Source of the DNA: an uncultured Planctomycetales bacterium
GTDB taxonomy: Bacteria > Planctomycetota > Planctomycetia > Isosphaerales > Isosphaeraceae
Assembly: GCA_903926465.1 (NCBI GenBank)
Contig: CAIYJE010000067.1
Span: 62,001-126,000, forward strand
Length of the DNA: 64,000 bases
Direction: 5' to 3'
Shown: positions 1 to 64,000 of the stretch, piece by piece
How the letters are laid out: each line of letters opens with the position of its first letter
Numbering within the stretch: position 1 is the stretch's first letter
Program-made: the position numbers and the translations under genes
The notes under the pieces: model-generated
The model's input: only the letters and a program-made list of their open reading frames with translations
What the model was told of the DNA's origin: nothing
The model's database searches: none

Positions 1-47
1 TGGTCAGTCGCTTCAAGCTGAGCACTGAAGTTGCTACGAACGCATGA
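1..47 (+). CDS. 3' end of probable methyl-accepting chemotaxis protein (partial)
   Basis: An open frame enters from the window edge and reads (L)VSRFKLSTEVATNA before a TGA at 45-47. The LVxRFKL ending is typical of methyl-accepting chemotaxis proteins. The stop overlaps the cheB start as ATGA (44-47), which points to translational coupling. The MCP identity rests on 14 residues and on the neighbouring cheB and cheR, so it is an inference; a CheA or CheW end is less likely but possible. Confidence 0.5.
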   Translation, partial: VSRFKLSTEVATNA

Positions 48-1141
48 GTGCTGAACCACCTCTGCGACTTCTGATTGTGGATGACTCTCGGATCTTCCGA
101 GCGGCGATGCAAGACGCGCTCGAAGGTCGAACCGATATTCGTGTGGTGGGATCGGTCTGGAGTGGTGAGAAGGCGGTGGAGTTCATCCGGGAATCGCCGC
201 CTGACCTGGTGACCTTGGATATCAACATGCCTGGCCAAGGGGGCTTGGAGACACTCAGTCAGATCCAGGAGATCAATCAGAGTCGGACCGGGATGCCACC
301 TATTGGCGTGCTGCTTGTGAGTGCGCTGACATCGCGTGGAGCCGCCACCACTGTTGAAGGGCTTCAGCGGGGTGCGTTTGATTTCATTCTTAAGCCTGAT
401 GGGCCAGATGAAAAGGAAAATCAGACCCAGTTGCAACAACTGCTACTGGAGAAGATCAACCTGTTTTCGCAACGGTTGAAGGTCGGGCAGGCTACGTCCT
501 CTTCGCGTACGGCTCCGCCGGTTGTCTGCGCTACACCGTCTCGTTCTGGTCGATACAGCGTGGTTGCCATTGGCTCTTCCACCGGTGGACCAGAGGCCCT
601 TGCGCGGATTTTGCCAGAGATTACCCGGCAATCCAAGTGTCCCATCTTCGTCGTCCAGCATCTTCCACCTGGAATGACCGGTTACTTTGCCGAGAGTCTG
701 GCCCGCAAGTGTGATTTTCGGGTTGTCGAGGCCCAAGACGGTCTCGTTGTGGAAAACAGTACCATCTATGTTGCGCCTGGAGGCCACCACATGGTGCTTC
801 GCAAGCAAGATGGTCGGGTAGTGATTGGGCTGAATGATCTGCCGCCGGAGAACGGGTGTCGGCCGTCTGTGGATGTGTTCTTTCGATCTATTGCTTCAAT
901 CTATCCCCATGCGGTAGTTGCGGTTGTCTTGACGGGCATGGGCACAGACGGAGCGAAAGGTTTGATGCCTCTCAAACGCAATGGTGCGTATGTGATTGCT
1001 CAAGATGAGGCAACGAGCGTGGTATGGGGCATGCCTGGTGCCGCGGCGGCCACCAACCAGGTTGATGAGATTTTGCCCATCGGCCGGATTGGCACTACCG
1101 TTGCGAAGTTGCTTGCAACCAGGGCTAAACCATGCAGTTAA
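44..1141 (+). CDS. cheB: CheB: chemotaxis response regulator, protein-glutamate methylesterase
   Basis: 365 residues, the usual CheB length. An N-terminal receiver domain (about 7-125) has the acidic pair in IVDDSR (11-16), phospho-acceptor Asp59 in LDINMPG and Lys117. The C-terminal methylesterase domain (about 170-360) has the catalytic Ser179 in AIGSSTGG, His206 in VVQHLP and Asp302 in GMGTDG. CheB removes methyl groups from, or deamidates, receptor glutamates to adapt chemotaxis signalling in the cytoplasm. The ATG overlaps the stop of the upstream probable receptor gene (ATGA). Its own stop lies 10 bp inside cheR, so receptor, cheB and cheR probably form one translationally coupled unit. 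All catalytic residues are present. Confidence 0.95.
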   Translation: MSAEPPLRLLIVDDSRIFRAAMQDALEGRTDIRVVGSVWSGEKAVEFIRESPPDLVTLDINMPGQGGLETLSQIQEINQSRTGMPPIGVLLVSALTSRGAATTVEGLQRGAFDFILKPDGPDEKENQTQLQQLLLEKINLFSQRLKVGQATSSSRTAPPVVCATPSRSGRYSVVAIGSSTGGPEALARILPEITRQSKCPIFVVQHLPPGMTGYFAESLARKCDFRVVEAQDGLVVENSTIYVAPGGHHMVLRKQDGRVVIGLNDLPPENGCRPSVDVFFRSIASIYPHAVVAVVLTGMGTDGAKGLMPLKRNGAYVIAQDEATSVVWGMPGAAAATNQVDEILPIGRIGTTVAKLLATRAKPCS

Positions 1142-1989
1142 GCCACGACGCGTTCCTGGCCATCTGTCGCATTGTCCATGACTTATGTGGCATCGTGATT
1201 GCTGCGGATAAGCAGTATCTCATCAAGTCGAGACTTGAACCGGTACTGCACAAGAATCATCTGCCGTCTTATGAGGCGTTAGTTGAACGGCTCAAACTGC
1301 CAAATTCGTTAACGATTCAGGATCAAATTGTTGAGGCGATCACGACCAAGGAAACTTCTTTCAACCGAGACAGTCATCCGTTCGAGGAGTTGAAACGCTC
1401 GATTCTTCCGGAACTCGCGGCCCGACTCTTTGAGCGTAAGATGAGCACGGGGCTGGCCTACCCCCGGTGTCGCATCTGGTGTGCGGCCGTGGCCACCGGT
1501 CAGGAAGCGTATAGCCTGGCCATGACGATCTCGGATTTTGTGGCGGCTCGGCCTATGGGTGGCCTTTCGATTGATGATTTCCCGATTCTGGCCACCGACA
1601 TCTCTCAGCAGGCGCTGGCGGTGGCGCGTGATGGGCAATACACCGCCGCCGAGCTTGGGCGGGGCATAGGCGCAGAGCAACGAGAGAAGTACCTGAAGCC
1701 CAAGGATGGAGCCTGGGTGATCCAGCCGGCCATTCGCCGGATGGTTGAATTCCGCCGGATCAATCTGGTTCACCCGCTGCCGGACCTTGGCACGTTTGAT
1801 CTGATTCTTTGTCGAAATATTCTGATTTATTTCGACGAGACCTTACGCCGTCGGCTCTGCCAGAACTTTTATTCCGCGCTGAATCCCAAAGGATTGCTCA
1901 TGATTGGGGCGGCGGAAAGCCTCTATGGCGTGAGCGATGCCTTCAAACTTGAGCATTTTGGCCGCACCGTTGTCTACCGCAAGCCGTGA
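1132..1989 (+). CDS. cheR: CheR: chemotaxis protein methyltransferase
   Basis: 285 residues. CheR uses SAM to methylate glutamates of chemoreceptors, opposing CheB. The N-terminal helical domain contains TKETSFNRDSHPFEEL, the family's receptor/SAM-contact segment. The Rossmann domain shows IWCAAVATGQEAYSLAM (SAM motif I), ILATDISQQALAVARDGQY (acidic SAM-binding residue) and DLILCRNILIYF. In most CheR proteins motif I reads SAGCSTGEEPYS; here it is CAAVATGQEAYS, a mild divergence. The start overlaps the cheB end by 10 bp. A palindromic repeat follows the stop. Confidence 0.95.
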   Translation: MQLSHDAFLAICRIVHDLCGIVIAADKQYLIKSRLEPVLHKNHLPSYEALVERLKLPNSLTIQDQIVEAITTKETSFNRDSHPFEELKRSILPELAARLFERKMSTGLAYPRCRIWCAAVATGQEAYSLAMTISDFVAARPMGGLSIDDFPILATDISQQALAVARDGQYTAAELGRGIGAEQREKYLKPKDGAWVIQPAIRRMVEFRRINLVHPLPDLGTFDLILCRNILIYFDETLRRRLCQNFYSALNPKGLLMIGAAESLYGVSDAFKLEHFGRTVVYRKP

Positions 1990-2066
1990 TTCCTGGGGCG
2001 TTGAAGTCGATTCCGCAGGAACCGCCAACCATGGCTGGACCCGATCCTGATACTCATTGGGATCCA

Positions 2067-2121
2067 TTTCAAAACCTGGGGCTGGTACCGTACGGAATCG
2101 AAGCCGCTCCCGGTTTTGAAA
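2067..2121. repeat. 55-bp palindromic repeat, copy A
   Basis: The core starts TTTCAAAACC and ends GGTTTTGAAA, giving terminal inverted repeats 55 bp apart end to end. The same core length recurs at 9846, 35511 and 40183. Copy A is the most diverged in the middle. It lies between the convergent ends of cheR and rpoN and fills most of that gap (1990-2145). No U-tract follows, so it is not a standard intrinsic terminator. Confidence 0.8.
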
Positions 2122-2145
2122 CCGATTCCTTCGGTTTGTAAGGGG

Positions 2146-3591
2146 TCAGAAAACCTTGCGCTGGCGGCTGGAAGGGATTTTAAGGGCCTTGCGGTACTTG
2201 CTAACGGTACGCCGGGCCACAGGAATTCCCAGCTTCTCAAGCTCATCTACGATCTCCTCATCGGACATCGGATTGCTCTTATCTTCCTTGGCCACAATTT
2301 CAAGCAGCTTCTGCTTGATCGTATCCCAGGCCATTTCTTCGCCATCGGCAGTCTTGGTGCCGCCACCGAAGAACCGCTTGAGCGGGAAGTTGCCGCGTGG
2401 GGTCTGCACCCATTTGTCGTCCACTGCGCGGCTGACGGTGGTCACGTGCACCCCAACCTGGTCGGCAATCTGCTGCATCTTCAGTGGTTCCAGGAACTCG
2501 GGCCCCTTGTCCAGGAACTGTGTCTGATAGTCGATGATCGACCGTGCCACCTTGAGCAGGGTGGAACGACGCTGTTCTACCGATTCAATCAGCCATCGAG
2601 CCGCCTGGAGCTTCTTTTGAATGTAGGCGCGGGCCTCGGGGTCGGCCGTATTGCTTTTGAGCAGTTTCTGGTAGCGGCGAGAGATGGAAAGCTGGGGTGT
2701 GTGCTCGTCGAGCAAGCGAACGTCATAGCCGCCTGAGTCGTTCGGCTCAACCAGCAGGTCTGGTACCACGTAGTGAGCGCGGTCAGAGTCTTCGTGGCCG
2801 CCTGGACGTGGATCGAGCCTGCGCAGAGATTCCAGGGCATCCTTGATCCGCTCAATCGATATGCCGGTCTTCTTCTCAATCTGAGGCAGCCGATTGTGTT
2901 GCAGGTCATCAATGTGCTGGGTGAGCAAAATCTTCAGGATGTCATGATGCGGGACATCGGGCGTGAGTTGCAGGACCAGGCATTCCTGCAGGTTTCGCGC
3001 TCCAACCCCTGGTGGGTCTAGTTTTTGCACCAGGTAGAGGGCCTGTTCGGCGTCGTCCACGGTGGCTGAGCCACCAAAATCTCGTGCAATTTCCGCCAGG
3101 TCCAGGGTCAGATAGCCGTGCTCATCCAGGTTGTAAATGATGTACTCGGCCAGCGCCCGCCGGGTTGGGTCGACGTCAAAGAAGCTCAACTGGTCAACAA
3201 GCAGGTCATGAAACGAGCGCGGCCGACTCGCCATGTTTTGCATGGCTTCCAGCTTGCGATCCGACTGTTCACTTAGCGCAGCCCGACTCGGCCTGTGTGC
3301 TTCCGCATAACTTTCAGCCCACTCGTCATAGCCATCGAACGGGACCGAATCGGCCTCGGTCTGGCCCCCATCGCTGGCCGATGCTCCCATCGAGCCGTCG
3401 CCATCTCCAGACTCCGGAGTGACCCGCGAGTCTCGAAGATCCACGAGCAGGGGATTCTCAATTAACTCCTGATCAATACGTTCCTGCAGTGCCATGGCTG
3501 GCAGTTGCAATATTTCCATCGACTGGATCATGCGTGGCGCCATTCGCAGGCGCATATCCGTCCGCATATGCTGAGACGTATCAAGCCGCAT
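2146..3591 (-). CDS. rpoN: RNA polymerase sigma-54 factor
   Basis: 481 residues. The N-terminal Gln/Leu-rich region I (about 5-50, RMIQSMEILQLPAMALQERI) contacts activators. An acidic region II (about 55-110) follows, then the core-binding domain and the -12/-24 promoter-binding domain. The C-terminus carries the RpoN box, ARRTVSKYRKAL, near residue 465. Sigma-54 directs RNA polymerase to -24/-12 promoters and needs an AAA+ activator. It follows recR with a gap of about 130 bp and may or may not be part of that unit. The gene is intact. No activator gene lies beside it. Confidence 0.96.
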   Translation of the reverse strand: MRLDTSQHMRTDMRLRMAPRMIQSMEILQLPAMALQERIDQELIENPLLVDLRDSRVTPESGDGDGSMGASASDGGQTEADSVPFDGYDEWAESYAEAHRPSRAALSEQSDRKLEAMQNMASRPRSFHDLLVDQLSFFDVDPTRRALAEYIIYNLDEHGYLTLDLAEIARDFGGSATVDDAEQALYLVQKLDPPGVGARNLQECLVLQLTPDVPHHDILKILLTQHIDDLQHNRLPQIEKKTGISIERIKDALESLRRLDPRPGGHEDSDRAHYVVPDLLVEPNDSGGYDVRLLDEHTPQLSISRRYQKLLKSNTADPEARAYIQKKLQAARWLIESVEQRRSTLLKVARSIIDYQTQFLDKGPEFLEPLKMQQIADQVGVHVTTVSRAVDDKWVQTPRGNFPLKRFFGGGTKTADGEEMAWDTIKQKLLEIVAKEDKSNPMSDEEIVDELEKLGIPVARRTVSKYRKALKIPSSRQRKVF

Positions 3592-3722
3592 AATTCAGGA
3601 ACCCACTAGGGACTTGCAACTCAACGAACTGGACATTTTGATCGACTTCGCAATGCTATGCAAATCTTATGCCGGGTTTTCCGGTTTGTCAAGTTGTTGG
3701 GACGAGATGCTGGGGGTTGGGC

Positions 3723-4346
3723 TCAGAATTTTGAGCGTCCAGCGAGCGCGTCGGAGAGCATTTCCTTGTTGGCAAATTCGAGCTGGCTGCCAGAGGCTAA
3801 ACCTCTGGCCAGCTTGGTGATAGGTATCTCAAACGGGGCGAGCCGCTTGGCCACCAGAAGCGCGGTGCTATCGCCCTCAAGGTTGGGGTTGGTGGCCAGG
3901 ATAATTTCGCGAATCTGGCCAGAGGCCACACGTTCCGCCAGGGGCTCTAGAGTCAACTGATCGGGTCCAATTCCCTGGAGTGGGGCGAGCCGACCGAGCA
4001 GCACGTGGTAAACGCCTGAGAAGGAATTGGTTCGTTCCAGGGCCAGCAGGTCACGGTGCTGTTCTACAACGCAGAGCAGTCCCTGATCTCGGCGCGAGTC
4101 TCGGCAAAGTGAGCAATGGGTTTCCCCCATTTCGGTCAGGTGAAAACAGACCAGGCAGTGGCGAACCCGTTCCTTGGCTTCCTGAATGGCCAGGGCCAAG
4201 GCGAGGGCCTCATCGTCTGGACACTTGAGGATGTGGTGAGCCAGGCGCTCTGCGGATTTGGCGCCAATGCCTGGTAAGCGGCCGAACGCACAGGTGAGTC
4301 GTTCGAGGACACCGGTCAATGTGCTGGAAAGGGGAGCCGTGGCCAT
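3723..4346 (-). CDS. recR: RecR recombination mediator
   Basis: 207 residues, normal length. It has the N-terminal helix-hairpin-helix LPGIGAKSAERLAHHIL, a four-Cys zinc finger (CLVC followed by CSLC), and a Toprim domain with LCVVEQHRDLLALE and YHVLLGRLAPLQGIGP. RecR works with RecO/RecF to load RecA on gapped DNA. It lies 40 bp downstream of ybaB in the conserved order dnaX-ybaB-recR, so it is probably co-transcribed with them. Confidence 0.96.
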   Translation of the reverse strand: MATAPLSSTLTGVLERLTCAFGRLPGIGAKSAERLAHHILKCPDDEALALALAIQEAKERVRHCLVCFHLTEMGETHCSLCRDSRRDQGLLCVVEQHRDLLALERTNSFSGVYHVLLGRLAPLQGIGPDQLTLEPLAERVASGQIREIILATNPNLEGDSTALLVAKRLAPFEIPITKLARGLASGSQLEFANKEMLSDALAGRSKF

Positions 4347-4386
4347 GTCGAAATCACCGTGGCAAGTCGAAGGGAGAACAGAGGCA

Positions 4387-4728
4387 TCAGGACTTGAACA
4401 TTCGGCTCAGGTCGCCGCCAAACCCGAAGGGTGCGGTGGCACCTTGGACCGAACTTGCGGCCTGATCTCGGGCACGGATCAGGGCTTGGTTCACGGCCGA
4501 GGTCACAAGGTCTTCCAGCAGTTCCTGATCCGATTCAGTGAGTAGTTTTGGGTCGATCCGAACCGAAAGGATTTCAAGCCGACCGTTTGCCCGGGCGGTG
4601 ACAACGCCGCCGCCGGCGGATCCTTCCACCTCAATTTTCCCGAGTTCCTCGGTGGCCTTCTCGACGGCTTCCTTGATTTTGCCCGCATTTTTCAAAAGGT
4701 TGCCGAGTTCGCCAAAGTTTGGAAGCAC
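4387..4728 (-). CDS. YbaB/EbfC-family nucleoid-associated protein
   Basis: 113 residues. It contains the family pattern: an N-terminal helix rich in Lys/Glu (KNAGKIKEAVEKATEELGKIE), then GSAGGGVVTARANGRLEILSVRIDP and the closing helical segment LLEDLVTSAVNQAL. Members bind DNA as dimers and coat the nucleoid. The gene sits between dnaX and recR as in many bacteria. The C-terminal tail is short and Gly/Phe-containing. Confidence 0.93.
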   Translation of the reverse strand: MLPNFGELGNLLKNAGKIKEAVEKATEELGKIEVEGSAGGGVVTARANGRLEILSVRIDPKLLTESDQELLEDLVTSAVNQALIRARDQAASSVQGATAPFGFGGDLSRMFKS

Positions 4729-4829
4729 GTGAGGAATCTCCCAGCGGCTATCAGGTTCAAATCGAGTCCAGTTTCAAACGCATTCGCCGAACCAAATCAT
4801 TATACGGCAACAGGCAAAGCTGGCGTGAA

Positions 4830-6743
4830 TTAGCCGAGATCGGCTTCGTCTTCCACTTCGACGTGAATCGGCCTGGCTTCGAAAAGTTTGATCAGATCCT
4901 GGACCAGGTTATCCTCCTCAAGATCCTTGTGTTTCAAAGATTTGTTGGCAGACGGCGACTCACGGCGGACCACGGGCTGTGCCAGGCTTTGTCGCTCAAA
5001 TTCCAAAATGAGGGGCCGTTCCAGCGCCGCTCTGAGGGCCGATTCGATCTTGCTCCGGTTTTCCGGTAATTCGCAGGCGTCGGCCGAAAAGTTGTACATC
5101 GGCGGGACCTGAACCTGGAGATGGTCCGGCCCGGCCAGATGGAATGCCGTGAACCGGAGCAAATGATTTTCAAGTTTGCCGCCAAACTCGGTCGCCATTT
5201 GCATCCAGACCTGCCGGATCTGCTCCAGGGGGTCTGTTGAGGAGCCGGTCGATCTTCGGGGTTCTTGCCCGTCGAGTTGGTTCGCCGGCGTATTTGATGC
5301 CGGCATCGCCATCACCGACTGGATCCCGGCCGGGGGACGAGGTTCTTCGTCAGGAGCGCTCAGAGGTTTTTTTTTTACGGACGGGGATGGTGCGCGTGAG
5401 TTTGCGCCGGCGGCGGCTTGTGGATTGTCAATTCGGGCAAGAAGCTCAGACAGTTCGGTAAAGTCTTCAAGCCGGGCAGCCCGACAGATGGCCAGTTCGA
5501 GCAAGAGCCTGGGTTGCGAGTTCCCCCGCATTCGCAAGCGGGCTTCCGAGAGGAGCTGGAGGGTGACCAAAACGGTGTCCAGTGGCCAGCGTCCTGCAAC
5601 GGCTGCCAGCCGTGCACGCACCGCCGGAGGGGCACCCAGAAGGTCGGTTCCTGCTCCCGCGGCCAGCACCATGACGTCTCTGAGAAATTCGAGCAGCCCA
5701 GAGAGCAGGTCGGCGGCCTGAACACCGGAGGAAAAGGACTTCTCGATTATTTGAAGGGCCGCGGCTGGGTCGTGATCGGCCAGGGCATCAATCAGGTCCA
5801 GAACGCTCTCGTCAGGCGCCAGGCCAAGTGCATCGTGAACCACCTGTTCGGTCAGGTGGGCGTTTCCAGACGAAAGCAGTTGTTCCAGTAAAGACTGGGC
5901 ATCTCGCATGGAGCCGGCAGAGCGTCTGGCCACGGTGAGCAAGGCTTCGGGATCGGCCTTGATCCCTTCTCGTTCACAGATCGAGCCCAGGGTCTCACTG
6001 ATCTGGTCAGGTCGGATCCCCGCGAAATCAAATCGCTGGCAACGTGAGAGAACGGTGACCGGAATCTTGCCCGGCTCCGTGGTAGCAAAGAAGAATTTCA
6101 CATGTTCAGGGGGCTCTTCCAGCGTTTTAAGCAACGCGTTAAAAGCGCCCGTCGACAGCATGTGAACTTCATCGATGTAGTAGATTTTGGTGCGGGCCCG
6201 GCTGGGTCTCAGGCTGGCATTTTGCCGAAGTTCTCGCACCTGTTCCACGCCGTTGTTGCTGGCACCGTCAATCTCGATCACGTCAACGTCTTGTCCCACG
6301 CTGATGGACTGACAGATATCGCAGGTGTTGCAGGGGGTCTCGGTTGGTCCCTGAACACAATTCAGACATTTGGCAAAGATGCGGGCGATCGATGTTTTTC
6401 CAACACCCCGGGTGCCACTGAAAAGATAGGCGTGTGTTACCCGCTTCATGCGGATGGCATTGCCAAGCGCCTGAACAACATGGTCCTGTCCCACCACCTC
6501 GGAGAACGATTGAGGTCGATACCTCCGGGCAACCACCTGGTAGCCTGAACCTGTTGCGGGGGCAGGGGAATTGACTTCAGGCGATTGTGGGCGAGCCAAA
6601 GCGTGCTCCCTTCTTTGGGCGGGAGTTGCAGAGGACAGAGATGGTCTTGGGTAAGGTTGGTTCGAGAAGCTGACGTGGGCCAACGCTTCAGCAATGTTCG
6701 AACCGTAGCTGCAACACGAGGCACCAGGCTTTGCCTGGATCAT
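4830..6743 (-). CDS. dnaX: DNA polymerase III subunit gamma/tau
   Basis: The chosen ATG at 6743 gives 637 residues. A longer frame begins at 6803 but would run into the SRP RNA gene, so the later start is preferred. AAA+ clamp-loader features: RPQSFSEVVGQDHVVQ, Walker A GTRGVGKTSIA, zinc-binding cysteines around CNTCDIC, Walker B IDEVHMLS and sensor SRCQRFDF. The region after about residue 370 is a tau-like extension ending in an acidic tail. It loads the beta clamp at the replication fork. The first ~60 residues before the AAA+ domain are unusually long and low-complexity. No obvious gamma-type frameshift site was identified by eye. Confidence 0.95.
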   Translation of the reverse strand: MIQAKPGASCCSYGSNIAEALAHVSFSNQPYPRPSLSSATPAQRREHALARPQSPEVNSPAPATGSGYQVVARRYRPQSFSEVVGQDHVVQALGNAIRMKRVTHAYLFSGTRGVGKTSIARIFAKCLNCVQGPTETPCNTCDICQSISVGQDVDVIEIDGASNNGVEQVRELRQNASLRPSRARTKIYYIDEVHMLSTGAFNALLKTLEEPPEHVKFFFATTEPGKIPVTVLSRCQRFDFAGIRPDQISETLGSICEREGIKADPEALLTVARRSAGSMRDAQSLLEQLLSSGNAHLTEQVVHDALGLAPDESVLDLIDALADHDPAAALQIIEKSFSSGVQAADLLSGLLEFLRDVMVLAAGAGTDLLGAPPAVRARLAAVAGRWPLDTVLVTLQLLSEARLRMRGNSQPRLLLELAICRAARLEDFTELSELLARIDNPQAAAGANSRAPSPSVKKKPLSAPDEEPRPPAGIQSVMAMPASNTPANQLDGQEPRRSTGSSTDPLEQIRQVWMQMATEFGGKLENHLLRFTAFHLAGPDHLQVQVPPMYNFSADACELPENRSKIESALRAALERPLILEFERQSLAQPVVRRESPSANKSLKHKDLEEDNLVQDLIKLFEARPIHVEVEDEADLG

Positions 6744-6777
6744 GATTGCCGGCAATCTACGTAAAAACAGGAGACCG

Positions 6778-6888
6778 GGGGAGCCGGGGAGGTTTTCCCG
6801 CACGCATGGTCACGATGTTTATGGCTGCTGCGTTCCCGCCCTGACCAGGTTCACAGGCGCCCATCGTCCGGGTCCCCCCCGGCTCGCC
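6778..6888 (-). ncRNA. ffs: Signal recognition particle RNA (4.5S type)
   Basis: The minus strand contains GGTCAGGGCGGGAACGCAGC, then AGC. This closely matches the SRP Alu-less domain IV core (GGUCAGG-CCGGAAGG-AGCAGC), including a GGAA-type apical loop. The flanks GAGCCGGGG (about 6877-6885) and CCCCGGCTC (6781-6789) pair as the closing stem, which is expected for a ~110-nt short-form SRP RNA. It lies immediately upstream of dnaX in the same direction, as in Bacillus. Ends are placed from the stem and may be off by a few bases. Confidence 0.9.
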
Positions 6889-7152
6889 CAGACTCCCGTT
6901 GGCGGCCGGCTACAAACAAGTTGTGAATTCAATTCTTTCAGATCGTGTCCCCGCTCGCAATAGATGCGGTTGCAAATCGGGTTTCAGGCCGATGGTTCCT
7001 ATCATCACAACCCCGACGATTTCGGTGAGATCCAAGGCGGGCGGCAGGCCGGTCTCGTCTTTCCGAGAACGAGAGATAGACTGTTAATTGTCTGGCTTGG
7101 TCATGCTCACCTGGTGCTTTTGCTCAATCTGCGTCCCGGTCCATGGGTTTCA

Positions 7153-9825
7153 ATGACTCGCACTTCGATTGTGGTTCAGCAGCCAATCCACGATTCCGCC
7201 GATTTGCCAGTGATCGAGCACCAGTTCGATAACGGACTTCGCGTGCTGATTTGGGAGCGACCAGAATCTCCAATTGTTTATTCCGACCTGTTTTTTTCGG
7301 TCGGCTCCGTGAACGACCCGCCCCATCTGACGGGGATGGCTCATTTTCTTGAGCATATGCTCTTTAAAGGTACGAAACGGTTTCCCAAGGGAGCCATTGA
7401 TCGCCTGACGTTTCTTGCCGGTGGGCAAGCCAACGCAGAGACCGACGAAGATGCCACCCATTACTGGTTCGCATTACCTTCTCAGTCTCTGGAACTGGCC
7501 CTGGCCCTTGAAAGTGATCGGCTTCAGCATCCACGATTTGAAGCGGAAGAAGTGGATTCGGAGCGACGGGTGATTGCCGAGGAGTCTCGGCGCGAACTGG
7601 ATCAGCCCTGGGCCCGGCTCGAGCGAGCCCATCTTGCCGCCTCGTTTCCAGGACATGCCTATCGCAATCCGGTGCTCGGCTGGCCCGAGGATCTGGAACA
7701 GATTGGGCCGGCCGATTTGCGACGGTTTCACCGCAAGCATTACGTTCCCGGTGGTGCAACCCTGGTTGTGATTGGGGCGATCGAGCCCGCAAAATTATTG
7801 GATAGGGTCTGCGTGCATTTTGGGTCCATTCCTGGTGGGCGGCCCCCTGAGTTGCCTGGCTTGCCTGTTTCCGTTGGTCCGGTTCCGGCCGGGCGGGTTG
7901 AACTTTATGAGGCCGACTCGGTGAGTCGAGGACTGTTCGGCTGGCGGACTTGCCCCCGGGCGCACCCAGATTCGGCGGCCCTTGAGGTACTCTCGGAAAT
8001 TCTGGGCTCAGGCCGAGATTCCCGGCTCTCACGCCGCCTGGTTCATCGGCAGCAGTGCGCCACTTCCGCAGATGCCAGCCATGAGCCTTCGTTGCAGGAC
8101 GGAATTTTTTACGTGGGGATTGAGGGAGAGTCGCGGGCCGATCCTCAAAAAATCGAGGCGGCCATTTTCGCGGAACTTGCCGAGCTGGCGCACAGGGGAC
8201 CGAGCCGGCTGGAAATGGAGCGGGTCCGGAGCCGGCTCACGGCCTCATGGTTCTGGGAACTGGATGATCTGGGGGCCGCGGCCTCGGGCCTGGGCCACGC
8301 ATCGCTGACCGGTGGGTGGCGATTGTGGCCAGAAGAGTATCACGCTGCCATTCGGGTTGAGCCCAGCGATATTCGTCGGGTTGTGCGGAAGTATCTCAAT
8401 CCCGAGGCGCTGGTAGCAGGCTGGTTGCTGCCCCGGTCGGCTCGGGGCCAAATTCTGGTGCCGGCCGAGAGTGGCTCCAACCTCGACTCTTCTGACAAGC
8501 CCGTGAGGGCCGTTGAGTCTTTACCGGGGAAATTTCCAGCGATTGCGGAGGGTTGGATTGGCGCTCCGACGAGCTCCCATGCCGGTTCCTTACCCGCCAG
8601 GCAGGTGATGCCGAATGGAATGAGGCTGATTGGTGAGCCCAGGCCAGGCTGTGGCGTGCTTGCGATCGAATTTTATTGCGATGCTGGGATTCTCAGAGAG
8701 GCACGGCCAGGGGTTGCATTCCTGACCGCAAGGATGCGTGAAGAGGGGACCCGGGGACGGAGTGCCTCGGCCATTGCAAGAGTGGTGGAGCAGTGCGGTG
8801 GTTCTCTGGAGGTGCTTCCGGCTGGAATTTCACTCCGGATTGGGGCTGCACATCTGGAAACGGCGCTCGGTTTACTGGCCGATCTGGTGCGGCGGCCCAG
8901 CTTTCCCGCCCAGGCCTTTGACTGGACGCGCCGGCGGCTGAAAGCCGAGCTGACCGCAGATTTTGAGGACCCGGCCTACCGGGCGGGGCTCGAATTCTTG
9001 CGCCAGATTTATGGGCAACATCCCTACGGACGTGACCCGCGGGGAACGCGATCTGGCCTGGAAAAGTTGACTCTGAAAGAGGTCCGCAGTCATCAGGCCC
9101 GCTGGTTTAGCCCAGAGCGATCATTCTTGGTGGTGACCGGTGATTTTTCCTGGCCAGAGTTGAACCTGGCCTGGAACGACCGTTTTGGTGACTGGCCGGC
9201 GTCTGGTCAACCATTGGAACCGCCTCGGCAACCACGATCGGGCCGACCCGCGAAAAATATCCAGCTCCCGTTCAATGGCACCCAGAGCCACGTGATCATG
9301 GGGCATCTGGGGGTAGAGCGAAGACACTTGGATTACCCTGCGCTCGCGGTGGTTGACCATATTTTGGGTTCCGGTCCAGGGCTCACAGACCGGCTCAATC
9401 GACTCTTGAGAGACGAAATGGGCCTGGTGTACAGCGTCCAGGGTGGCATGACCGAGTCGGCTGACGTGGTGCCCGGCATGTTCAGAATTGCCCTGGCTTC
9501 TCATCCAGCAGAGGTAGGGCGTGCGATTGCTGCCGTTGAGCAAGAATTGTTCGCCGTCCATGCCGGCGCTTTCAGTGACCGCGAATTCGAGGAGGCACGG
9601 CGGTACCTGGCGGCATCTTGGGTTTTTGATTTCCAAGGCGTTTCACAGCGGGCAGAACGCTGGCTTGAGCTGGAACGCTGGGGGCTGCCACTGAGCGATG
9701 CCTATGCATGGCCAGAGCAGCTTGCGAGTCTGACCCCAGAAATGGTTCGCCAGGCCGCTCGTACGCATCTCAGGCCCGCGCAGATGGTGCGTGTGGTGTG
9801 CGGGCCCAGCCCGGCGGTGGGCTGA
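7153..9825 (+). CDS. M16-family zinc metallopeptidase, two M16 units in one chain
   Basis: 890 residues from ATG 7153; the frame stays open upstream to 6964, but sequence before MTRTSIVV does not look like the family. The first M16 unit has the inverted zinc motif HFLEH (His64, Glu67, His68) and a downstream glutamate in EVDSERRVIAEE. The second unit (from about residue 475) starts MPNGMRLIGEP and lacks HxxEH, as usual for the non-catalytic half. The two-unit form resembles PqqL/pitrilysin-like chambers made as one polypeptide. No clear signal peptide is seen at the chosen start. It is divergent from SRP RNA/dnaX. Confidence 0.92.
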   Translation: MTRTSIVVQQPIHDSADLPVIEHQFDNGLRVLIWERPESPIVYSDLFFSVGSVNDPPHLTGMAHFLEHMLFKGTKRFPKGAIDRLTFLAGGQANAETDEDATHYWFALPSQSLELALALESDRLQHPRFEAEEVDSERRVIAEESRRELDQPWARLERAHLAASFPGHAYRNPVLGWPEDLEQIGPADLRRFHRKHYVPGGATLVVIGAIEPAKLLDRVCVHFGSIPGGRPPELPGLPVSVGPVPAGRVELYEADSVSRGLFGWRTCPRAHPDSAALEVLSEILGSGRDSRLSRRLVHRQQCATSADASHEPSLQDGIFYVGIEGESRADPQKIEAAIFAELAELAHRGPSRLEMERVRSRLTASWFWELDDLGAAASGLGHASLTGGWRLWPEEYHAAIRVEPSDIRRVVRKYLNPEALVAGWLLPRSARGQILVPAESGSNLDSSDKPVRAVESLPGKFPAIAEGWIGAPTSSHAGSLPARQVMPNGMRLIGEPRPGCGVLAIEFYCDAGILREARPGVAFLTARMREEGTRGRSASAIARVVEQCGGSLEVLPAGISLRIGAAHLETALGLLADLVRRPSFPAQAFDWTRRRLKAELTADFEDPAYRAGLEFLRQIYGQHPYGRDPRGTRSGLEKLTLKEVRSHQARWFSPERSFLVVTGDFSWPELNLAWNDRFGDWPASGQPLEPPRQPRSGRPAKNIQLPFNGTQSHVIMGHLGVERRHLDYPALAVVDHILGSGPGLTDRLNRLLRDEMGLVYSVQGGMTESADVVPGMFRIALASHPAEVGRAIAAVEQELFAVHAGAFSDREFEEARRYLAASWVFDFQGVSQRAERWLELERWGLPLSDAYAWPEQLASLTPEMVRQAARTHLRPAQMVRVVCGPSPAVG

Positions 9826-9845
9826 GCCCTTTCAGGCGATGCTTG

Positions 9846-9900
9846 TTTCAAAACCTGAGACAGGCACCTCGCGGACTCGGAGCCGGTCCCGGTTTTGAAA
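9846..9900. repeat. 55-bp palindromic repeat, copy B
   Basis: Same core and orientation as copy D. It lies between convergent genes (M16 peptidase and the 9908-10888 gene). The right flank CGGCGTCTTA contains the stop codon (TAA on the minus strand, 9908-9910) of the adjacent gene. Confidence 0.85.
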
Positions 9901-9907
9901 CGGCGTC

Positions 9908-10888
9908 TTAATACTCAGGTCGATCGAAGCGAGTGGACTCAACGGCATTGGGAACCACAACCGGTTGAATTGCAGGGCCAATCCACCGGGTGATGAAGTC
10001 ACTGGCATGGCCGTGGAGCAGGCCACCGGTCAGGGATGGCCCGAACCATTCGTTGAGGGTTTTCTCAAGCCTGGCTGTATTTGAAAACGCAGGATCGGCC
10101 TTGGCTTTCGACAGAAACCCACTCGATAACGCCAAAAATGCTGGCAGATTCTGGGATTTCCGCATCTGCTCCACGCGCTCGATGCTGCTCCGGACCTGGT
10201 CTGGTGATGATCCCTTGAGAGAGATTCCAACAAGACCGCCTGCTCTGGCAAGCCGGCCAAGAGTTGGGTCGGGCAGGGCCTCAACCAGACTGGCTGGAAC
10301 CGAGCGGAGCAGGGGCAAAGTTCGTGATTCCAGTTTGGGCCTCAACGCCCTTTGATCGAGGACCCCGTCAATTTCGGCGGCTGGAATTTCCGAGAGATCC
10401 AGCCCGAGCTTTGGTCCCTGATCAGAGACGCGACTCTCCAGGAATTCGAGTTGTTGAGGGATGTTTCCTTGGGGGTCGAGAGGGACGCAATGAATTCCAC
10501 GTTTCCTTAGCCCATCAAAATCCTCGGCGGAAATCCTGGTCAGTGGCTGATCAAGGCATAAGGCCACCCAGGTCAGGCCCGTCGCAGGTTCAGCGAGCCA
10601 GCGGCCCAGGTCGGCCCCGTTGTCCAGAATCCGGCCACAAAACTCCGCTTCGGCCCGGGAGATCTGTTCGTGAATCGACAGGATCAGACCCGTTTGATCA
10701 GAAGAGTCACGGGCTGCAGAATGCAGAGTGAGGAAAGCCAATGAGGTCGTGTCCAGATATCCGAGGATCTCACTGAGGTTTAGAGCAGGGGAGGCGGGCT
10801 GGCCATCGGCGGCGTACTGGTCGAACCAGGAAATCCCCAGGTCAATCCAGCGGACTGGAGGGGTGCGGCCGATCTTGTTCTGATTCAT
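9908..10888 (-). CDS. Unknown protein, possibly a degenerate M19 dipeptidase-like barrel
   Basis: 326 residues from ATG 10888, which overlaps the stop of the upstream gene as ATGA. I do not recognise the family firmly. The order of segments (IHEQISRAEAEFCGRILDNG, LRKRGIHCVPLD, LARAGGLVGISLKGSS, GLLHGHASDF) recalls membrane dipeptidases (M19), with an HGHASDF near the place of the family's GSDFDG. The N-terminal zinc ligands are not evident, so it would be inactive if related. It has no signal peptide and no transmembrane segment. The TAA stop lies in the flank of a palindromic repeat. Confidence 0.6.
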   Translation of the reverse strand: MNQNKIGRTPPVRWIDLGISWFDQYAADGQPASPALNLSEILGYLDTTSLAFLTLHSAARDSSDQTGLILSIHEQISRAEAEFCGRILDNGADLGRWLAEPATGLTWVALCLDQPLTRISAEDFDGLRKRGIHCVPLDPQGNIPQQLEFLESRVSDQGPKLGLDLSEIPAAEIDGVLDQRALRPKLESRTLPLLRSVPASLVEALPDPTLGRLARAGGLVGISLKGSSPDQVRSSIERVEQMRKSQNLPAFLALSSGFLSKAKADPAFSNTARLEKTLNEWFGPSLTGGLLHGHASDFITRWIGPAIQPVVVPNAVESTRFDRPEY

Positions 10889-12441
10889 GGCAGGGGATCC
10901 AGGGGCGGAATCGTATCGACAATCGCTCGAATTGTTGGCGGGAGCGGCCCCCATCGTACCTGATCAACCAGTTCCGCACCCTCTTGCCAGCCCATCCAGA
11001 CCATAGATGGGGCCAGTTCGAGCGAATTACAGACCTCGGGGCTGAACGAATTCCTGATCAGGAGCCGGCCTGGCCAGACCTGAACCAGCCGTGTGGCTTT
11101 CTCTGGAACGATCACGGTTTCGGGTGCGGCTTCAGCGGCATTGGGGGCGATCTCAGCCTGCTGCGTCCCCCAGGTAACCCAGATTGTCCCGTGATCAACG
11201 GAAATCCTGATCGGTTTTCCAGAGGCGTTGCCGACAAGAATTCCCAGGTCTCCGATCTTGTCTCGATCTGCACCAGGTTCGTCTCTGTCCTGCGCAGGTT
11301 TACCTGAGCTCAGGACCCGCCTGAGCGTTTTGGCTAACTTCTGAGCGAGCAAGGGGGCGAACTCGGGTTCGGTGGTATGCAGCGCGAGCAGCGCTGAAAC
11401 GGGTTTAGCCTGGTCCATGGCCATGGATCCGCCAAGTCCGTCGACTTTGGGCCAGATTTCCTGTTCCGGGAACAGTCCGAGCGCACCCGCGGCCAGGTTG
11501 ACCCGGGTTCTCAGCGGGATTTGACCTGGCTTTCCACCCTGGGAAACGAGCACTCGATCTCCCAGCGAATACAAGGTTCGGACTGATCGACCGCTTGGGT
11601 CAAGCGCAGTCACGCCGGCCACCACGGTTCCGGGGCTCAGGCGTCCCATGAAATCTTTGTAAAACTCGGTCTGAGCTTTGGGTGCAGATTCGGAGGAATT
11701 GGCAAGCCTGGAGCGGCAGTCCAGTTGCAGGCCATCCGCGTTCAGTGACGACCGACCGGTGATGGATTGGATTCCCAGCGTCTGCAAAGATTGAATCACG
11801 GTATTGGAGTCGGTCTGCCTCAGTTTGCTGAGGGGCACAGATACCAGTTCGAAGCAGAAACCTTCGGCCGTTGTTTGCTCGACCGAGCGGTTTTCTGAGA
11901 TCGCTTTTTGAAGCGATTCAGACTCGGAGCCCAGGATGACAAGCTGGTCTTGCTGTATCAGCAGTGGTGCACCAGCAGGCCCCAGCCGGTCTACCGCAAG
12001 GTTGATTGGCTCCGATGGCGGTAACTGGGTGCCTTCGCCCAGTGATAACGCCGAGGCGAACGTACGGACCAAGCCATCATCCTCTGGAATTCTGAGCCAC
12101 CAGGTTGGGGATGCTCCGGGTGGGAACGAGATCTTGCCCACCGAACCGTCGAGCACCCGAATTTCGTGGATCATTTCTGGGTTCAGCATGGCAATAGCAG
12201 CTTGAACCCCTTTGTTGAGGATACCAGGGTTTCCGGAATGGGCGCGTAGGCTGGCCAGAACGCTGGCCGGTGACCTGTGTTGGCTGCCTTTGAACCAGCC
12301 GAGCATGGTCTGTAGCTGGTGATCTGGCTGGCGAAACGAGACCGTGAGTGTAGGGGGCAGTTCGGAGGCTGGCGGATCTTCCAGCTCAGGAGCGGAGGCG
12401 AGTCTCGCAAGCAGTAGCCAGGCCAGTGGGGGGATCGGCAT
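10885..12441 (-). CDS. Hypothetical secreted protein
   Basis: 518 residues from ATG 12441 (MPIPPLAWLLLARLASA...), chosen because it gives a signal-peptide-like start; an open frame extends to 12513. No known domain or motif is recognised. It contains repeated Leu/Ser/Gly-rich segments, FTALDPSGRS-like stretches and many prolines, and has no internal transmembrane helix. The layout, with residues such as GTVVAGVTALDPSGRSVRTL, suggests an extracytoplasmic planctomycete protein. It is coupled to the next gene by a 4-bp overlap, so the two products probably work together. Confidence 0.7.
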   Translation of the reverse strand: MPIPPLAWLLLARLASAPELEDPPASELPPTLTVSFRQPDHQLQTMLGWFKGSQHRSPASVLASLRAHSGNPGILNKGVQAAIAMLNPEMIHEIRVLDGSVGKISFPPGASPTWWLRIPEDDGLVRTFASALSLGEGTQLPPSEPINLAVDRLGPAGAPLLIQQDQLVILGSESESLQKAISENRSVEQTTAEGFCFELVSVPLSKLRQTDSNTVIQSLQTLGIQSITGRSSLNADGLQLDCRSRLANSSESAPKAQTEFYKDFMGRLSPGTVVAGVTALDPSGRSVRTLYSLGDRVLVSQGGKPGQIPLRTRVNLAAGALGLFPEQEIWPKVDGLGGSMAMDQAKPVSALLALHTTEPEFAPLLAQKLAKTLRRVLSSGKPAQDRDEPGADRDKIGDLGILVGNASGKPIRISVDHGTIWVTWGTQQAEIAPNAAEAAPETVIVPEKATRLVQVWPGRLLIRNSFSPEVCNSLELAPSMVWMGWQEGAELVDQVRWGPLPPTIRAIVDTIPPLDPLP

Positions 12442-12693
12442 TGGGTGGGTCCTGGTTGAACGGGCACGCGAGGGTTGAGAGAGAACGTAAAACCGATCGT
12501 GATTTGGCGTCAAGCTGGACCCGGCTCAGACCCGGTTTGCGGAGGCCCAAGCCGTGCCGACACCTTGCAAGGCTGGATCGAGTTTGCCATAGTTCATAGT
12601 TGTTGCTGAGGCTTGACGATCGCTCTGGGTTTCCGTATCTCTACCGAACTAACGGGTGAGGCGGGTCCCGCGCACCCGGTTCGAGATTCTTCG

Positions 12694-14910
12694 ATGACGA
12701 GCCACTGGCAGGTATGGCTCTACGTGGCTGCCGTCTTCATTCCTTTGGTTGCGTTTGCAACCGGAGTTCTGTTCAGACGCTGGCTTCGGAGCTGGATCGC
12801 CTGGATTGCCACAGGCGCCATCTTCTGTAGCTTTCTACTGAGTCTGATTGGATTCTTGGGATTTATCCCCCATCTCAAGTCCTCCCACGGAGAGAGCTCC
12901 CAGAGCGACCATGCTCAGGTGGCCATTCCATTTGCCTGGACTGCGGATTTTGAATGGCTGGATATCGGTTCACGTCTTCTACCAGGTCTGGAGTCTGAGC
13001 CGGTCAAAGGCTCTCTGCCGGCCTTACGCATTCCGGTATCGATTCGCATCGATGCCCTGACAGTGGTTTTGTTTGTGATGGTGAGCCTGATCGCCACGCT
13101 CATCCATTTTTACTCGATTGCTTACATGGCGGAAGACCCCCGCTACTCCTGGTTTTTCACGTATCTTTCGTTATTTTGCTTTTCCATGTTGGCGTTGCTT
13201 GCATCCGACAGCCTTTTCCTGGTGTTCATGACCTGGGAACTTGTGGGGATCTGCTCTTATCTGCTTATTGGCTTCTGGTATGAGGAAAAGACCAACGTTC
13301 AGGCTGCGAACAAGGCATTTATCGTCAATCGCATTGGCGACTTTGGTTTCCTGATTGGCCTGGGTGTTCTTTGGACCAGTTTCGGAACGTTCTCGATCTC
13401 AGAGATTAACCGTGAACTGGCAGATCCTGGGTTAAGAGACGCACACCTTAGACTCACTCGTCCCACTGCGACTCATGGTGATCCGGGGGGCTTGGTACGG
13501 CTCTCAAGTCGAGATCAGGTCGTTGAAGGTGCTGGCCCTGGAACCACCATTCCGCTGTTTGTGTCTTACTCGGCATTGGTAGTTGCCGGCCTGGGGATTT
13601 TTGCAGGTTGCATGGGAAAGAGTGCGCAGTTTCCGCTTCATGTTTGGTTGCCAGATGCGATGGCCGGTCCTACTCCGGTCTCTGCGCTGATTCATGCGGC
13701 CACCATGGTGGCCGCCGGCGTGTACTTGGTGGGTCGGTTCTTTCCGCTCTTCACGCATGAAGTTTTGCTGTTCATAGCCTACATTGGTGCTATTTCCCTG
13801 GTCATTGGGGCCACGGTGGCGGTGGTTCAAACTGATTACAAACGCCTGCTGGCATTTTCTACGGTGAGCCAGCTTGGGTTCATGATGCTGGGGCTTGGAG
13901 TAGGCGGCTGGTCGGCCGGGTTGTTTCACCTGGTCACGCACGCGTTCTTCAAGAGCCTGTTGTTCCTGGGCGCTGGGAACGTGTTTCATGCCGTTCATAC
14001 CTTTGAGATGGCATCCCTTGGGGGGTTGCGTACCCGGATGCCAGTGACCGCGCGGATGATGCTGGTTGCAACCTTGGCCAGTGCGGGGATTCCGTTTTTT
14101 AGCGGGTTCTACTCCAAAGATGCGGTGCTCGCCTCGGTTCTGCAGTTTGCTGAATTTCATCCGGGGCATACCATCCTGGTTGTGCTGCCGTTGCTCGGTT
14201 CTTTCTTGACGGCGTTTTACATCTTCAGGATGTGGTTCCTGATTTTCGATGGCGAACCACGTAGCGAACAGATTGCCGTGCACGCACACGAGGCGCCTCG
14301 TGTGATGACGCTCCCGATTACCATTCTGGCAATATTCGCGCTGGTGGTTGGCTACCCATGGACCATCTTGCCACTGGCCACACCTGTTGTGGAAGCATGG
14401 ATCGAGGCAGCCGAGCCGCTGGCGGCCATGAGGGTGTCTGCAGGCGTTCGCTGGACCGCGATCGGATTTTCTGTGCTGATCTCGCTGGCGGGTACGGTAG
14501 CCGCTACGTTGTTTTACAGCCGGTTCAAGCTGTTTTCAACCCGATCCATTTTGAGCGATCTGAAGCCATTACGAACCTTCTTGTTCAACGGTTGGTTCCT
14601 GGACCGTCTGTATCGCCTGGTGTTTGTGCTGCCTGTGCTTGGTGTGGCCCGTGGTGTTGGCCGGTTTGATCATCATGGGCTTGATCGACTGGTGAATGAG
14701 ACGGCAAGAACCACGCGCGGGATCAGCAAGCTGGGCGATGCATTTGACAGATATGTGGTGGATGGACTGGCCAGAGGGATTGGCTGGACTCTGTACGGAT
14801 TGGGTTGGCTTGGGCGTTTGATCCAGACTGGCCAGATTCGGACCTATGTCACGCTACTTTCCGTGGCGATGCTGGGTTTGTTCGTGGCTGTTTATTTCTG
14901 GATTCGATGA
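12694..14910 (+). CDS. nuoL: NADH-quinone oxidoreductase subunit L (proton pump)
   Basis: 738 residues from ATG 12694; a TTG at 12613 is in frame but the region before MTSHWQVW is not family-like. It is a polytopic membrane protein with the antiporter-like core: FLVFMTWELVGICSYLLIGFW (proton-channel Glu), NKAFIVNRIGDFGF, AQFPLHVWLPDAMAGPTPVSALIHAATMVAAGVYL and the Lys of DYKRLLAFSTVSQLGFM. A ~45-residue loop (about 250-300, containing the RLSSRDQ segment) is extra compared with E. coli NuoL, and the C-terminus bears the lateral helix and a last TM helix. It pumps protons in complex I. nuoM follows, but nuoN, K and J are not in the window. Confidence 0.95.
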   Translation: MTSHWQVWLYVAAVFIPLVAFATGVLFRRWLRSWIAWIATGAIFCSFLLSLIGFLGFIPHLKSSHGESSQSDHAQVAIPFAWTADFEWLDIGSRLLPGLESEPVKGSLPALRIPVSIRIDALTVVLFVMVSLIATLIHFYSIAYMAEDPRYSWFFTYLSLFCFSMLALLASDSLFLVFMTWELVGICSYLLIGFWYEEKTNVQAANKAFIVNRIGDFGFLIGLGVLWTSFGTFSISEINRELADPGLRDAHLRLTRPTATHGDPGGLVRLSSRDQVVEGAGPGTTIPLFVSYSALVVAGLGIFAGCMGKSAQFPLHVWLPDAMAGPTPVSALIHAATMVAAGVYLVGRFFPLFTHEVLLFIAYIGAISLVIGATVAVVQTDYKRLLAFSTVSQLGFMMLGLGVGGWSAGLFHLVTHAFFKSLLFLGAGNVFHAVHTFEMASLGGLRTRMPVTARMMLVATLASAGIPFFSGFYSKDAVLASVLQFAEFHPGHTILVVLPLLGSFLTAFYIFRMWFLIFDGEPRSEQIAVHAHEAPRVMTLPITILAIFALVVGYPWTILPLATPVVEAWIEAAEPLAAMRVSAGVRWTAIGFSVLISLAGTVAATLFYSRFKLFSTRSILSDLKPLRTFLFNGWFLDRLYRLVFVLPVLGVARGVGRFDHHGLDRLVNETARTTRGISKLGDAFDRYVVDGLARGIGWTLYGLGWLGRLIQTGQIRTYVTLLSVAMLGLFVAVYFWIR

Positions 14911-14921
14911 GAAGAGACGCC

Positions 14922-15026
14922 ATGAGCCGACCGGATGTTACGAAATTCGATCTGCGGACGAAGGCAGAACGCTGGCAGGTGCGACCAGAGCCTGAGTGCC
15001 TGGCGGAGAGCGATGATGAGCGATGA
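14922..15026 (+). CDS. Possible 34-residue ORF between nuoL and nuoM
   Basis: ATG at 14922 follows the nuoL stop by 11 bases with a purine-rich GAGAAGAG just upstream, and the TGA (15024-15026) overlaps the nuoM start region. The product (MSRPDVTKFDLRTKAERWQV...) is soluble, charged and rich in Glu/Asp/Arg. I know no family. It could be a real small protein or a coupling leader for nuoM. Length and overlap with the nuoM start make this a weak call. Confidence 0.3.
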   Translation: MSRPDVTKFDLRTKAERWQVRPEPECLAESDDER

Positions 15027-16806
15027 TCTGCTGCTGAGCCTGTTGTGGATGGTACCGCTGGGTGGAGCCGTACTCTTACTGCTCCTTCCTCGGGCGTTTG
15101 TGGGCGCGGCCCGAATGGCCGCGCTTGGGGTAACGCTGTGCGTTTTGTGTCTGACGCTGATCGTTTTTGTACGTTATGTGTCTGGTGATCAGGCTCCCAT
15201 TCATCGTTCACTGGCGGATCGAGCGGCCGACAACTTTCTGAATAGTACGAACCTGGATCAAACGGATGCGTTTGCTGGGTTTTTGACCACGGATGCGGTT
15301 CAGGTGATTGATGCGCCTGGTGACCTGGTGGTCAGGCGTCCCTGGATTCCTTACTTCAATATTCAGTATTACCTGGGCGTAGACGGCATCAATCTTGGAT
15401 TGCTGACTCTGACCGCATTGATCAGTGTTCTGGCATGTCTGGCTTCCTGGAACATGGATCAGCATCAACGTGGGTATTACGCGTTGTTTCTCTTGTTGCA
15501 GGCCAGTGTGATGGGGGTCTTCCTTGCGCTTGACCTGTTTCTGTTCTTTGTATTTTTTGAAGTCATGCTCTTCCCGATGTACTTCTTGATTGCACTCTGG
15601 GGTGGGCCTCGTCGCGAATATGCGGCCATCAAGTTTTTGTTATTCACACTCTTTGGGTCGGCGCTGATTCTGATTGCGTTTTTGATTCTGTATTTCTGGA
15701 GTGGAGATGCGTCTGCAACGCTGGCCAAGGTTCCGTTTCGCGCTCATTCCTTTGATGCCCCGCTGATCGCCAAGGTTACGGCTACCACGTCTTACTACGG
15801 ACCCAGCGTTCAGGGGGCCGTGTTTCTACTGTTGCTGATTGGTTTCTTGGTCAAGTTGCCGGCCTTCCCGTTTCACACGTGGCTCCCCGATGCCCACGTG
15901 GAAGCACCCACGCCCATCAGCATGATGCTGGCTGCGGTCCTCCTGAAGATTGGCGGCTATGGATTGGTGCGCATGGCCTGGCCGCTGGCGCCGGCCGGTG
16001 CCTATTCGTGGTCCATGCTGGCGGCCGCTCTGGGGGCCATCAGTATTGTCTATGGCGCGTTTGCAGCCTTGGCGCAGACCGATCTGAAAAAACTGGTGGC
16101 GTACAGTTCGGTCAGTCATATGGGGTTCATCACGCTCGGGCTTTCGGCGATGGGCCTGTTTTCCAGCACGGGAGATGCGCTTGACCCGCGTTACTATGCC
16201 TATGGTGTGGTGGGTGCGAATTACGTGATGCTGGCGCACGGAATAACCTCGGCCGGACTGTTCTTTTTGGTGGGAGTGATTTATGAACGCACGCATACGC
16301 GAGATCTGAACGCGCTGGGTGGGTTGATGGGGGTGATGCCGGTTTGTGGAGTGCTTGGCGTAGTAATCTTCTTTGGTTCGATGGGGCTTCCTGGACTCTG
16401 CGGTTTTATCGGTGAGGCCTTTGTGATCCTTTCCGAGTTTAACCACTCTCCCTGGATTGCGGCCGTGGCAGCATTCAGTGTGGTCCTGACCTCCGGTTAT
16501 ATTCTCTGGGCGATCCAGCGGATCTGGTTGGGTCGGAACTCGACCTGGGATGGGCTGCACGACCTCACTCCCAGAGAGATTCTGATTGTGCTGCCACTGG
16601 CGGCGTTCACTGTCCTGATGGGGGTTGCGCCTCAGGTTGTGTTGTGGTGGATGCAGCCTTCCGTGGACTCACTGGTCCGGGATCTTGCGGCGGCACCCAC
16701 CGTACGAGCGGTGCATGAGACCCTGAATGGGTTGCCATCTTCCCAGCCGGTTGCCGCCGAGCGACCACATCATGCGATGCGGGGTGCAAAAGCACCTGTG
16801 GACTGA
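15016..16806 (+). CDS. nuoM: NADH-quinone oxidoreductase subunit M (proton pump)
   Basis: 596 residues from ATG 15016 (ATG 15013 is also possible), with GGAG a few bases upstream. It is a polytopic antiporter-like subunit. The core motifs are FFVFFEVMLFPMYFLIALWG with the channel Glu, AFPFHTWLPDAHVEAPTPIS, MMLAAVLLKIGGYGLVR and the Lys of TDLKKLVAYSSVSHMGF. An insertion at about 60-100 (NFLNSTNLDQTDAFAGFLTT and beyond) lies before the YYLGVDGINL segment. It works with NuoL in complex I. The pair is likely co-transcribed. Confidence 0.95.
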   Translation: MSDDLLLSLLWMVPLGGAVLLLLLPRAFVGAARMAALGVTLCVLCLTLIVFVRYVSGDQAPIHRSLADRAADNFLNSTNLDQTDAFAGFLTTDAVQVIDAPGDLVVRRPWIPYFNIQYYLGVDGINLGLLTLTALISVLACLASWNMDQHQRGYYALFLLLQASVMGVFLALDLFLFFVFFEVMLFPMYFLIALWGGPRREYAAIKFLLFTLFGSALILIAFLILYFWSGDASATLAKVPFRAHSFDAPLIAKVTATTSYYGPSVQGAVFLLLLIGFLVKLPAFPFHTWLPDAHVEAPTPISMMLAAVLLKIGGYGLVRMAWPLAPAGAYSWSMLAAALGAISIVYGAFAALAQTDLKKLVAYSSVSHMGFITLGLSAMGLFSSTGDALDPRYYAYGVVGANYVMLAHGITSAGLFFLVGVIYERTHTRDLNALGGLMGVMPVCGVLGVVIFFGSMGLPGLCGFIGEAFVILSEFNHSPWIAAVAAFSVVLTSGYILWAIQRIWLGRNSTWDGLHDLTPREILIVLPLAAFTVLMGVAPQVVLWWMQPSVDSLVRDLAAAPTVRAVHETLNGLPSSQPVAAERPHHAMRGAKAPVD

Positions 16807-17041
16807 TCTTGCCAGCTTTCTGGCGCTGGGGTATGGTTCCTGCTGTATCGGGATGACCAGACGATCCTCTTTGATTTTTACTCGCTTCCGTACTGCCTCC
16901 GTTTCATCGGAGTCTCGCACGGGTCAGACCGCAACAGGACAGCCGATCATGGACGATCGCGGTCTGTCTCGCCCGGGTTAGTCTCCATTACGCTCGGCTT
17001 CCTTGGGAACCGTCGTGAGGATGAAACACAGGAGGTGTTCC

Positions 17042-17512
17042 GTGAGGATGGGGACTGGGATTATCCTGGGGGCGGCAGTGGCCCTTTTCGGGTTATCAAT
17101 GGTGAGTGCTGCTTCTGGTCAGGCTTTCCTCGATGATGAGGGAATCAAGAACAAGGTTACACTCCAGCTTCAGTTGAGTGGACTTGGGAAACAGGGCTGT
17201 GTAATCGAGATCAAGCCTGCTCATCCCGCCTGCTCATTCAAGCCCATGAAATTCAAGGTTGGCGGCATGGCTGCGGATCGCGCAGTCACGCTTGACCCAA
17301 TTGTTTTCGACGCCAGCAGCACGGGTGCAGACCGGGACTGCTCATTTGCCATCACGCTTCGTGAACCCGGGCAAAATCCCCGTACGTTCCAACGCGGGCT
17401 GAGGCTTTCCGAGCCAATGCCTGAACAGGATACGCCTGAGAAAACGCTCAAGTGTTATCTGAGTGCCTCCAGCGTGGCCAACCGATCCGAGACTTCCGCT
17501 CAGCGCCGCTGA
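17042..17512 (+). CDS. Hypothetical secreted small protein
   Basis: 156 residues from GTG 17042. This start is chosen because AGGAGG (17030-17035) sits 6 bases upstream; an ATG at 17048 is 12 bases away, and frame extensions to 17021 or 17003 would span the ribosome site. The N-terminus MRMGTGIILGAAVALFGLSM then SAASGQA is a signal peptide. The mature part has two cysteine pairs (GCVIEI, ACSFKP, DCSFAI, KCYLSA), perhaps disulfides, and no known domain. A strong terminator follows. Confidence 0.75.
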   Translation: MRMGTGIILGAAVALFGLSMVSAASGQAFLDDEGIKNKVTLQLQLSGLGKQGCVIEIKPAHPACSFKPMKFKVGGMAADRAVTLDPIVFDASSTGADRDCSFAITLREPGQNPRTFQRGLRLSEPMPEQDTPEKTLKCYLSASSVANRSETSAQRR

Positions 17513-17555
17513 GATTGCTGGAGAGCATCGTCGATCAGAATCAAGCATCACACAG

Positions 17556-17586
17556 ACCCACGCCCGAACGATCGGGGGTGGGTTTT
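17556..17586 (+). terminator. Rho-independent terminator
   Basis: Stem ACCCACGCCCGA / TCGGGGGTGGGT (12 bp with one G-G mismatch), loop ACGA, followed by TTTT. It lies 44 bp after the small secreted protein gene. Confidence 0.85.
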
Positions 17587-17850
17587 GCTGTTTCCGTGCG
17601 GATCTCATTGGACGAAACTTCTGTGCCGTGACTTGCTGAGTGGTTATCGGGAGTATTGATCACGGATTGGACGGATAAAGTACTTCCTGGACCCCCGTGA
17701 GTTCCGCGCAACCTGTGGTTGAGAATCCGATGTTGGATAACCATTCAGCCGAATGCCGTGAAAGGAGGGGTTTCCGTGATCTCACTTCTCAAGCTGTCGC
17801 TCACGCTCCTTGAAGCTGCGCTTACTGGGGTTTTGCTGGGCAAAACGCCG

Positions 17851-17969
17851 GAAATATGAGCCCGACGTGTGAGCGAGGGATGCTTCTCCGAATACGAGCC
17901 CGAAACGCCAGCAGGTGGATTTCTTATCCGAATATGCGCCCTTGCCTCACGTTTGGTTCGCCCTCCGGG
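17851..17969 (+). repeat. Three degenerate ~40-bp tandem units ('EYEPE / SPKRER' repeat)
   Basis: Units start at 17851, 17890 and 17930, a period of 39-40 bp. They share the core GAATACGAGCCCGAA..., then GCGTGAGCGAG..GGAT. A fourth, well-kept copy lies at 18211-18250. Read in frame the unit gives EYEPE or SPKRER-type peptides. This type of interspersed repeat is common between planctomycete genes. Confidence 0.75.
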
Positions 17970-18027
17970 TTGGAGAACGCGTGCGTTGTTACACTCGTGG
18001 TCGGTGCTCATAATCCCGGCCCGGTCG

Positions 18028-18072
18028 CCCTCATCCGGCCTTCGGCCACCTTCTCTCGCAGTGCGGGAGAAG
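18028..18072. repeat. Palindromic intergenic repeat (CCGGCCTTCGGCC type)
   Basis: CCTCATCCGGCCTTCGGCCA followed by CCTTCTCTCGCAGTGCGGGAGAAG. The first half forms a hairpin around GGCCTTCGGCC and the second half a hairpin around CTTCTC...GAGAAG. It is the general form of a repeat often seen between genes in large bacterial genomes. Confidence 0.5.
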
Positions 18073-18210
18073 CGGTTATTCGCCCGCGCCTCAATTGTGG
18101 TCGGCTTCTAGGCCTTCGGTTCCAGGTACTGGGCCAGGATTGCATGTGTGGTGGCCTATTTCAGAGCCTGAAACACAACTTCAAAGCGCGCCAGCGATGG
18201 CTTCTTTTCC

Positions 18211-18250
18211 GAATACGAGCCCGAAGCGTGAGCGAGTGGATCTCTTGCGG
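18211..18250 (+). repeat. Isolated copy of the ~40-bp planctomycete repeat
   Basis: GAATACGAGCCCGAAGCGTG, then AGCGAGTGGATCTCTTGCGG. It matches the tandem units at 17851-17969 and is the best-preserved copy. Confidence 0.75.
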
Positions 18251-18434
18251 CTTCTCTTTCTTTGGGCCGAAACCCCTGACAAACTCCCAAGGAAGCAGAA
18301 TCACTTGCATACAAGTCGGGCTAACAGAAGTAACCCGTTCGTTGCTATTTTTACAGGCTCCGACTTGCTGTAATACCTGGTAAACAGTTGAGGACCAAGA
18401 ATCCAATTGTGTTAGAGAAAGATGAGCTACCAAC

Positions 18435-18474
18435 AAAAAGATCCGCCCCTGAGAAGTACTCAGGGACGGATCTT
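18435..18474 (-). terminator. Rho-independent terminator of the DUF1559 gene
   Basis: On the minus strand AAGATCCGTCCCTGAG pairs with CTCAGGGGCGGATCTT around loop TACTT, followed by TTT. The 16-bp stem lies about 30 bp after the stop. Confidence 0.9.
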
Positions 18475-18504
18475 GGATAACGGCTGACAGTAAGAAGCCT
18501 AAGC

Positions 18505-19629
18505 TCAGTTATAGTCGCCGGCGGAGATAACTTCCTGGCCGGAGAGGGTGATCAGGTTCCGAAGAACCACAGGATTCAGTGATTCCTTGAGGAATTTCAC
18601 AGAACCGTCACCGAAGAGGGTCACTGCACCACCAGAGTGGTACGAGAAGATCTCGTCGTTGGCACCGGCGTTGTTGCCGGCGGTTGGACCGGTCTGAGCC
18701 CATGCCGTGGACTCGTGCATTGGTCGGAACTTGTTGTTGATTGCGCCTGAAACACCGAACGCACTATCGGCCTCGGCCCATCTCCAGTAACGACGCTTGC
18801 CAGGTGCGTAGCCGGCAGGGTCGAAGCTTGGTCGGGTGGCATTGAAGCCATCATAACTTTCGAGGTAAGGGCTGATGAAAGAGGGGTCACGACCAGCGTC
18901 TTCGGCGAAAGCAATGGTGTTGGAAAGACCATCACTGGCTTCAGCAACTCGGGTGGCTCCACGCTTGAGCAAGCCATCTGCACGAGTGGCCTTGTTCCGG
19001 AACGGAACCGCAGGGTTTGAGCCGGTGCCAAACATCTGACGGCCCAGGGGGTCGATGTCGGTGTAGCAGGTGGGTGCATAGTCGGCAACGGCAAGGCCAC
19101 CAAAACGACCAGCGTTTGGATCGCCAGGATCGCCAGCGCCTTCACGACCAGGTGAAGCCGCAGCGGCGCGAACCGTGCTGGGGCAGAGGAAGGTGTTGAC
19201 GACCGAGCTGTATGCGGTCACGTTTACGCCAGAAAGACTGTTGTATTCCAGGCTGAAGTTGATGGAATTGAAAATCGTGCCGCCTTCAATGTGCTGAAGC
19301 AGGCGGGGAAGTGCGCCAACGCCGTCAACAAAGCAGGTCACGCCGTTCGGTGCAGCGCCCTGCGTGGTGGAGTTGAACGTGCCGTTGTAATTGGTGCCTT
19401 CACCGGCGGGAGGAAATGCACCATTGGAGTTTTCGTAATTGTGCATCGAGATACCGATTTGCTTCAGATTGTTCGTGCACTGAGCACGACGGGCCGCTTC
19501 TCGTGCGGACTGCACGGCGGGAAGAAGCAAAGATACCAGGACGCCGATGATCGAGATGACCACGAGCAATTCGATGAGCGTGAAACCACGAGAATTGGTA
19601 CGTGAGGCGAGAGGCTTGGACATCGTCAT
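18505..19629 (-). CDS. DUF1559-domain prepilin-like protein
   Basis: 374 residues from ATG 19629, preceded by AGGAG. A type IV pilin/pseudopilin N-terminus carries the prepilin peptidase site and helix [20 protein letters not shown], followed by [20 protein letters not shown], the hallmark of DUF1559 proteins that are hugely expanded in planctomycetes. A C-terminal [12 protein letters not shown] motif, the family's H-X9-DG cargo-type end, is present. It is presumed exported and surface-assembled; the exact function is unknown. It is downstream of the small lipoprotein gene (138 bp), the usual pairing, and ends at a strong terminator. Confidence 0.95.
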
Positions 19630-19766
19630 GAAGCTCCTGAGGGACCGGACGGATGATGTTGTGAGCAAAGTCACAACGGATTGAGAGCCAACAGAAAGAG
19701 ACTTGAGATGAGGGCTGGACGCAAAGCTCAATGAGTAGTGGAGTGTCCAGACTCAGGTTCGAAAAA

Positions 19767-20291
19767 TCAGTCTTTCGGGGGAGCGGGTTTCTTACCGCTC
19801 TGGGCAGCAGTTTTGGTGGAAGGTGCTTTTTCCTGGAGGGTGATATTGAAGGTGTTGGGATCGGTTTTCACCGTGTAGGTGAGGCCCGATGTATCTTCAT
19901 CTGAGTAGTGAGGACCAATCTTTCCCTTGACGGTCCCTTTTTTCTTGGGGGCCGAGACGGCTGCACCGGTGTCTGAGGTTTCGATACGAATTTTGTACTC
20001 TCCCTCCGCCGCACCATCGCCAGACAGTGGAGTTTTGAGTGAGTAGCTGCCATCCGGTTTAATTTCACCCGCGGCTTGGCGAGCGGTTGCACTGCCTGGA
20101 ACCGGTACGAAGACCACAGAGCCAGAGCTGATTGGTGATTCTGAGGCGTCAACAACCTTTCCAATCACCGGATAGGTTTTGACCGACTCTCCTTGGTATT
20201 CACCACATCCCGCCATCATGGTCAGGCTTAGCAGCCATGCGGAGAATGGTAAGGTGCTTGGAACTCGACTCGTGAATCCAACAAAACGCAT
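19767..20291 (-). CDS. Lipoprotein with transthyretin-like/carboxypeptidase regulatory-like domain
   Basis: 174 residues. The signal peptide ends in a lipobox, LTMMAGC, so the protein is likely lipid-anchored at Cys29. The fold region has YPVIGKVVDASESPISSGSVVF, GEIKPDGSYSL and GEYKIRI, the pattern of planctomycete carboxypeptidase-regulatory-like (beta-sandwich) lipoproteins commonly encoded beside DUF1559 genes. The C-terminus is Lys/Pro-rich. Its role is unknown; it probably assists or anchors the pilin-like neighbour. Confidence 0.85.
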   Translation of the reverse strand: MRFVGFTSRVPSTLPFSAWLLSLTMMAGCGEYQGESVKTYPVIGKVVDASESPISSGSVVFVPVPGSATARQAAGEIKPDGSYSLKTPLSGDGAAEGEYKIRIETSDTGAAVSAPKKKGTVKGKIGPHYSDEDTSGLTYTVKTDPNTFNITLQEKAPSTKTAAQSGKKPAPPKD

Positions 20292-21082
20292 GTGGTGGTC
20301 TCACTACCTTGGTTCAGCCGGAAATCAAATTCAGGTCAAACAACCAGAATCCAAATTCAGGAGATCAGTTCTGAACTCAAGGTGTACTGATAAACGGTGA
20401 TTCGTTGAGTCTCACATGAGTGGGATCCGTTGAAAGACATGTTGAATGCCTGCGACATTGGGGCGTGGGCAGGAAAAAACGTGTATTTCACCGGGTCTAG
20501 ACCACTGTCGTTATGTGAGACCGTGCGGTAGATCGACTCAACCCCTTGTGTCGATCATTACTCAATCATCACAGATCTGTGACTGCTCGACATTGGTAAT
20601 AATATCGTTGAGTCAGATCGGTTGCGTGAAGATTGTGTGAATGGTCCATGAAGAATTAAAACTACCCCTTTTGCTTTTCAGCGTTTGTGAATTATGGACC
20701 GGTCATCAATGTGCACGTGCTCCAGGTTGCCTGATAGAGCTAGCGTATATTCAATGTTGGAGCGGGTTTATCAAGCAGAGTCGAATCACGCATCGTAGCG
20801 GGTTTGTTCAGTAGGAAAGCTAACTGGTCAGGCTAACAGTGGGTTAAATGTGAAGAAGGTGTGAAGTCGTGTTTGGGGTTTCAGGTGGGGCGGCGGTTGG
20901 GAGATAACGGAGCAATCCTATTGTTAGCGGTTGAGCTCTGTTGGGTTTTAAGGGCATATTGCAAATACCAACTGGCGGGCGTGACTCTGTTATGCCAACA
21001 TCAAGGTTCCGAAACCTGGCGGCTTGGCAGCCTCAAGTATAATTCTAATTTGCTGTTGTGTCGAAAATCCCGGAGATTGATC
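20292..21082. other. Divergent intergenic region upstream of arsA
   Basis: No credible gene: short frames at 20446-20640 and the frame running into arsA from 20861 lack ribosome sites and family-like sequence. The region is AT-richer than its surroundings. It holds the palindrome CACAGATCTGTG (about 20571-20582) and a TATAAT at 21038-21043, 40 bp before the arsA ATG. Confidence 0.6.
21038..21043 (+). promoter_or_regulatory. Possible -10 box for arsA
   Basis: Perfect TATAAT. No good -35 is visible at 17 bp spacing (ACCTGG region), so strength is uncertain. A start near 21050 would give a leader of about 30 nt. Confidence 0.35.
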
Positions 21083-22924
21083 ATGCTCGCTTACCGAGGG
21101 ATCTCTGGTCTAAGTCCGTCTGAAGTGTTGGCCCCAAATGGGTTGAGCTTACTCAGTCACCCAACACGGTTTTTATTCTTTACCGGCAAAGGCGGTGTCG
21201 GAAAGACCTCGCTTTCGGCGGCCGTGTCACTGGCTCTTGCAGAAGCTGGTAGGCGCGTGCTTTTAGTGAGTACCGATGCTGCTTCCAATCTGGACGAAAT
21301 GCTGGGCATTGAACTTCGTAATATGCCCACGGTTGTACCCGGGGCGTCTGGTCTGTTGGTGTTGAACATTGATCCCAACGAAGCGGCAGAGGCTTATCGC
21401 CAACGCGTACTGACGCAGATGAGTAATCACGCCAGTGAATCTGAACTGTCTACAGTGCGAGAGCAGTTATCTGGGGCTTGCACCACGGAAATCGCCTCCT
21501 TTGATGAGTTTGCGTCGCTCTTGTCTGGTGAAGATCAACAGTATGATCATATCGTGTTTGATACGGCTCCAACGGGTCATACGCTTAGACTGCTAAGTTT
21601 GCCCAAAGCGTGGACTGGTTTTCTGGCCGGCAATGATCGCGGTGCATCCTGCCTGGGGCCCCATTCGGGTCTCAAAATGCAGGAAGTACGCTTTCGTGAT
21701 GCGCTTCTTGCCTTGAGTGATCCAGCCCTTACCACGGTTGTTCTGGTGACCCGACCGGACGAGAGTGCGATTGCCGAAGCCGCTCGCACTTCTAAGGAAT
21801 TGCGTACCCTGAGCCTGGGCAACCAGCGACTGGTGGTCAACGGTGTCTTTCGTGCGAGTGATCGTAAGGATGCTGTGGCCTGCGCCATTGAGGCCGTTGG
21901 GCAGCGAGCGCTGGAGCAGATGCCCGAGTCATTACGCGTGCTACAGCAGGACACGGTTCCATTGCGTGCGTTTGATACGGTGGGATTACCAGCGTTACGC
22001 GCATTGCTTTACGGCCAGGTAGTTTCCCCAGATCAGGGCAAGACGGTTACCCGTGAGATCGTCGAACCGATTCAAGGCCTGGATCAACTGGCTGACGAAT
22101 TGGCTGACCTGGAGCAGGCATTGATCATGGTCATGGGTAAAGGCGGCGTGGGCAAAACAACGATTGCGGCGGCACTGGCTATTGGCCTGGTGCAGCGTGG
22201 CAAGACCGTACACCTGAGTACAACCGATCCCGCGGCGCACCTCACGGAAACTCTGGATGGTGAGGTGGTGGGATTACGGGTGGATCGGATTGACCCCAAG
22301 GTCGAGACCCAACGTTACATCGATAAGATCATGGCCGCCAAGTCTCACGGTCTGGATGCTCAAGAACGCGCATTGCTTCTGGAAGACCTTCAGTCTCCTT
22401 GTACCGAAGAAGTGGCGGTATTTCATGCGTTCTCACGCATCGTCTTTGAGGCCCGTAGCGCTTTTGTAGTGCTAGACACCGCCCCAACAGGGCACTCCAT
22501 GCTGCTGATGGATGCAACAGGAGCCTACCATCGTCAAGCCGTCATGGATGTTGAAAAGGTCAGTAAAGCTCATATCATCACTCCGTTGATGAGACTTCAG
22601 GATGCAAGCTATACCAAGATCATTCTGGTAACCTTGCCTGAGGTTACGCCAGTGGCACAGGCAGCCGAGTTACAGGATGATCTTCGACGTGCGGGCATTG
22701 AGCCCTGCGCATGGGTGATCAATAAAAGCATTGCAAGATCAGGTACATGTGATCCGCTTCTTGTCGCCCGACTTCCTGGTGAACACGTTCAACTTCAAAG
22801 GATTGCCGCTGGGCTGGCCAAACGCACGTACATCGTGCCTTGGCTATCTCAGCCGCCGGTCGGTCTCAATGCACTTTCTAAACTTGTGAGCGAGCCCGAC
22901 GATAAACTTGTGAGTGGCATGTAA
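21083..22924 (+). CDS. arsA: ArsA-type arsenite-transporting ATPase, two fused halves
   Basis: 613 residues from ATG 21083, with CGGAG 7 bases upstream. Two homologous nucleotide-binding halves: P-loop GKGGVGKT at 35-42 and again at 352-359, with the signature DTAPTGHT at 160-167 and DTAPTGHSM in the second half. The three As(III)-ligand cysteines are all present: Cys133 (GACTTEI), Cys190 (GASCLGP) and Cys440 (SPCTEEV). This fits true arsenite/antimonite-stimulated ArsA rather than the single-domain Get3 or magnetosome forms. The product normally powers ArsB. No arsR, arsD, arsB or acr3 flank it here. Confidence 0.93.
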   Translation: MLAYRGISGLSPSEVLAPNGLSLLSHPTRFLFFTGKGGVGKTSLSAAVSLALAEAGRRVLLVSTDAASNLDEMLGIELRNMPTVVPGASGLLVLNIDPNEAAEAYRQRVLTQMSNHASESELSTVREQLSGACTTEIASFDEFASLLSGEDQQYDHIVFDTAPTGHTLRLLSLPKAWTGFLAGNDRGASCLGPHSGLKMQEVRFRDALLALSDPALTTVVLVTRPDESAIAEAARTSKELRTLSLGNQRLVVNGVFRASDRKDAVACAIEAVGQRALEQMPESLRVLQQDTVPLRAFDTVGLPALRALLYGQVVSPDQGKTVTREIVEPIQGLDQLADELADLEQALIMVMGKGGVGKTTIAAALAIGLVQRGKTVHLSTTDPAAHLTETLDGEVVGLRVDRIDPKVETQRYIDKIMAAKSHGLDAQERALLLEDLQSPCTEEVAVFHAFSRIVFEARSAFVVLDTAPTGHSMLLMDATGAYHRQAVMDVEKVSKAHIITPLMRLQDASYTKIILVTLPEVTPVAQAAELQDDLRRAGIEPCAWVINKSIARSGTCDPLLVARLPGEHVQLQRIAAGLAKRTYIVPWLSQPPVGLNALSKLVSEPDDKLVSGM

Positions 22925-22993
22925 GCTCAGGAGTATTGGGTTCTCAATACCACTGGCTACAGGCCACCACTTTGGTTCTGGGAGGAGATCCTT

Positions 22994-25900
22994 TTAATCA
23001 TCGCTTTCTTCGAGTGGTGGGATCTCGTCGTCGAGCTGGATCACCGGTTTGACGGGTGCTGGAGCTGCAATCACGGCCGTGGCCGTGCTTCCAGGCGTAC
23101 GACCGCCAGGACCAAGCAGGCGGACATTTCCTGAGCCCACGGCGTTCTCAAATTCCTGGACCAAGCGTTCGTCATGGCGAATCTTCATGCCCGGCCCCGC
23201 GCGATAGATGGCTCGCTTGACTCGCCCAACATTGGTTAGCTCGAAGAACAGGTCCAGGTTCCCCTGCCGGTTCCGGGCCATCCGGTGTAAAGACTCAAGT
23301 TGCTCCAGTTGATGGACCCCCTTGTGAAGGGTCACCACCACGCCCCTCGCCAGTTCCGAGGCCGCTCGCTCGATGGGAATGATCCGGTTGACCACCAGTT
23401 CCGCGGGCTCCCGGGTTCGGTTCATGGAACCCTTGAGGAAGACCACCGAGTCATCTTTGACCAGTTCTTCAAACTTGGAGAATTCTTCCGGCCACATCAT
23501 TGCGGGCGTGGTTCCGCTCAGATCCTCGAAGGAAAACTTGACCATGCGCGTTAGTCCAGAGCGGCTCTTGGATACGTTGCGGATGGTTGTGCCGGTGATC
23601 ATGCCGCCCACGGTGACTTCGCTTTTTTCAGGCAAGGTTGAGAGTTCTGAAAGCTGATGCGAACTGAAGACCCGGAGTTCGGCTTCGTACCGGGTGAGTG
23701 GGTGGGCCGACATGTAGAAGCCGAGGGCTTTTTTCTCTTCGGCCAGCAGAACGGTATCGGGCAACTCGGGTACGTCTGGAAGCACCGAGCCCTGGTCTTC
23801 CACCTTTCCGTTGGTCTCACTTCCAGATCCAGAGTCAATTGAGTCAAACAGTGAGCGCTGGCCACGGCGTTTGTCTTCCTGTCGAGATTGCCCATGAAGC
23901 ACAACCTTCGGCAGTACGGCCAGGAGCTGGCTTCGGCGTGCCCCGAAGTCATCAAACGCACCCGCTTTGATCAAGATTTCCACGCAGCCCTGGGTGACGA
24001 TTTTCGAGGAGATCCGTTCGAAGAAGCTTTCGAGATTCCGAAAAGGACCACTCTCAGCACGCACCCGAATAATCTCTTCAAGGGCTTTGGTACCAGCCCC
24101 CTTGATCGCGTTGAGCCCGAAGTGGACCTTTCCTTCTCCAGCCGGGACAAATTCCACGCCGCCATGGTTGACGCTGGGCCGAATCACTTCGATTCCCATG
24201 CGACGGCAATCGTCGATATGGTCCACGAAGTATTTTTCTCGTTCTGCCCCTTCCATTTCACTGGAAAGCAGAGCCGCCATGAATTCGGTGGGGTGATGCG
24301 CCTTGAGGTAAGCGGTTTGGAACGCCACCAGAGCGTACGCGCAGGTGTGAGACTTGTTAAAACCGTAACCACCGAAGAATTCGATCAGGTCGAAAATCCG
24401 GGTCGCCTTTTCACGTTCAAGCGAGCGAGACACGGCTCCATCTACGAACTGCTTCCGACCCTGGGCGATGGTATCGGTTTTCTTTTTGGAGATTGCCTTG
24501 ATACAGGCATAGGCTGAGGAGAGCTCGATACCGCCCAGGCGGTTCAAGATTCTCATGACCTGTTCCTGGTACACCATCACGCCATAGGTTTCTTCAAGAA
24601 CATCCTGCATCACAGGGTGTTCGTACGTGGGCTGCTCGCGACCATGTTTGCGGTTCACGTACGCATCGACCATGCCACCGTTGAGCGGTCCTGGACGGTA
24701 AAGCGCAAGGATGGCGATGAGATCCGCGAACCGGTCGGGCTTCATCTTCACCAGCAGGTCACGGATACCCGCACCGTCAAGCTGGAACACCCCCTTGGCG
24801 TCGCCGCGCTGGAGCAGTTCGTAAGTGGCAACGTCATCCAGGGGAATGGCGTTCAGATCCAACGGGCCGCCGATCTTCTGCTCAATCAGGCGCACGGCCG
24901 AGGCCAAGCTGGTCAGGTTCCGGAGCCCCAGGAAGTCCATCTTGAGCAGGCCGGCTTTTTCAACGTCGCCCATCTCCCACTGCGTGGAGATGACTTCCTT
25001 GTCTTTGTCCTTATTCGGGATTTTCTGGAGCGGGACCAGAGATTCCAGCGGTTGGTCGGCAATCACCACGCCGGCCGCGTGTGTGCTGACGTTGCGTGCC
25101 GTTCCTTCAAGGCGGCGGGCGTACTCAAAGAGTTTGGCGATCTCCGTATCTTCCTCGATCATCCGGCGAAGCTGCGCCTCTTCCTTGAGGGCTTCGGTGA
25201 GCGTGATATTCAGACGCTGCGGGACCAGCTTGGTGACCTGGTCCACTCGCATGAGCGGGATGTTGAGGGCGCGGCCTACGTCTTTGAGCGCGGCTTTGGC
25301 ACCCATGGTGCCGAACGTGCCGATCTGGGCGACGTTGGCGGCTCCGTACTTCTGGCGAACGTATTCGATGACCTCATAGCGCCGCTCTTTGCAGAGGTCG
25401 ATGTCGATATCGGGCGCTTCAGATCGGTTTGGATCCAGGAACCGCTCAAAGAGCAGGTCATACTTCAGGGGGTCGACATGGCTGAGGTAAAGCAGGTAGC
25501 TGACCAGGGCACCACAGGCCGATCCACGAGCGGAGTTGGGAATTCCCTTTTCGCGGGCGAACCGTACAAAGTCCCACACAATCAAGAAGTAGGAGGAGAA
25601 ACCCATCCGGCAGATCACGCCCAGTTCCAGCTCAAGCCGATCTTTGGCATCTTGAGGTGGGGAGTCTCCATAGCGTTCGGTCAGGCCCCGGTTGCAGAGA
25701 TCTCTCAGGTACTGATCGGGAGTTAGTTCGCCGGGGGGCTGAAAGGAAGGGAACAGGCGTTTGCCAAGTTCCATGCTGGTGTAGTTTTCTTCCACCAGTT
25801 CGGCAATTCGTGACGAGGTTTTCAGGGCTTCATCATGCCCGGGAAACGCATCCCACATTTCCTTGGGTGTTCGCACATGGAACTGGTCGTTGTCAAACTT

Positions 25901-26626
25901 CATCCGGTTCGGGTCGTCCACCGTTTTGCCGGTATTGATGCACAGCAAGATGTCGTGCGCTGGTGCGTCATCTTGGGTCAGGTAATGCGCATCGCTGGTG
26001 GCAACGGTTGGCAGTCCCATCCGTTTGGCAATATCGAGTGCTCCAGCCATGCAGTCTCGCTGGATCTGGATCCCATTGTTCTGAAGCTCGACATAAAAAT
26101 TCTCGGGCCCGAAAACCTGGGTGTACCAGGCGCACAGCTCTTCCGCTTCCTTGCGCTTGTCATGCAGGATGAGGTCGGAAAACTCGGCAGAGGCGCATCC
26201 CGACAGGCAGATTAGCCCTTTGCTATGGCGTTCCAGAATTTCCTTGTCGATGCGAGGCTTGTAGTAAAAGCCTTCAAGGAACGCCATGGATGAGAGCCTC
26301 ATCAGGTTGCGGACCCCTTCGCCGGTCCGAGCAAGCAGAGTGAGGTGAAACGCGTATTCACGGCCAGAGCCGCCACCGCTGGAACTCCGTTCCGTGCGCT
26401 TGCCTGGCGCAACGTAGGCTTCTAGGCCCAGAATCGGCTTGATACCGCCGGCTTTGGCCTCGCGCAGGAACTGCAGGGCGCCGTAGAGATTGCCGTGATC
26501 GGTCACGGCCAGGGCCTGCATGCCACTGGCCTTCACCTGAGCGACCAGTTCCGGAATCTTGCTGGCTCCGTCGAGCAAACTGTAATGCGTATGGCAGTGC
26601 AGGTGAACGAAGGGGCGAGCCGACAT
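22994..26626 (-). CDS. dnaE: DNA polymerase III subunit alpha
   Basis: 1210 residues, standard DnaE1 length. The N-terminal PHP domain has HLHCHTHYS (8-16) and VTDHGN (41-46). The polymerase palm has EAPDIDIDLC with the catalytic aspartates 406/408/410; most DnaE proteins have PDFDIDF, and here it is IDIDL. Fingers and the (HhH)2 region follow, then an OB-fold domain (TVGGMITGT, PAMMWPEEF). It is the replicative polymerase. It converges with arsA. Confidence 0.97.
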   Translation of the reverse strand: MSARPFVHLHCHTHYSLLDGASKIPELVAQVKASGMQALAVTDHGNLYGALQFLREAKAGGIKPILGLEAYVAPGKRTERSSSGGGSGREYAFHLTLLARTGEGVRNLMRLSSMAFLEGFYYKPRIDKEILERHSKGLICLSGCASAEFSDLILHDKRKEAEELCAWYTQVFGPENFYVELQNNGIQIQRDCMAGALDIAKRMGLPTVATSDAHYLTQDDAPAHDILLCINTGKTVDDPNRMKFDNDQFHVRTPKEMWDAFPGHDEALKTSSRIAELVEENYTSMELGKRLFPSFQPPGELTPDQYLRDLCNRGLTERYGDSPPQDAKDRLELELGVICRMGFSSYFLIVWDFVRFAREKGIPNSARGSACGALVSYLLYLSHVDPLKYDLLFERFLDPNRSEAPDIDIDLCKERRYEVIEYVRQKYGAANVAQIGTFGTMGAKAALKDVGRALNIPLMRVDQVTKLVPQRLNITLTEALKEEAQLRRMIEEDTEIAKLFEYARRLEGTARNVSTHAAGVVIADQPLESLVPLQKIPNKDKDKEVISTQWEMGDVEKAGLLKMDFLGLRNLTSLASAVRLIEQKIGGPLDLNAIPLDDVATYELLQRGDAKGVFQLDGAGIRDLLVKMKPDRFADLIAILALYRPGPLNGGMVDAYVNRKHGREQPTYEHPVMQDVLEETYGVMVYQEQVMRILNRLGGIELSSAYACIKAISKKKTDTIAQGRKQFVDGAVSRSLEREKATRIFDLIEFFGGYGFNKSHTCAYALVAFQTAYLKAHHPTEFMAALLSSEMEGAEREKYFVDHIDDCRRMGIEVIRPSVNHGGVEFVPAGEGKVHFGLNAIKGAGTKALEEIIRVRAESGPFRNLESFFERISSKIVTQGCVEILIKAGAFDDFGARRSQLLAVLPKVVLHGQSRQEDKRRGQRSLFDSIDSGSGSETNGKVEDQGSVLPDVPELPDTVLLAEEKKALGFYMSAHPLTRYEAELRVFSSHQLSELSTLPEKSEVTVGGMITGTTIRNVSKSRSGLTRMVKFSFEDLSGTTPAMMWPEEFSKFEELVKDDSVVFLKGSMNRTREPAELVVNRIIPIERAASELARGVVVTLHKGVHQLEQLESLHRMARNRQGNLDLFFELTNVGRVKRAIYRAGPGMKIRHDERLVQEFENAVGSGNVRLLGPGGRTPGSTATAVIAAPAPVKPVIQLDDEIPPLEESDD

Positions 26627-26938
26627 GGGAGAGCCTCAATACCGGAGCGCGTGGTCTGTACCAGGGAACCACTGAATATACCACAGGATTCGCTGTGGGC
26701 GTGGGATTACAGCCCCCCGTTGGCGGAGCCTCACCAACCCATGGAAACAGGTCGGAAGTCGGACGTATCCACGGACCCCAATCTGCCCACTAAGGTCAGG
26801 ATAATCCGGGGGCCAAGTCCATCCATAACGGTACCCAGTCTTCGTGCAGAAACACAAAGATTGGCGGAAAGCCGGGGTTCCTAACAGTCCCACCCACGGG
26901 TCTACACATTTCAACGGGCTGTGGGACATTTCAACGGA
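26627..26938. other. Intergenic gap between phd and dnaE
   Basis: No gene supported. A frame at 26636-26929 (minus) has no recognisable features or ribosome site. It contains a 12-bp direct repeat, ACATTTCAACGG, at 26906 and 26926. Confidence 0.5.
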
Positions 26939-27244
26939 TCAGTAAGCGGCAGAGGCAAGTGTGGCCGTGGTGTCGGTGGTGGTAGACACCGTGTTCTCAG
27001 ACTCGGCGGAACTCGATTCGAGGCCCCGAACCAACGCTCCCAGTTGCAAACCCAAGAGGCGGTCAGCGGTGGACTGGCCGCGAAGCAAGGCCAGGAACGC
27101 GTCTGTGCCGATGAGCACAGCCTTCGGTCGACCATGAATTGTCAGAACGAAGCGAGCGGCTGGATCTTCGAGTTGATCGAGAACTTTCGGCAGATCGCGG
27201 TGTAACTCCCGGCTACCAATAAAGCGCACGGAATTTTGAGACAT
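26939..27244 (-). CDS. Phd/YefM-family antitoxin-like protein, no adjacent toxin
   Basis: 101 residues. The N-terminal half matches the Phd/YefM DNA-binding fold (VRFIGSRELHRDLPKVLDQLE, then FVLTIHGRPKAVLIGTDAFLALL). The C-terminal tail is Ser/Thr-rich and low complexity (TVSTTTDTTATLASAAY) instead of the usual toxin-neutralising helix. No toxin gene (Doc, YoeB, VapC) adjoins it, so it is either an orphan regulator or a system whose toxin was lost. Confidence 0.75.
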   Translation of the reverse strand: MSQNSVRFIGSRELHRDLPKVLDQLEDPAARFVLTIHGRPKAVLIGTDAFLALLRGQSTADRLLGLQLGALVRGLESSSAESENTVSTTTDTTATLASAAY

Positions 27245-27391
27245 GACGATCCCCAGAAGCGGGACTAAGCGACTTGAAGAGGTAACCGCAGCCGAGTTCA
27301 GCCCAGTTACTCTGAGATGTGCAACAATATATTAACGGTCATGGACGGTCGCGTCAACAATTCGTGCGTCTTGAGTACGATCAAGATCATG

Positions 27392-29143
27392 TCAGGGGGA
27401 AGCCGGTCGATCGGCCGGGGGGCTATCTACTGGCCCTGAATCTGGTAAGCCGGATTTGGCGGCGTCCAGAATTTCTCGCAAGTAGGGGTAGTTGCCAAAG
27501 TCACGGATCAGGCTCCTTCGGCGCTCCGCACCGAATTCTTCCTGCCCGTTGGATTCGGCTGTGGTGGCTTCAATCAAACGATTCCTGGCCGCGATCGTCC
27601 GTTCTTTAACCTTGGTATCAAACGTGTTGGCAGTTTCCCCGGCCAGAAGTTTCCAGCCTTTGATCACAGCTTGATCTTCGGCCGTGGCATGTTTCTCGGC
27701 CTCTATATAGTTCATTTGAAGTCGGTTCCAGGTCTCGGCGGCCAGGTTTTCAAATCCCTGGTGGTCAGCATCCTCGGCTCTTTTCAGGGCTTCCAGGTAC
27801 GCGGTCTCGGCGTCGTTCTGAGGTTTGCTGATCGAGGTCAGGAGCCGTGCCCGGGCGCGTGTCTTGCTTAGCAGAATGCGATCTCTGAGTTCCTGGATAC
27901 GGGAGACTCGGGGATCGGTGGGGAACCGGCGCTCGAACTCTCCAAGATACCGGCGGTCCGCGTCTTGCCACTGGACCAGGTCGTCAGACTCCATCAGGGG
28001 TCTGGCTTGTTCGAATAATTGGTCTGCGCTTGGTGGTTGGAGGAGGTAAATGATCAAGCCCACCAGCCCGATGGCGCTTGCAGCAAGCAGTAGAGTGGTC
28101 AGGGAGGGCAATTGCCAGCCCTGGGTTGTCCCTTTTTTCTTTTTCTTTCGGTCGGTATTTGTCCGTGGGTTGGTACCGGCAAGGGTGCTAGCTTTCGTGG
28201 CCTGGGCTGCCGGATTTTGCTGAAGCTCGACCTGAGCCGATTCGGAACGGCCTGAAGGATCAGAGAGGTAGGGAGGTCCAAAAACCAGTTTGATCGGTTC
28301 TCCGCGGGTGAGCATTCCCTGAAGGGCCCGAAGTTCCTGGGCCACGGCGGCGGCATCCCAGGGGCGTTGCTGAGGTTCTTTGGCCATCATCCGCAGGATC
28401 AGGTCATCCAGCGCCCTTGGAATTTGGGGAGCCTTCTCGCTGGCTCGTGGTGCCGGCACATTCAGGTGCCCGTTCATCAAGGCGGCGGCGTTCGTACCTT
28501 TGAACGGGAGATCCCCGGTCAACATCTGGTAGAGCACGCATCCCAGGGCATAGAGGTCAATCTTGTGGCTGATCTGGGTGCTGCCACGAATTTGTTCGGG
28601 GGCCATATAGGCGGCTGTGCCCACGGTCTTGCCCGGAGAAGTGAGCGCCGTGGCATCTAGATCCTTGGCTACACCAAAGTCGGTCAGCTTCACAACGCCG
28701 TCGGCAGTGATCATGAGGTTCGATGGTTTCAGGTCGCGGTGAACCACGCCTCGTTCATGAGCGTACTCAAGCGCATCGCAAACCTGGGTTCCGACATCCA
28801 CAACCTTGGGCCATTCAATTGCCTGGTGTTCGAGCAGGAGTTGTTCCAGAGTTTGCCCTTCCACAAACTCCATGGCAATGTACCGGGTTCCCTTGGAGCG
28901 TCCAACCGCCAGGAACCGCACGATGCCTGGGTGGCGAAATTGCTGAAGGATTTCAGCCTCTCGCTCAAAGCGATCGGCTGCGCCGGATCGACCAGCCTGG
29001 CTGGCCTCTGGAGCTGTGATCACCTTGACGGCGGCCGGAATTCCGGTCTTGGTGTGCGTGGCCCGATAGACCACTCCCATCGCGCCAGACCCAATCCTGT
29101 CGCCGAGCTGAAATGAGCCAAGTTGTTGCAGCGGAGCGGTCAT
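27392..29143 (-). CDS. Membrane-anchored Ser/Thr protein kinase (PknB-like)
   Basis: 583 residues. The kinase domain spans about 11-275: glycine loop GSGAMGVV (18-25), Lys40, Glu61, catalytic HRDLKPSN (135-142), DFG (155-157), APE (181-183). A Lys-rich linker (KKKKK, 333-337) and one transmembrane helix (about 347-368) follow. The C-terminal ~200 residues are helical, with several Glu/Ala-rich segments (DAETAYLEALKRAEDADHQG). There are no PASTA repeats. Most catalytic residues are present, so it is probably active. Kinases of this type are numerous in planctomycetes. Its substrates are unknown. Confidence 0.93.
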   Translation of the reverse strand: MTAPLQQLGSFQLGDRIGSGAMGVVYRATHTKTGIPAAVKVITAPEASQAGRSGAADRFEREAEILQQFRHPGIVRFLAVGRSKGTRYIAMEFVEGQTLEQLLLEHQAIEWPKVVDVGTQVCDALEYAHERGVVHRDLKPSNLMITADGVVKLTDFGVAKDLDATALTSPGKTVGTAAYMAPEQIRGSTQISHKIDLYALGCVLYQMLTGDLPFKGTNAAALMNGHLNVPAPRASEKAPQIPRALDDLILRMMAKEPQQRPWDAAAVAQELRALQGMLTRGEPIKLVFGPPYLSDPSGRSESAQVELQQNPAAQATKASTLAGTNPRTNTDRKKKKKGTTQGWQLPSLTTLLLAASAIGLVGLIIYLLQPPSADQLFEQARPLMESDDLVQWQDADRRYLGEFERRFPTDPRVSRIQELRDRILLSKTRARARLLTSISKPQNDAETAYLEALKRAEDADHQGFENLAAETWNRLQMNYIEAEKHATAEDQAVIKGWKLLAGETANTFDTKVKERTIAARNRLIEATTAESNGQEEFGAERRRSLIRDFGNYPYLREILDAAKSGLPDSGPVDSPPADRPASP

Positions 29144-29414
29144 GATGCGGCGGATTCACAGGTTCAGGAACTGGCAATTGGACCATGCAATGCGCTTGGT
29201 CAGTTTGATGGTTCTCGCCAAGATTGAATTCATGATACGGCCGATTGACGGATTGCACCATGGTTTCAGATCCGCTTGCCAGAGATCGAGGTCCGAGGGG
29301 TCGGGTTTGGGCTTTGTCGCAGGCAGCAGGTAGCCGAATCCAGGCGAGATGAAGACAATAGGCGTACAAAGATTGAGAGGTCGCACGTTTATCAGGCCCC
29401 GGGAATTCCCCTTC

Positions 29415-30344
29415 ATGGACCGTTATTACGCCGCATGCTGTCAGACCGACCTACCGTGTCCACGAACGCGATCCGAACTTCGGGAACGGGTCACCAACTT
29501 ACTGGAAATGGTGGACCAGGCGGTGATTGGGTACCGGCCATTCTTCGATGTGAAGCTGGTGGTTTTTCCGGAGTTCGCGCACGCCGCCCCGGTTTACGAA
29601 ACGGTTGCCGAACTGCGTGACAAGCTAGCCGTCCCGCTGCCAAACGAAGAGACCGACCGTTACGTGGCCAAGGCTCGTGAGCATGGAATCTACATCCAGA
29701 CCGGGACTTTTTTGGAGGTGGATTCTCAGTGGCCCGAGGTGGTTTTCAACACCACCTGTCTAATTGGTCCAGATGGCCTACTATCCAAGTATCGCAAGGT
29801 TAATCCCTGGTTGCCCTGGGAGGTTCATGCCAGTCCGCACGATCTTTTACCTCACGGTTACTCAGAGCCGCTGTTTCCTGTGGTGGAGACCGAGATTGGT
29901 CGGCTTGGAGCCGCCATTTGCTATGACTGGCTGTTTCCAGAGACGATCCGTGCCCTGGGTCTGGGTGGGGCAGAGGTTCTGATTCGGGTCTCGGCGTACA
30001 TGGACCCCTGGGGTGCCACTCCACCCATGGATTGGTGGACTCTGTTCAACCGCACGCGTGCGATTGAGAATCAGGCGTTTGTGGTTGCCTGTAACCAGGG
30101 GGCAAGCCTTAGCCATTACCCGCCGTTCTCATGGCCGGGCGGTAGCATGGTGGTGGATTTTGATGGCCGAATTCTGAGCCAGGCTGATCCAGGACCGGGC
30201 GCAAAGATTGTGGTGGGGCCGATCGATCTTGCCAGCTTGCGTGCAGAACGAAGCCGCCGCAGTGGGCATAACCTGCTGGGCCATATCCGGACCGAAGCGT
30301 ATCGCCCACTCTATGAACGCCCGATCTACCGGCCGGGAACTTGA
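29415..30344 (+). CDS. Nitrilase-superfamily carbon-nitrogen hydrolase
   Basis: 309 residues from ATG 29415 (MDRYYAACCQTDL); an earlier ATG at 29349 is also possible. The catalytic triad is visible: Glu in VVFPEFAH, Lys in SKYRKVNPW and Cys in AAICYDWLFPE. These enzymes hydrolyse amides or nitriles. The specific substrate cannot be told from the sequence. It is divergent from the kinase gene, and its stop overlaps the frame of the next gene. Confidence 0.9.
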   Translation: MDRYYAACCQTDLPCPRTRSELRERVTNLLEMVDQAVIGYRPFFDVKLVVFPEFAHAAPVYETVAELRDKLAVPLPNEETDRYVAKAREHGIYIQTGTFLEVDSQWPEVVFNTTCLIGPDGLLSKYRKVNPWLPWEVHASPHDLLPHGYSEPLFPVVETEIGRLGAAICYDWLFPETIRALGLGGAEVLIRVSAYMDPWGATPPMDWWTLFNRTRAIENQAFVVACNQGASLSHYPPFSWPGGSMVVDFDGRILSQADPGPGAKIVVGPIDLASLRAERSRRSGHNLLGHIRTEAYRPLYERPIYRPGT

Positions 30345-30472
30345 ATTCGTTGCTTCGGCAATTCCCTGTTGATCAGGCGGAGTCTGAATTGTTGCGCTGG
30401 TTCCCAGATGAGTTGAGGCCTGGGAATGCCAGAACGTCTTGGCCAGCTTTACCCTACCCGAAAGGAACGGTT

Positions 30473-30967
30473 ATGCCTGAACCGCAAACTCCAAGTCGTA
30501 ATGTGAGTCATCAGCGCAAATGGCTCTATCAGGCGGGACTGGCACTGCAACTGGTTGGCTTGGCCCTTTTCCTTTCTTTTTTTCTGACTTTCGCTTTGCT
30601 TTTTGGGCAGTTCGACGCCGATGTCCCATCTAAGCTCGGGGTCGGCTTTTTCAGGGCAGTGGTGGGCATGATCTGCATGCTTGCCGGGGGCGTTATCCGT
30701 CACATCGGGGCGAGTGGCGTTGCGGGCTCTGGCATGATCCTTGATCCTGAGCGTGCGAAGCAAGAGCTAGAGCCGTACGCCCGCATGTCTGGCGGCCTGA
30801 CGGACGCGGCATTCTCTGAAATGAAGACCGTTCGCGACACCCTGAATAACCTTGGGGGGCGTGGTAGCGAAATTTCTATTGAGGTTGTTCGGGTACGCTG
30901 CCAGAACTGTCAGCAGCTCAATGAAGAGACCGCACGGTTTTGCAACCAGTGCGGTAAGCCGATCTGA
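30473..30967 (+). CDS. Two-TM protein with C-terminal zinc ribbon
   Basis: 164 residues from ATG 30473, with AAAGGA 6 bases upstream; a frame runs from 30341 but is less likely. It has two hydrophobic helices (about 23-45, ALQLVGLALFLSFFLTFALL; about 58-78, FFRAVVGMICMLAGG). The C-terminal zinc ribbon is CQNCQQL...CNQCGKPI. The zinc-ribbon end suggests a regulatory or sensing membrane protein; function unknown. It is about 130 bp from the amidase and likely co-transcribed with it. Confidence 0.8.
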   Translation: MPEPQTPSRNVSHQRKWLYQAGLALQLVGLALFLSFFLTFALLFGQFDADVPSKLGVGFFRAVVGMICMLAGGVIRHIGASGVAGSGMILDPERAKQELEPYARMSGGLTDAAFSEMKTVRDTLNNLGGRGSEISIEVVRVRCQNCQQLNEETARFCNQCGKPI

Positions 30968-31000
30968 CGATAGCGATTCATGATTAGATTGCACCAGTGG

Positions 31001-31020
31001 GACAGCCGCTCTCGGCTGTC
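31001..31020 (+). terminator. Possible terminator after the zinc-ribbon gene
   Basis: GACAGCCG pairs with CGGCTGTC around CTCT (8-bp stem), followed at 8-13 bp by a TTGTTTTTG run. The T-run is not immediately adjacent, so it is moderate. Confidence 0.5.
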
Positions 31021-31080
31021 TCTGCTGTTGTTTTTGTGTGCAACCTCGTTGTGAACTGCTCAAGACTTTGCAAGTGTCCC

Positions 31081-31334
31081 TTAGCGGTCCGCCGTCTTGG
31101 GGCGGTACTCGATTGAGGCCGCCTTGATCTCGGCGTTCCCTTTCAGGTCCTCGGCGAACTGCTAACTCGTCGCGGCTGAGTTTGCCGTCGCCGTTGGCGT
31201 CCAGGGCCCCGAGGAGCGGCAACGGGGGGGAACTCGCCGCGCGGGCCTCCTGGTTATTATCCCCACGCCATGTGAGATCGGGTCAGCAGGGCTACGCCGA
31301 TCGTCGGGCCGATTCCAAGCATCGATCGCTTCAT
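31081..31334 (-). pseudogene. Broken EF-hand secreted protein gene
   Basis: From ATG 31334 a signal-peptide-like start (MKRSMLGIGPTIGVALLTRS) with GGAG upstream runs into two stop codons after MAWG. Further on, another frame reads LDANGDGKLSRDEL, an EF-hand loop, then frame-shifts again into QFAEDLKGNAEIKAASIEYR, ending at a TAA (31081-31083). Three frames are needed to read one short EF-hand protein, so it is decayed. Similar short EF-hand lipoproteins/secreted proteins are common in planctomycetes. Confidence 0.6.
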
Positions 31335-31388
31335 GGGTGCCGCTCCGGGGGGTGAAACCAGGAATTCAATCAGATCTCCAGATGGCTA

Positions 31389-31490
31389 ATACGGATTCCA
31401 GCCAGAAATAGCGCGTTAGCGGGCTTGCATGTAACCTTTGGTTCGACTGTCTGGAGCCAAGGGCGCGCTATTTCCGGCTGGAATCCGTAT
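31389..31490. repeat. 102-bp element with 27-bp terminal inverted repeats
   Basis: ATACGGATTCCAGCCAGAAA followed by TAGCGCG (31389-31415) is repeated inverted at 31464-31490 with one mismatch. A 48-bp spacer separates the arms. The ends both read ATACGG. It has no coding capacity. The structure fits a MITE-like non-autonomous element or a large hairpin. Confidence 0.75.
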
Positions 31491-31652
31491 AAGTCGGGCT
31501 TCACCAGTGATTCCCAGTACTCTGGTTTGGTAATTGGCCCATTCCAGTTGCCGTGGCTATACTGATATTTATCATCTTTTGGCCTGCTGCGCTGTCCGGG
31601 TCTGGCCCATTCTTTCTCGCCCAACTCTGTTGATTCCGCCGGGAGCGGCTCC

Positions 31653-34600
31653 ATGCCCATCTCTTTCCGGTCGTTGCTCTTCCTGACACTGGTGAGCGCG
31701 TTCATTCCCATTGGTTGTGGTTGGGGTTCCAAGCCTGAGCAACCGAAAGGCTCGGCCGGAAAGGCCGAAGCGGCGGCCTCACTCGAAGGGGTTCGCCTGG
31801 CCGAATTCCTCGATGCGCACAACCGTGGCCTCGGTTACATGGAGCGGTTTGAGTACACCGACGCTTCGAAGGCGTTCCGCAAGGCGCTTGAGCTTTCGCC
31901 CAGCTCGAATCCGATGAAAATCAATCTGGCGATCGCGCTTTTAAACGACACGGGAAACAAGGCCGAGGAATCGAAGAAGGGGGGAGGCGCGGGCGGGGAT
32001 GAGCCGGCCCAGAGTAATTTTGACGAGGCGATTGAGTTGCTTGGTTCCGTGCTTGCTGCCGAGCCTGGCAATCTTTATGCCCATTACTGCCGCGGGCTGA
32101 TTTTGCAGTATCAGGGAGAGATGGCGGCCGCGCACACCGACTTCAAAGCCGTGGTTGAGGCAGACCCCAATGACTCGAACGCCTGGGTGAGGTACGGAAT
32201 GACCATGCCCAATCCTGATCGTCCAGAGGCACCTGCCAGCCTGGAATCGGCCGACAAGCTGGTCGAGATTTACGGGAAGGCGTTCGAACGGAACCCGAAC
32301 TCGGTGCTGGCGGCGTTCAAGCTGCAAGGGGCGTATAGCTGGCTGGCCGGCAAAGATAAGGGAGCGGCAGCCAAACGGGATGAGGTGAAAACCCTCTGGC
32401 AAAAGTTGAACCGGACGATTTCCGCAAGCGGCCCCGGTGATTTTGATGTCGATTCCTCGTACGGTACCGTGGGTAAATACGCCACCGTGCTTGATCCGTT
32501 TGGGAGCCGCAGAGACCAGCGGGCCTCGGACCTGCGGATGCCTCGATTCGAAGAGCCGAAGCCGATTGAGGTGTCGCTGCCCGCCGGAGATCGCTGGACC
32601 GGGCCGAGCCTGTTTGCGAAAGAGACAGATCCTGCTTTACCGCTGGCAAGAATTGGGGCGATGCGAGCCCGTTTTGGCGCTGGTATCACGCATCTGGACG
32701 TGAATAACGACGGTCGCCTGGACCTGTTCCTGGGCTCGGGAGTTGAGTCTGGTACGGGCCTGCGTGATGTCTTGCTTGTGAGCCAGGGTGAAGGGGCCTT
32801 CCGAGATCTTTCGGCCGAGTTCGGCCTGAAACCGGATGGGCCGAGCGTGGCCGGGGTGGCGGCAGACTTTGATGCCGACCGGTTTATCGATCTTCTGCTG
32901 ATCAGGCCGGTTGGCCTGACACTGCTCAGGAACATAGAGGGGAAACGGTTCGAGGATGTGACCTCGCTCCTTGGCGAGGTTCCAGACGGAGTTCAATACT
33001 CCGGCGCCCGGTGGATCGATCTCGATCAGGATGGTGACCTGGACCTGGTGGTGCTCGGTTTTGCGGGCCAAGCCACGCAGCCTGGTTCAACCGCTGGCGC
33101 GGCAAATCTGGTGTTTCGCAATGATGGTGTGCCGCCGCGAGCCGAGAGCGAAAAGTCTCAGAATGACGCACCAGTGGCGGTTGCCCCTGATGGATCCAAG
33201 GTAACGAGTGGACTGTCTCTGACGTTGACCCCCTGGAGTGGGCCCGAGGTTGAAGCGCTGGTTGATGGTGAGCGTAGGCACACAGGAATTGCGCTGGCGG
33301 ATTTTGACAACGACCGCGATCTTGACCTGATGCTGACGGCCGATGATGGACCGCCGACTCTGGTGGTGAACGACCGACTTGGCCGTTTTCGGCGGTTCTC
33401 CATGCCGGATCTAAATCCCAAAGCACTGGTCAATGGTGCAGCGGTGCTGGACCTGGACAAGGATGGGCGACCCGACCTGGCGCTGATCTTGCCTGGTGGC
33501 CGGGTGGCGGCCTGGCGCTGTCAGGTGGCAGCCGCATTGGATCCCGCCAAGCCGCCGGTCTCGTTTGAGTTCTGGCCAACCGACGCCACCCTATGGCGAG
33601 CCGCGATTGCGGCGGATCTGGACCTGGATAGCTGGACCGACCTGATCGGTCTGCCGGTGCAGAAGCAAGATGTGCCGCCTGCGCCAATTTGGGCGCGCAA
33701 TGACGGCGGTCGACTGGCGGTCCAGCCGCTCTCGTTACCGCCGCTAGGCACGGAACCGCTGGCAGCCATGGATCTGGCCGATCTTGCCGGTGACCCATTG
33801 CCAGAATTAGTTTTGGTTCGTGATGGTGAGGCGCCCCGGTGGCTGAAAAACGTTGGTAACGGAAATCATTGGCTGGCCCTGATCTTGACGGGTCGATGGA
33901 AGTTCGGCTTTGACTTCATGCGCACCAACCCGCATGGCGAGGGGGCCTGGCTCACGGTGCAGGGGGCCAACCTCTCGGTTCCGGTGACCATCACGGCCGC
34001 GGCCACTGGCCCAGGCCAGTCGGTAGGTCCCGTGGTGGTAGGCCTGGGTGGCAGCACCTCGGTGCCGCTGGTGCGGGTTCGCTGGCCAGACGGCGTGATG
34101 CAGGCCGAACTGAACGTGCCGGTGGACCAGTTCTTGCCGCTCACTGAGCAGAACCGTAAGACGGGGAGCTGCCCGGTACTGTTCACCTTTGACGGTCGCA
34201 AGTATCAGTGTATTGGCGATTTTCTGGGCGGCGGCGGACTTGGCTATCTGGTGGCCCCTGGAATTTATGGCTCGCCCGACCGAGATGAGGCGGTGGTTGT
34301 CCATGAAGATCAGCTTCGGGCGGTCGATGGTGAATACCGGGTCTCGGTCACGGAACCAATGGACGAGGTCGCTTACATCGATCGGCTGGATCTGGAGGTG
34401 GTTGATCGACCTCCGGGGATCGAAGCCACACCCGATGAACGGTTTGCCCCAGGCGGGAATCGGCCCACCGGGAAGTTGCTTGCCTGGCGCAACACGATCG
34501 AGCCGACCAAAGCCACCGACCTTGAGGGCCGAGATGTCAGCCAGGCGCTCAAGGCTTTTGATCGCCATACCGTGGATAACTTCCAGAAGCTCAAGGGCTG

Positions 34601-35438
34601 GATTGGTTACACCCGGGAGCACGGAATTGTGCTCGATTTTGGGGATCGGCTGACCGGTTTCAAGCCGACCGATCGACTGGCGCTCTGCGTGGCCGGATGG
34701 GTGGAGTATCCGTACTCCCAGACCAACTACGCAGCGGCCACCGCCGGCGTGGCATTGCAGCCCCCGGTGCTCGAACGCCTGAACGAGGACGGAACCTGGA
34801 GTCTGCTGGAGTCCGACCCAGGCTACCCGGCAGGCTTGCCACGCATGACCACGCTCGAACTCACGGGCAAGCTGGGTGGGCCCAACTGTGTGCTCAGGCT
34901 TCGTACCAACATGGAGTGTTACTATGACCAGGTCTTCGTGGCGGTGCTAGAAGCGGAACCCGGTCTGCGCGTCACTACGTTGCCGGTGACTCGTGCGGTG
35001 CTAGGATATCGGGGGTTCACCCGCGAAGTCTCGCCCGATGGCCGTCTGCCGTTGATGTACGACTATGACTATGTGGACCCTGCGCCCCTGGCCCAGCTCA
35101 CAGGTAAGCTCACGCGGTACGGCGACGTACGCTCGCTTCTCCAGACCGATGACGATCAGTTTTGTCTGGTGGCGCCCGGTGATGAGATTCAGGTAGGATT
35201 TGATGCGAGTGCGTTACCAGCACTGCCCGATGGCTGGACCCGGAGTTACGTTGTGAGATCCATCGGCTACTGCAAAGATGCCGATCCGTTCACGGCCGGC
35301 AGTGACACCGTGGGCCCGCTGCCATGGAACGGAATGCCCGAAAGTTATCCGTTTGGTCCCGAAGGGGAACGGCCTCGCGATGCCGCCTACAGTGACTACT
35401 TGCGGACGTTCCAGACCCGAAACGTGCAGCCTGAATGA
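31653..35438 (+). CDS. Large lipoprotein: TPR region + FG-GAP/VCBS repeats + ASPIC/UnbV-type domain
   Basis: 1261 residues. It has a signal peptide with lipobox (FIPIGC, Cys about 23). TPR-like helices span about 50-190 (FEYTDASKAFRKALELSPSS; FYAHYCRGLILQYQGEMAA). FG-GAP repeats with calcium-type loops follow, e.g. DVNNDGRLDLFLG, DLDQDGDLDLVVLG, DFDNDRDLDLMLTA, LDLDKDGRPDLALI. A CRTAC1/UnbV-type segment (RVRWPDGVMQAELNVP) and a ~400-residue C-terminal region (CVLRLRTNMECYYDQVFVAVLEA) complete it. This combination is typical of planctomycete surface proteins. It probably mediates adhesion or surface interactions; the exact role is unknown. Confidence 0.9.
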   Translation: MPISFRSLLFLTLVSAFIPIGCGWGSKPEQPKGSAGKAEAAASLEGVRLAEFLDAHNRGLGYMERFEYTDASKAFRKALELSPSSNPMKINLAIALLNDTGNKAEESKKGGGAGGDEPAQSNFDEAIELLGSVLAAEPGNLYAHYCRGLILQYQGEMAAAHTDFKAVVEADPNDSNAWVRYGMTMPNPDRPEAPASLESADKLVEIYGKAFERNPNSVLAAFKLQGAYSWLAGKDKGAAAKRDEVKTLWQKLNRTISASGPGDFDVDSSYGTVGKYATVLDPFGSRRDQRASDLRMPRFEEPKPIEVSLPAGDRWTGPSLFAKETDPALPLARIGAMRARFGAGITHLDVNNDGRLDLFLGSGVESGTGLRDVLLVSQGEGAFRDLSAEFGLKPDGPSVAGVAADFDADRFIDLLLIRPVGLTLLRNIEGKRFEDVTSLLGEVPDGVQYSGARWIDLDQDGDLDLVVLGFAGQATQPGSTAGAANLVFRNDGVPPRAESEKSQNDAPVAVAPDGSKVTSGLSLTLTPWSGPEVEALVDGERRHTGIALADFDNDRDLDLMLTADDGPPTLVVNDRLGRFRRFSMPDLNPKALVNGAAVLDLDKDGRPDLALILPGGRVAAWRCQVAAALDPAKPPVSFEFWPTDATLWRAAIAADLDLDSWTDLIGLPVQKQDVPPAPIWARNDGGRLAVQPLSLPPLGTEPLAAMDLADLAGDPLPELVLVRDGEAPRWLKNVGNGNHWLALILTGRWKFGFDFMRTNPHGEGAWLTVQGANLSVPVTITAAATGPGQSVGPVVVGLGGSTSVPLVRVRWPDGVMQAELNVPVDQFLPLTEQNRKTGSCPVLFTFDGRKYQCIGDFLGGGGLGYLVAPGIYGSPDRDEAVVVHEDQLRAVDGEYRVSVTEPMDEVAYIDRLDLEVVDRPPGIEATPDERFAPGGNRPTGKLLAWRNTIEPTKATDLEGRDVSQALKAFDRHTVDNFQKLKGWIGYTREHGIVLDFGDRLTGFKPTDRLALCVAGWVEYPYSQTNYAAATAGVALQPPVLERLNEDGTWSLLESDPGYPAGLPRMTTLELTGKLGGPNCVLRLRTNMECYYDQVFVAVLEAEPGLRVTTLPVTRAVLGYRGFTREVSPDGRLPLMYDYDYVDPAPLAQLTGKLTRYGDVRSLLQTDDDQFCLVAPGDEIQVGFDASALPALPDGWTRSYVVRSIGYCKDADPFTAGSDTVGPLPWNGMPESYPFGPEGERPRDAAYSDYLRTFQTRNVQPE

Positions 35439-35500
35439 ACGACAGCTGAACGCGTTGTTTTAGGATTGCTGTTCACGACCGCAAGGCATACGAAATATCT

Positions 35501-35575
35501 TTAGAAGCCGTTTCAAAACCGGGACTGGCTCCGAGTCCGGGAGGTGCCTGTCCCAGGTTTTGAAACGGCCTCTTA
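35501..35575. repeat. Palindromic repeat, copy C (inverted)
   Basis: The best-preserved copy: TTAGAAGCCGTTTCAAAACC at the left and GGTTTTGAAACGGCCTCTTA at the right, i.e. ~20-bp terminal inverted repeats; 55-bp core at 35511-35565. The middle is the reverse complement of copies B and D. It lies about 60 bp after the FG-GAP gene. Confidence 0.85.
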
Positions 35576-35648
35576 GCATTTAGCCGAATGCAGTAACCTT
35601 GGAAGCAGGCTTGGTTTTCGAGCTGAATGCCCGATTCCGTTATCCCAG

Positions 35649-35899
35649 GGCGAAGCCCTCGTTGTTTTACACATGTTTTTTCTACTTTTCTGGAAGCAGG
35701 CCAATGACCTGCGCACGTCAGGCCAGGAATGGACCTGATGGAGGGAATGGACAGGATTGATGGGCCCTGAACGCCGACAGTCCTCATCGGTTCTGGTCCA
35801 TCCCGTCCATGCAGTCCATTCTTCTCTTGGGGTCGTATGGTTCGCTGTCTTATTCTTTGTGGTCCTCATGACTTGTGTAGAACAACGAGGGCGAAGCCT
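35649..35899. repeat. Mosaic element bounded by an inverted repeat
   Basis: GGGCGAAGCCCTCGTTGTTT, then TACACA (35649-35674) is inverted at about 35874-35899 (TGTGTAGAACAACGAGGGCG...) with few mismatches. Between them are direct/inverted units of GGAATGGAC and GTCCATCCCGTCCATGCAGT-type. This resembles a MITE-like or decayed insertion. Confidence 0.5.
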
Positions 35900-36185
35900 T
35901 CGGGAAAGGATCCCACCACAGACTCCCGCCCTGTACGGGCGGTTCATCAGTCTCCCGAGACGCCCTTACATGGCTACAGTATATTGGGCTGGGCTTTAGA
36001 ATCGGGCTTTCAGCCCGAAAAACCAGATGGGTGCCGCGGCGCTTATTTGGCTGAATGGTTGCGAAATGTATTTGAGTGGTGAAGGTCCGTTGCCTGACCG
36101 GCCTGTGAGCTGGGTTGTCGTGGCCAGTTTCTGCAGGTTTCACGCCGAAATAGAGTGGTTCAAAAGCGTTTGAGTCGGGTTCGGG

Positions 36186-38663
36186 TTAGCCGGCAGCTTG
36201 TTCTTCCCTGGCTCGGCTCAGGGCTTTCTTCCAGGTTTCCAGGTCTTGAAGTAACTGCGCCTTGACCGGTTTTGGAAGTTTCTTGTCAACGTGCGGCGTG
36301 ATGCCGTCTAGTTCCAGGGCGCGCTCGCCAGCGGCCAGGGCGGCTAGCCACTGGCCTTGGGCCGCAAGATCGCGGGCACGCTCGGCATGTAAAGTGGCAC
36401 TGGTTGGGTTCGCCTGACAGGCCTTCTCAATCGCATCGACGCGATCTTTCAACATCCGCTGGCGTTCAACCTCAGGCCAGGTGGGGATAGCCAGCAGCTC
36501 GTCGGCAAGTCGAACACGAGTGATGTGAGCCTGCTGATTATTTGGATCACGTGGGGGCGTAGTGGCCTGTTTGAGCTGAGAGTCGAGCCGGTGCCAGATC
36601 AGGTCGCTGGTGTCGGTCACTGCGCCTCGGGCTCGCCAGCCTTCCAGGTCAAGCTGAGCCCAGAGCAACCACGGCAACCGTGAGGCCGGGTCAATCTGGG
36701 TAGCCGCACGATACCGATCGGCGGCCGCCTGGTAGTTGGGCTGGGCCTTTTCAAAGGCGCGACGGGCCCGCTCGACTGCGGGCACTGAGTTTGGAATCTC
36801 GTTGAGCGTCTGCTGGTACGCGCGACGCGCCCGTGCAGTGGCAATGCTCGCTTCGGCGATTCGATTTTGTGCCTGGAAATACGGAAGCATTGTGCCGGCG
36901 AACACTCCTGCCAGAACCGCCCAAGCCGCTCCCATGGCAAAAGCAGGTCCCCAGCCGTCCCATTGCCGGACCACGCCACAGCCTCGATCGGTGCACAAAT
37001 TCAAGGTGAGCGCCAGTCCGACCCAAAGCATCAACGCGGTGGGGGCAAATGTAAGCCCGCCAGCCGCCAGCAAGTTGATCAGAATTCCCACAAATCCGGC
37101 CGCCAACCCAGCCCGCAACAGATTGGGAGCAGATGCCACCTTGCCGAACGTCAGAGCGCCCACCGCTCCGCCCAGAAGCAGAATTCCCCAGCGCATCCAG
37201 TCTCCCTCAAACGGATTGAGCGAGCCCGAAAACGGACTCAGGTCGGGGCGGATCAGCATCGCCAGCACCCAGCCCCCAAGCCCGCCACAAAGCACCAGCC
37301 AGCGAGCTGGAGCGACAGGCGGATCTGACTCGGAGGTTTCATCCGAAGGCTGAGAGGCACACCCGAACAGGTCTCGCAGGCCCAAGCCAATGGCCGTTAC
37401 CAGCACCACCAAAGCCAGCAGCCCGGCCGTTGCCCAAACTTCCAGAAACAGGTTATGGGGATCGCGAATCCCCTCACTCGCTTCGGGCAACTTGTAACGC
37501 AGGTAAGGGCCGGCGAAGTTGCCAAGCCCTACGCCCCACCACCCAGCCAGGTCAACCCACCACCAGGCTGACTCTGCCTGGAGCATTCTGAGTGTGGCGA
37601 TCCAGTACTCACTACGGAATTTGAGTGATTTGCCTGCCCCTGTCAGGACCCAGCGATCAAGCTGCCGGGTGGCAAGCCCCACAATGATCAGGCCGCCAAC
37701 CAGGGCAAGGAAGCCCATTCCCAACCCGGCCCACGCCTTGCGTGGGATACGAGGACCCAAGCTGAATCCCAGCAGAATCAGCCCCGCAAGGAACCCGATA
37801 TAGCCGCTTCGGCTTTTTGTGAGCAGGAAACAGGCGAGCAGCAATGCCAGCGCAATCACGAGCAGAGCGGATGCGCTCCACCTGCGTTGCGTGCTACCGC
37901 CTGCGCGGAACTGGCCAACCAATGCAGACACCGCGAGCAGCGTGGGAATGATCAGATAACCGGCCAGTGTGTTTGTGAGGGCAAATGTGGCGGTTGGCTC
38001 TCTGGAGCCAAGCAGTCGGTCTTCAAACTGCCTGCGAGAGGCGGGATCGTCTCCCACGCCGGCCATCTGGAGTGCGGCCGCAGGATTCTTGCGGTACTCA
38101 CGAACCAGTTCGGGCCGAAGCACGGTCGTTTGGTACAGCCCGAATAGGGATAGGGCGGTGGCGGTAGAAACCAGTAACGTGGCCAGGGCCGCTTGTTCAC
38201 TGGCGGTGCGTGTGAGCCAGCGAACCAGGAGGTAGGCAAGCCCGACGGCGATGAGCTGCCAGGCAATGTTGATGGCAATCCGTCGGTCGGCGGCATGACT
38301 GGCGCTGGCGGCCAGCAAGATGAAGAAGCCGGCCACGGCGGCATCGGTCCAGCCCAGCCGAAAGGTCCAACGACGCCCGAGCAGCGTTGAAAACACGGCC
38401 AGCGCACCGGCCAGGAGCATCAGGATGACAAACCCCATGCCCAGCCCGCTGGTGGTTTCGTCATCAACCTCACCCGGCCAGCACGCGCGGGCGACAATGA
38501 GTGCCGAGGTCAGTGCAAGTGCGGACTTGCGTAACCCTTCAGCCCAGCCCTCAGCATGAAAACCTCTGGAGGATTCATCTGGGCGGTCAGGCCGAGGTTG
38601 CTCGGTGGTCGGTCGTGTGCTCGGGAGAGGTGTCGACGTTTTTTTCGGGGGGCGCCGGGGCAT
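36186..38663 (-). CDS. O-antigen ligase-like polytopic membrane protein
   Basis: 825 residues from ATG 38663; this start overlaps the 3' end of the upstream gene by 77 bp. The N-terminus is Pro/Arg-rich, then more than ten hydrophobic helices. A central part carries the ligase/polymerase-type segments (KSRSGYIGFLAGLILLGFSLG; DPHNLFLEVWATAGLLAL, the Wzy/WaaL DPHN-H motif). The C-terminal ~230 residues are soluble with TPR-like repeats (YQAAADRYRAATQIDPASRL). This fits an O-antigen ligase/Wzy-type protein with a TPR tail, acting at the inner membrane on polysaccharide. It is likely co-transcribed with the WecA-like gene. Confidence 0.85.
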   Translation of the reverse strand: MPRRPPKKTSTPLPSTRPTTEQPRPDRPDESSRGFHAEGWAEGLRKSALALTSALIVARACWPGEVDDETTSGLGMGFVILMLLAGALAVFSTLLGRRWTFRLGWTDAAVAGFFILLAASASHAADRRIAINIAWQLIAVGLAYLLVRWLTRTASEQAALATLLVSTATALSLFGLYQTTVLRPELVREYRKNPAAALQMAGVGDDPASRRQFEDRLLGSREPTATFALTNTLAGYLIIPTLLAVSALVGQFRAGGSTQRRWSASALLVIALALLLACFLLTKSRSGYIGFLAGLILLGFSLGPRIPRKAWAGLGMGFLALVGGLIIVGLATRQLDRWVLTGAGKSLKFRSEYWIATLRMLQAESAWWWVDLAGWWGVGLGNFAGPYLRYKLPEASEGIRDPHNLFLEVWATAGLLALVVLVTAIGLGLRDLFGCASQPSDETSESDPPVAPARWLVLCGGLGGWVLAMLIRPDLSPFSGSLNPFEGDWMRWGILLLGGAVGALTFGKVASAPNLLRAGLAAGFVGILINLLAAGGLTFAPTALMLWVGLALTLNLCTDRGCGVVRQWDGWGPAFAMGAAWAVLAGVFAGTMLPYFQAQNRIAEASIATARARRAYQQTLNEIPNSVPAVERARRAFEKAQPNYQAAADRYRAATQIDPASRLPWLLWAQLDLEGWRARGAVTDTSDLIWHRLDSQLKQATTPPRDPNNQQAHITRVRLADELLAIPTWPEVERQRMLKDRVDAIEKACQANPTSATLHAERARDLAAQGQWLAALAAGERALELDGITPHVDKKLPKPVKAQLLQDLETWKKALSRAREEQAAG

Positions 38664-39753
38664 GGCGTCTCTCGCTTCGATTGGAGTGGGCTTCCAGGAC
38701 CGCCACAATGCCCAGCACGCAGGTGGTCTGAGCAAGAATGACAATGGCTTCCATCGGTTGCCGCACTCGGTGTAAGAGCAGTGCGCCCAGGCCGGCGGCC
38801 AGGGTGATAAGGTCGATAGTGAGTACGGCCATCGGCGATGTGAGTCCACGATCCACAAGGCGATGGGAAAGGTGGCAGCGGTCCGGCTGGAATGGGCTCC
38901 GGCCCTCGCGAATACGAATCATCACCACGGAGAATGTGTCGTAAAGCGGGACGGCCATCACCAGTAACGGGGCCAGAACCGCAATGGGCGAAAACCCTTC
39001 ACGGGTGAAGGTTCCTTCCACCGTGAGCGTGCCCAGCATGAATCCCAGGAAATTACTGCCGGCATCCCCCATGAATAAACGGGCGGGCGGGCGGTTGAAG
39101 ACCAGGAACCCAAGCAGCGACCCTGCCAGCACTAGCAGCACGGCCGGGACGAAGAGAGATCCCACGGCAACTTGTGCTCCGGCAAAGAGCAGGGCCGCAA
39201 TCAGTCCCACGCTGGCCGCCAGGCCGTCCATGTTATCCAGGAAGTTGAAAGAGTTGGTCAGGCCCACGATCCAGAAGATCGTGACCAATGCACCCACCCA
39301 ACGATTGGCCTGGAAAAACGTGACTTGTTCGCCGTTCAGAACAAACCAGGCCGCGAGTCCAAACTGAACCAGCAGGCGGATTTTCCAGCCGAGTGCAAAT
39401 CGGTCATCCAGCAACCCCATTAGCATGATCAGGGTTGAGAGGCCAATCAGCAGAATCAATCGGCCAGACCGGAGCCAAGCTCCGCCGATATAGGGCACCA
39501 GATTTTCAGGCAGTGCGGATCGACCCAGCCAAGCCGCAGCGCCAACCGTGCAGAGCACCAGCACAACGGTCAGCCAGATTCCAACTCCGCCGCCGAGCGG
39601 GGTGGGTGCCTTGTGCGCTTTACGGCCGCCAGGCTTATCGACCAGCCCCAGTCGGGGTGCGACCCTGCGAACGATCGAGCAAAGCAGAGTGCTAAGCAAG
39701 AACGAGAACGTGATTAGAGCGAAAGCGATCAGGCCAAGGTTCCCCACACGCAC
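38587..39753 (-). CDS. WecA/MraY-like undecaprenyl-phosphate sugar-1-phosphate transferase
   Basis: 388 residues from GTG 39753 with GGAAGG close upstream. Polytopic. Family motifs: PGGRKAHKAPTPLGGGVGIW, the metal-binding GLLDDRFALGWKIR, NSFNFLDNMDGLAASVG, RLFMGDAGSNFLGFMLG and DRCHLSHRLVDRG. It transfers a sugar-1-phosphate from a UDP-sugar to undecaprenyl-phosphate and starts the synthesis of a cell-envelope polysaccharide. It sits 13 bp after a small membrane protein gene and 77 bp overlaps the ligase-like gene. Confidence 0.93.
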   Translation of the reverse strand: MRVGNLGLIAFALITFSFLLSTLLCSIVRRVAPRLGLVDKPGGRKAHKAPTPLGGGVGIWLTVVLVLCTVGAAAWLGRSALPENLVPYIGGAWLRSGRLILLIGLSTLIMLMGLLDDRFALGWKIRLLVQFGLAAWFVLNGEQVTFFQANRWVGALVTIFWIVGLTNSFNFLDNMDGLAASVGLIAALLFAGAQVAVGSLFVPAVLLVLAGSLLGFLVFNRPPARLFMGDAGSNFLGFMLGTLTVEGTFTREGFSPIAVLAPLLVMAVPLYDTFSVVMIRIREGRSPFQPDRCHLSHRLVDRGLTSPMAVLTIDLITLAAGLGALLLHRVRQPMEAIVILAQTTCVLGIVAVLEAHSNRSERRHAPAPPEKNVDTSPEHTTDHRATSA

Positions 39754-39766
39754 GATCCTTCCAGGA

Positions 39767-40057
39767 TCAGGAGTTCGGTGGATCAGAGCGATGGGAGCGT
39801 GGGCTGACCAGTCGGTTCAGGTCGTCACGACGCACAAAGGCCAAACCCATGCACATGAGGAACAGGGTCAGGACCAGGCTCACGATAGCGAAGAAGACGA
39901 CCCATTCAGAGAACTGGTCGGGTGGCCACACCGGGGATTCGCCGCCCCGAATGGCCAGGTAGATGACAATCGGGCCACCGAATGTAGCAAGCGTCATCAG
40001 GCCGAACAGGAGCCAGGGCCAGCGAGGCGGTCGATTTTCAAGGTACGCTCGGTCCAT
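39767..40057 (-). CDS. Small membrane protein of the polysaccharide unit
   Basis: 96 residues. Two transmembrane helices (about 14-36, WLLFGLMTLATFGGPIVIYL; about 50-75, WVVFFAIVSLVLTLFLMCMG). The N-terminus is Arg/Pro-rich and the C-terminus hydrophilic. No family is recognised. Its stop lies 13 bp before the WecA-like start, so it is probably in the same transcript. Confidence 0.7.
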   Translation of the reverse strand: MDRAYLENRPPRWPWLLFGLMTLATFGGPIVIYLAIRGGESPVWPPDQFSEWVVFFAIVSLVLTLFLMCMGLAFVRRDDLNRLVSPRSHRSDPPNS

Positions 40058-40182
40058 GTTCCACTCTGCGTTTGGCTCGAAATGGGAATGGCCAGTTGGG
40101 CTGGGAATCAGGTGACGCAGGCCGAGTCGTTATAGCAACGCGCTGGGCTCGGCCTGCAAGAACCTTGTTTCTTGAGAGGCAA

Positions 40183-40237
40183 TTTCAAAACCTGGGACAG
40201 ACACCTCGCGGACTTGGAGCCAGTTCCGGATTTGAAG
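40183..40237. repeat. 55-bp palindromic repeat, copy D
   Basis: Same orientation as copy B. TTTCAAAACC...GGATTTGAAG, then flank CGGCTTCTTA, which contains the proS stop (TAA on the minus strand, 40245-40247). It separates proS from the downstream polysaccharide unit. Confidence 0.85.
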
Positions 40238-40244
40238 CGGCTTC

Positions 40245-42023
40245 TTAGTTCGTAGAGGAGTGCCCGGACTTACGGATGACCTGGCGAGTTTCGCACTTGG
40301 CCGCGTGAGCGGCGCGAGCTTCACGCATCATGCCGGCGATGGCATCGGCCCCACCCTGCAAGGGTACGGTCTTGGCTTCCTTCTCGTGACGCCATTTGAC
40401 TTCCAGGGTACCTTCTTTCAGGCCCCGTTCGCTGATCACGACCCGGAGTGGTACCCCGATCAGGTCTGCGTCTTTGAACTTCACGCCAGGCCTGAGGTCA
40501 CGATCGTCGAGCAGGACGTCGAAACCGGCGTCAGTGAGCCGTTCTTCCAGCAGAGCCGCGTCGGCCATGACCAGGGCGTTTGTCACCTGCAACGGCACCA
40601 CCAGCACATCGTAAGGGGCAATAGCCAGCGGCCAGATGATTCCGTTGTCGTCGTGTCCGGTTTCAACGGCGGCCGCCAGGATCCGGTTCACGCCAATCCC
40701 GTAACAACCCATGATGGAATTGTGAGACTGGCCCTGATCGTCCAGGAAGTTGGCGCCCATCGCCTTGGAGTACTTGGTTCCGAGTTTGAACACGTGTCCA
40801 ATCTCGATCCCTTGCGCCACGCTCAGGGTGCCTGCGCAACGAGGGCAGGGGTCGCCCTGTTCCGCGTTGCGAAGGTCGAGCACTCGGTCGAGAGCGAAGT
40901 CACGACCAGGGATCACGCCGGTGAAGTGAACATCTTCTTCATTGCCACCGACAACCACGGTGGCCATGGCGGCAACCGAGTGATCAACGGCGAATGGAAT
41001 CTTGATGGCGATTGGCCCAAGGAACCCGATTGGGGCACCGGTTGCCTTGATAATCTGCTGGGCATCGGCTGGTTCCAGCGTCGATGCGCCGAACGCGCGA
41101 CGAACCTTGGCCTCGTTGGCTTCATGGTCGCCCCGGATCAGAACGGCCACGGCCTTATCGTCGGCCATGAAGACGAGCAGTTTGGCGGTCGCGGAGGTTT
41201 TGACCTTGAGGAACTTTGAGAGTTCTTCAATGGTGCGCACGCCCGGGGTATGAACTTTCTGGTGGGCCGGGGCCGAGTGATCTTGGGGAACGGCCTGGCC
41301 AGGCTTGCCAATCTCGGCTCGCTCTCGGTTGGCTGCGTATCCGCAGGCACCGCACTGGATCAGCGAGTCTTCACCAACGGAGCAGGGGACCATGAATTCG
41401 TGAGAGCTGTCGCCGCCAATCGGGCCGCTTTCCGCTTCAACGGCTGCGTATGGCAGGCCACAGCGGTCAAAAATTCGGCAATAGGCCTCGTACATGGCGT
41501 CATAGGCGGTGTTGAGCTGGGCGAGATCGCTTCCGAAGCTGTAGGCGTCTTTCATCAAGAATTCGCGGGTGCGAAGGATGCCGAAGCGGGGGCGTGGCTC
41601 ATCGCGGAACTTCGTCTGAATCTGGTAGAGCGTGATCGGCATCTGCTTGTAAGAGTTGATCAGATCGCGGGCGATATCGGTCACAACCTCTTCATGGGTT
41701 GGGCCCAGCACATAATGGCGATCTCCCGAGAGCTTCAGCTCCATCAGGATGCCGCCCATGTTGGCATGGCGGCCAGACTCTTTCCACAGTTCCACGGGGC
41801 TCAGCGCCGGCATGAGCAGTTCTTGCGCACCGGCTCGGTCCATCTCTTCTCGGATAATCTGCGAGGCTTTTCTCAGCACACGCAGACCGAGTGGCAGATA
41901 GGTGTAGGCCCCGGCCCCGAGCTGGCGAATAAGCCCGGCTCTGGTCAGCAGGATATGGCTGGCGGCAACGGCATCGGCCGGGGTTTCTTTCAACGTCGGG
42001 ATCAGTGCTTGTGACCAGCGCAC
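40245..42023 (-). CDS. proS: Prolyl-tRNA synthetase, bacterial type with editing insertion
   Basis: 592 residues from GTG 42023, preceded by GAGGAG at 6 bases; the frame continues to 42092 but lacks a ribosome site. It starts MRWSQALIPTLKETPADAVA, with class II motifs 2 and 3 (KFRDEPRPRFGILRTREFLMKDAYSF split across the region; MGCYGIGVNRIL) and the bacterial INS editing domain between them. It charges tRNA-Pro in the cytoplasm. Full length. Its TAA stop is part of a palindromic repeat flank. Confidence 0.96.
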   Translation of the reverse strand: MRWSQALIPTLKETPADAVAASHILLTRAGLIRQLGAGAYTYLPLGLRVLRKASQIIREEMDRAGAQELLMPALSPVELWKESGRHANMGGILMELKLSGDRHYVLGPTHEEVVTDIARDLINSYKQMPITLYQIQTKFRDEPRPRFGILRTREFLMKDAYSFGSDLAQLNTAYDAMYEAYCRIFDRCGLPYAAVEAESGPIGGDSSHEFMVPCSVGEDSLIQCGACGYAANRERAEIGKPGQAVPQDHSAPAHQKVHTPGVRTIEELSKFLKVKTSATAKLLVFMADDKAVAVLIRGDHEANEAKVRRAFGASTLEPADAQQIIKATGAPIGFLGPIAIKIPFAVDHSVAAMATVVVGGNEEDVHFTGVIPGRDFALDRVLDLRNAEQGDPCPRCAGTLSVAQGIEIGHVFKLGTKYSKAMGANFLDDQGQSHNSIMGCYGIGVNRILAAAVETGHDDNGIIWPLAIAPYDVLVVPLQVTNALVMADAALLEERLTDAGFDVLLDDRDLRPGVKFKDADLIGVPLRVVISERGLKEGTLEVKWRHEKEAKTVPLQGGADAIAGMMREARAAHAAKCETRQVIRKSGHSSTN

Positions 42024-42609
42024 GGGAAACTCCTCAGAGGGCTTCGGGCCACGTCCGTCGGTTACCGACCAGACACACCCGGCCTGATTCACAGGGAGAG
42101 TTCACACACCGGTCTGCTGCCGGCTTTCCATGAACATCCCCTCTCCCTGCCTAACTTGCCCCGAGTGTAGCAAACTTTCAACGAAAGGGTGGAGTAGGGC
42201 GATCTTCTTGATCTCAGCGCTCTACTGACGGAGCTGGATTCTTGGTCCCGTCGCTGTCCCAAGGCCTCGGGATTGTGCTTAAAATTTCAAAATGTGGGAG
42301 CGGGCTCTCTTACGGTGATGAGCATCTGCCCAAAGGCGGCTGACGTGTCCGAGGTCGGTCTTGGAAACGCCCACCTTTTGCGTCAAACCGTCCCGATCGT
42401 TCCGATCCGGTTGACTGATCCGATCCGATTCCAGGAAATGTGCGTTATTCTGGGAATTGTTCACTTCAAACCGTGAAAAAAGGCCCGAATTTTGGTTCGA
42501 GGACTGACGATTTTTAGAAGCATAGGCTTCTGATTTCGTCGTCGCCCGCCCTTGAGCCATGATCCACACAGGCCCAATGGCGGTTTGCCCGGCCGCAGGG
42601 AGGTACCCC
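42024..42609. other. Divergent intergenic region between proS and the CARDB gene
   Basis: No gene supported; the frames in it show nothing. It must carry both promoters. The only clear signal is the GGGAGG ribosome site at 42598-42603 of the CARDB gene. Confidence 0.5.
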
Positions 42610-43995
42610 ATGTTGAAGTTCACAACGCAGCGAGTCACTCGATCTCAACGACACCAGGTTCGAGCCTTGGAGGCGCTTGAGGCTCGCGAGGTGCTTACCT
42701 ACACTGCGCTTGGGGCCGCGCTGCCAGACCTGGTGGTTACCGGCGGTGTGCCGTCTCTGGGAGCTTACGGCGGTTCGATCACGGTTGCGGCCGACGTTTC
42801 CAACCTTTCCCATAGCGCAGCCCTTGAACCCCTGGCCTTGGCCCCCGGATCGACCAGTTCCGCAGACGCCGGGCCATCCACCGTGGGGGTATACCTTTCG
42901 CCGGTGGCGCGTGGAAACTGGGCCAGAAGAAGCTACAAGCTGGGTGATATTCAGGTACCCACCGTTCTTCAGAATAGTACGCTGAACCTGTACCAGTCTT
43001 TTGACATGCCCTCGACGCGGCCTGCGGGTTTCCCCACGGAAGGTGGAAACCTTTATGTCTACTTCCGGGCGAATGACAGTGGGGCCGTGAAGGAAGTTGA
43101 TATCACGAACAATGTGAGCCGAGGCCCGCAGGCTGTTCAGGTGTTCGCGAACTTGCCCCAGCTTGCCCTGGTGACGGCCACCTATCCTCCTGGCTTGGCC
43201 CCAGGGGCGAGCCTGGTGCCCCAATTCCAGCTTGGTAATTATGGAACGGCACCTGCAAGTTCGGTTCAGGTCGAGCTGGTGGCCTCAAGCGACCGTTACT
43301 TCCACAAGAACACCAGCCAGGTTCTGGCGACATACACCTTCTCAACCGTGCCCGCACTTGCCACGGCTCCTTCGTTCGGGCAGACCGTGATCCAGGACGT
43401 GAATCTGGATCAACCCAGCAACGTGGTGAACTCTAAGAATGCGGCAATTTTTAACGCCACGAATGCCGTTTCCACCAGCCAGATCGTGACCTTGCCCAAG
43501 CTCGGTCGCACTTATTACGTGGGCTACGTTGTTGATCCCAACCACCAGGTCAAGCAGATCAGTGACCTCAGCGTTCCCCGAAGCAACCTCCTTCAGGCGG
43601 TTCGGGCCGTGAACTGGCCGATCCACGGGATGCCCGTTCAGAACCAGATCCTGAGTTCAACCCCGCTGGCCAGGACCTTCCCGCAGGCAGCCTTCGGCCC
43701 AATCACTTCTCCTTTCATTCCGACCGTGAGTTCAGACTGGCCCGCCACCTCGACTTCCACCGCGAGCTCGTCTGCCACTTCTGGCAATGCCTCGACCATG
43801 GATTCAACCTCAGCCGCATACGTGGCGCCCACCGGTGGCACTGGTGTGGGGTCTGGTTCCTCAGGAACGACGTCGCCCGGTTCAACCACCACCGGTTCTT
43901 CAAGTAACACCCAGACAACCGGCGAGACTCGTCCGTCCACGCCTGCCCGGTACGGGGTTCGGGTTCCAACCATGCCCCGAATCGGTCGCGGTTAA
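42610..43995 (+). CDS. Planctomycete surface protein with CARDB-like domains
   Basis: 461 residues from ATG 42610, with GGGAGG 6 bases upstream; an earlier ATG at 42559 is in frame. The N-terminus contains RSQRHQVRALEALEAREVLT, the LExLExR-type motif seen at the start of many planctomycete surface proteins. A CARDB-like region follows (DLVVTGGVPSLGAYGGSITV, VYLSP, DITNNVSRGPQAVQV), and a second copy near residues 190-300 (LVPQFQLGNYGTAPASSVQV). The last ~90 residues are Ser/Thr/Gly-rich and ending PTMPRIGRG. Probably exported and surface located; function unknown. Confidence 0.85.
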   Translation: MLKFTTQRVTRSQRHQVRALEALEAREVLTYTALGAALPDLVVTGGVPSLGAYGGSITVAADVSNLSHSAALEPLALAPGSTSSADAGPSTVGVYLSPVARGNWARRSYKLGDIQVPTVLQNSTLNLYQSFDMPSTRPAGFPTEGGNLYVYFRANDSGAVKEVDITNNVSRGPQAVQVFANLPQLALVTATYPPGLAPGASLVPQFQLGNYGTAPASSVQVELVASSDRYFHKNTSQVLATYTFSTVPALATAPSFGQTVIQDVNLDQPSNVVNSKNAAIFNATNAVSTSQIVTLPKLGRTYYVGYVVDPNHQVKQISDLSVPRSNLLQAVRAVNWPIHGMPVQNQILSSTPLARTFPQAAFGPITSPFIPTVSSDWPATSTSTASSSATSGNASTMDSTSAAYVAPTGGTGVGSGSSGTTSPGSTTTGSSSNTQTTGETRPSTPARYGVRVPTMPRIGRG

Positions 43996-44089
43996 GGAAA
44001 GGCAGGCATTGGTCTGTTTTTCCACCAACTGAATGCCCCGCCGTTGCCTGCATTGACCAGTGTCGGCCTAAGCCCCTAGAATTGGGGGC

Positions 44090-45079
44090 ATGGAAAGACA
44101 CTACGTTGATCAGTTAGCGGCGGGCGATTCTGTCGATTCGATTTTTCTCGTTGCCGAGAAACATGCTCGAGTGAATCGTCAGGGGGCACCTTTTTTAGTC
44201 CTGGCCCTCAGAGACCGTACCGGTACGGTGGAGGCCCGACTCTGGAACGTCTCCGAAGACCAGACTCGGGGCTATGAAGTTGGCCAGTACATTCACGCCC
44301 GTGGTAAGGTTCAGTTATTTCAGGGATCGCTCCAGGTGATCCTGTCCGGCATCGAAAAAGTCGATGGTTCGCGGCTCGACCCCAACGAATACCTGCCGCC
44401 CGCTGTTGCCGACGTTGACGGCCTCATGCGTACGGCCAGGGGCATTCTGATGGGGATGTCCAACCACTACCTTTGCGCACTCATCGAATGCTTCCTCATT
44501 GACGAAACCTTCGTCAGGAAGTTCACGTCGGCACCGGCCGGTGTTCGGAAGCATCACGCTTACCGAGGTGGGTTGCTGGAGCATGTCACCACCCTGCTGA
44601 CCGCAGCTCAGCGGATTTCAGATCTGTACCCCAAAGTCGATAAGGACTTACTGCTCACGGGTATCTTCCTGCACGACCTGGGCAAGATTGACGAACTGAG
44701 CTACGAGCACGTGTTCCAGTACACCGACTCGGGACAGCTTGTTGGCCACGTGGTGATGGGTGTCTGCCTGCTTCGCGAGAAGGTCAAGAAGGTGGTGGAA
44801 TTGCTTGATGAGCCATTCCCCGAAGAATTGAGAACCCGGCTCGAGCACATGATTGTGAGCCATCACGGCAGCTATGAGTACGGATCTCCCAAGTTGCCGA
44901 TGACCTTGGAAGCCGTGGTACTCCACTATCTGGATAGCCTGGATGCCAAGCTGGCTGAGTTCACCCGCGAACTGGAAGATGGCGCCAAAAATGGTGCCTG
45001 GACCGCGTACGACCCGTCCCTGAACCGGCGGCTGTTCCGTGGTACTCCCCCCACGGAGGCGGCAATTCTGGAAGGCTGA
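44090..45079 (+). CDS. YhaM-like 3'-5' exonuclease: OB fold + HD domain
   Basis: 329 residues. An N-terminal OB-fold (about 14-105; FLVLALRDRTGTVEARLWN, GKVQLFQGSLQVIL) is followed by an HD phosphohydrolase domain. The HD motif shows GGLLEHVTTLL, IFLHDLGKIDELS and IVSHHGSYEYG. This is the YhaM architecture, a 3'-5' exoribonuclease/exonuclease. It converges with the M48 gene of the Ubl unit and is not part of it. Confidence 0.9.
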   Translation: MERHYVDQLAAGDSVDSIFLVAEKHARVNRQGAPFLVLALRDRTGTVEARLWNVSEDQTRGYEVGQYIHARGKVQLFQGSLQVILSGIEKVDGSRLDPNEYLPPAVADVDGLMRTARGILMGMSNHYLCALIECFLIDETFVRKFTSAPAGVRKHHAYRGGLLEHVTTLLTAAQRISDLYPKVDKDLLLTGIFLHDLGKIDELSYEHVFQYTDSGQLVGHVVMGVCLLREKVKKVVELLDEPFPEELRTRLEHMIVSHHGSYEYGSPKLPMTLEAVVLHYLDSLDAKLAEFTRELEDGAKNGAWTAYDPSLNRRLFRGTPPTEAAILEG

Positions 45080-45100
45080 TCCATACCGGTACCCTGAAAC

Positions 45101-45145
45101 CGGCTTCCAGAAGTTTCTGCTTCAATCAGAACCGTCTGGAAGCCG
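45101..45145. terminator. Hairpin between convergent YhaM-like and M48 genes
   Basis: CGGCTTCCAGA (45101-45111) pairs perfectly with TCTGGAAGCCG (45135-45145), and TTCTG/CAGAA extends the stem inside. There is no T-run, so it may act as a bidirectional, non-canonical terminator or RNA-stabilising hairpin. Confidence 0.45.
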
Positions 45146-45146
45146 C

Positions 45147-46499
45147 TCAGTTCTTCGGTTTGATCAGGTGGGCGTACCGCAGCGGTTTTCCCTCGGTCCA
45201 CGGATGATAGGTATTGCAGAAGTCGATCCGGTCGCCCAGGCTCGGATGCGTTGATCGGACCAGGCGCACAAACCAGCCGGGTCTCGGAAAGCCCAGGTTT
45301 TCCCGTTGTAACGCCACAAAAGCCTGAGCCGCCGCCCCGTTGTTCTGGTTCAGTTCCAGCGTGAACCGATCGGCCTCGTGTTCCATGTGGCGGCTGTATG
45401 CGTACCCAACCGGACTGAGGACCAGGCTCAACAGTAAGCCCACGCCCATCAGCACCGGAAGCGAGGCCAGATCGTCTGGCCGGTCGAATCCCCACCGCCC
45501 ACACGAACGATGGACCAGCCACCGCGTCGCCCGATCGAGCAGCAGCAGGCCCAGGCAAACTAGAATGCTGGATAGCAAGATCCCCGACCGAACGTGATTC
45601 AGGACGTAATGTCCGATCTCATGTCCCATCACGGCCAGCACTTCGTCCTGGTCAAGCCGCTGAAGTAGCGTGTCCCAGAGCACAATCCGCTGGGTGCCAA
45701 ACAAACCCGTCACGTAGGCATTGACCGTACGTGTTTTGGTGCTCATATCCACTTCATAAACCCGATCCGTCTGGATCCCCGCGCGATTGGCAAGCTCCAA
45801 AATTCGCGATTCGAGGACTTGGTCCTTCATCGGACCAAATTGATTGAAGGCTGGGTCGATCCAGATCGGTTTCAGAAATGCGAGGGCGAGCAGCCCAGGA
45901 ACGCAGAGCGCAGCGGAAACCAGCCACCAGAATTTTGGCAGCCGTCGCATGAGTGCGTAAACGATCAGAACAACCGGCACGAACAGCAGCAGCTCAAAGC
46001 CAAGTGATTTCAACTGGTCTAGCAACCAGGCCGACCCCGTTTGGGTTGAGAGTCCATACGCGTGGGACCGCAGAAAGCCCGCATAATAGACCAGGGGTAA
46101 TTCGAGCAGCCAGGATCCTAGAAAATAGCCGGCGGCGAGCAGTGGTTTGCGTGCCCTTCCGGTTCGAAGCGTGAACCGGCACCAGCCGGCCCAGGCCCCT
46201 GTGAAAAGCCAGGCGGCCGGTATGGCCAGAGTCACCACCCGACCAACGACCCAGAGGCGGTTTCCCGTGTGGTGGTATCGCACCGCCTCAGGCGTGGGTG
46301 GAGGAACTTCCACCGACTGGGTCGGGTCTAGCTTCTCCAGGGAACCGGTTGGAATTGGATTGGCTCTTGCAAGCGGGTCTTCCGCGAACGACGGGGATGA
46401 ACCGCAGAGCAGCAACAGCAGGACCAGGGCAACGCCAACGCACTTGCCACCGAAGCCTGAGAGATGACCGGTCCAAGATCGCATGTTCGGTTCACTCAT
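45147..46499 (-). CDS. M48-family (Ste24-like) membrane metalloprotease in the Ubl operon
   Basis: 450 residues. The zinc motif HEIGH lies at 293-297 with the third ligand in EHEADRF (373-379). Hydrophobic helices flank the active site (about 19-35, 85-105, 120-140, 168-185, 190-208, 305-322, 345-365), the architecture of Ste24/HtpX-like M48 proteases. The first hydrophobic stretch could be a signal peptide (LLLLLCGSSPSFAED). The ATG (46499) overlaps the TGA of the JAB gene as ATGA. This implies coupling with the ubiquitin-like system. Its substrate is unknown. Confidence 0.92.
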   Translation of the reverse strand: MSEPNMRSWTGHLSGFGGKCVGVALVLLLLLCGSSPSFAEDPLARANPIPTGSLEKLDPTQSVEVPPPTPEAVRYHHTGNRLWVVGRVVTLAIPAAWLFTGAWAGWCRFTLRTGRARKPLLAAGYFLGSWLLELPLVYYAGFLRSHAYGLSTQTGSAWLLDQLKSLGFELLLFVPVVLIVYALMRRLPKFWWLVSAALCVPGLLALAFLKPIWIDPAFNQFGPMKDQVLESRILELANRAGIQTDRVYEVDMSTKTRTVNAYVTGLFGTQRIVLWDTLLQRLDQDEVLAVMGHEIGHYVLNHVRSGILLSSILVCLGLLLLDRATRWLVHRSCGRWGFDRPDDLASLPVLMGVGLLLSLVLSPVGYAYSRHMEHEADRFTLELNQNNGAAAQAFVALQRENLGFPRPGWFVRLVRSTHPSLGDRIDFCNTYHPWTEGKPLRYAHLIKPKN

Positions 46500-47887
46500 G
46501 GTTGGCGATGAACGATCGTTGCGGCCTGCGCTTCACCAACTGGGTCAGGCCAGGCCCCCGGTTCAGCAGCATTCTGCCAATCCGATCGACGATACCGCAG
46601 AGCCAGGATACCAAGTAGTGCGAACCCGAACGCAAGCCACCCAGAGATCGCGAGCCAGACCGGCAGTCCAGACCCTGGGTTGCCAACAGGAGCAGGGCCA
46701 GGTTCCCGCTCAGGCAGGGATTCAAGCAAACGCTTTTCTTGCTCCAGCCGGTCATAGCGGTTCTGAAGCGAAGTGAGTGCGGCGGTTTGTTGTGCCAGTT
46801 GAAGGCGAGCCTGTTTGGTGAGTTCGACCAGCCCTTCGTGTTCCAGGTCGATCTTGCTCAACTGGGTGCGCAGGGAATCGACTTGCTGGTAGGCGGCCTG
46901 GAGCTTGGCACCGACCGACTCGGCTGTTGAGCCGATTTTGACATCTTCAAGCAGGGCATTCACAACCCGTTCGCGGGCCGCCAGCATCTGGGAACTCTCG
47001 GTCGATCCGGAGGGATGTTCCCTGGCAATATTAGCAAGGGCCGTGGACTGGTCTCGAAGTTCTCTGCGGACCAGATAGAGACAACCGCCGGCAAGCATGG
47101 CCAGCACCAGGCCCAGGATCAGGCCGAGGGTCAGAAATATGGGGCCGGTGGGTGATCGGTTCTGGGCGGTTGGGGTTCCTGCTTTTGTTGAGAGCACGGC
47201 CATGAGTTCAGCCTCCAGCTCAGGTGGCAGAAAACCGCCAGCTTCGGGGTTGGGAAGATGTTCGAGTTGGTTCACGAATCTGGCGAGCGAGACTCGATGG
47301 GTGCGATCGTCGGTCAGGTGATATCCCTGCGCCTGGACCAGATGCTGCCCTTGCTGAAAGAAGACCCCGCGAGTTTGCCGGACCGGGTCCAGGACAAACG
47401 CAACCTGGAGCGGCTGGCCAAAGAAATGCTGATGCAGGAAGAGGTCGTGCCCTGAAAGGAACACGCCGAAATCTGGGTGGGTGTGGTACCAGCCCACGAT
47501 GTCAAGTTCCGGGTGTTGCTGTTCCCGCTGACGGGTCAGCGCTTCCCAGGTGTTGTGGGTGTAGGTGAAGCTTGTCTGGCTGTTCTCATAGTGCAGAGCC
47601 CTGAGGGCTCTAGAGATCAGCACAAACGGTTCGCCTGTCTCAGGATCGCAGCATTCCTTGCCAAGCAGCAGGCCGCCTAGTTCCACCGAGGTATCCGTGG
47701 TTCCGTGGCGTTCCACTTCGGCGGCTGCCGTACGGTCAAAAAAGATCGGGAGATCGGTGGAGCGAGGCGTGCCGTAGGTTGCGCAACAGAGATGAGGGTC
47801 TCGGTCGGGCCGGGTTTGCCTGACGGGCTCCCGGAACTCGAGGTTGCTGAACACGATGTCGTGATCGACATGTTCGTGATCGGTCAC
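46496..47887 (-). CDS. Membrane-anchored JAB/JAMM isopeptidase-like protein
   Basis: 463 residues from GTG 47887, which overlaps the E1 stop as GTGA. The N-terminal JAB/MPN domain (about 45-195) has an intact JAMM set: Glu69 (SVELGG), His135 and His137 (YHTHPD), Ser145 and Asp148 (SGHD). A transmembrane helix (about 249-272), a coiled coil rich in Gln/Leu/Glu (about 330-390) and a second transmembrane helix (about 409-430) follow. JAMM enzymes cleave ubiquitin-like proteins from targets or precursors. The two-TM plus coiled-coil tail is not usual for bacterial JAB domains. It fits the deconjugating enzyme of this operon, held at the membrane. Confidence 0.9.
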   Translation of the reverse strand: MTDHEHVDHDIVFSNLEFREPVRQTRPDRDPHLCCATYGTPRSTDLPIFFDRTAAAEVERHGTTDTSVELGGLLLGKECCDPETGEPFVLISRALRALHYENSQTSFTYTHNTWEALTRQREQQHPELDIVGWYHTHPDFGVFLSGHDLFLHQHFFGQPLQVAFVLDPVRQTRGVFFQQGQHLVQAQGYHLTDDRTHRVSLARFVNQLEHLPNPEAGGFLPPELEAELMAVLSTKAGTPTAQNRSPTGPIFLTLGLILGLVLAMLAGGCLYLVRRELRDQSTALANIAREHPSGSTESSQMLAARERVVNALLEDVKIGSTAESVGAKLQAAYQQVDSLRTQLSKIDLEHEGLVELTKQARLQLAQQTAALTSLQNRYDRLEQEKRLLESLPEREPGPAPVGNPGSGLPVWLAISGWLAFGFALLGILALRYRRSDWQNAAEPGAWPDPVGEAQAATIVHRQP

Positions 47888-49089
47888 GGTAAGGGGTCCG
47901 CTGGTGCAGGTTGGCCATCTTCAGCAAGCCGATAGAAGCCGGTGGAGTTCGCCCCATCGATCCGGATCACGTCTCCGGGCGGCACCCCCAGCCGACCCAA
48001 AGGATTCAAGGCGAGCTCAGAGCCTTCATCGACCTCGGAAATCTGCTCGGCTCGCCGTTCGTTTCCGCACTGGGGACAGATTGAACGGGAGTAGGCAACC
48101 CGTTGTCGAACCTCAAGCACGGGTGACCGGACCTGACAGGTCTGGCAGTCAAACGCCACCACCAGTTCCCGTTCGAGCCGGAGTTGAAGGGGGGGATCAA
48201 GCCTGGCGCTGGAGTGTTGGATTTGTTCGAAAATGGTCGAGAGTGGGGTGCGTACCCCCAAGGGTAACCAGGCGGGTTCCGGATACGTTTCATGGCTCAG
48301 GCAATCGCTCTTGAACGGAAGCTGAGTGGTGTAAAACTGGTTGCTCACTCCATTGAACACATGGGCAGATCCGGCGGCAACCGGCATTCCGTGCAGCAAC
48401 TTGAGCGCTTCTTGAACCTGGAGGCCGGCCATCATCGAGGCAATTGTCGGGGTGGTTGGTACCCGCCCCTTGAGCAGGTCGTCTCTGGGTAGCAGTGGGC
48501 AGCGATACCGCAGGTTGAGTAACTGATAATCCCGCTCGGTCATCGCGCATTCATAGCAGGCCGAATCTGGGGGAACAAAGACTTTGACCACCCCCTGTAT
48601 TTCCTGAATGCCGGCATCGATCCAGGGGGTACCGGTTTTCCAGCACTGCCGATTCACCCAGAGCCTGGCCTCTCGGTTGTCCAGGCAGCCGATCACAAGA
48701 TCGGCATCCAGAAAGGGCCCGAGCCCAACATCGGTGATGATATCCCCGAAGATCGGGAATACCTGAACATCTGGGTTCAATTCACGCGTTCTGGTGGCCG
48801 CCACCTCGGCCTTGGGTTGTCCTTCGTCGGCCGCGCGAAACAGTACCGCCCTGGAGAGGTTCGAGGCTTCGATTCTGTCGAAGTCGATGATGTGAATGGT
48901 GCCAATGCCCAGCAGCGCCAGGTTCTTGAGCACCTCGTTTCCCAGCGCGCCCGCCCCCACAACCATCACACGAGCGGCCGAAAGTCGTTCCTGTTTCCAC
49001 CAGGGAATCAGACGTAACCGGCTGTAACGATCGTCGTCGTCAATCCAGACCGATTCCGAGCTGTCTGGTACGTGGGCAGGGCTAGACAC
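47884..49089 (-). CDS. E1-like (ThiF-fold) ubiquitin-like activating enzyme
   Basis: 401 residues. Adenylation domain: nucleotide loop GAGALG (45-50), Asp in IIDFD (69-71), NLSR (77-80), DNREAR (137-142). Cysteines at CYEC (178-181) and Cys197 lie where the ThiF fold keeps a zinc and/or catalytic Cys. The C-terminal ~100 residues carry a second zinc ribbon, CQTC (315-318) and CPQC (338-341), not usual in plain ThiF proteins. It should adenylate the Ubl C-terminus and pass it to the E2 encoded upstream. Stop overlaps the JAB start. Confidence 0.92.
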   Translation of the reverse strand: MSSPAHVPDSSESVWIDDDDRYSRLRLIPWWKQERLSAARVMVVGAGALGNEVLKNLALLGIGTIHIIDFDRIEASNLSRAVLFRAADEGQPKAEVAATRTRELNPDVQVFPIFGDIITDVGLGPFLDADLVIGCLDNREARLWVNRQCWKTGTPWIDAGIQEIQGVVKVFVPPDSACYECAMTERDYQLLNLRYRCPLLPRDDLLKGRVPTTPTIASMMAGLQVQEALKLLHGMPVAAGSAHVFNGVSNQFYTTQLPFKSDCLSHETYPEPAWLPLGVRTPLSTIFEQIQHSSARLDPPLQLRLERELVVAFDCQTCQVRSPVLEVRQRVAYSRSICPQCGNERRAEQISEVDEGSELALNPLGRLGVPPGDVIRIDGANSTGFYRLAEDGQPAPADPLP

Positions 49090-49220
49090 CGTGGGTCCTG
49101 TCTGTTTCGCTTGGGAAGAAGTGGATGAGTCTGGCCTGCCTGTCCAGGTTCTGGCCCAATCAACGCCTGAAGACTTTCACTCGGTCCCGCACAAATCGGG
49201 CGTCAAGGGCTTGAGGAATG

Positions 49221-49856
49221 TCAGTCACCAATGACCAGAATATCGTCTGGCCCTGGAACGGATTGAGACTTGAGCGTGGGTTGAATGGGGGCTGGGCCAG
49301 GCAGTGTGGCGCTTGATGGAGGCAGACTCCGTGACGAATCACCGTCCAGGCGTCCGGCTGCGGCCCTGAGATCTCGCAAAGGGCGGCCATCAATGGGGTA
49401 GGTGTAGCCCGTCTGCGTGGCGCACCAGAGGGCCGCCTCGCGGTTATAAGGGCTGCGAACGTCGTAATTATAGTATCGAGCCATGTCCCAGAGCATGCCG
49501 CACAGATCATCAAGGTGCAGGCTGGGTACCCAGTGGGTTCCGTATCCTCCCAGACAGACCGTACCGATTTCCGAAATATTCGGATGAAAAACCGGTGTGA
49601 TCCAGCGGATTTCCGGCATGGATCGGGGATAGGACGCGCCCAGGCTGATCTCCACTCGCTGCGTTGTTCGGACTGAGATTCTTCCTTTTTCACGGCCCAG
49701 TGTTCTGCCGGAAAACTCAACGAGGTAGCGAGTGGGGATTGAGCCCGACGTTTTGAACTGAAGAATGGAACTCTCGGTGAGCAGTCGTTCCATGGCCGCA
49801 TGGTCGTTCTTCAGCCGGCGAATCTGAGGAGACTCATGACGATTCCAGAGCGGCAT
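49221..49856 (-). CDS. E2-like (UBC-fold) ubiquitin-conjugating protein
   Basis: 211 residues. The UBC fold is recognisable: YP..MPEIRWITPVFHPNIS with HPN at 91-93, the catalytic Cys101 in GTVCLG, Trp109-Pro111 (THWVPSL), LCGMLWDMARYYN, and SPYNREAALW at 135-144. The Pro/Ser-rich tail (170-200) is disordered. Such a complete HPN plus CLG set indicates an active E2. It lies between the Ubl and E1 genes (54 bp after Ubl, 131 bp before E1). An overlapping frame at 49160-49801 is a shadow. Confidence 0.9.
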   Translation of the reverse strand: MPLWNRHESPQIRRLKNDHAAMERLLTESSILQFKTSGSIPTRYLVEFSGRTLGREKGRISVRTTQRVEISLGASYPRSMPEIRWITPVFHPNISEIGTVCLGGYGTHWVPSLHLDDLCGMLWDMARYYNYDVRSPYNREAALWCATQTGYTYPIDGRPLRDLRAAAGRLDGDSSRSLPPSSATLPGPAPIQPTLKSQSVPGPDDILVIGD

Positions 49857-49910
49857 GGCTTTTGAAAGACCAGAAGAGGATTGGTGTTCGCTGGCAGCCG
49901 TTCTTTTTTG

Positions 49911-50216
49911 TCAGGCAGACAGGCTACCTGCAACCACTTCAGGGTACACGATCAGGTGATCGCCATCTCGCACGCCGGCTTCGATGAGTGTTTGATGTTC
50001 GATCAGACGCTTGCCCCCTTCTTTATGGTCCAGGGAGTAGCTCATCGGCTGCCCATCCGGGCTTGTGGCCGGCAAGTTCATCTTGGTGATGATGTTCGGC
50101 AAGATCCGGCTGACCGGAACCGTGAAGGCAATGACCGCCTTCACCGATTTTGCGCCAGTCTGATCAAGAAAGGTAACGTGGGTTCCCGTGCGTTCGCTTG
50201 CATCGCCCTCGGACAT
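49911..50216 (-). CDS. Ubiquitin-like protein (YukD/EsaB-type beta-grasp)
   Basis: 101 residues, with GGAGG 8 bases before ATG 50216. Beta-grasp pattern: strand THVTFLDQTG, helix VSRILPNIITKMNLP, PDGQPMSYSLDHKEGGKRL, then TLIEAGVRDGDHLIVYPEVV, the ubiquitin/YukD-like ending. The chain ends VVAGSLSA: Gly97 with a four-residue tail instead of a Gly-Gly terminus. Processing to expose Gly97 is conceivable. First gene of the E2/E1/JAB/M48 unit. By position and fold it is the modifier of the system. Confidence 0.85.
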   Translation of the reverse strand: MSEGDASERTGTHVTFLDQTGAKSVKAVIAFTVPVSRILPNIITKMNLPATSPDGQPMSYSLDHKEGGKRLIEHQTLIEAGVRDGDHLIVYPEVVAGSLSA

Positions 50217-50464
50217 GGTGCAGACCTCCAGAGCGAAGTTCGTACGTCAGGGGCCCAATATTGGATGACACGTTGAGAATTCCTGCTCGACTTCCATGCT
50301 CTTGAGGATATCGCCCCTGGGAACTGCTCGCAAAGGGGGCAACGGTACGGCTCTGGTATCTGGCTGGTGAAAGCAGCCGGTCACTGGGTCTGGTGATTGA
50401 TCTTCAGGAAATGCCAGAGATCAGGATCGACCGGGGTAAGAAACCGCGATGGCTTCGGGAGTTT

Positions 50465-51652
50465 TTAAGATTCCCGTTTTCTGCGCATAAGGCGACCCAC
50501 GCCCAGGGTGACCGTGGCCAGGGCGCACAGCAGCAGGCTGGACGGTTCAGGCGTTGGAGCAACGGCTGAGACGGCAACTGGGTCCAGAATGAATCCGCGT
50601 GTTTTCCCATTCAACAGCCCGTAGCCCACAATCTGGCCATGGTCATTGATACCAGTGGCAGATTCCAGACTCCATCCCGACAGATTACTGACGAGGGAGT
50701 TGAGGTTCACCATTCCCGAGGCGGCCGTCCAGAGAAACGCGGAGGAACCACCTCCCGACAGGCTTAGCTGGCCAACCACCCAGTCGGAATTGTTGATGCT
50801 GAGGGCCTGGCTGCTCCATCCCTTGAAGAGGGAGGTTTGCAGATCGACCATCTGCTGACCCAGGTAGGCAAACGCGTGCGATGTTCCACTGTCTGAGGCC
50901 GACCAGCCAGCCACATGGCCGTTGTCGTTCACGGCATTCCCCTGGCTCGCACCATCTTTGGTGAGTGCGCCCAGGTTCTTGAATTCCGACGCCGCTGCGG
51001 GGGTCTGGCCAGGAGAATAAAGAAAGGCCTGGGAGCCACCCTGGGGCAGAGCGGCCGACCCCGTGACCTGACCCGAGCCGTTGACGCCGAACCCCTGACT
51101 GGCTCCGCCAGGGCTGAATCCCCCAAGATTCTTGATGGTTCCCTGAAGGTCCCAGGTTACAGCGTGGTTCTGACCGTCCGCCCCTACTGCGGTGCCCGCA
51201 ATTACTCCGCCGTTTCCAACCCCCTGGGCAATTGCTGAGCCGCCACCCGCCAGGCCCGGAAGTGTTTTGGGCCCTTGGTTCGGGTCACTGTAAACGAACG
51301 CACGGTTGACCAGTCCGCCAGGGCTGTAAGATTGGGTCTGCCCCACAATCACGTTGGAATCATTGATTCCAAGCCCACGACTGGACCAGCCGCCCGTATT
51401 AAACCCTAACCCAGCCGCGGCAAGTCCGCTGCTTTGAATGGCCTGGGCCACATTACTGTAAGCGGTTGTGGATTCGCCGGTGGCTACCCGGTTGTTATTG
51501 ATTCCGAAAATCCGGGTGCTCGATCCGCCTGATGCAGGCTGGACCTCGCTGACTAGAAAATCAGCACGCACCAAACCCGCGGCCCCTGAGCAGAGGCTAG
51601 CCAGGACCACAATCGACCTGCCCAGGCGCAGGAAAGCGGCTGTACGCCTCAC
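50465..51652 (-). CDS. PEP-CTERM protein with HAF-type repeats
   Basis: 395 residues from GTG 51652, which follows GGGGGA and gives a signal peptide (MRRTAAFLRLGRSIVVLASL then CSGAAGLVRADF); an open frame extends to 51709. HAF-like repeats of about 45 residues repeat GINNSNxVVGQ/GVNGSGQVTGSA motifs (for example GINDSNVIVGQ, GVNGSGQVTG, AVNDNGHVAGW, SINNSDWVVGQ, GINDHGQIVGY). The C-terminus is a PEP-CTERM sorting signal: EPSSLLLCALATVTLGVGRL then MRRKR. Exosortase-processed, surface or matrix protein. Exosortase itself is not in the window. It is 248 bp from the Ubl gene. Confidence 0.9.
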   Translation of the reverse strand: MRRTAAFLRLGRSIVVLASLCSGAAGLVRADFLVSEVQPASGGSSTRIFGINNNRVATGESTTAYSNVAQAIQSSGLAAAGLGFNTGGWSSRGLGINDSNVIVGQTQSYSPGGLVNRAFVYSDPNQGPKTLPGLAGGGSAIAQGVGNGGVIAGTAVGADGQNHAVTWDLQGTIKNLGGFSPGGASQGFGVNGSGQVTGSAALPQGGSQAFLYSPGQTPAAASEFKNLGALTKDGASQGNAVNDNGHVAGWSASDSGTSHAFAYLGQQMVDLQTSLFKGWSSQALSINNSDWVVGQLSLSGGGSSAFLWTAASGMVNLNSLVSNLSGWSLESATGINDHGQIVGYGLLNGKTRGFILDPVAVSAVAPTPEPSSLLLCALATVTLGVGRLMRRKRES

Positions 51653-51924
51653 TCGTGTGTCCCCCAACCCATAACAGGGCCCTCCATTCAGGATCCACTG
51701 TGCATGCACGCAACAGACTTATCATAGAGTGCAGGTCCAGAGCAGGGCAACGCTCTGGGTGGCCTCAGAGGGGCAATGGCCTCACCTGAGCATGCGGGAT
51801 GTTTCAGACTGTGAACACCATAGGTGGAATTCCTGGCGATCGCTCGTGAACCGCGGCCGCTCACGGACTGGCCGGTGCCGCCCCGGGTATGCAACCGATT
51901 GGCCGATCTGGTGGATTTGCATGG

Positions 51925-52647
51925 TCAGGTGGCGGTTCGTTGCCAGCTTAACGTCCAGTGGCGGTCGGATGTCCGAGCCACGCAAGATTCCGGCAGTCCC
52001 AGGGACAGGCAGAGGCTGCGGAGTTCGTCGAGAGTGAGTGCGGCGTGGAGCGAGTCTCGAAACATCGCCCGTGCCTGTTCGCTTTCCCCGCCTGCGTACG
52101 TTTCGACCAGGTGGAACAACGACTCCTGGTTTTTGGGACGCTCCAGATCTCTTATGAACAAAGTGCCACCAGGTGCAACCAGCCGAACCATTTCTGCCAG
52201 GGCGGTTTCTGGTTCCGGGATGTGGTGGATGATGGAGTTCGAGAAGACGGCTTCGAAACGGGCGTCGGACTCGGCAACTGCCTTGGCGTCTTGGTGGCAG
52301 GTCTGGATTCGCGCTTCCAGCCCGGACTGTGCAATATTCCGGTTGGCGACCAGCAGCATCTGCGCGGCAAGGTCGAGCGCCAGCACTTTGGCCGAAGGGT
52401 CCGCCTGGGCCAGTAGAATTGGGATCCGTGCGGTGCCGGTACCCACGTCCAGGAACCAGCCACCGCGGCTTGTGCCGTGGACGGTCAGGAAATCGGCTAC
52501 GAATCGTGCGTTCACACCGGAATGGTCCATGGCATCGTAGCTTTGCGCTTCGTCTACCGTATCCATGACCTCGGTTTCCAGGATTCTGGCCAACATTTCT
52601 GGGCTCCAGGCTGTCAGTGAAGACGGGATATCCGCAGGCGATTCCAT
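51925..52647 (-). CDS. Class I SAM-dependent methyltransferase
   Basis: 240 residues from ATG 52647 (MESPADIPSSLTAWSP); an open frame extends upstream to 52815. Rossmann motifs: WFLDVGTGTARIPILLA (motif I), VLALDLAAQMLLVA (acidic motif II), RFEAVFSNSIIHHIPEPETAL, and PGGTLFIRDLERP. It is a UbiE/small-molecule-type methyltransferase; the substrate is unknown. No operon partner is evident. Confidence 0.88.
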   Translation of the reverse strand: MESPADIPSSLTAWSPEMLARILETEVMDTVDEAQSYDAMDHSGVNARFVADFLTVHGTSRGGWFLDVGTGTARIPILLAQADPSAKVLALDLAAQMLLVANRNIAQSGLEARIQTCHQDAKAVAESDARFEAVFSNSIIHHIPEPETALAEMVRLVAPGGTLFIRDLERPKNQESLFHLVETYAGGESEQARAMFRDSLHAALTLDELRSLCLSLGLPESCVARTSDRHWTLSWQRTAT

Positions 52648-52813
52648 GGAGAGAGTTTGATCAGGCAGTGGCTCTGCCCGCGGCCCCCAACAGGGATCGC
52701 CAGGCCTCAGGCCAGGGAGACGGGCAGCTTGGGGAGATGAAGACCCGCGAACCAGATTGCAACCCTTCCCGTGGTCTGGATGCTTTGATCTTCTGGTGAG
52801 TTCTGAATTTAAC

Positions 52814-52863
52814 AAAAAAAAGCCGAGGCACGTGGACCACGGCTGGGCCCGGCGTGCCTCGGC
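52814..52863 (-). terminator. Rho-independent terminator of the sugar isomerase-like gene
   Basis: On the minus strand GCCGAGGCACG (52853-52863) pairs with CGTGCCTCGGC (52822-52832), followed by TTTTTTT. Eleven-bp stem just after the stop at 52876. Confidence 0.9.
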
Positions 52864-52875
52864 AAGAGCAGAAAA

Positions 52876-53709
52876 TCAGGCGAGTGCTTTGCGAACCGCC
52901 TGCAAGCAAGCCTCGATATCTGCGATTGGGTTCTCGGGGTTTTCCTCGTATTCAAGGGCAAGGGTTTCGCTGTAATTCTGGGCAGCGAGTTCCTTGAGCA
53001 ATTCCTTGAGCTTGAGGTCGCCCTGACCCAAGATCACGAACTCGGTGGCGTTCTTGACATCCTTGAGGTGGACGCCGTGAATTCGGCCCTTGAAAACCTT
53101 GGCGGCCTCGACGGGATCTTCCTTGGAACGAAGGAAGTGGCCGGTGTCCACGCAACAGCCGATGAGCTTGTGGTGGTCTTTGATGGCCGCTGCAATGGTT
53201 GAGATTGGACCGTACTTGTGCCCTGGGCCGTGGTTATGAATCCCAACGCCAATCTTGTATTCGTCAACGCATTTGTCGAGGCTGTCGAAGGCATCGGCAT
53301 CGGGGTCGGCAGAGAAGTAGGCGATGCCCAGGGCCTTGCCGAAGTCGAACATCTTTCGGTTGGCGTCATGGTCTTTGGTGAAGTGAACCACGCCAAACCC
53401 ACCCACGGTCACGCCATGATCGGCGGCCAGTTTTCGGTTGGCGGCAACCTGGGCCAGGTCTGCGGGAATGTGCGCTGGGAAAGATTCCCAGTATCCCAAA
53501 CCCAGAGCCTTGGTTTTTTCCAGGGCCTCAAGCAGCTTGAAATTCCGGAGCGAGTAGCTCTGGATTCCCATCTTGAAGGGGCCGTAGGGCTTATCGTCGG
53601 CCGCATTTGCCACGCAGAGTGAGCGCCCGAGGCTGACGATCAGTCCTGCCTGAGCGGTAGTGCGGAGCCAGTCTCTTCTTGAGACATTCTGAACGAGGTC
53701 GGGTTGCAT
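52876..53709 (-). CDS. Tat-exported sugar phosphate isomerase/epimerase-like protein
   Basis: 277 residues from ATG 53709 (a 12-residue longer frame exists). The Tat signal SRRDWLR precedes a hydrophobic stretch (TTAQAGLIVSLGRSL). The TIM-barrel xylose-isomerase-like region shows KMGIQSYSLRNFKLLEALEKT, LKALGLGYWESF, GFGVVHFTKDHDANR, VGIHNHGPGH and VDTGHFLRSKEDPVEA. The acidic/His metal-binding residues of the family are present. It is predicted periplasmic; the substrate is unknown. Such Tat sugar isomerase-like proteins are abundant in planctomycetes. Confidence 0.9.
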   Translation of the reverse strand: MQPDLVQNVSRRDWLRTTAQAGLIVSLGRSLCVANAADDKPYGPFKMGIQSYSLRNFKLLEALEKTKALGLGYWESFPAHIPADLAQVAANRKLAADHGVTVGGFGVVHFTKDHDANRKMFDFGKALGIAYFSADPDADAFDSLDKCVDEYKIGVGIHNHGPGHKYGPISTIAAAIKDHHKLIGCCVDTGHFLRSKEDPVEAAKVFKGRIHGVHLKDVKNATEFVILGQGDLKLKELLKELAAQNYSETLALEYEENPENPIADIEACLQAVRKALA

Positions 53710-53803
53710 GTTGGTTCCATCTCCTGACTTCAGGGGAAGCCGCATCGGTTATCGTTGCGGATCACAGACCCCCACTCTGGAGCATACAGACCGCAACCTT
53801 GCC

Positions 53804-54013
53804 ATGCCAGTGACCGTCCCACTTGACCGTTGGGCCATTGGCTATAGCCGCGAGGCCACCGAGAACGCGACCCATCTGGTTCATGGGTGGGTGGCAATGG
53901 TGGTCTGTAGCCGTGAGGGGTATCTGTTCCGGTTGGACAAGGGCCAGGATTTGTTCAAGCAGGGCGAGCGCTCATGGGGCTTCTGGAATAAGAGTACTTA
54001 CATAAAAATATAA
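53804..54013 (+). CDS. Possible 69-residue ORF, unknown
   Basis: ATG 53804 reads MPVTVPLDRWAIGYSREATE, then NATHLVHGWVAMVVCSREGY and ends at a TAA. No ribosome site and no family are recognised. It may be a short gene or a remnant. The following 320 bp up to the formylglycine-enzyme-like gene are AT-rich with nothing seen. Confidence 0.25.
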   Translation: MPVTVPLDRWAIGYSREATENATHLVHGWVAMVVCSREGYLFRLDKGQDLFKQGERSWGFWNKSTYIKI

Positions 54014-54331
54014 GATATATTTTATTGGGCATGCCAGGAGGCGTTGGTTTTGGGGACAGAAATCGGCTGGCGGGCAAGTGATGTACTTCTTGTTTTTTTT
54101 GTATTTTACGCAAGTTGCAATGGATACCATTCCGTGGTGGATGAGGGGTGAGCAATTGGGCGAATGATTGCCAGATATGTGTTTCGATTTTTACCTGCCA
54201 TGTTGAATTTTATATTCCAGATTCGTCAGAACTTATCCCAAGCTGTACTTTTCTATATGGAACAGGTTGGCGCGTTTAGAGACGTGAGGCTGGGTTGTTG
54301 GACTTCTGCAATGGATAGCGGAGCAGGCTCG
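54014..54331 (+). other. AT-rich upstream region of the FGE-like gene
   Basis: No gene supported. An in-frame extension of the next gene starts at 54164 but is hydrophobic sequence without the family's features; the region more likely holds the promoter and 5' leader. Confidence 0.4.
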
Positions 54332-55243
54332 ATGAAGCGTGCCATGAAACCGATTGGGTTATTGTCTTTCCTGCTCGTTACCAGCGGGGGCTTTTCTGCA
54401 GTTTGGGCCCAAAATCCGCGTCCCAGCATGGAGTCGGTTCTTGAGCCGAAGAAGGTTGGAGATGTTCGGGAAGATAATGCCCTCAAGATGAAGCTTTGCT
54501 TCTGTCCGGCAGGGAAATTCCGGATGGGCAGTCCGCTTGATGAGCCTGATCGGCAAGACGATGAGGCGCAGGTTGATGTGACGTTGAGTCGGGATTTCTG
54601 GATTGGCCAGTATGAGGTGACCCAGGCGCAATGGAAAGCCGTGATGGGTACAACGGTCAAAGCGCAGTTGCCGAAAACCAAGAAGCAGATGCTCTCTGGC
54701 GAGGGGCCGGACCAGCCGATGTATCTGATCAATTATGATGAGGCTCGGGACTTCTGCCGCCGTTTGACTGAGCATGAGCAGACAGCCGGTCGGATTCCGG
54801 CGAACTGGTCTTACCGGTTGCCCACTGAGGCCGAATGGGAGTACGCCTGCCGGGCTGGAACCAAGACTGCCACCGCTTTTGGTGACCAGTTGAGCAGTCG
54901 GGATGCAAATTTTGACGGGAACCGGCCTTACAACCAGGTGGAGAAAGGGTCCTTTCTGAAGGGAACCTCTCCGGTTGGGAAATACCCGGCGAATGAGTGG
55001 GGAATTTACGACATGCACGGCAACGTGTGGGAGTGGTGTCTGGACGGCTACCGAGACCGGCTTCGGGGTGGCATTGACCCTGTTGGCTCAACCGGTGCTC
55101 CCTTGCGCGTGCTTCGGGGCGGAAGCTGGGATTTCAGTGGAAAGCTTTGCCGATCTGCGAACCGTTTTGAGATTCCCCCCACCCTGAGATTGAATTACAT
55201 GGGCTTCCGGGTGGCCCTGGTCCAGTCCAAGCCAGCGAAATAA
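54332..55243 (+). CDS. Formylglycine-generating-enzyme (SUMF1)-like exported protein
   Basis: 303 residues from ATG 54332, with a signal peptide (MKRAMKPIGLLSFLLVTSGG, then FSAVWAQ). FGE/SUMF1 domain: FRMGSPLDEPDRQDDEAQVD, GQYEVTQAQWKAVMG, SYRLPTEAEWEYACRAGT, IYDMHGNVWEWCLDG, RVLRGGSWDF and GFRVALV. It could modify a sulfatase or be a non-catalytic member; the catalytic Cys pair of true FGE is not clearly kept (only CRSANRF near the end). No sulfatase gene adjoins it. Confidence 0.88.
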   Translation: MKRAMKPIGLLSFLLVTSGGFSAVWAQNPRPSMESVLEPKKVGDVREDNALKMKLCFCPAGKFRMGSPLDEPDRQDDEAQVDVTLSRDFWIGQYEVTQAQWKAVMGTTVKAQLPKTKKQMLSGEGPDQPMYLINYDEARDFCRRLTEHEQTAGRIPANWSYRLPTEAEWEYACRAGTKTATAFGDQLSSRDANFDGNRPYNQVEKGSFLKGTSPVGKYPANEWGIYDMHGNVWEWCLDGYRDRLRGGIDPVGSTGAPLRVLRGGSWDFSGKLCRSANRFEIPPTLRLNYMGFRVALVQSKPAK

Positions 55244-55580
55244 GGAATGCCCTGGCACAAAAGGCTGTAGCTTCCAAGCGATCCGGGGCTACGGCAGCCT
55301 GATTCGCTGCCTACTGAAGTTTACAAACGGTCTGCGTTCAATTGGCCTAACCGCAGGCGGAGTTGGGTGTGCCGGTTTGAGAGTGAGCCTTGCAACGATT
55401 CTCACGAACCTCAGCCGGGGTTTTCGTTTGCCAGGAAAAAAACGAGTCACGGATTAGGGTCTTCGCCGTATAATTGCGTGAGGCTTTAGTTAAGCCATTC
55501 GCGGCACGATTCTTGTTGTCTTGAGTCTCTGTGTTATTGGGGCTTGGGCAAAACATTGAAAGGTTCACGGCGAGGATCAC
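55244..55580. other. Intergenic region upstream of FHA gene
   Basis: No gene supported. A TATAAT-like box lies at 55469-55474, about 107 bp before the FHA start; no convincing -35. Confidence 0.35.
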
Positions 55581-56186
55581 ATGACGCCAAATAACCGAGA
55601 TCTGGGCACCATGCGCCCCCTTGGCGGCGGCGACCCCATTCCGCTCAAGAAAATGGAACTGACGATTGGGCGACGCAAGAGTTGCGACATAAATCTCGAT
55701 TTTGACAACATTTCCGGCAAGCACTGCCAGTTGCGATATATTAGCGGTGTGTGGCATGTGCGAGACCTGAAAAGCACCAACGGAACCACGGTCAACGGCA
55801 ACCGGATTGATCACGAACAGGGGTTGATGCCCGACGACAACCTGGGAATTGCAGGTCGTTATTACCGAATTGATTACGACCCGGTGACCCCGGCCTCGAT
55901 CAAGGATGCCAACCAGCTCATCGAAGAAGAACTGGCCGAAGAGATGGGCAATTCACGAGGCACACGCCAGCGCTCTCTGATGGAGCTTGCTGGTTTGACC
56001 ACGGGGCTGGATGGCGAATACCTATTCCGCGATGGAAAAACGAACGCCAGCTCCCGGTCTGAACCGGCCCCGAGCAAGCATGAAGCGGTGGAAGATTTTC
56101 CCGACAACCTGCCGCCAGCGAACCCGGTGGCCACGAATTTGAGCGACGACGACTTCCTGGATATGATCCGGGACGATCTCAAGTAA
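55581..56186 (+). CDS. FHA-domain protein
   Basis: 201 residues. An N-terminal FHA domain (about 25-100) shows TIGRRKSCDINLDFDNISGK, HCQLRY and LKSTNGTTVNG, i.e. the phosphothreonine-binding Arg, Ser, His and Asn residues. The C-terminal half is acidic and unstructured (EEELAEEMGN, LSDDDFLDMIRDDL). It likely reads phosphorylation by Ser/Thr kinases such as the one at 27-29 kb. It converges with the TlpA-like gene. Confidence 0.92.
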   Translation: MTPNNRDLGTMRPLGGGDPIPLKKMELTIGRRKSCDINLDFDNISGKHCQLRYISGVWHVRDLKSTNGTTVNGNRIDHEQGLMPDDNLGIAGRYYRIDYDPVTPASIKDANQLIEEELAEEMGNSRGTRQRSLMELAGLTTGLDGEYLFRDGKTNASSRSEPAPSKHEAVEDFPDNLPPANPVATNLSDDDFLDMIRDDLK

Positions 56187-56257
56187 CGTCCGGACCGAAC
56201 TCAGGCTGGACCGGGACGCTGACGGCGACCAGGTACTGCCTGAGGCTGGCTTGGTTG

Positions 56258-57313
56258 TTAGCGAGCGGGACGGTTCTGGGGTTTCTCGCCGCTCTTGAGC
56301 AGGGTGTCCAGGGTGCGGCTCAGGTTTTTGCCTCGCAGGTCCAGGCGAACCACTCGCCCGTCTGGGCCCAGCAGCACATTGGCTGGAATGGCTCCAACGG
56401 CAAAGGCATCCACCATGTCTTTCCCTGAGGACCCGTTATGGACCTGTGGCCATGAGATTTTGCGCTGGCGGACGTAGTCGGAAACCGCCTCGGAAGTCTC
56501 ATCCAGGCTGACCGACACAATCTCGAACCCCTGGTCCTTATGCTTTGCGTACGCTTCTTCCAGAACCGGCAGATCCGCCTGGCAGGGAGCGCACCAGGTG
56601 GCCCAGAAATCGATCAGGACATACTTTCCGCGCAGGCTTTTGAAGTCGATCGGCTTGCCGGCAATGTCGACCACTTGTTCGATGGGGGACGGCTTTCCGA
56701 CCCGATCCAACCGCTCAAGCAGGTCTTGAACATGGTCCTGCAGGTCGGTATCGGTTGGGAACTTCTGACTCAGGATGCTGTAGATCTTACGGGCCGATTC
56801 AAACTCGCCGGCAACCGACGCTTCAGTGGCCAGGCTGTCTGCGAAGTTCGAGGCAAAATCTAGCTGTTCCGAACTTTCCAGGCCGCCCACAAGATCTGTG
56901 AATGCGGCGAGCGCCTGGTCAAATTGTCCGGCCTGGGCCCGAGCCATGGTGGAAACGATCTGCGACATCGACCGAACCGAGCCGCGCGGTCGCTTGGCCA
57001 GGTAGTCTCGGGCAACATCTTCGTTTTCCGTGAACCAGTCATTCTTGATCGCAACCTCGAAGAGGTTGAGATAAGCCTGGTCGAGATCCTCGGCCTTGGG
57101 ATTCTTCTCAATGTACACACGCAGTGAGCGGGTCAACGACCGATCATGCGCGGTGAGAATTTGGGAGACGCGTGTGGCGGCCGTTGCGGCTTCGGGAGCG
57201 TTGGCGCCGGTGGTTGCGGCCGGTTCCTGAGCCCAGCTGCTTGCTGCAGAGCTGGCTCCCAGGACGGCGAGCGACAGGATGAGCGGGTGCAGGGTTTCGT
57301 AACGAGATTTCAC
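56258..57313 (-). CDS. TlpA-like thioredoxin-fold protein with helical N-terminal region
   Basis: 351 residues from GTG 57313, preceded by AGGGGGA and two bases after the TGA of the glycosyltransferase gene. A signal peptide (LILSLAVLGASSAASSWAQ) is followed by a helical, TPR-like region (50-205). The thioredoxin domain then has the active site WCAPC at 240-244. TlpA/ResA-type proteins reduce disulfides outside the cytoplasm. It is the last gene of the polysaccharide-related group by position; a functional link with sugar enzymes is not shown. Confidence 0.92.
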   Translation of the reverse strand: MKSRYETLHPLILSLAVLGASSAASSWAQEPAATTGANAPEAATAATRVSQILTAHDRSLTRSLRVYIEKNPKAEDLDQAYLNLFEVAIKNDWFTENEDVARDYLAKRPRGSVRSMSQIVSTMARAQAGQFDQALAAFTDLVGGLESSEQLDFASNFADSLATEASVAGEFESARKIYSILSQKFPTDTDLQDHVQDLLERLDRVGKPSPIEQVVDIAGKPIDFKSLRGKYVLIDFWATWCAPCQADLPVLEEAYAKHKDQGFEIVSVSLDETSEAVSDYVRQRKISWPQVHNGSSGKDMVDAFAVGAIPANVLLGPDGRVVRLDLRGKNLSRTLDTLLKSGEKPQNRPAR

Positions 57314-57315
57314 GG

Positions 57316-58752
57316 TCAGTTTCCCCCTAATCTGGTCAGTTGGGGGGCGAACAAGCCGCCCGCTGTTGCGGGGACGGGAGTGGGTGCGGTGGGTACGGTC
57401 TCGTGACGTGGAAGTCCTTGAAGGTCGTCAAGCATCCAGCACCAGCGAGCGCAACAGGCGTCTCGGTCATACTCGGCGGAGAAGGCGGCTAATCCGCGTT
57501 CACCCATGGCCGAAGCGAGCCACGGCTGATCGGCCATTTCCTCAATGGCCTGAGCCAGCAACGCACCTTCACCAGGCACAAAGGTGCGTCCGCATTCAGC
57601 CTGCCGCACGGTGTCGGCAACTTCGCAGTGTCCGGGGCCGACAAAGAGTACCGGTCTGGCCGAAGCCATGGCGCCATACAGTTTGCCTGGTACGCAGATG
57701 CCCGTCATTTCCGTCCGCAGTGAGACAAGGTGTGCATCGGCCACCGAGAGTGACGCGTGCAGTTGTTCTCTGGGGAAGAAGTCCAGCAATCTCACGTTTT
57801 CCAGGCCAAACGCTTCACGTGCGGTCCGGACCTCGTGGTATCGAGGGCCATCGCCAACGAAGAGGAAAACCACATCGTCGCGATGCTGCAGGCGTCTGGC
57901 GGCGTCGATGAATTCTTCGAAACGGTGGGCGAGCCCATGGTTTCCGGAATACATGACTACGAACTTGTCTTCAAGCCCCAGAGACGCCCTGAGCGGGTGA
58001 CCCTCACGCGGCAGCGGGAAAACTTCATCGCGACGGCTCCAGACCGGGATGGCCACAATTCGATCCAGGGGCACCCCTTTGTCGTGGATCCGGTCTGTCA
58101 TGTAGGGGCCAAGCGTGATCACCCGATCGGCGTGCCGGTAAAGGGCATCGCTCAGCTTCTGCAAGAGTCTGAGCGGGAGCTTCTGGCGAGACATCTGGCC
58201 GATGGCCAGACTGGCGTCCGGGTGAAGATCCATGCTCCAGTAGACGTGGGCAGAGCCTCTGATGATTTGAAGGAGCAGGCCGATGACCGCGATGAGTGGC
58301 GGCGTGGTGAGAGTGACCACGGTATCGGGCCGGGGTAGCGTGAGTGCGCGGAGCAATGCGCCCCAGTGGAAGGTGAGGTAATCCGCCATTCGGCGAATGA
58401 TCGACCCGCGTCCAAAGCCTGAGGCTCCCACGCGGTGGATCACCACGCCGTTGTGTTCCTCGCGGCGAGGGCGGGCCGGTGCGCCTGGCCGAGACCCGCG
58501 CCGGCTGCAGAGCACGTGCACCTCATGCCCTTGGTCCACCAGCGACTCTGCCAGGTCGGTCAGGTGCTGGCCGGTTGAGGCGTGGTCTGGCCAGTAATAC
58601 TGATTCACCAATAGAATTCGCGCTCGACCCCGGGGAGGAGGGGGTAATTGAGGCGAAACCTCTACTGGGATCGGGCTCTTCGCCCCTCTCGAATTCCGAT
58701 CTGCTCGCCATCGGCGGGGAGGGACCGGTGCTTGCGGCGTCCTTGCGCTCAT
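57316..58752 (-). CDS. GT4-family glycosyltransferase (WbuB-like)
   Basis: 478 residues. The N-terminal Arg/Pro-rich extension is followed by ILLVNQYYWPDHASTGQHLT, the start of WbuB-like transferases. GT-B C-terminal domain: FVVMYSGNHGLAHRFEEF, VVFLFVGDGPRYHEVR, VCVPGKLYGAMASARPVLFV, with the EX7E-type Glu residues nearby. It transfers a sugar, perhaps to an exopolysaccharide repeat unit. Neighbours are two sugar-nucleotide epimerases. Confidence 0.92.
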   Translation of the reverse strand: MSARTPQAPVPPRRWRADRNSRGAKSPIPVEVSPQLPPPPRGRARILLVNQYYWPDHASTGQHLTDLAESLVDQGHEVHVLCSRRGSRPGAPARPRREEHNGVVIHRVGASGFGRGSIIRRMADYLTFHWGALLRALTLPRPDTVVTLTTPPLIAVIGLLLQIIRGSAHVYWSMDLHPDASLAIGQMSRQKLPLRLLQKLSDALYRHADRVITLGPYMTDRIHDKGVPLDRIVAIPVWSRRDEVFPLPREGHPLRASLGLEDKFVVMYSGNHGLAHRFEEFIDAARRLQHRDDVVFLFVGDGPRYHEVRTAREAFGLENVRLLDFFPREQLHASLSVADAHLVSLRTEMTGICVPGKLYGAMASARPVLFVGPGHCEVADTVRQAECGRTFVPGEGALLAQAIEEMADQPWLASAMGERGLAAFSAEYDRDACCARWCWMLDDLQGLPRHETVPTAPTPVPATAGGLFAPQLTRLGGN

Positions 58753-58844
58753 GGTCCACCTCTGCGGTCTCTAGGCGGAAATGAAAGAGACAACCTCATC
58801 GCCGGGCGGGGACTCCATCCCACGCGTCCCGGCGAGGGCCCGAT

Positions 58845-59807
58845 TCACCACTTCTCGTCAGCCTGCGACTTGTTGGCTCGATACCAGGCAATCGTCTTGC
58901 TGAGCCCGTCGCGGAGGTTGGTCGGGGGAGACCAGCCACCCAGTGCATTGGACATTCGGCTAACGTCCAGTACTTTCATCATGGCCCCATCCGGCTTATC
59001 TGTGTTCCAGATAAGCTGGCCGCTATAGCCGGTTACGCTGTTGATTGTCTCAACAAGCTCGCGGATGGACGTTCCGATGCCCGTGCCAATATTCAAAGGC
59101 AGGCTAACATCGTTGTACTTCTCTGCGGCCAGCAGAATCGCATCAGCACAGTCTTCTACGTAAATGAATTCGCGAACCGGTTTGCCGGTGCCCCAGACCT
59201 CAATGGAAGGGGCCTTGGCCAGATCGGCCTCAACCCACTTACGAACCAAGGCCGCCACCACGTGTGACCGATCTGGGTTGTAGCTGTCTCCGGGGCCGTA
59301 CAGATTGGTCAGGATCAGATGGATCGAGTCCAGTCCGTACTGACGCTTGTATGCCAGGCCCTGGACGGCAAGCATTTTCTTGGTCAGACCGTAGTTCACC
59401 ACGCTGGCGTGGCAGGGGCCTGCCCAGAGGTCTTCCTCTTTCAGGTGCCCTTCCAGATAACCAGGGTAGCTGCAGGCCGTACCGATGTTCACAACCTTGC
59501 CAACCTTGGTCAGGCGAGCGGCCTCCATGAGGTTGGCGCCCAAGACAAGGTTCTCGTAATAGAGCCGACCCGGTTCGGTCTGGTTGATGCCGATGCCGCC
59601 GTAATAGGCTGCGCCATGAATCAAGAGATCGGCGGGGTGTTCAAGCAAGCAACGCAGGCAAGCGTCCAGGCTGGTAAGGTCATAGTCACGCCGGCGTGGA
59701 ACAAAAACCTGGGCGCCTTGGCGTTCTAGCCGCTTGACCAGGTGCTGGCCCAGAAAACCGGCACCGCCGGTCACTGTTACTCGCTTGTTCATCCAGTGTT
59801 TATTCAT
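58845..59807 (-). CDS. fcl: GDP-L-fucose synthase-like NAD(P)-dependent epimerase/reductase
   Basis: 320 residues. Rossmann loop TGGAGFLGQHLV, catalytic Ser/Tyr/Lys in NIGTACSYPG and VNYGLTKKM, and NLYGPGDSYNPDRSHVV, AALVRKWVEA, the segment shared with GDP-fucose synthase. EFIYVEDCADAIL and NIGTG follow. It likely makes GDP-L-fucose from GDP-4-keto-6-deoxymannose; a related sugar is possible. A GDP-mannose dehydratase gene is not in the window. Confidence 0.88.
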   Translation of the reverse strand: MNKHWMNKRVTVTGGAGFLGQHLVKRLERQGAQVFVPRRRDYDLTSLDACLRCLLEHPADLLIHGAAYYGGIGINQTEPGRLYYENLVLGANLMEAARLTKVGKVVNIGTACSYPGYLEGHLKEEDLWAGPCHASVVNYGLTKKMLAVQGLAYKRQYGLDSIHLILTNLYGPGDSYNPDRSHVVAALVRKWVEADLAKAPSIEVWGTGKPVREFIYVEDCADAILLAAEKYNDVSLPLNIGTGIGTSIRELVETINSVTGYSGQLIWNTDKPDGAMMKVLDVSRMSNALGGWSPPTNLRDGLSKTIAWYRANKSQADEKW

Positions 59808-59996
59808 GAGGCGTCCTTGGTGCGTGGCGGAGTTGATTCTCAGTGTGGTTGAACTGGCACGGTCATGCCCTGACCTGGCCGAGTGGTCTGCAATTCAATT
59901 CATGTGGCTGTACGCGAGAATTCGGGTCGGTCTGAGAATCTTGAGCAGTCACAAGTGAACCTTGATTGACTGCCCAGGGTCTGCCGAATGGTGAGA

Positions 59997-60926
59997 TCAA
60001 ACGTTGGCGAAGGGGTTCTGGAACTCGATCAGGCGTGCGGCCCGCACGAGTTCTTCAATACCGCGGTCGAGGTCTATGGTCACCTCAAAGCCCTTGGCAC
60101 GGATCTTCTCGTAGCTCACTTCGTAGTTGCGCTGATCGGCGTCGGTACCAACCTCTGCGAAGTGGAGGTAATAGTCCACGAACTTCATGATCTTGCGGGC
60201 GACGTCTTCTTTGGTGAAATTCATGCTTTCATGGCCAACGTTGTAAACGTCGTCCTTGACCGAATTCCAGTTCTCAAGGGCGAATACAAAAGAGCGTGCC
60301 ATGTCTCGCACATGCACAAAGGTTCGCTTGAAGCCCCCTTCGTACACAATGATGTTGCGGTTCTTGACGGCCTGATATGTGAAGTCATTGGGCATGAGGT
60401 CAAGCCGCATCCGGTTGCTCACGCCAAACGCGGTGGCAAACCGGTAGGCAATCGAATTGCCGGATTCGAGAATCATCTGCTCGGCGGCACCCTTGGTCTC
60501 TCCGTAGAGCGTGATTGGGGCGCGAGGGGTGTTCTCATTACAGATGTAATCGGGTACTGATCCGTAGATCGAACCGGTGGAGGCGTAAAGCACCTTCTGA
60601 TCCGGCTTGCGATGCTTGAGCAGAGTCCGGGTTCCCTCAACGTTGGTTGTTTGAGCAACCTGAGGTTCCTTCTTGCAGGCGGGATATCCCACGATGGCAG
60701 CCAGGTGGATGACCGCGTCGATATCCTCCAGGGCTTTGGCCATGGCGGCATCGTCGCAAATATCCCCCTTCATCAGCTCAAGGGTTCGATATTCGCAGCA
60801 GGGAAGAAGGCCGTGCCCGCCAAATTTTAGTGAATCAAGTACGCGAACATGATGCCCCTGGGCAAGCAGAAGAGGCACCAGCGTCGAGCCCACATAGCCC
60901 GCGCCACCCGTGACGAGGATGCGCAT
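59997..60926 (-). CDS. NAD-dependent sugar-nucleotide epimerase/dehydratase
   Basis: 309 residues from ATG 60926 (MRILVTGGAGYVGSTLVPLL); the open frame extends upstream to 61004. Rossmann loop GGAGYVGS, catalytic Ser/Tyr/Lys in YASTGSIYGSV and LYGETKGAAE, RFATAFGVSNRMRLDLMPND, RTFVHVRDMARSF, YNVGHESMNFTKED. It belongs to the extended SDR family; the substrate is likely a nucleotide sugar. About 190 bp lie between it and the fucose synthase-like gene. Confidence 0.88.
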   Translation of the reverse strand: MRILVTGGAGYVGSTLVPLLLAQGHHVRVLDSLKFGGHGLLPCCEYRTLELMKGDICDDAAMAKALEDIDAVIHLAAIVGYPACKKEPQVAQTTNVEGTRTLLKHRKPDQKVLYASTGSIYGSVPDYICNENTPRAPITLYGETKGAAEQMILESGNSIAYRFATAFGVSNRMRLDLMPNDFTYQAVKNRNIIVYEGGFKRTFVHVRDMARSFVFALENWNSVKDDVYNVGHESMNFTKEDVARKIMKFVDYYLHFAEVGTDADQRNYEVSYEKIRAKGFEVTIDLDRGIEELVRAARLIEFQNPFANV

Positions 60927-61196
60927 GATGAATCCATCCCTGGTGAAGTAACGATGCGGCTGAAAGTCGAAGGTCGTGAAGCAGTTCGTCGGTCCGTTGG
61001 GCAAGACAACCGAATGAGAGACTCAAGGGACAGCGAGGGCGACCCAGCTCCGGTTGAACTTCCTTACGTGGGTTGATGCCAGTTCCTTTTGGTACCAGCC
61101 CACGTCCGGGGCGTTAATATCTGAGACATCGCCAAAGCTGTCAACGTCAATTTTTATCCTACTGAACTGGGAGGTTTGGCGAGCCAGGGAAGACTT

Positions 61197-62984
61197 TTAG
61201 GGCGTGAATTCCGCCTGGACCGTAACCGGACAGCCACGAGGATCGGTGGCTTGCACCACTAGGCGATGGGGCGTATTGAATTTGGGATGGCTGAGTGGTG
61301 GCTCTAACGCGATGGTTGTGCCTGGCTGAAGGCGATGGTCTGGCCCAAACACCTGGTCGAGTTCGTCCTGGGTGTATTCCAAAATTCCCTGGCTGTTGGT
61401 GGCTCTGGAGTGGACGAGTAAGGGCTCGAACCGGACCGAGGAAATTTGTACGGTCATCCCGCCTGCGTGGACCAGGTTGACCGAGCCTGGATTCGTGATT
61501 TCTTGCTGGGAAACGGGCTGCAATTCCAGGCGCGGGTAATTGTCTGGTAGCGGGATCAGCGAGACCTGTAAGTTTGCATCGCACGGGGCCGAAATATTGA
61601 CCTCGACCACGCCCGACTCGGCCATTTCGACCACCGTGAAATGGGTGGTGGTGGCTTCGGCCGACCAGCAATCGGTCTCGCCGCCAGGCGTGATCCAGTG
61701 AAGAGTGGGCAGCCCCTCCTTGGCGTCGGTTTTTACCACATCTGGGCTCCAAACCGGCATACCAACCAGGTCTACGCTCCAGCGTCTGAACAGGGTCTCA
61801 ACCGCTTCTCCAGTGGCAGATTCGACGTTCGAAACCCCTTTTTTCTGGGATGTGACCAGGGTTGGTAAAAGTTCAGGCCCGTAATTGTCCTGGCACCAAC
61901 GCAAGAACAGGTAGGCCGCGCCCCGGTGTCCGTGGCTTCGAAACAGGTTGCCACGGAAGTAATCTTCCACGATCAGGCGGTACCGCTCGGGATTTGTCAG
62001 GAAGGCGCTTACGCGGTGTTCCAGGTTGGAGCGCGAGAACCCATGCTGATCTTCCACCAGGTGCGCCAGCGCTTCATCGAGCCAATCTTCCTCGTCGCGG
62101 TGATCGTCGGTACCTGGGGCATCCAGGACTTTCCTGGAAAACACCACCGCGTGGGTGTATTCGTGAGCCAGAATGGTTCGCAGGTGTGGGCCGGTCTTCA
62201 AAGCTGCGTTCAAATATAGAATGTCGCAGCCGTTCCCCAGCGGAGCCCGGATCTTCCGGTCAAAGTCCGCGCCCCTCACAAAGCCATCGAGGGGCTGCCG
62301 ACCGGAAGCGAATCTCCCAAGCCAGCCGGTTAACAGCACGGTGAATCGACCATCCTGATCAACGTCTCTGGCCGTTCCAAACATCCGGTTGGCCTTGGGC
62401 CAGACCTCCCGATCAAAGGTCGCAACCAGATCGCGTAGAGTGTCGGCCGAGACCTGGCTCTCGTCTTCGGTGGCTACGTAAACCTGCACATGCAGACCCA
62501 CGGCCCTGAGGCGAGCTGTTACCGCGGCGTAGTTGCCTGGGCTCGCCGGGTCACCATCTTTCACCAGTAAAGAAAACGTACGTTCGGACGGGGGCAGGGG
62601 AGGCGGCTCAATAGTGGTTGATGAAGCGGGCGACGCCGAACGTTCGCGGTTTGGTCGGGCGGGGAGTGTCGCTTCCGTGGGGGGCGTCCAAACGCTCGAT
62701 GGGCGGGCTGTGAGCCGGATTGGAAATGGACCACCCTTGTGAGCAAACGCCGACGAGACAACCAGGTACCTGCCTGCAGACTCGGTGCCAGCCAGGCTGA
62801 ATTGGGCCCGACCCCCTTCCACCTGAATGGCCGTGACCTGGGGCCGTTTGAGCGCATTCTCCGGTCCCGTGGTTGGTTCCGCGCGATGGACCGGCCAGGT
62901 GATCAGGACGGCAAGCACGAAAACCGGTAAAACACCCCCGGTTTTCGATTGCAACCTATTCCGATGGCGGTGCTTGCGGCGCAT
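61197..62984 (-). CDS. Secreted M30-like zinc metallopeptidase
   Basis: 595 residues from ATG 62984; a TTG four codons earlier is in frame. A hydrophobic N-terminal segment (GVLPVFVLAVLITWPVHRAE) acts as signal or anchor. Pro/Ser-rich linker. The catalytic zinc motif is HEYTH (about 274-278), with the third ligand and neighbours in EEDWLDEALAHLVED. This fits the gluzincin-type (M30/hyicolysin-like) family. The C-terminal ~200 residues are beta-rich (VVEVNISAPCDANLQVSLIP). Substrate unknown. Confidence 0.85.
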   Translation of the reverse strand: MRRKHRHRNRLQSKTGGVLPVFVLAVLITWPVHRAEPTTGPENALKRPQVTAIQVEGGRAQFSLAGTESAGRYLVVSSAFAHKGGPFPIRLTARPSSVWTPPTEATLPARPNRERSASPASSTTIEPPPLPPSERTFSLLVKDGDPASPGNYAAVTARLRAVGLHVQVYVATEDESQVSADTLRDLVATFDREVWPKANRMFGTARDVDQDGRFTVLLTGWLGRFASGRQPLDGFVRGADFDRKIRAPLGNGCDILYLNAALKTGPHLRTILAHEYTHAVVFSRKVLDAPGTDDHRDEEDWLDEALAHLVEDQHGFSRSNLEHRVSAFLTNPERYRLIVEDYFRGNLFRSHGHRGAAYLFLRWCQDNYGPELLPTLVTSQKKGVSNVESATGEAVETLFRRWSVDLVGMPVWSPDVVKTDAKEGLPTLHWITPGGETDCWSAEATTTHFTVVEMAESGVVEVNISAPCDANLQVSLIPLPDNYPRLELQPVSQQEITNPGSVNLVHAGGMTVQISSVRFEPLLVHSRATNSQGILEYTQDELDQVFGPDHRLQPGTTIALEPPLSHPKFNTPHRLVVQATDPRGCPVTVQAEFTP

Positions 62985-63270
62985 CCTGAACCCCAATCCG
63001 CCGTGGCTTGCAGACTCATCTCACACGATCAGGATTATCGGTTCTTTCGTTACGATCGCTTCAGCCGAAACATTTTGGAGGGCCGTCGGCCGCAACTCTG
63101 GGGTAGATATGTGCGATCGCAACGCCCAGAACAGGCTGTCCGATTCAGGTCACCGAAGAATCACAGACCAACTTTTCGCCGGGTCCTTGACTCAAGCCGG
63201 CCGAATTACTAATAATAGTCGATCTCGAATGTGGTCTGGCTTCGGCCAGATATCATGATTCGGTTTGCAC

Positions 63271-63356
63271 GCCGGAGTGGCGGAATTGGCAGACGCGCCA
63301 GCTTGAGGGGCTGGTCCCCGTTTACGGGGGTGCTGGTTCAAATCCAGTCTCCGGTA
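63271..63356 (+). tRNA. tRNA-Leu (anticodon GAG)
   Basis: An acceptor stem GCCGGAG/CTCCGGT with discriminator A63356, D-loop GGCGGAATTGGCAGACGC, anticodon stem CCAGC / GCTGG around loop TTGAGGG (anticodon GAG), long variable arm TCCCCGTTTACGGGGG-type hairpin, and T-loop GGTTCAAATCC. The long variable arm marks a class II leucine tRNA. The 3' CCA is not encoded. Confidence 0.95.
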
Positions 63357-63379
63357 TTGCTTTTGGGATCCCTCATCAG

Positions 63380-63405
63380 AAAGCCCGCTCGAAAGAGCGG
63401 GCTTT
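63380..63405. terminator. Hairpin between tRNA-Leu and the Sir2 gene
   Basis: AAAGCCCGCTC / GAGCGGGCTTT with a GAAA loop; 11-bp stem. The TTT at the plus-strand end and the complementary TTT at the other serve both convergent units. Confidence 0.75.
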
Positions 63406-63411
63406 CTGTAT

Positions 63412-64000
63412 TTACGAGATCAGCCGATCGATGGCTTCAAGAGCTGCCGCGGCCCCAAGTGGCAGGCCCATATGCCGGCCATTGGGAACCTCAGGCTCGC
63501 GGGGATTGATTCGGATCAGGGTGCCTTGGTGCTCGCGTGCGAATTGCTCGCAGGTCATCCGGACGCTGGGAATGGCCGTACCCGCGCCACATTCGATGAT
63601 GACAGCCTGGCCCGGACGGAGTTGATTCTTCCAGCGCTCGAATCGGTGTTCCTGCTCCAGGGTCCGTCGCTCATCCCAGGATCCATCGCCAAACATCAGG
63701 ATGTTGGGCCGCGTCAGGCCGTGGCAACGTGGACACGCAGGGAGCGGTGAGTGCGCCCGCATGCTGGTTTCGTCGATTTCTAGATCGACAGCAGGGGCTT
63801 CGAAGATTCCGACACCGCACTGGTTCAGGCATTGCATCCAGCGAATGGTGCCGTGGCATTCCACCACGCGCTCAGGACTGAACCCTGCCTCCTGGAACTG
63901 GCCATCCACGTTCGAGGTGAAAACGAACCCGCCCTGGCTCATCCGTTCGGCCCAGCGGGCGAGGACTGAAAAGCCAGAGTGCGGCCGAGTGGCGCGGTAA
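63412..64000 (-). CDS. Sir2-family NAD-dependent deacylase (5' end outside window)
   Basis: The C-terminal part of a Sir2 protein; the frame remains open to the window edge. Visible: FTSNVDGQFQEAG (the NVD motif), VECHGTI with the catalytic His, two zinc-cysteine pairs (QCLNQC and CPRCHG), RPNILMFGDGSWDERR and ECGAGTAIPSVR. It removes acyl groups from lysine with NAD+. The N-terminal NAD-binding loop is not in the window. It converges with tRNA-Leu. Confidence 0.9.
   Translation of the reverse strand, partial: YRATRPHSGFSVLARWAERMSQGGFVFTSNVDGQFQEAGFSPERVVECHGTIRWMQCLNQCGVGIFEAPAVDLEIDETSMRAHSPLPACPRCHGLTRPNILMFGDGSWDERRTLEQEHRFERWKNQLRPGQAVIIECGAGTAIPSVRMTCEQFAREHQGTLIRINPREPEVPNGRHMGLPLGAAAALEAIDRLIS

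Follow-up and report, generated by a model that had tools for sequence, protein, structure and literature searches.

We predict that the five-gene locus described here encodes the core of a ubiquitin-like (Ubl) conjugation system at the cytoplasmic membrane, a reading made from sequence to which we assign a probability of about 0.75. The window, a stretch of 64,000 nucleotides corresponding to C67:62001-126000 within a 6.9-Mb genome, carries on its minus strand the genes for a Ubl, an E2, an E1, a membrane JAMM protease and a Ste24-like M48 protease, with all five open reading frames as located (Table 1). The original prediction, made from the letters of this DNA, had proposed a membrane-tethered Ubl conjugation and deconjugation system encoded by five adjacent genes. 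The coordinates of the genes were correct and their Pfam families agree, and a Ubl conjugation and deconjugation system with a membrane-tethered JAMM protease is well supported by the catalytic residues, the gene order, the vertical inheritance of the genes and the C-terminal boundary of the Ubl.

Table 1 Features of the Ubl locus and related loci (window coordinates unless a contig or locus is named).
Feature	Position	Strand	Description
Ubl	49911..50216	-	101 aa; YukD fold, modifier; YukD PF08817 2.5e-15
Ubl Gly97, predicted mature C-terminus (..VVAG)	49926..49928	-	core-end conservation
Predicted removable Ubl tail SLSA	49914-49925	-	variable tails in relatives
E2	49221..49856	-	211 aa; UBC fold, HPN and Cys101; Pfam UQ_con 1.3e-11
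E2 catalytic Cys101 codon	49554..49556	-	sequence; Cys in 76/76
E2 C-terminal SIM-like motif DDILVIGD	49224..49247	-	acidic-flanked hydrophobic motif
E1	47884..49089	-	401 aa; adenylation domain, Cys197 crossover loop, putative UFD-like domain with zinc ribbon; ThiF 1.2e-58
E1 Cys197 codon, candidate thioester cysteine	48499..48501	-	invariant in 56 E1s; kept in paralogues
E1/JAMM 4-bp overlap	47884..47887	-	exact, from coordinates
Membrane JAMM protease	46496..47887	-	463 aa; Pfam JAB 1e-7 and Prok-JAB
JAMM/M48 4-bp overlap	46496..46499	-	exact, from coordinates
M48A Ste24/CAAX-type membrane protease	45147..46499	-	450 aa; HEIGH; PF01435 1e-33, PF16491 1.4e-17
RING orthologue in this genome, unlinked	C31:81797-82615		278 aa, RING intact; family-specific profile
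Natural Ubl-E2 fusions	L164:8301-9239, L165:9983-10921, L168:9980-10918		fused directly after VAG of Ubl

Gene order and inheritance

The genes are closely packed, with gaps of 54 bp between Ubl and E2 and 131 bp between E2 and E1, and the overlaps of 4 bp that had been noted for the last three genes amount to two junctions, E1/JAMM and JAMM/M48, both of them exact. The array is not a product of chance, since dozens of genomes repeat the same order. This genome encodes a single UBC-fold protein, one further and weaker E1-like match and two Prok-JAB matches.

The Ubl, E2, E1 and JAMM genes are a vertically inherited core set of the Isosphaeraceae. An E2 match was found in 38 of 45 genomes of the family, 37 of which (the window's own included) have a close orthologue, 51-67% identical, and the remaining one a distant paralogue only. 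A search for the same gene order in relatives, suggested together with the original prediction, found the Ubl-E2-E1-JAMM order in nearly all Isosphaeraceae: it is retained in almost all loci fetched from this family and, with insertions, in Pirellulaceae. The Ubl is the slowest-evolving gene of the set, with a mean pairwise identity of 87% against 72% for prolyl-tRNA synthetase (21-22 genomes), and the pairwise divergence of all five proteins tracks that of the synthetase (Mantel r 0.70-0.90, and 0.70-0.89 for the first four; 0 of 2000 permutations; 14 genomes for M48).

Among named relatives the closest Ubls belong to Isosphaeraceae such as Singulisphaera, Paludisphaera, Aquisphaera and Tautonia. 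Close Ubls, 69-86% identical across 80 related loci in a profile search, occur in Isosphaeraceae, in Pirellulaceae and in single metagenome-assembled genomes (MAGs) labelled Wallbacteria, Riflebacteria and Abditibacteriales. These three (L156, L176 and L130) have the same Ubl, possibly through transfer or mis-binning, and in the first two the E1 lies upstream of the Ubl. Across a sample of the phylum at least 32 of 392 genomes match, with 12 candidates per genome scored.

Predicted parts of the cascade

The modifier had been described as a YukD/EsaB-like Ubl of 101 residues, which was borne out by its YukD match. Its sequence is conserved up to ..YPE[VI]VAG and then breaks off, and a C-terminal Ala-Gly closes 80 of 81 Ubl cores. 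There is no tail beyond this point in 37 Ubls, most others have a variable tail of 1 to 21 residues and one has a tail of 68, while in three related MAGs the Ubl runs in frame into the E2. Because conservation stops at this point, the tails vary and in-frame Ubl-E2 fusions exist, proteolytic maturation is likely; the tail pattern resembles that of ubiquitin-family precursors, which points to processing by proteolysis wherever a tail exists. Lysines K23, K45 and K65 are conserved. Searched against PDB sequences, the Ubl profile found no significant chain. Two points were counted against a role in conjugation, namely that the C-terminus is AG rather than GG and that YukD of Bacillus subtilis, which has the same fold, was reported not to be conjugated (PMC1779556).

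The E1 was confirmed as a member of the ThiF family, and its AF2 model has a pLDDT of 90. Structural matches of the adenylation domain include MoeB, ThiF, UBA5 and UBA3 (Z about 30), and the UFD-bearing chains of UBA1, UBA3 and the SUMO E1 align to the model through about residue 390, as whole-chain alignments with an rmsd of about 4-8 Å. From this model we infer a minimal E1, consisting of an adenylation domain and a UFD-like domain with a zinc-ribbon insertion. The 401-residue chain has no separate catalytic-cysteine (SCCH) domain and carries there instead a short, low-confidence loop with C197, which is a candidate for the thioester cysteine. C178xxC181 and C263xxH266 form a predicted zinc site and likely bind zinc; the SUMO E1 has a zinc motif between its crossover and re-entry loops, the same layout as seen here (PMC12355090).

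In the E2, the predicted HPN motif and Cys101 were found as H91-P92-N93 and C101, and both are conserved in orthologues, with Cys, Pro and Asn present in 76 of 76 and His in 75 of 76. An Arg-Arg pair at the N-terminus is invariant, consistent with the docking of helix A to the UFD as reviewed in PMC12355090. At the other end, after a variable linker, an acidic-flanked hydrophobic motif (forms such as ILFIE, IVFLD and VMFID; DDILVIGD here) closes 69 of 77 E2 tails against 0.21 expected from shuffled tails, a figure that is descriptive and not a test, as the pattern was defined after the tails had been inspected; the tails of JAMM, E1 and M48, which serve as a control, carry it in 0 of 79. In sequence this tail is akin to a SUMO-interacting motif (SIM) and is a candidate binding element. 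An AF2 model of the natural Ubl-E2 fusion of L165 was confident for the E2 domain, which UBC structures match with Z about 13; the tail and the Ubl (with only three rows) were of low confidence and uninformative on docking. A conserved SIM-like stretch, for example GIAIVDVG, is also seen immediately before the RING in the RING proteins of L062, L051 and L056 and in L215:1501-2337.

All four JAMM residues named in the original prediction (E69, H135, H137 and D148) are present and conserved in orthologues, as is S145, and the two transmembrane (TM) segments that had been noticed lie at 245-275 and 407-431. The protein is ordered as an N-terminal MPN domain, TM1, a region with a coiled-coil look and TM2, and the solved chains nearest to its JAMM domain are Rpn11 and CSN5. 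The membrane topology of this protein and of the RING protein described below is read from hydropathy only.

The operon had been called complete, a description that calls for revision: the RING gene of this genome lies on another contig. In many Isosphaeraceae, Prok-RING_1 genes stand immediately upstream of the Ubl, and in Pirellulaceae one to three RING copies follow the operon. The proteins encoded upstream of the Ubl begin with a hydrophobic segment, continue with a DUF3137-like region and carry the RING at their C-terminal end. Pfam Prok-RING_1 missed the gene of this genome and a family-specific profile recovered it; the RING had no match in four g18 genomes without the system. Judged by its sequence, this membrane RING protein is a candidate for the missing E3. 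Upstream of the Ubl, where the RING gene stands in many relatives, the window encodes a protein of the DUF3466 family that matches PEP-CTERM weakly (50465-51709); L063 (G004), whose RING gene is likewise unlinked, has this neighbour too.

Relatives add further parts to the set. Pirellulaceae operons often include a small JAMM protein that lacks the membrane portion, and often a second E2, which has its catalytic Cys replaced in 23 of 23 cases and usually bears the SIM-like motif twice; in sequence it is like the eukaryotic UEV proteins. This Cys-less E2 and the small JAMM are seen in the Pirellulaceae-type loci L125, L129 and L132-L179. Some Isosphaeraceae have a second, divergent paralogous Ubl operon (L044:2491-10329 and L048), encoding a YukD-like Ubl, an E1, a membrane JAMM, FHA-TM and RING-TM proteins, a RING-TM-trypsin-like peptidase and a zinc-ribbon E2. 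The Ubl of L044 is fused to a zinc ribbon and a TM segment, so that its release would require a cut after TAG.

In the predicted pathway, the JAMM protease would trim the variable tail and expose ..VAG-COOH, after which the E1 would adenylate Gly97 of the Ubl, probably form a thioester through Cys197 and pass the Ubl to Cys101 of the E2, which would be docked by the UFD-like domain of the E1. The RING protein could then steer transfer onto lysines of membrane or membrane-proximal proteins, and JAMM would take the tag off again. Through its SIM-like tail the E2 may retain the Ubl or its conjugates non-covalently. In Isosphaeraceae the Ste24-like M48 protease, often encoded alongside, may act on membrane proteins that carry the tag, though as an optional component.

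The M48 protease and competing readings

The HEIGH motif predicted for the M48 protease is found as H293-E294-x-x-H297 and, together with E373, is conserved in orthologues. The protein combines the catalytic domain with a CAAX-protease N-terminal domain (Ste24p match 2.1e-35), and its nearest solved relatives are Ste24 and ZMPSTE24; these M48A proteases share both domains with it, but the enzyme described here is encoded next to a Ubl system. It is a frequent, optional and family-specific neighbour of that system. Among the 32 Isosphaeraceae genomes having both genes, M48 lies beside JAMM in 24 (in 4 of which no E2 was found or it lies on a different contig) and elsewhere in 8, some of these being fragmented assemblies. 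The orthologue is absent from 8 genomes, 3 of them incomplete assemblies; five high-quality genomes (G011 and four g20 genomes) keep the system without M48, and three g18 genomes have M48 without the system. No M48 gene was found in the Ubl flanks fetched outside Isosphaeraceae. In G010 the JAMM-M48 pair is displaced jointly, away from Ubl-E2-E1.

The original idea of a coupled membrane protease therefore stands only in part: the JAMM neighbourhood and the joint move in G010 favour it, and the genomes in which M48 lies elsewhere, is absent or occurs without the system do not. That M48 receives the targets of the Ubl, as was also proposed, is possible. Ste24/ZMPSTE24 proteases clear clogged translocons, and a more specific reading makes M48 an integral effector: JAMM and M48 would be one unit, and the system would hand Ubl-tagged proteins, whether of the membrane or stalled in a translocon, over to the protease in a bacterial ERAD-like route. 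The 4-bp overlap with JAMM, the frequent linkage, the pair in G010, the closeness to the Ste24/ZMPSTE24 structures and the pairing of RING with a peptidase domain in the paralogous system all fit this reading, which we nevertheless hold to be doubtful given the unlinked, missing and system-free cases listed above and the Ubl flanks free of M48 outside the family. Its full form would be ERAD-like quality control, in which the RING E3 in the membrane attaches the YukD-type Ubl to proteins that reside there or are stalled in translocons, using the E2 that holds the Ubl by its SIM-like tail and, in Pirellulaceae, the UEV-like cofactor, while the membrane-bound, Rpn11-like JAMM recycles the tag and the Ste24-like protease removes the substrate; this whole chain we consider unlikely.

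Other readings concern the function of the core itself. One takes the locus for a mobile operon of the Bil/Bub/6A-MBL kind that defends against phage, and is favoured by matches of the E1 to the PADLOC E1-E2 and BilD models, made via the ThiF domain, and by the patchy occurrence in the wider phylum. Dedicated PADLOC or NCBIfam models for the Ubl or the E2 were not found, Ubl, E2 and M48 were without a PADLOC match (weak evidence, as it is the lack of a model match), and no NCBIfam defence model scored above cut-off; we rate this reading as improbable because the system belongs to the core of the Isosphaeraceae and is passed on vertically there. A sulfur-carrier system (ThiS/MoaD/Urm1-like) in place of protein conjugation was also weighed, as the adenylation domain of the E1 is structurally near MoeB and ThiF and sulfur carriers can be processed by JAMM enzymes. 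It is rated very improbable because of the E2, with its near-invariant HPN and invariant Cys, and the RING partner; the Ubl, moreover, lacks GG, and the core has no recognised sulfur-metabolism partner. We give hardly any credence to the suggestion that Ubl, E2 and E1 aid type VII-like secretion machinery, the role that YukD has in Bacillota: the Ubl is YukD-like and has a weak EccD match, but no EssC/EccC-type (FtsK-like) ATPase or WXG100 gene was recognised among the immediate neighbours (ORF list, Pfam), and Bacillota YukD operons as described name no E1 or E2 (PMC1779556).

Comparison with known systems

Bacterial Ubl operons are usually taken as sporadic or as phage defence, whereas the conjugation system predicted here is inherited vertically across a family, and this inheritance, with a full set of parts, suggests a housekeeping role. 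Burroughs, Iyer and Aravind reportedly described operons with a YukD-type Ubl, E1, E2, JAB and RING in 2011. Ubiquitin-type operons of planctomycetes were already known, and the present locus is a variant of the YukD-type Ubl conjugation operons. It shares with them the YukD-family Ubl, E2, E1, JAMM and Prok-RING_1, all of which are linked in the paralogous operon of L044 and L048, but differs in having an unlinked RING, a Ste24-like protease in the operon and the standing of a vertically inherited family core; related planctomycete operons are mentioned in PMC4197634, which describes such operons as sporadic in occurrence and frequently lacking from near relatives. What is new is the AG boundary of the Ubl with its fusions, the predicted adenylation/UFD-like architecture of the E1, the membrane RING candidate E3, the SIM-like end of the E2 and the Cys-less, UEV-like E2 of Pirellulaceae. 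Cultured Singulisphaera, Paludisphaera, Tautonia and Aquisphaera offer a way to study early uses of ubiquitin-type signalling.

The Bil and Bub systems, which are tied to immune-type operons and, in the case of Bub, often stand beside the regulators CapW, CapH/P and CapK/S (PMC13373217), have the logic of E1, E2, Ubl and JAMM in common with this locus, but here the Ubl and E2 are without a PADLOC match and inheritance is vertical. The archaeal ubiquitin operon of the Caldiarchaeum type is a eukaryote-type set with an Rpn11-related JAMM (PMC4197634); an operon-like eukaryote-type set is common to both, and the JAMM described here is likewise nearest to Rpn11 and CSN5. Ours differs in its YukD-type modifier ending in AG, its two-TM JAMM and its membrane-anchored, unlinked E3 candidate.

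The logical parts of a eukaryotic cascade are all present, including a membrane RING protein and a membrane eraser, and their sequences suggest a eukaryotic-like Ubl cascade. The system resembles the SUMO and NEDD8 cascades in a putative UFD-like domain of the E1, a probable zinc site that lies between the crossover loop and the re-entry loop, a SIM-like motif and, in relatives, a UEV-like E2. In contrast to these cascades, the E1 is single-chain and minimal, without a separate catalytic-cysteine domain, and maturation of the modifier would be carried out by JAMM and not by a cysteine protease.
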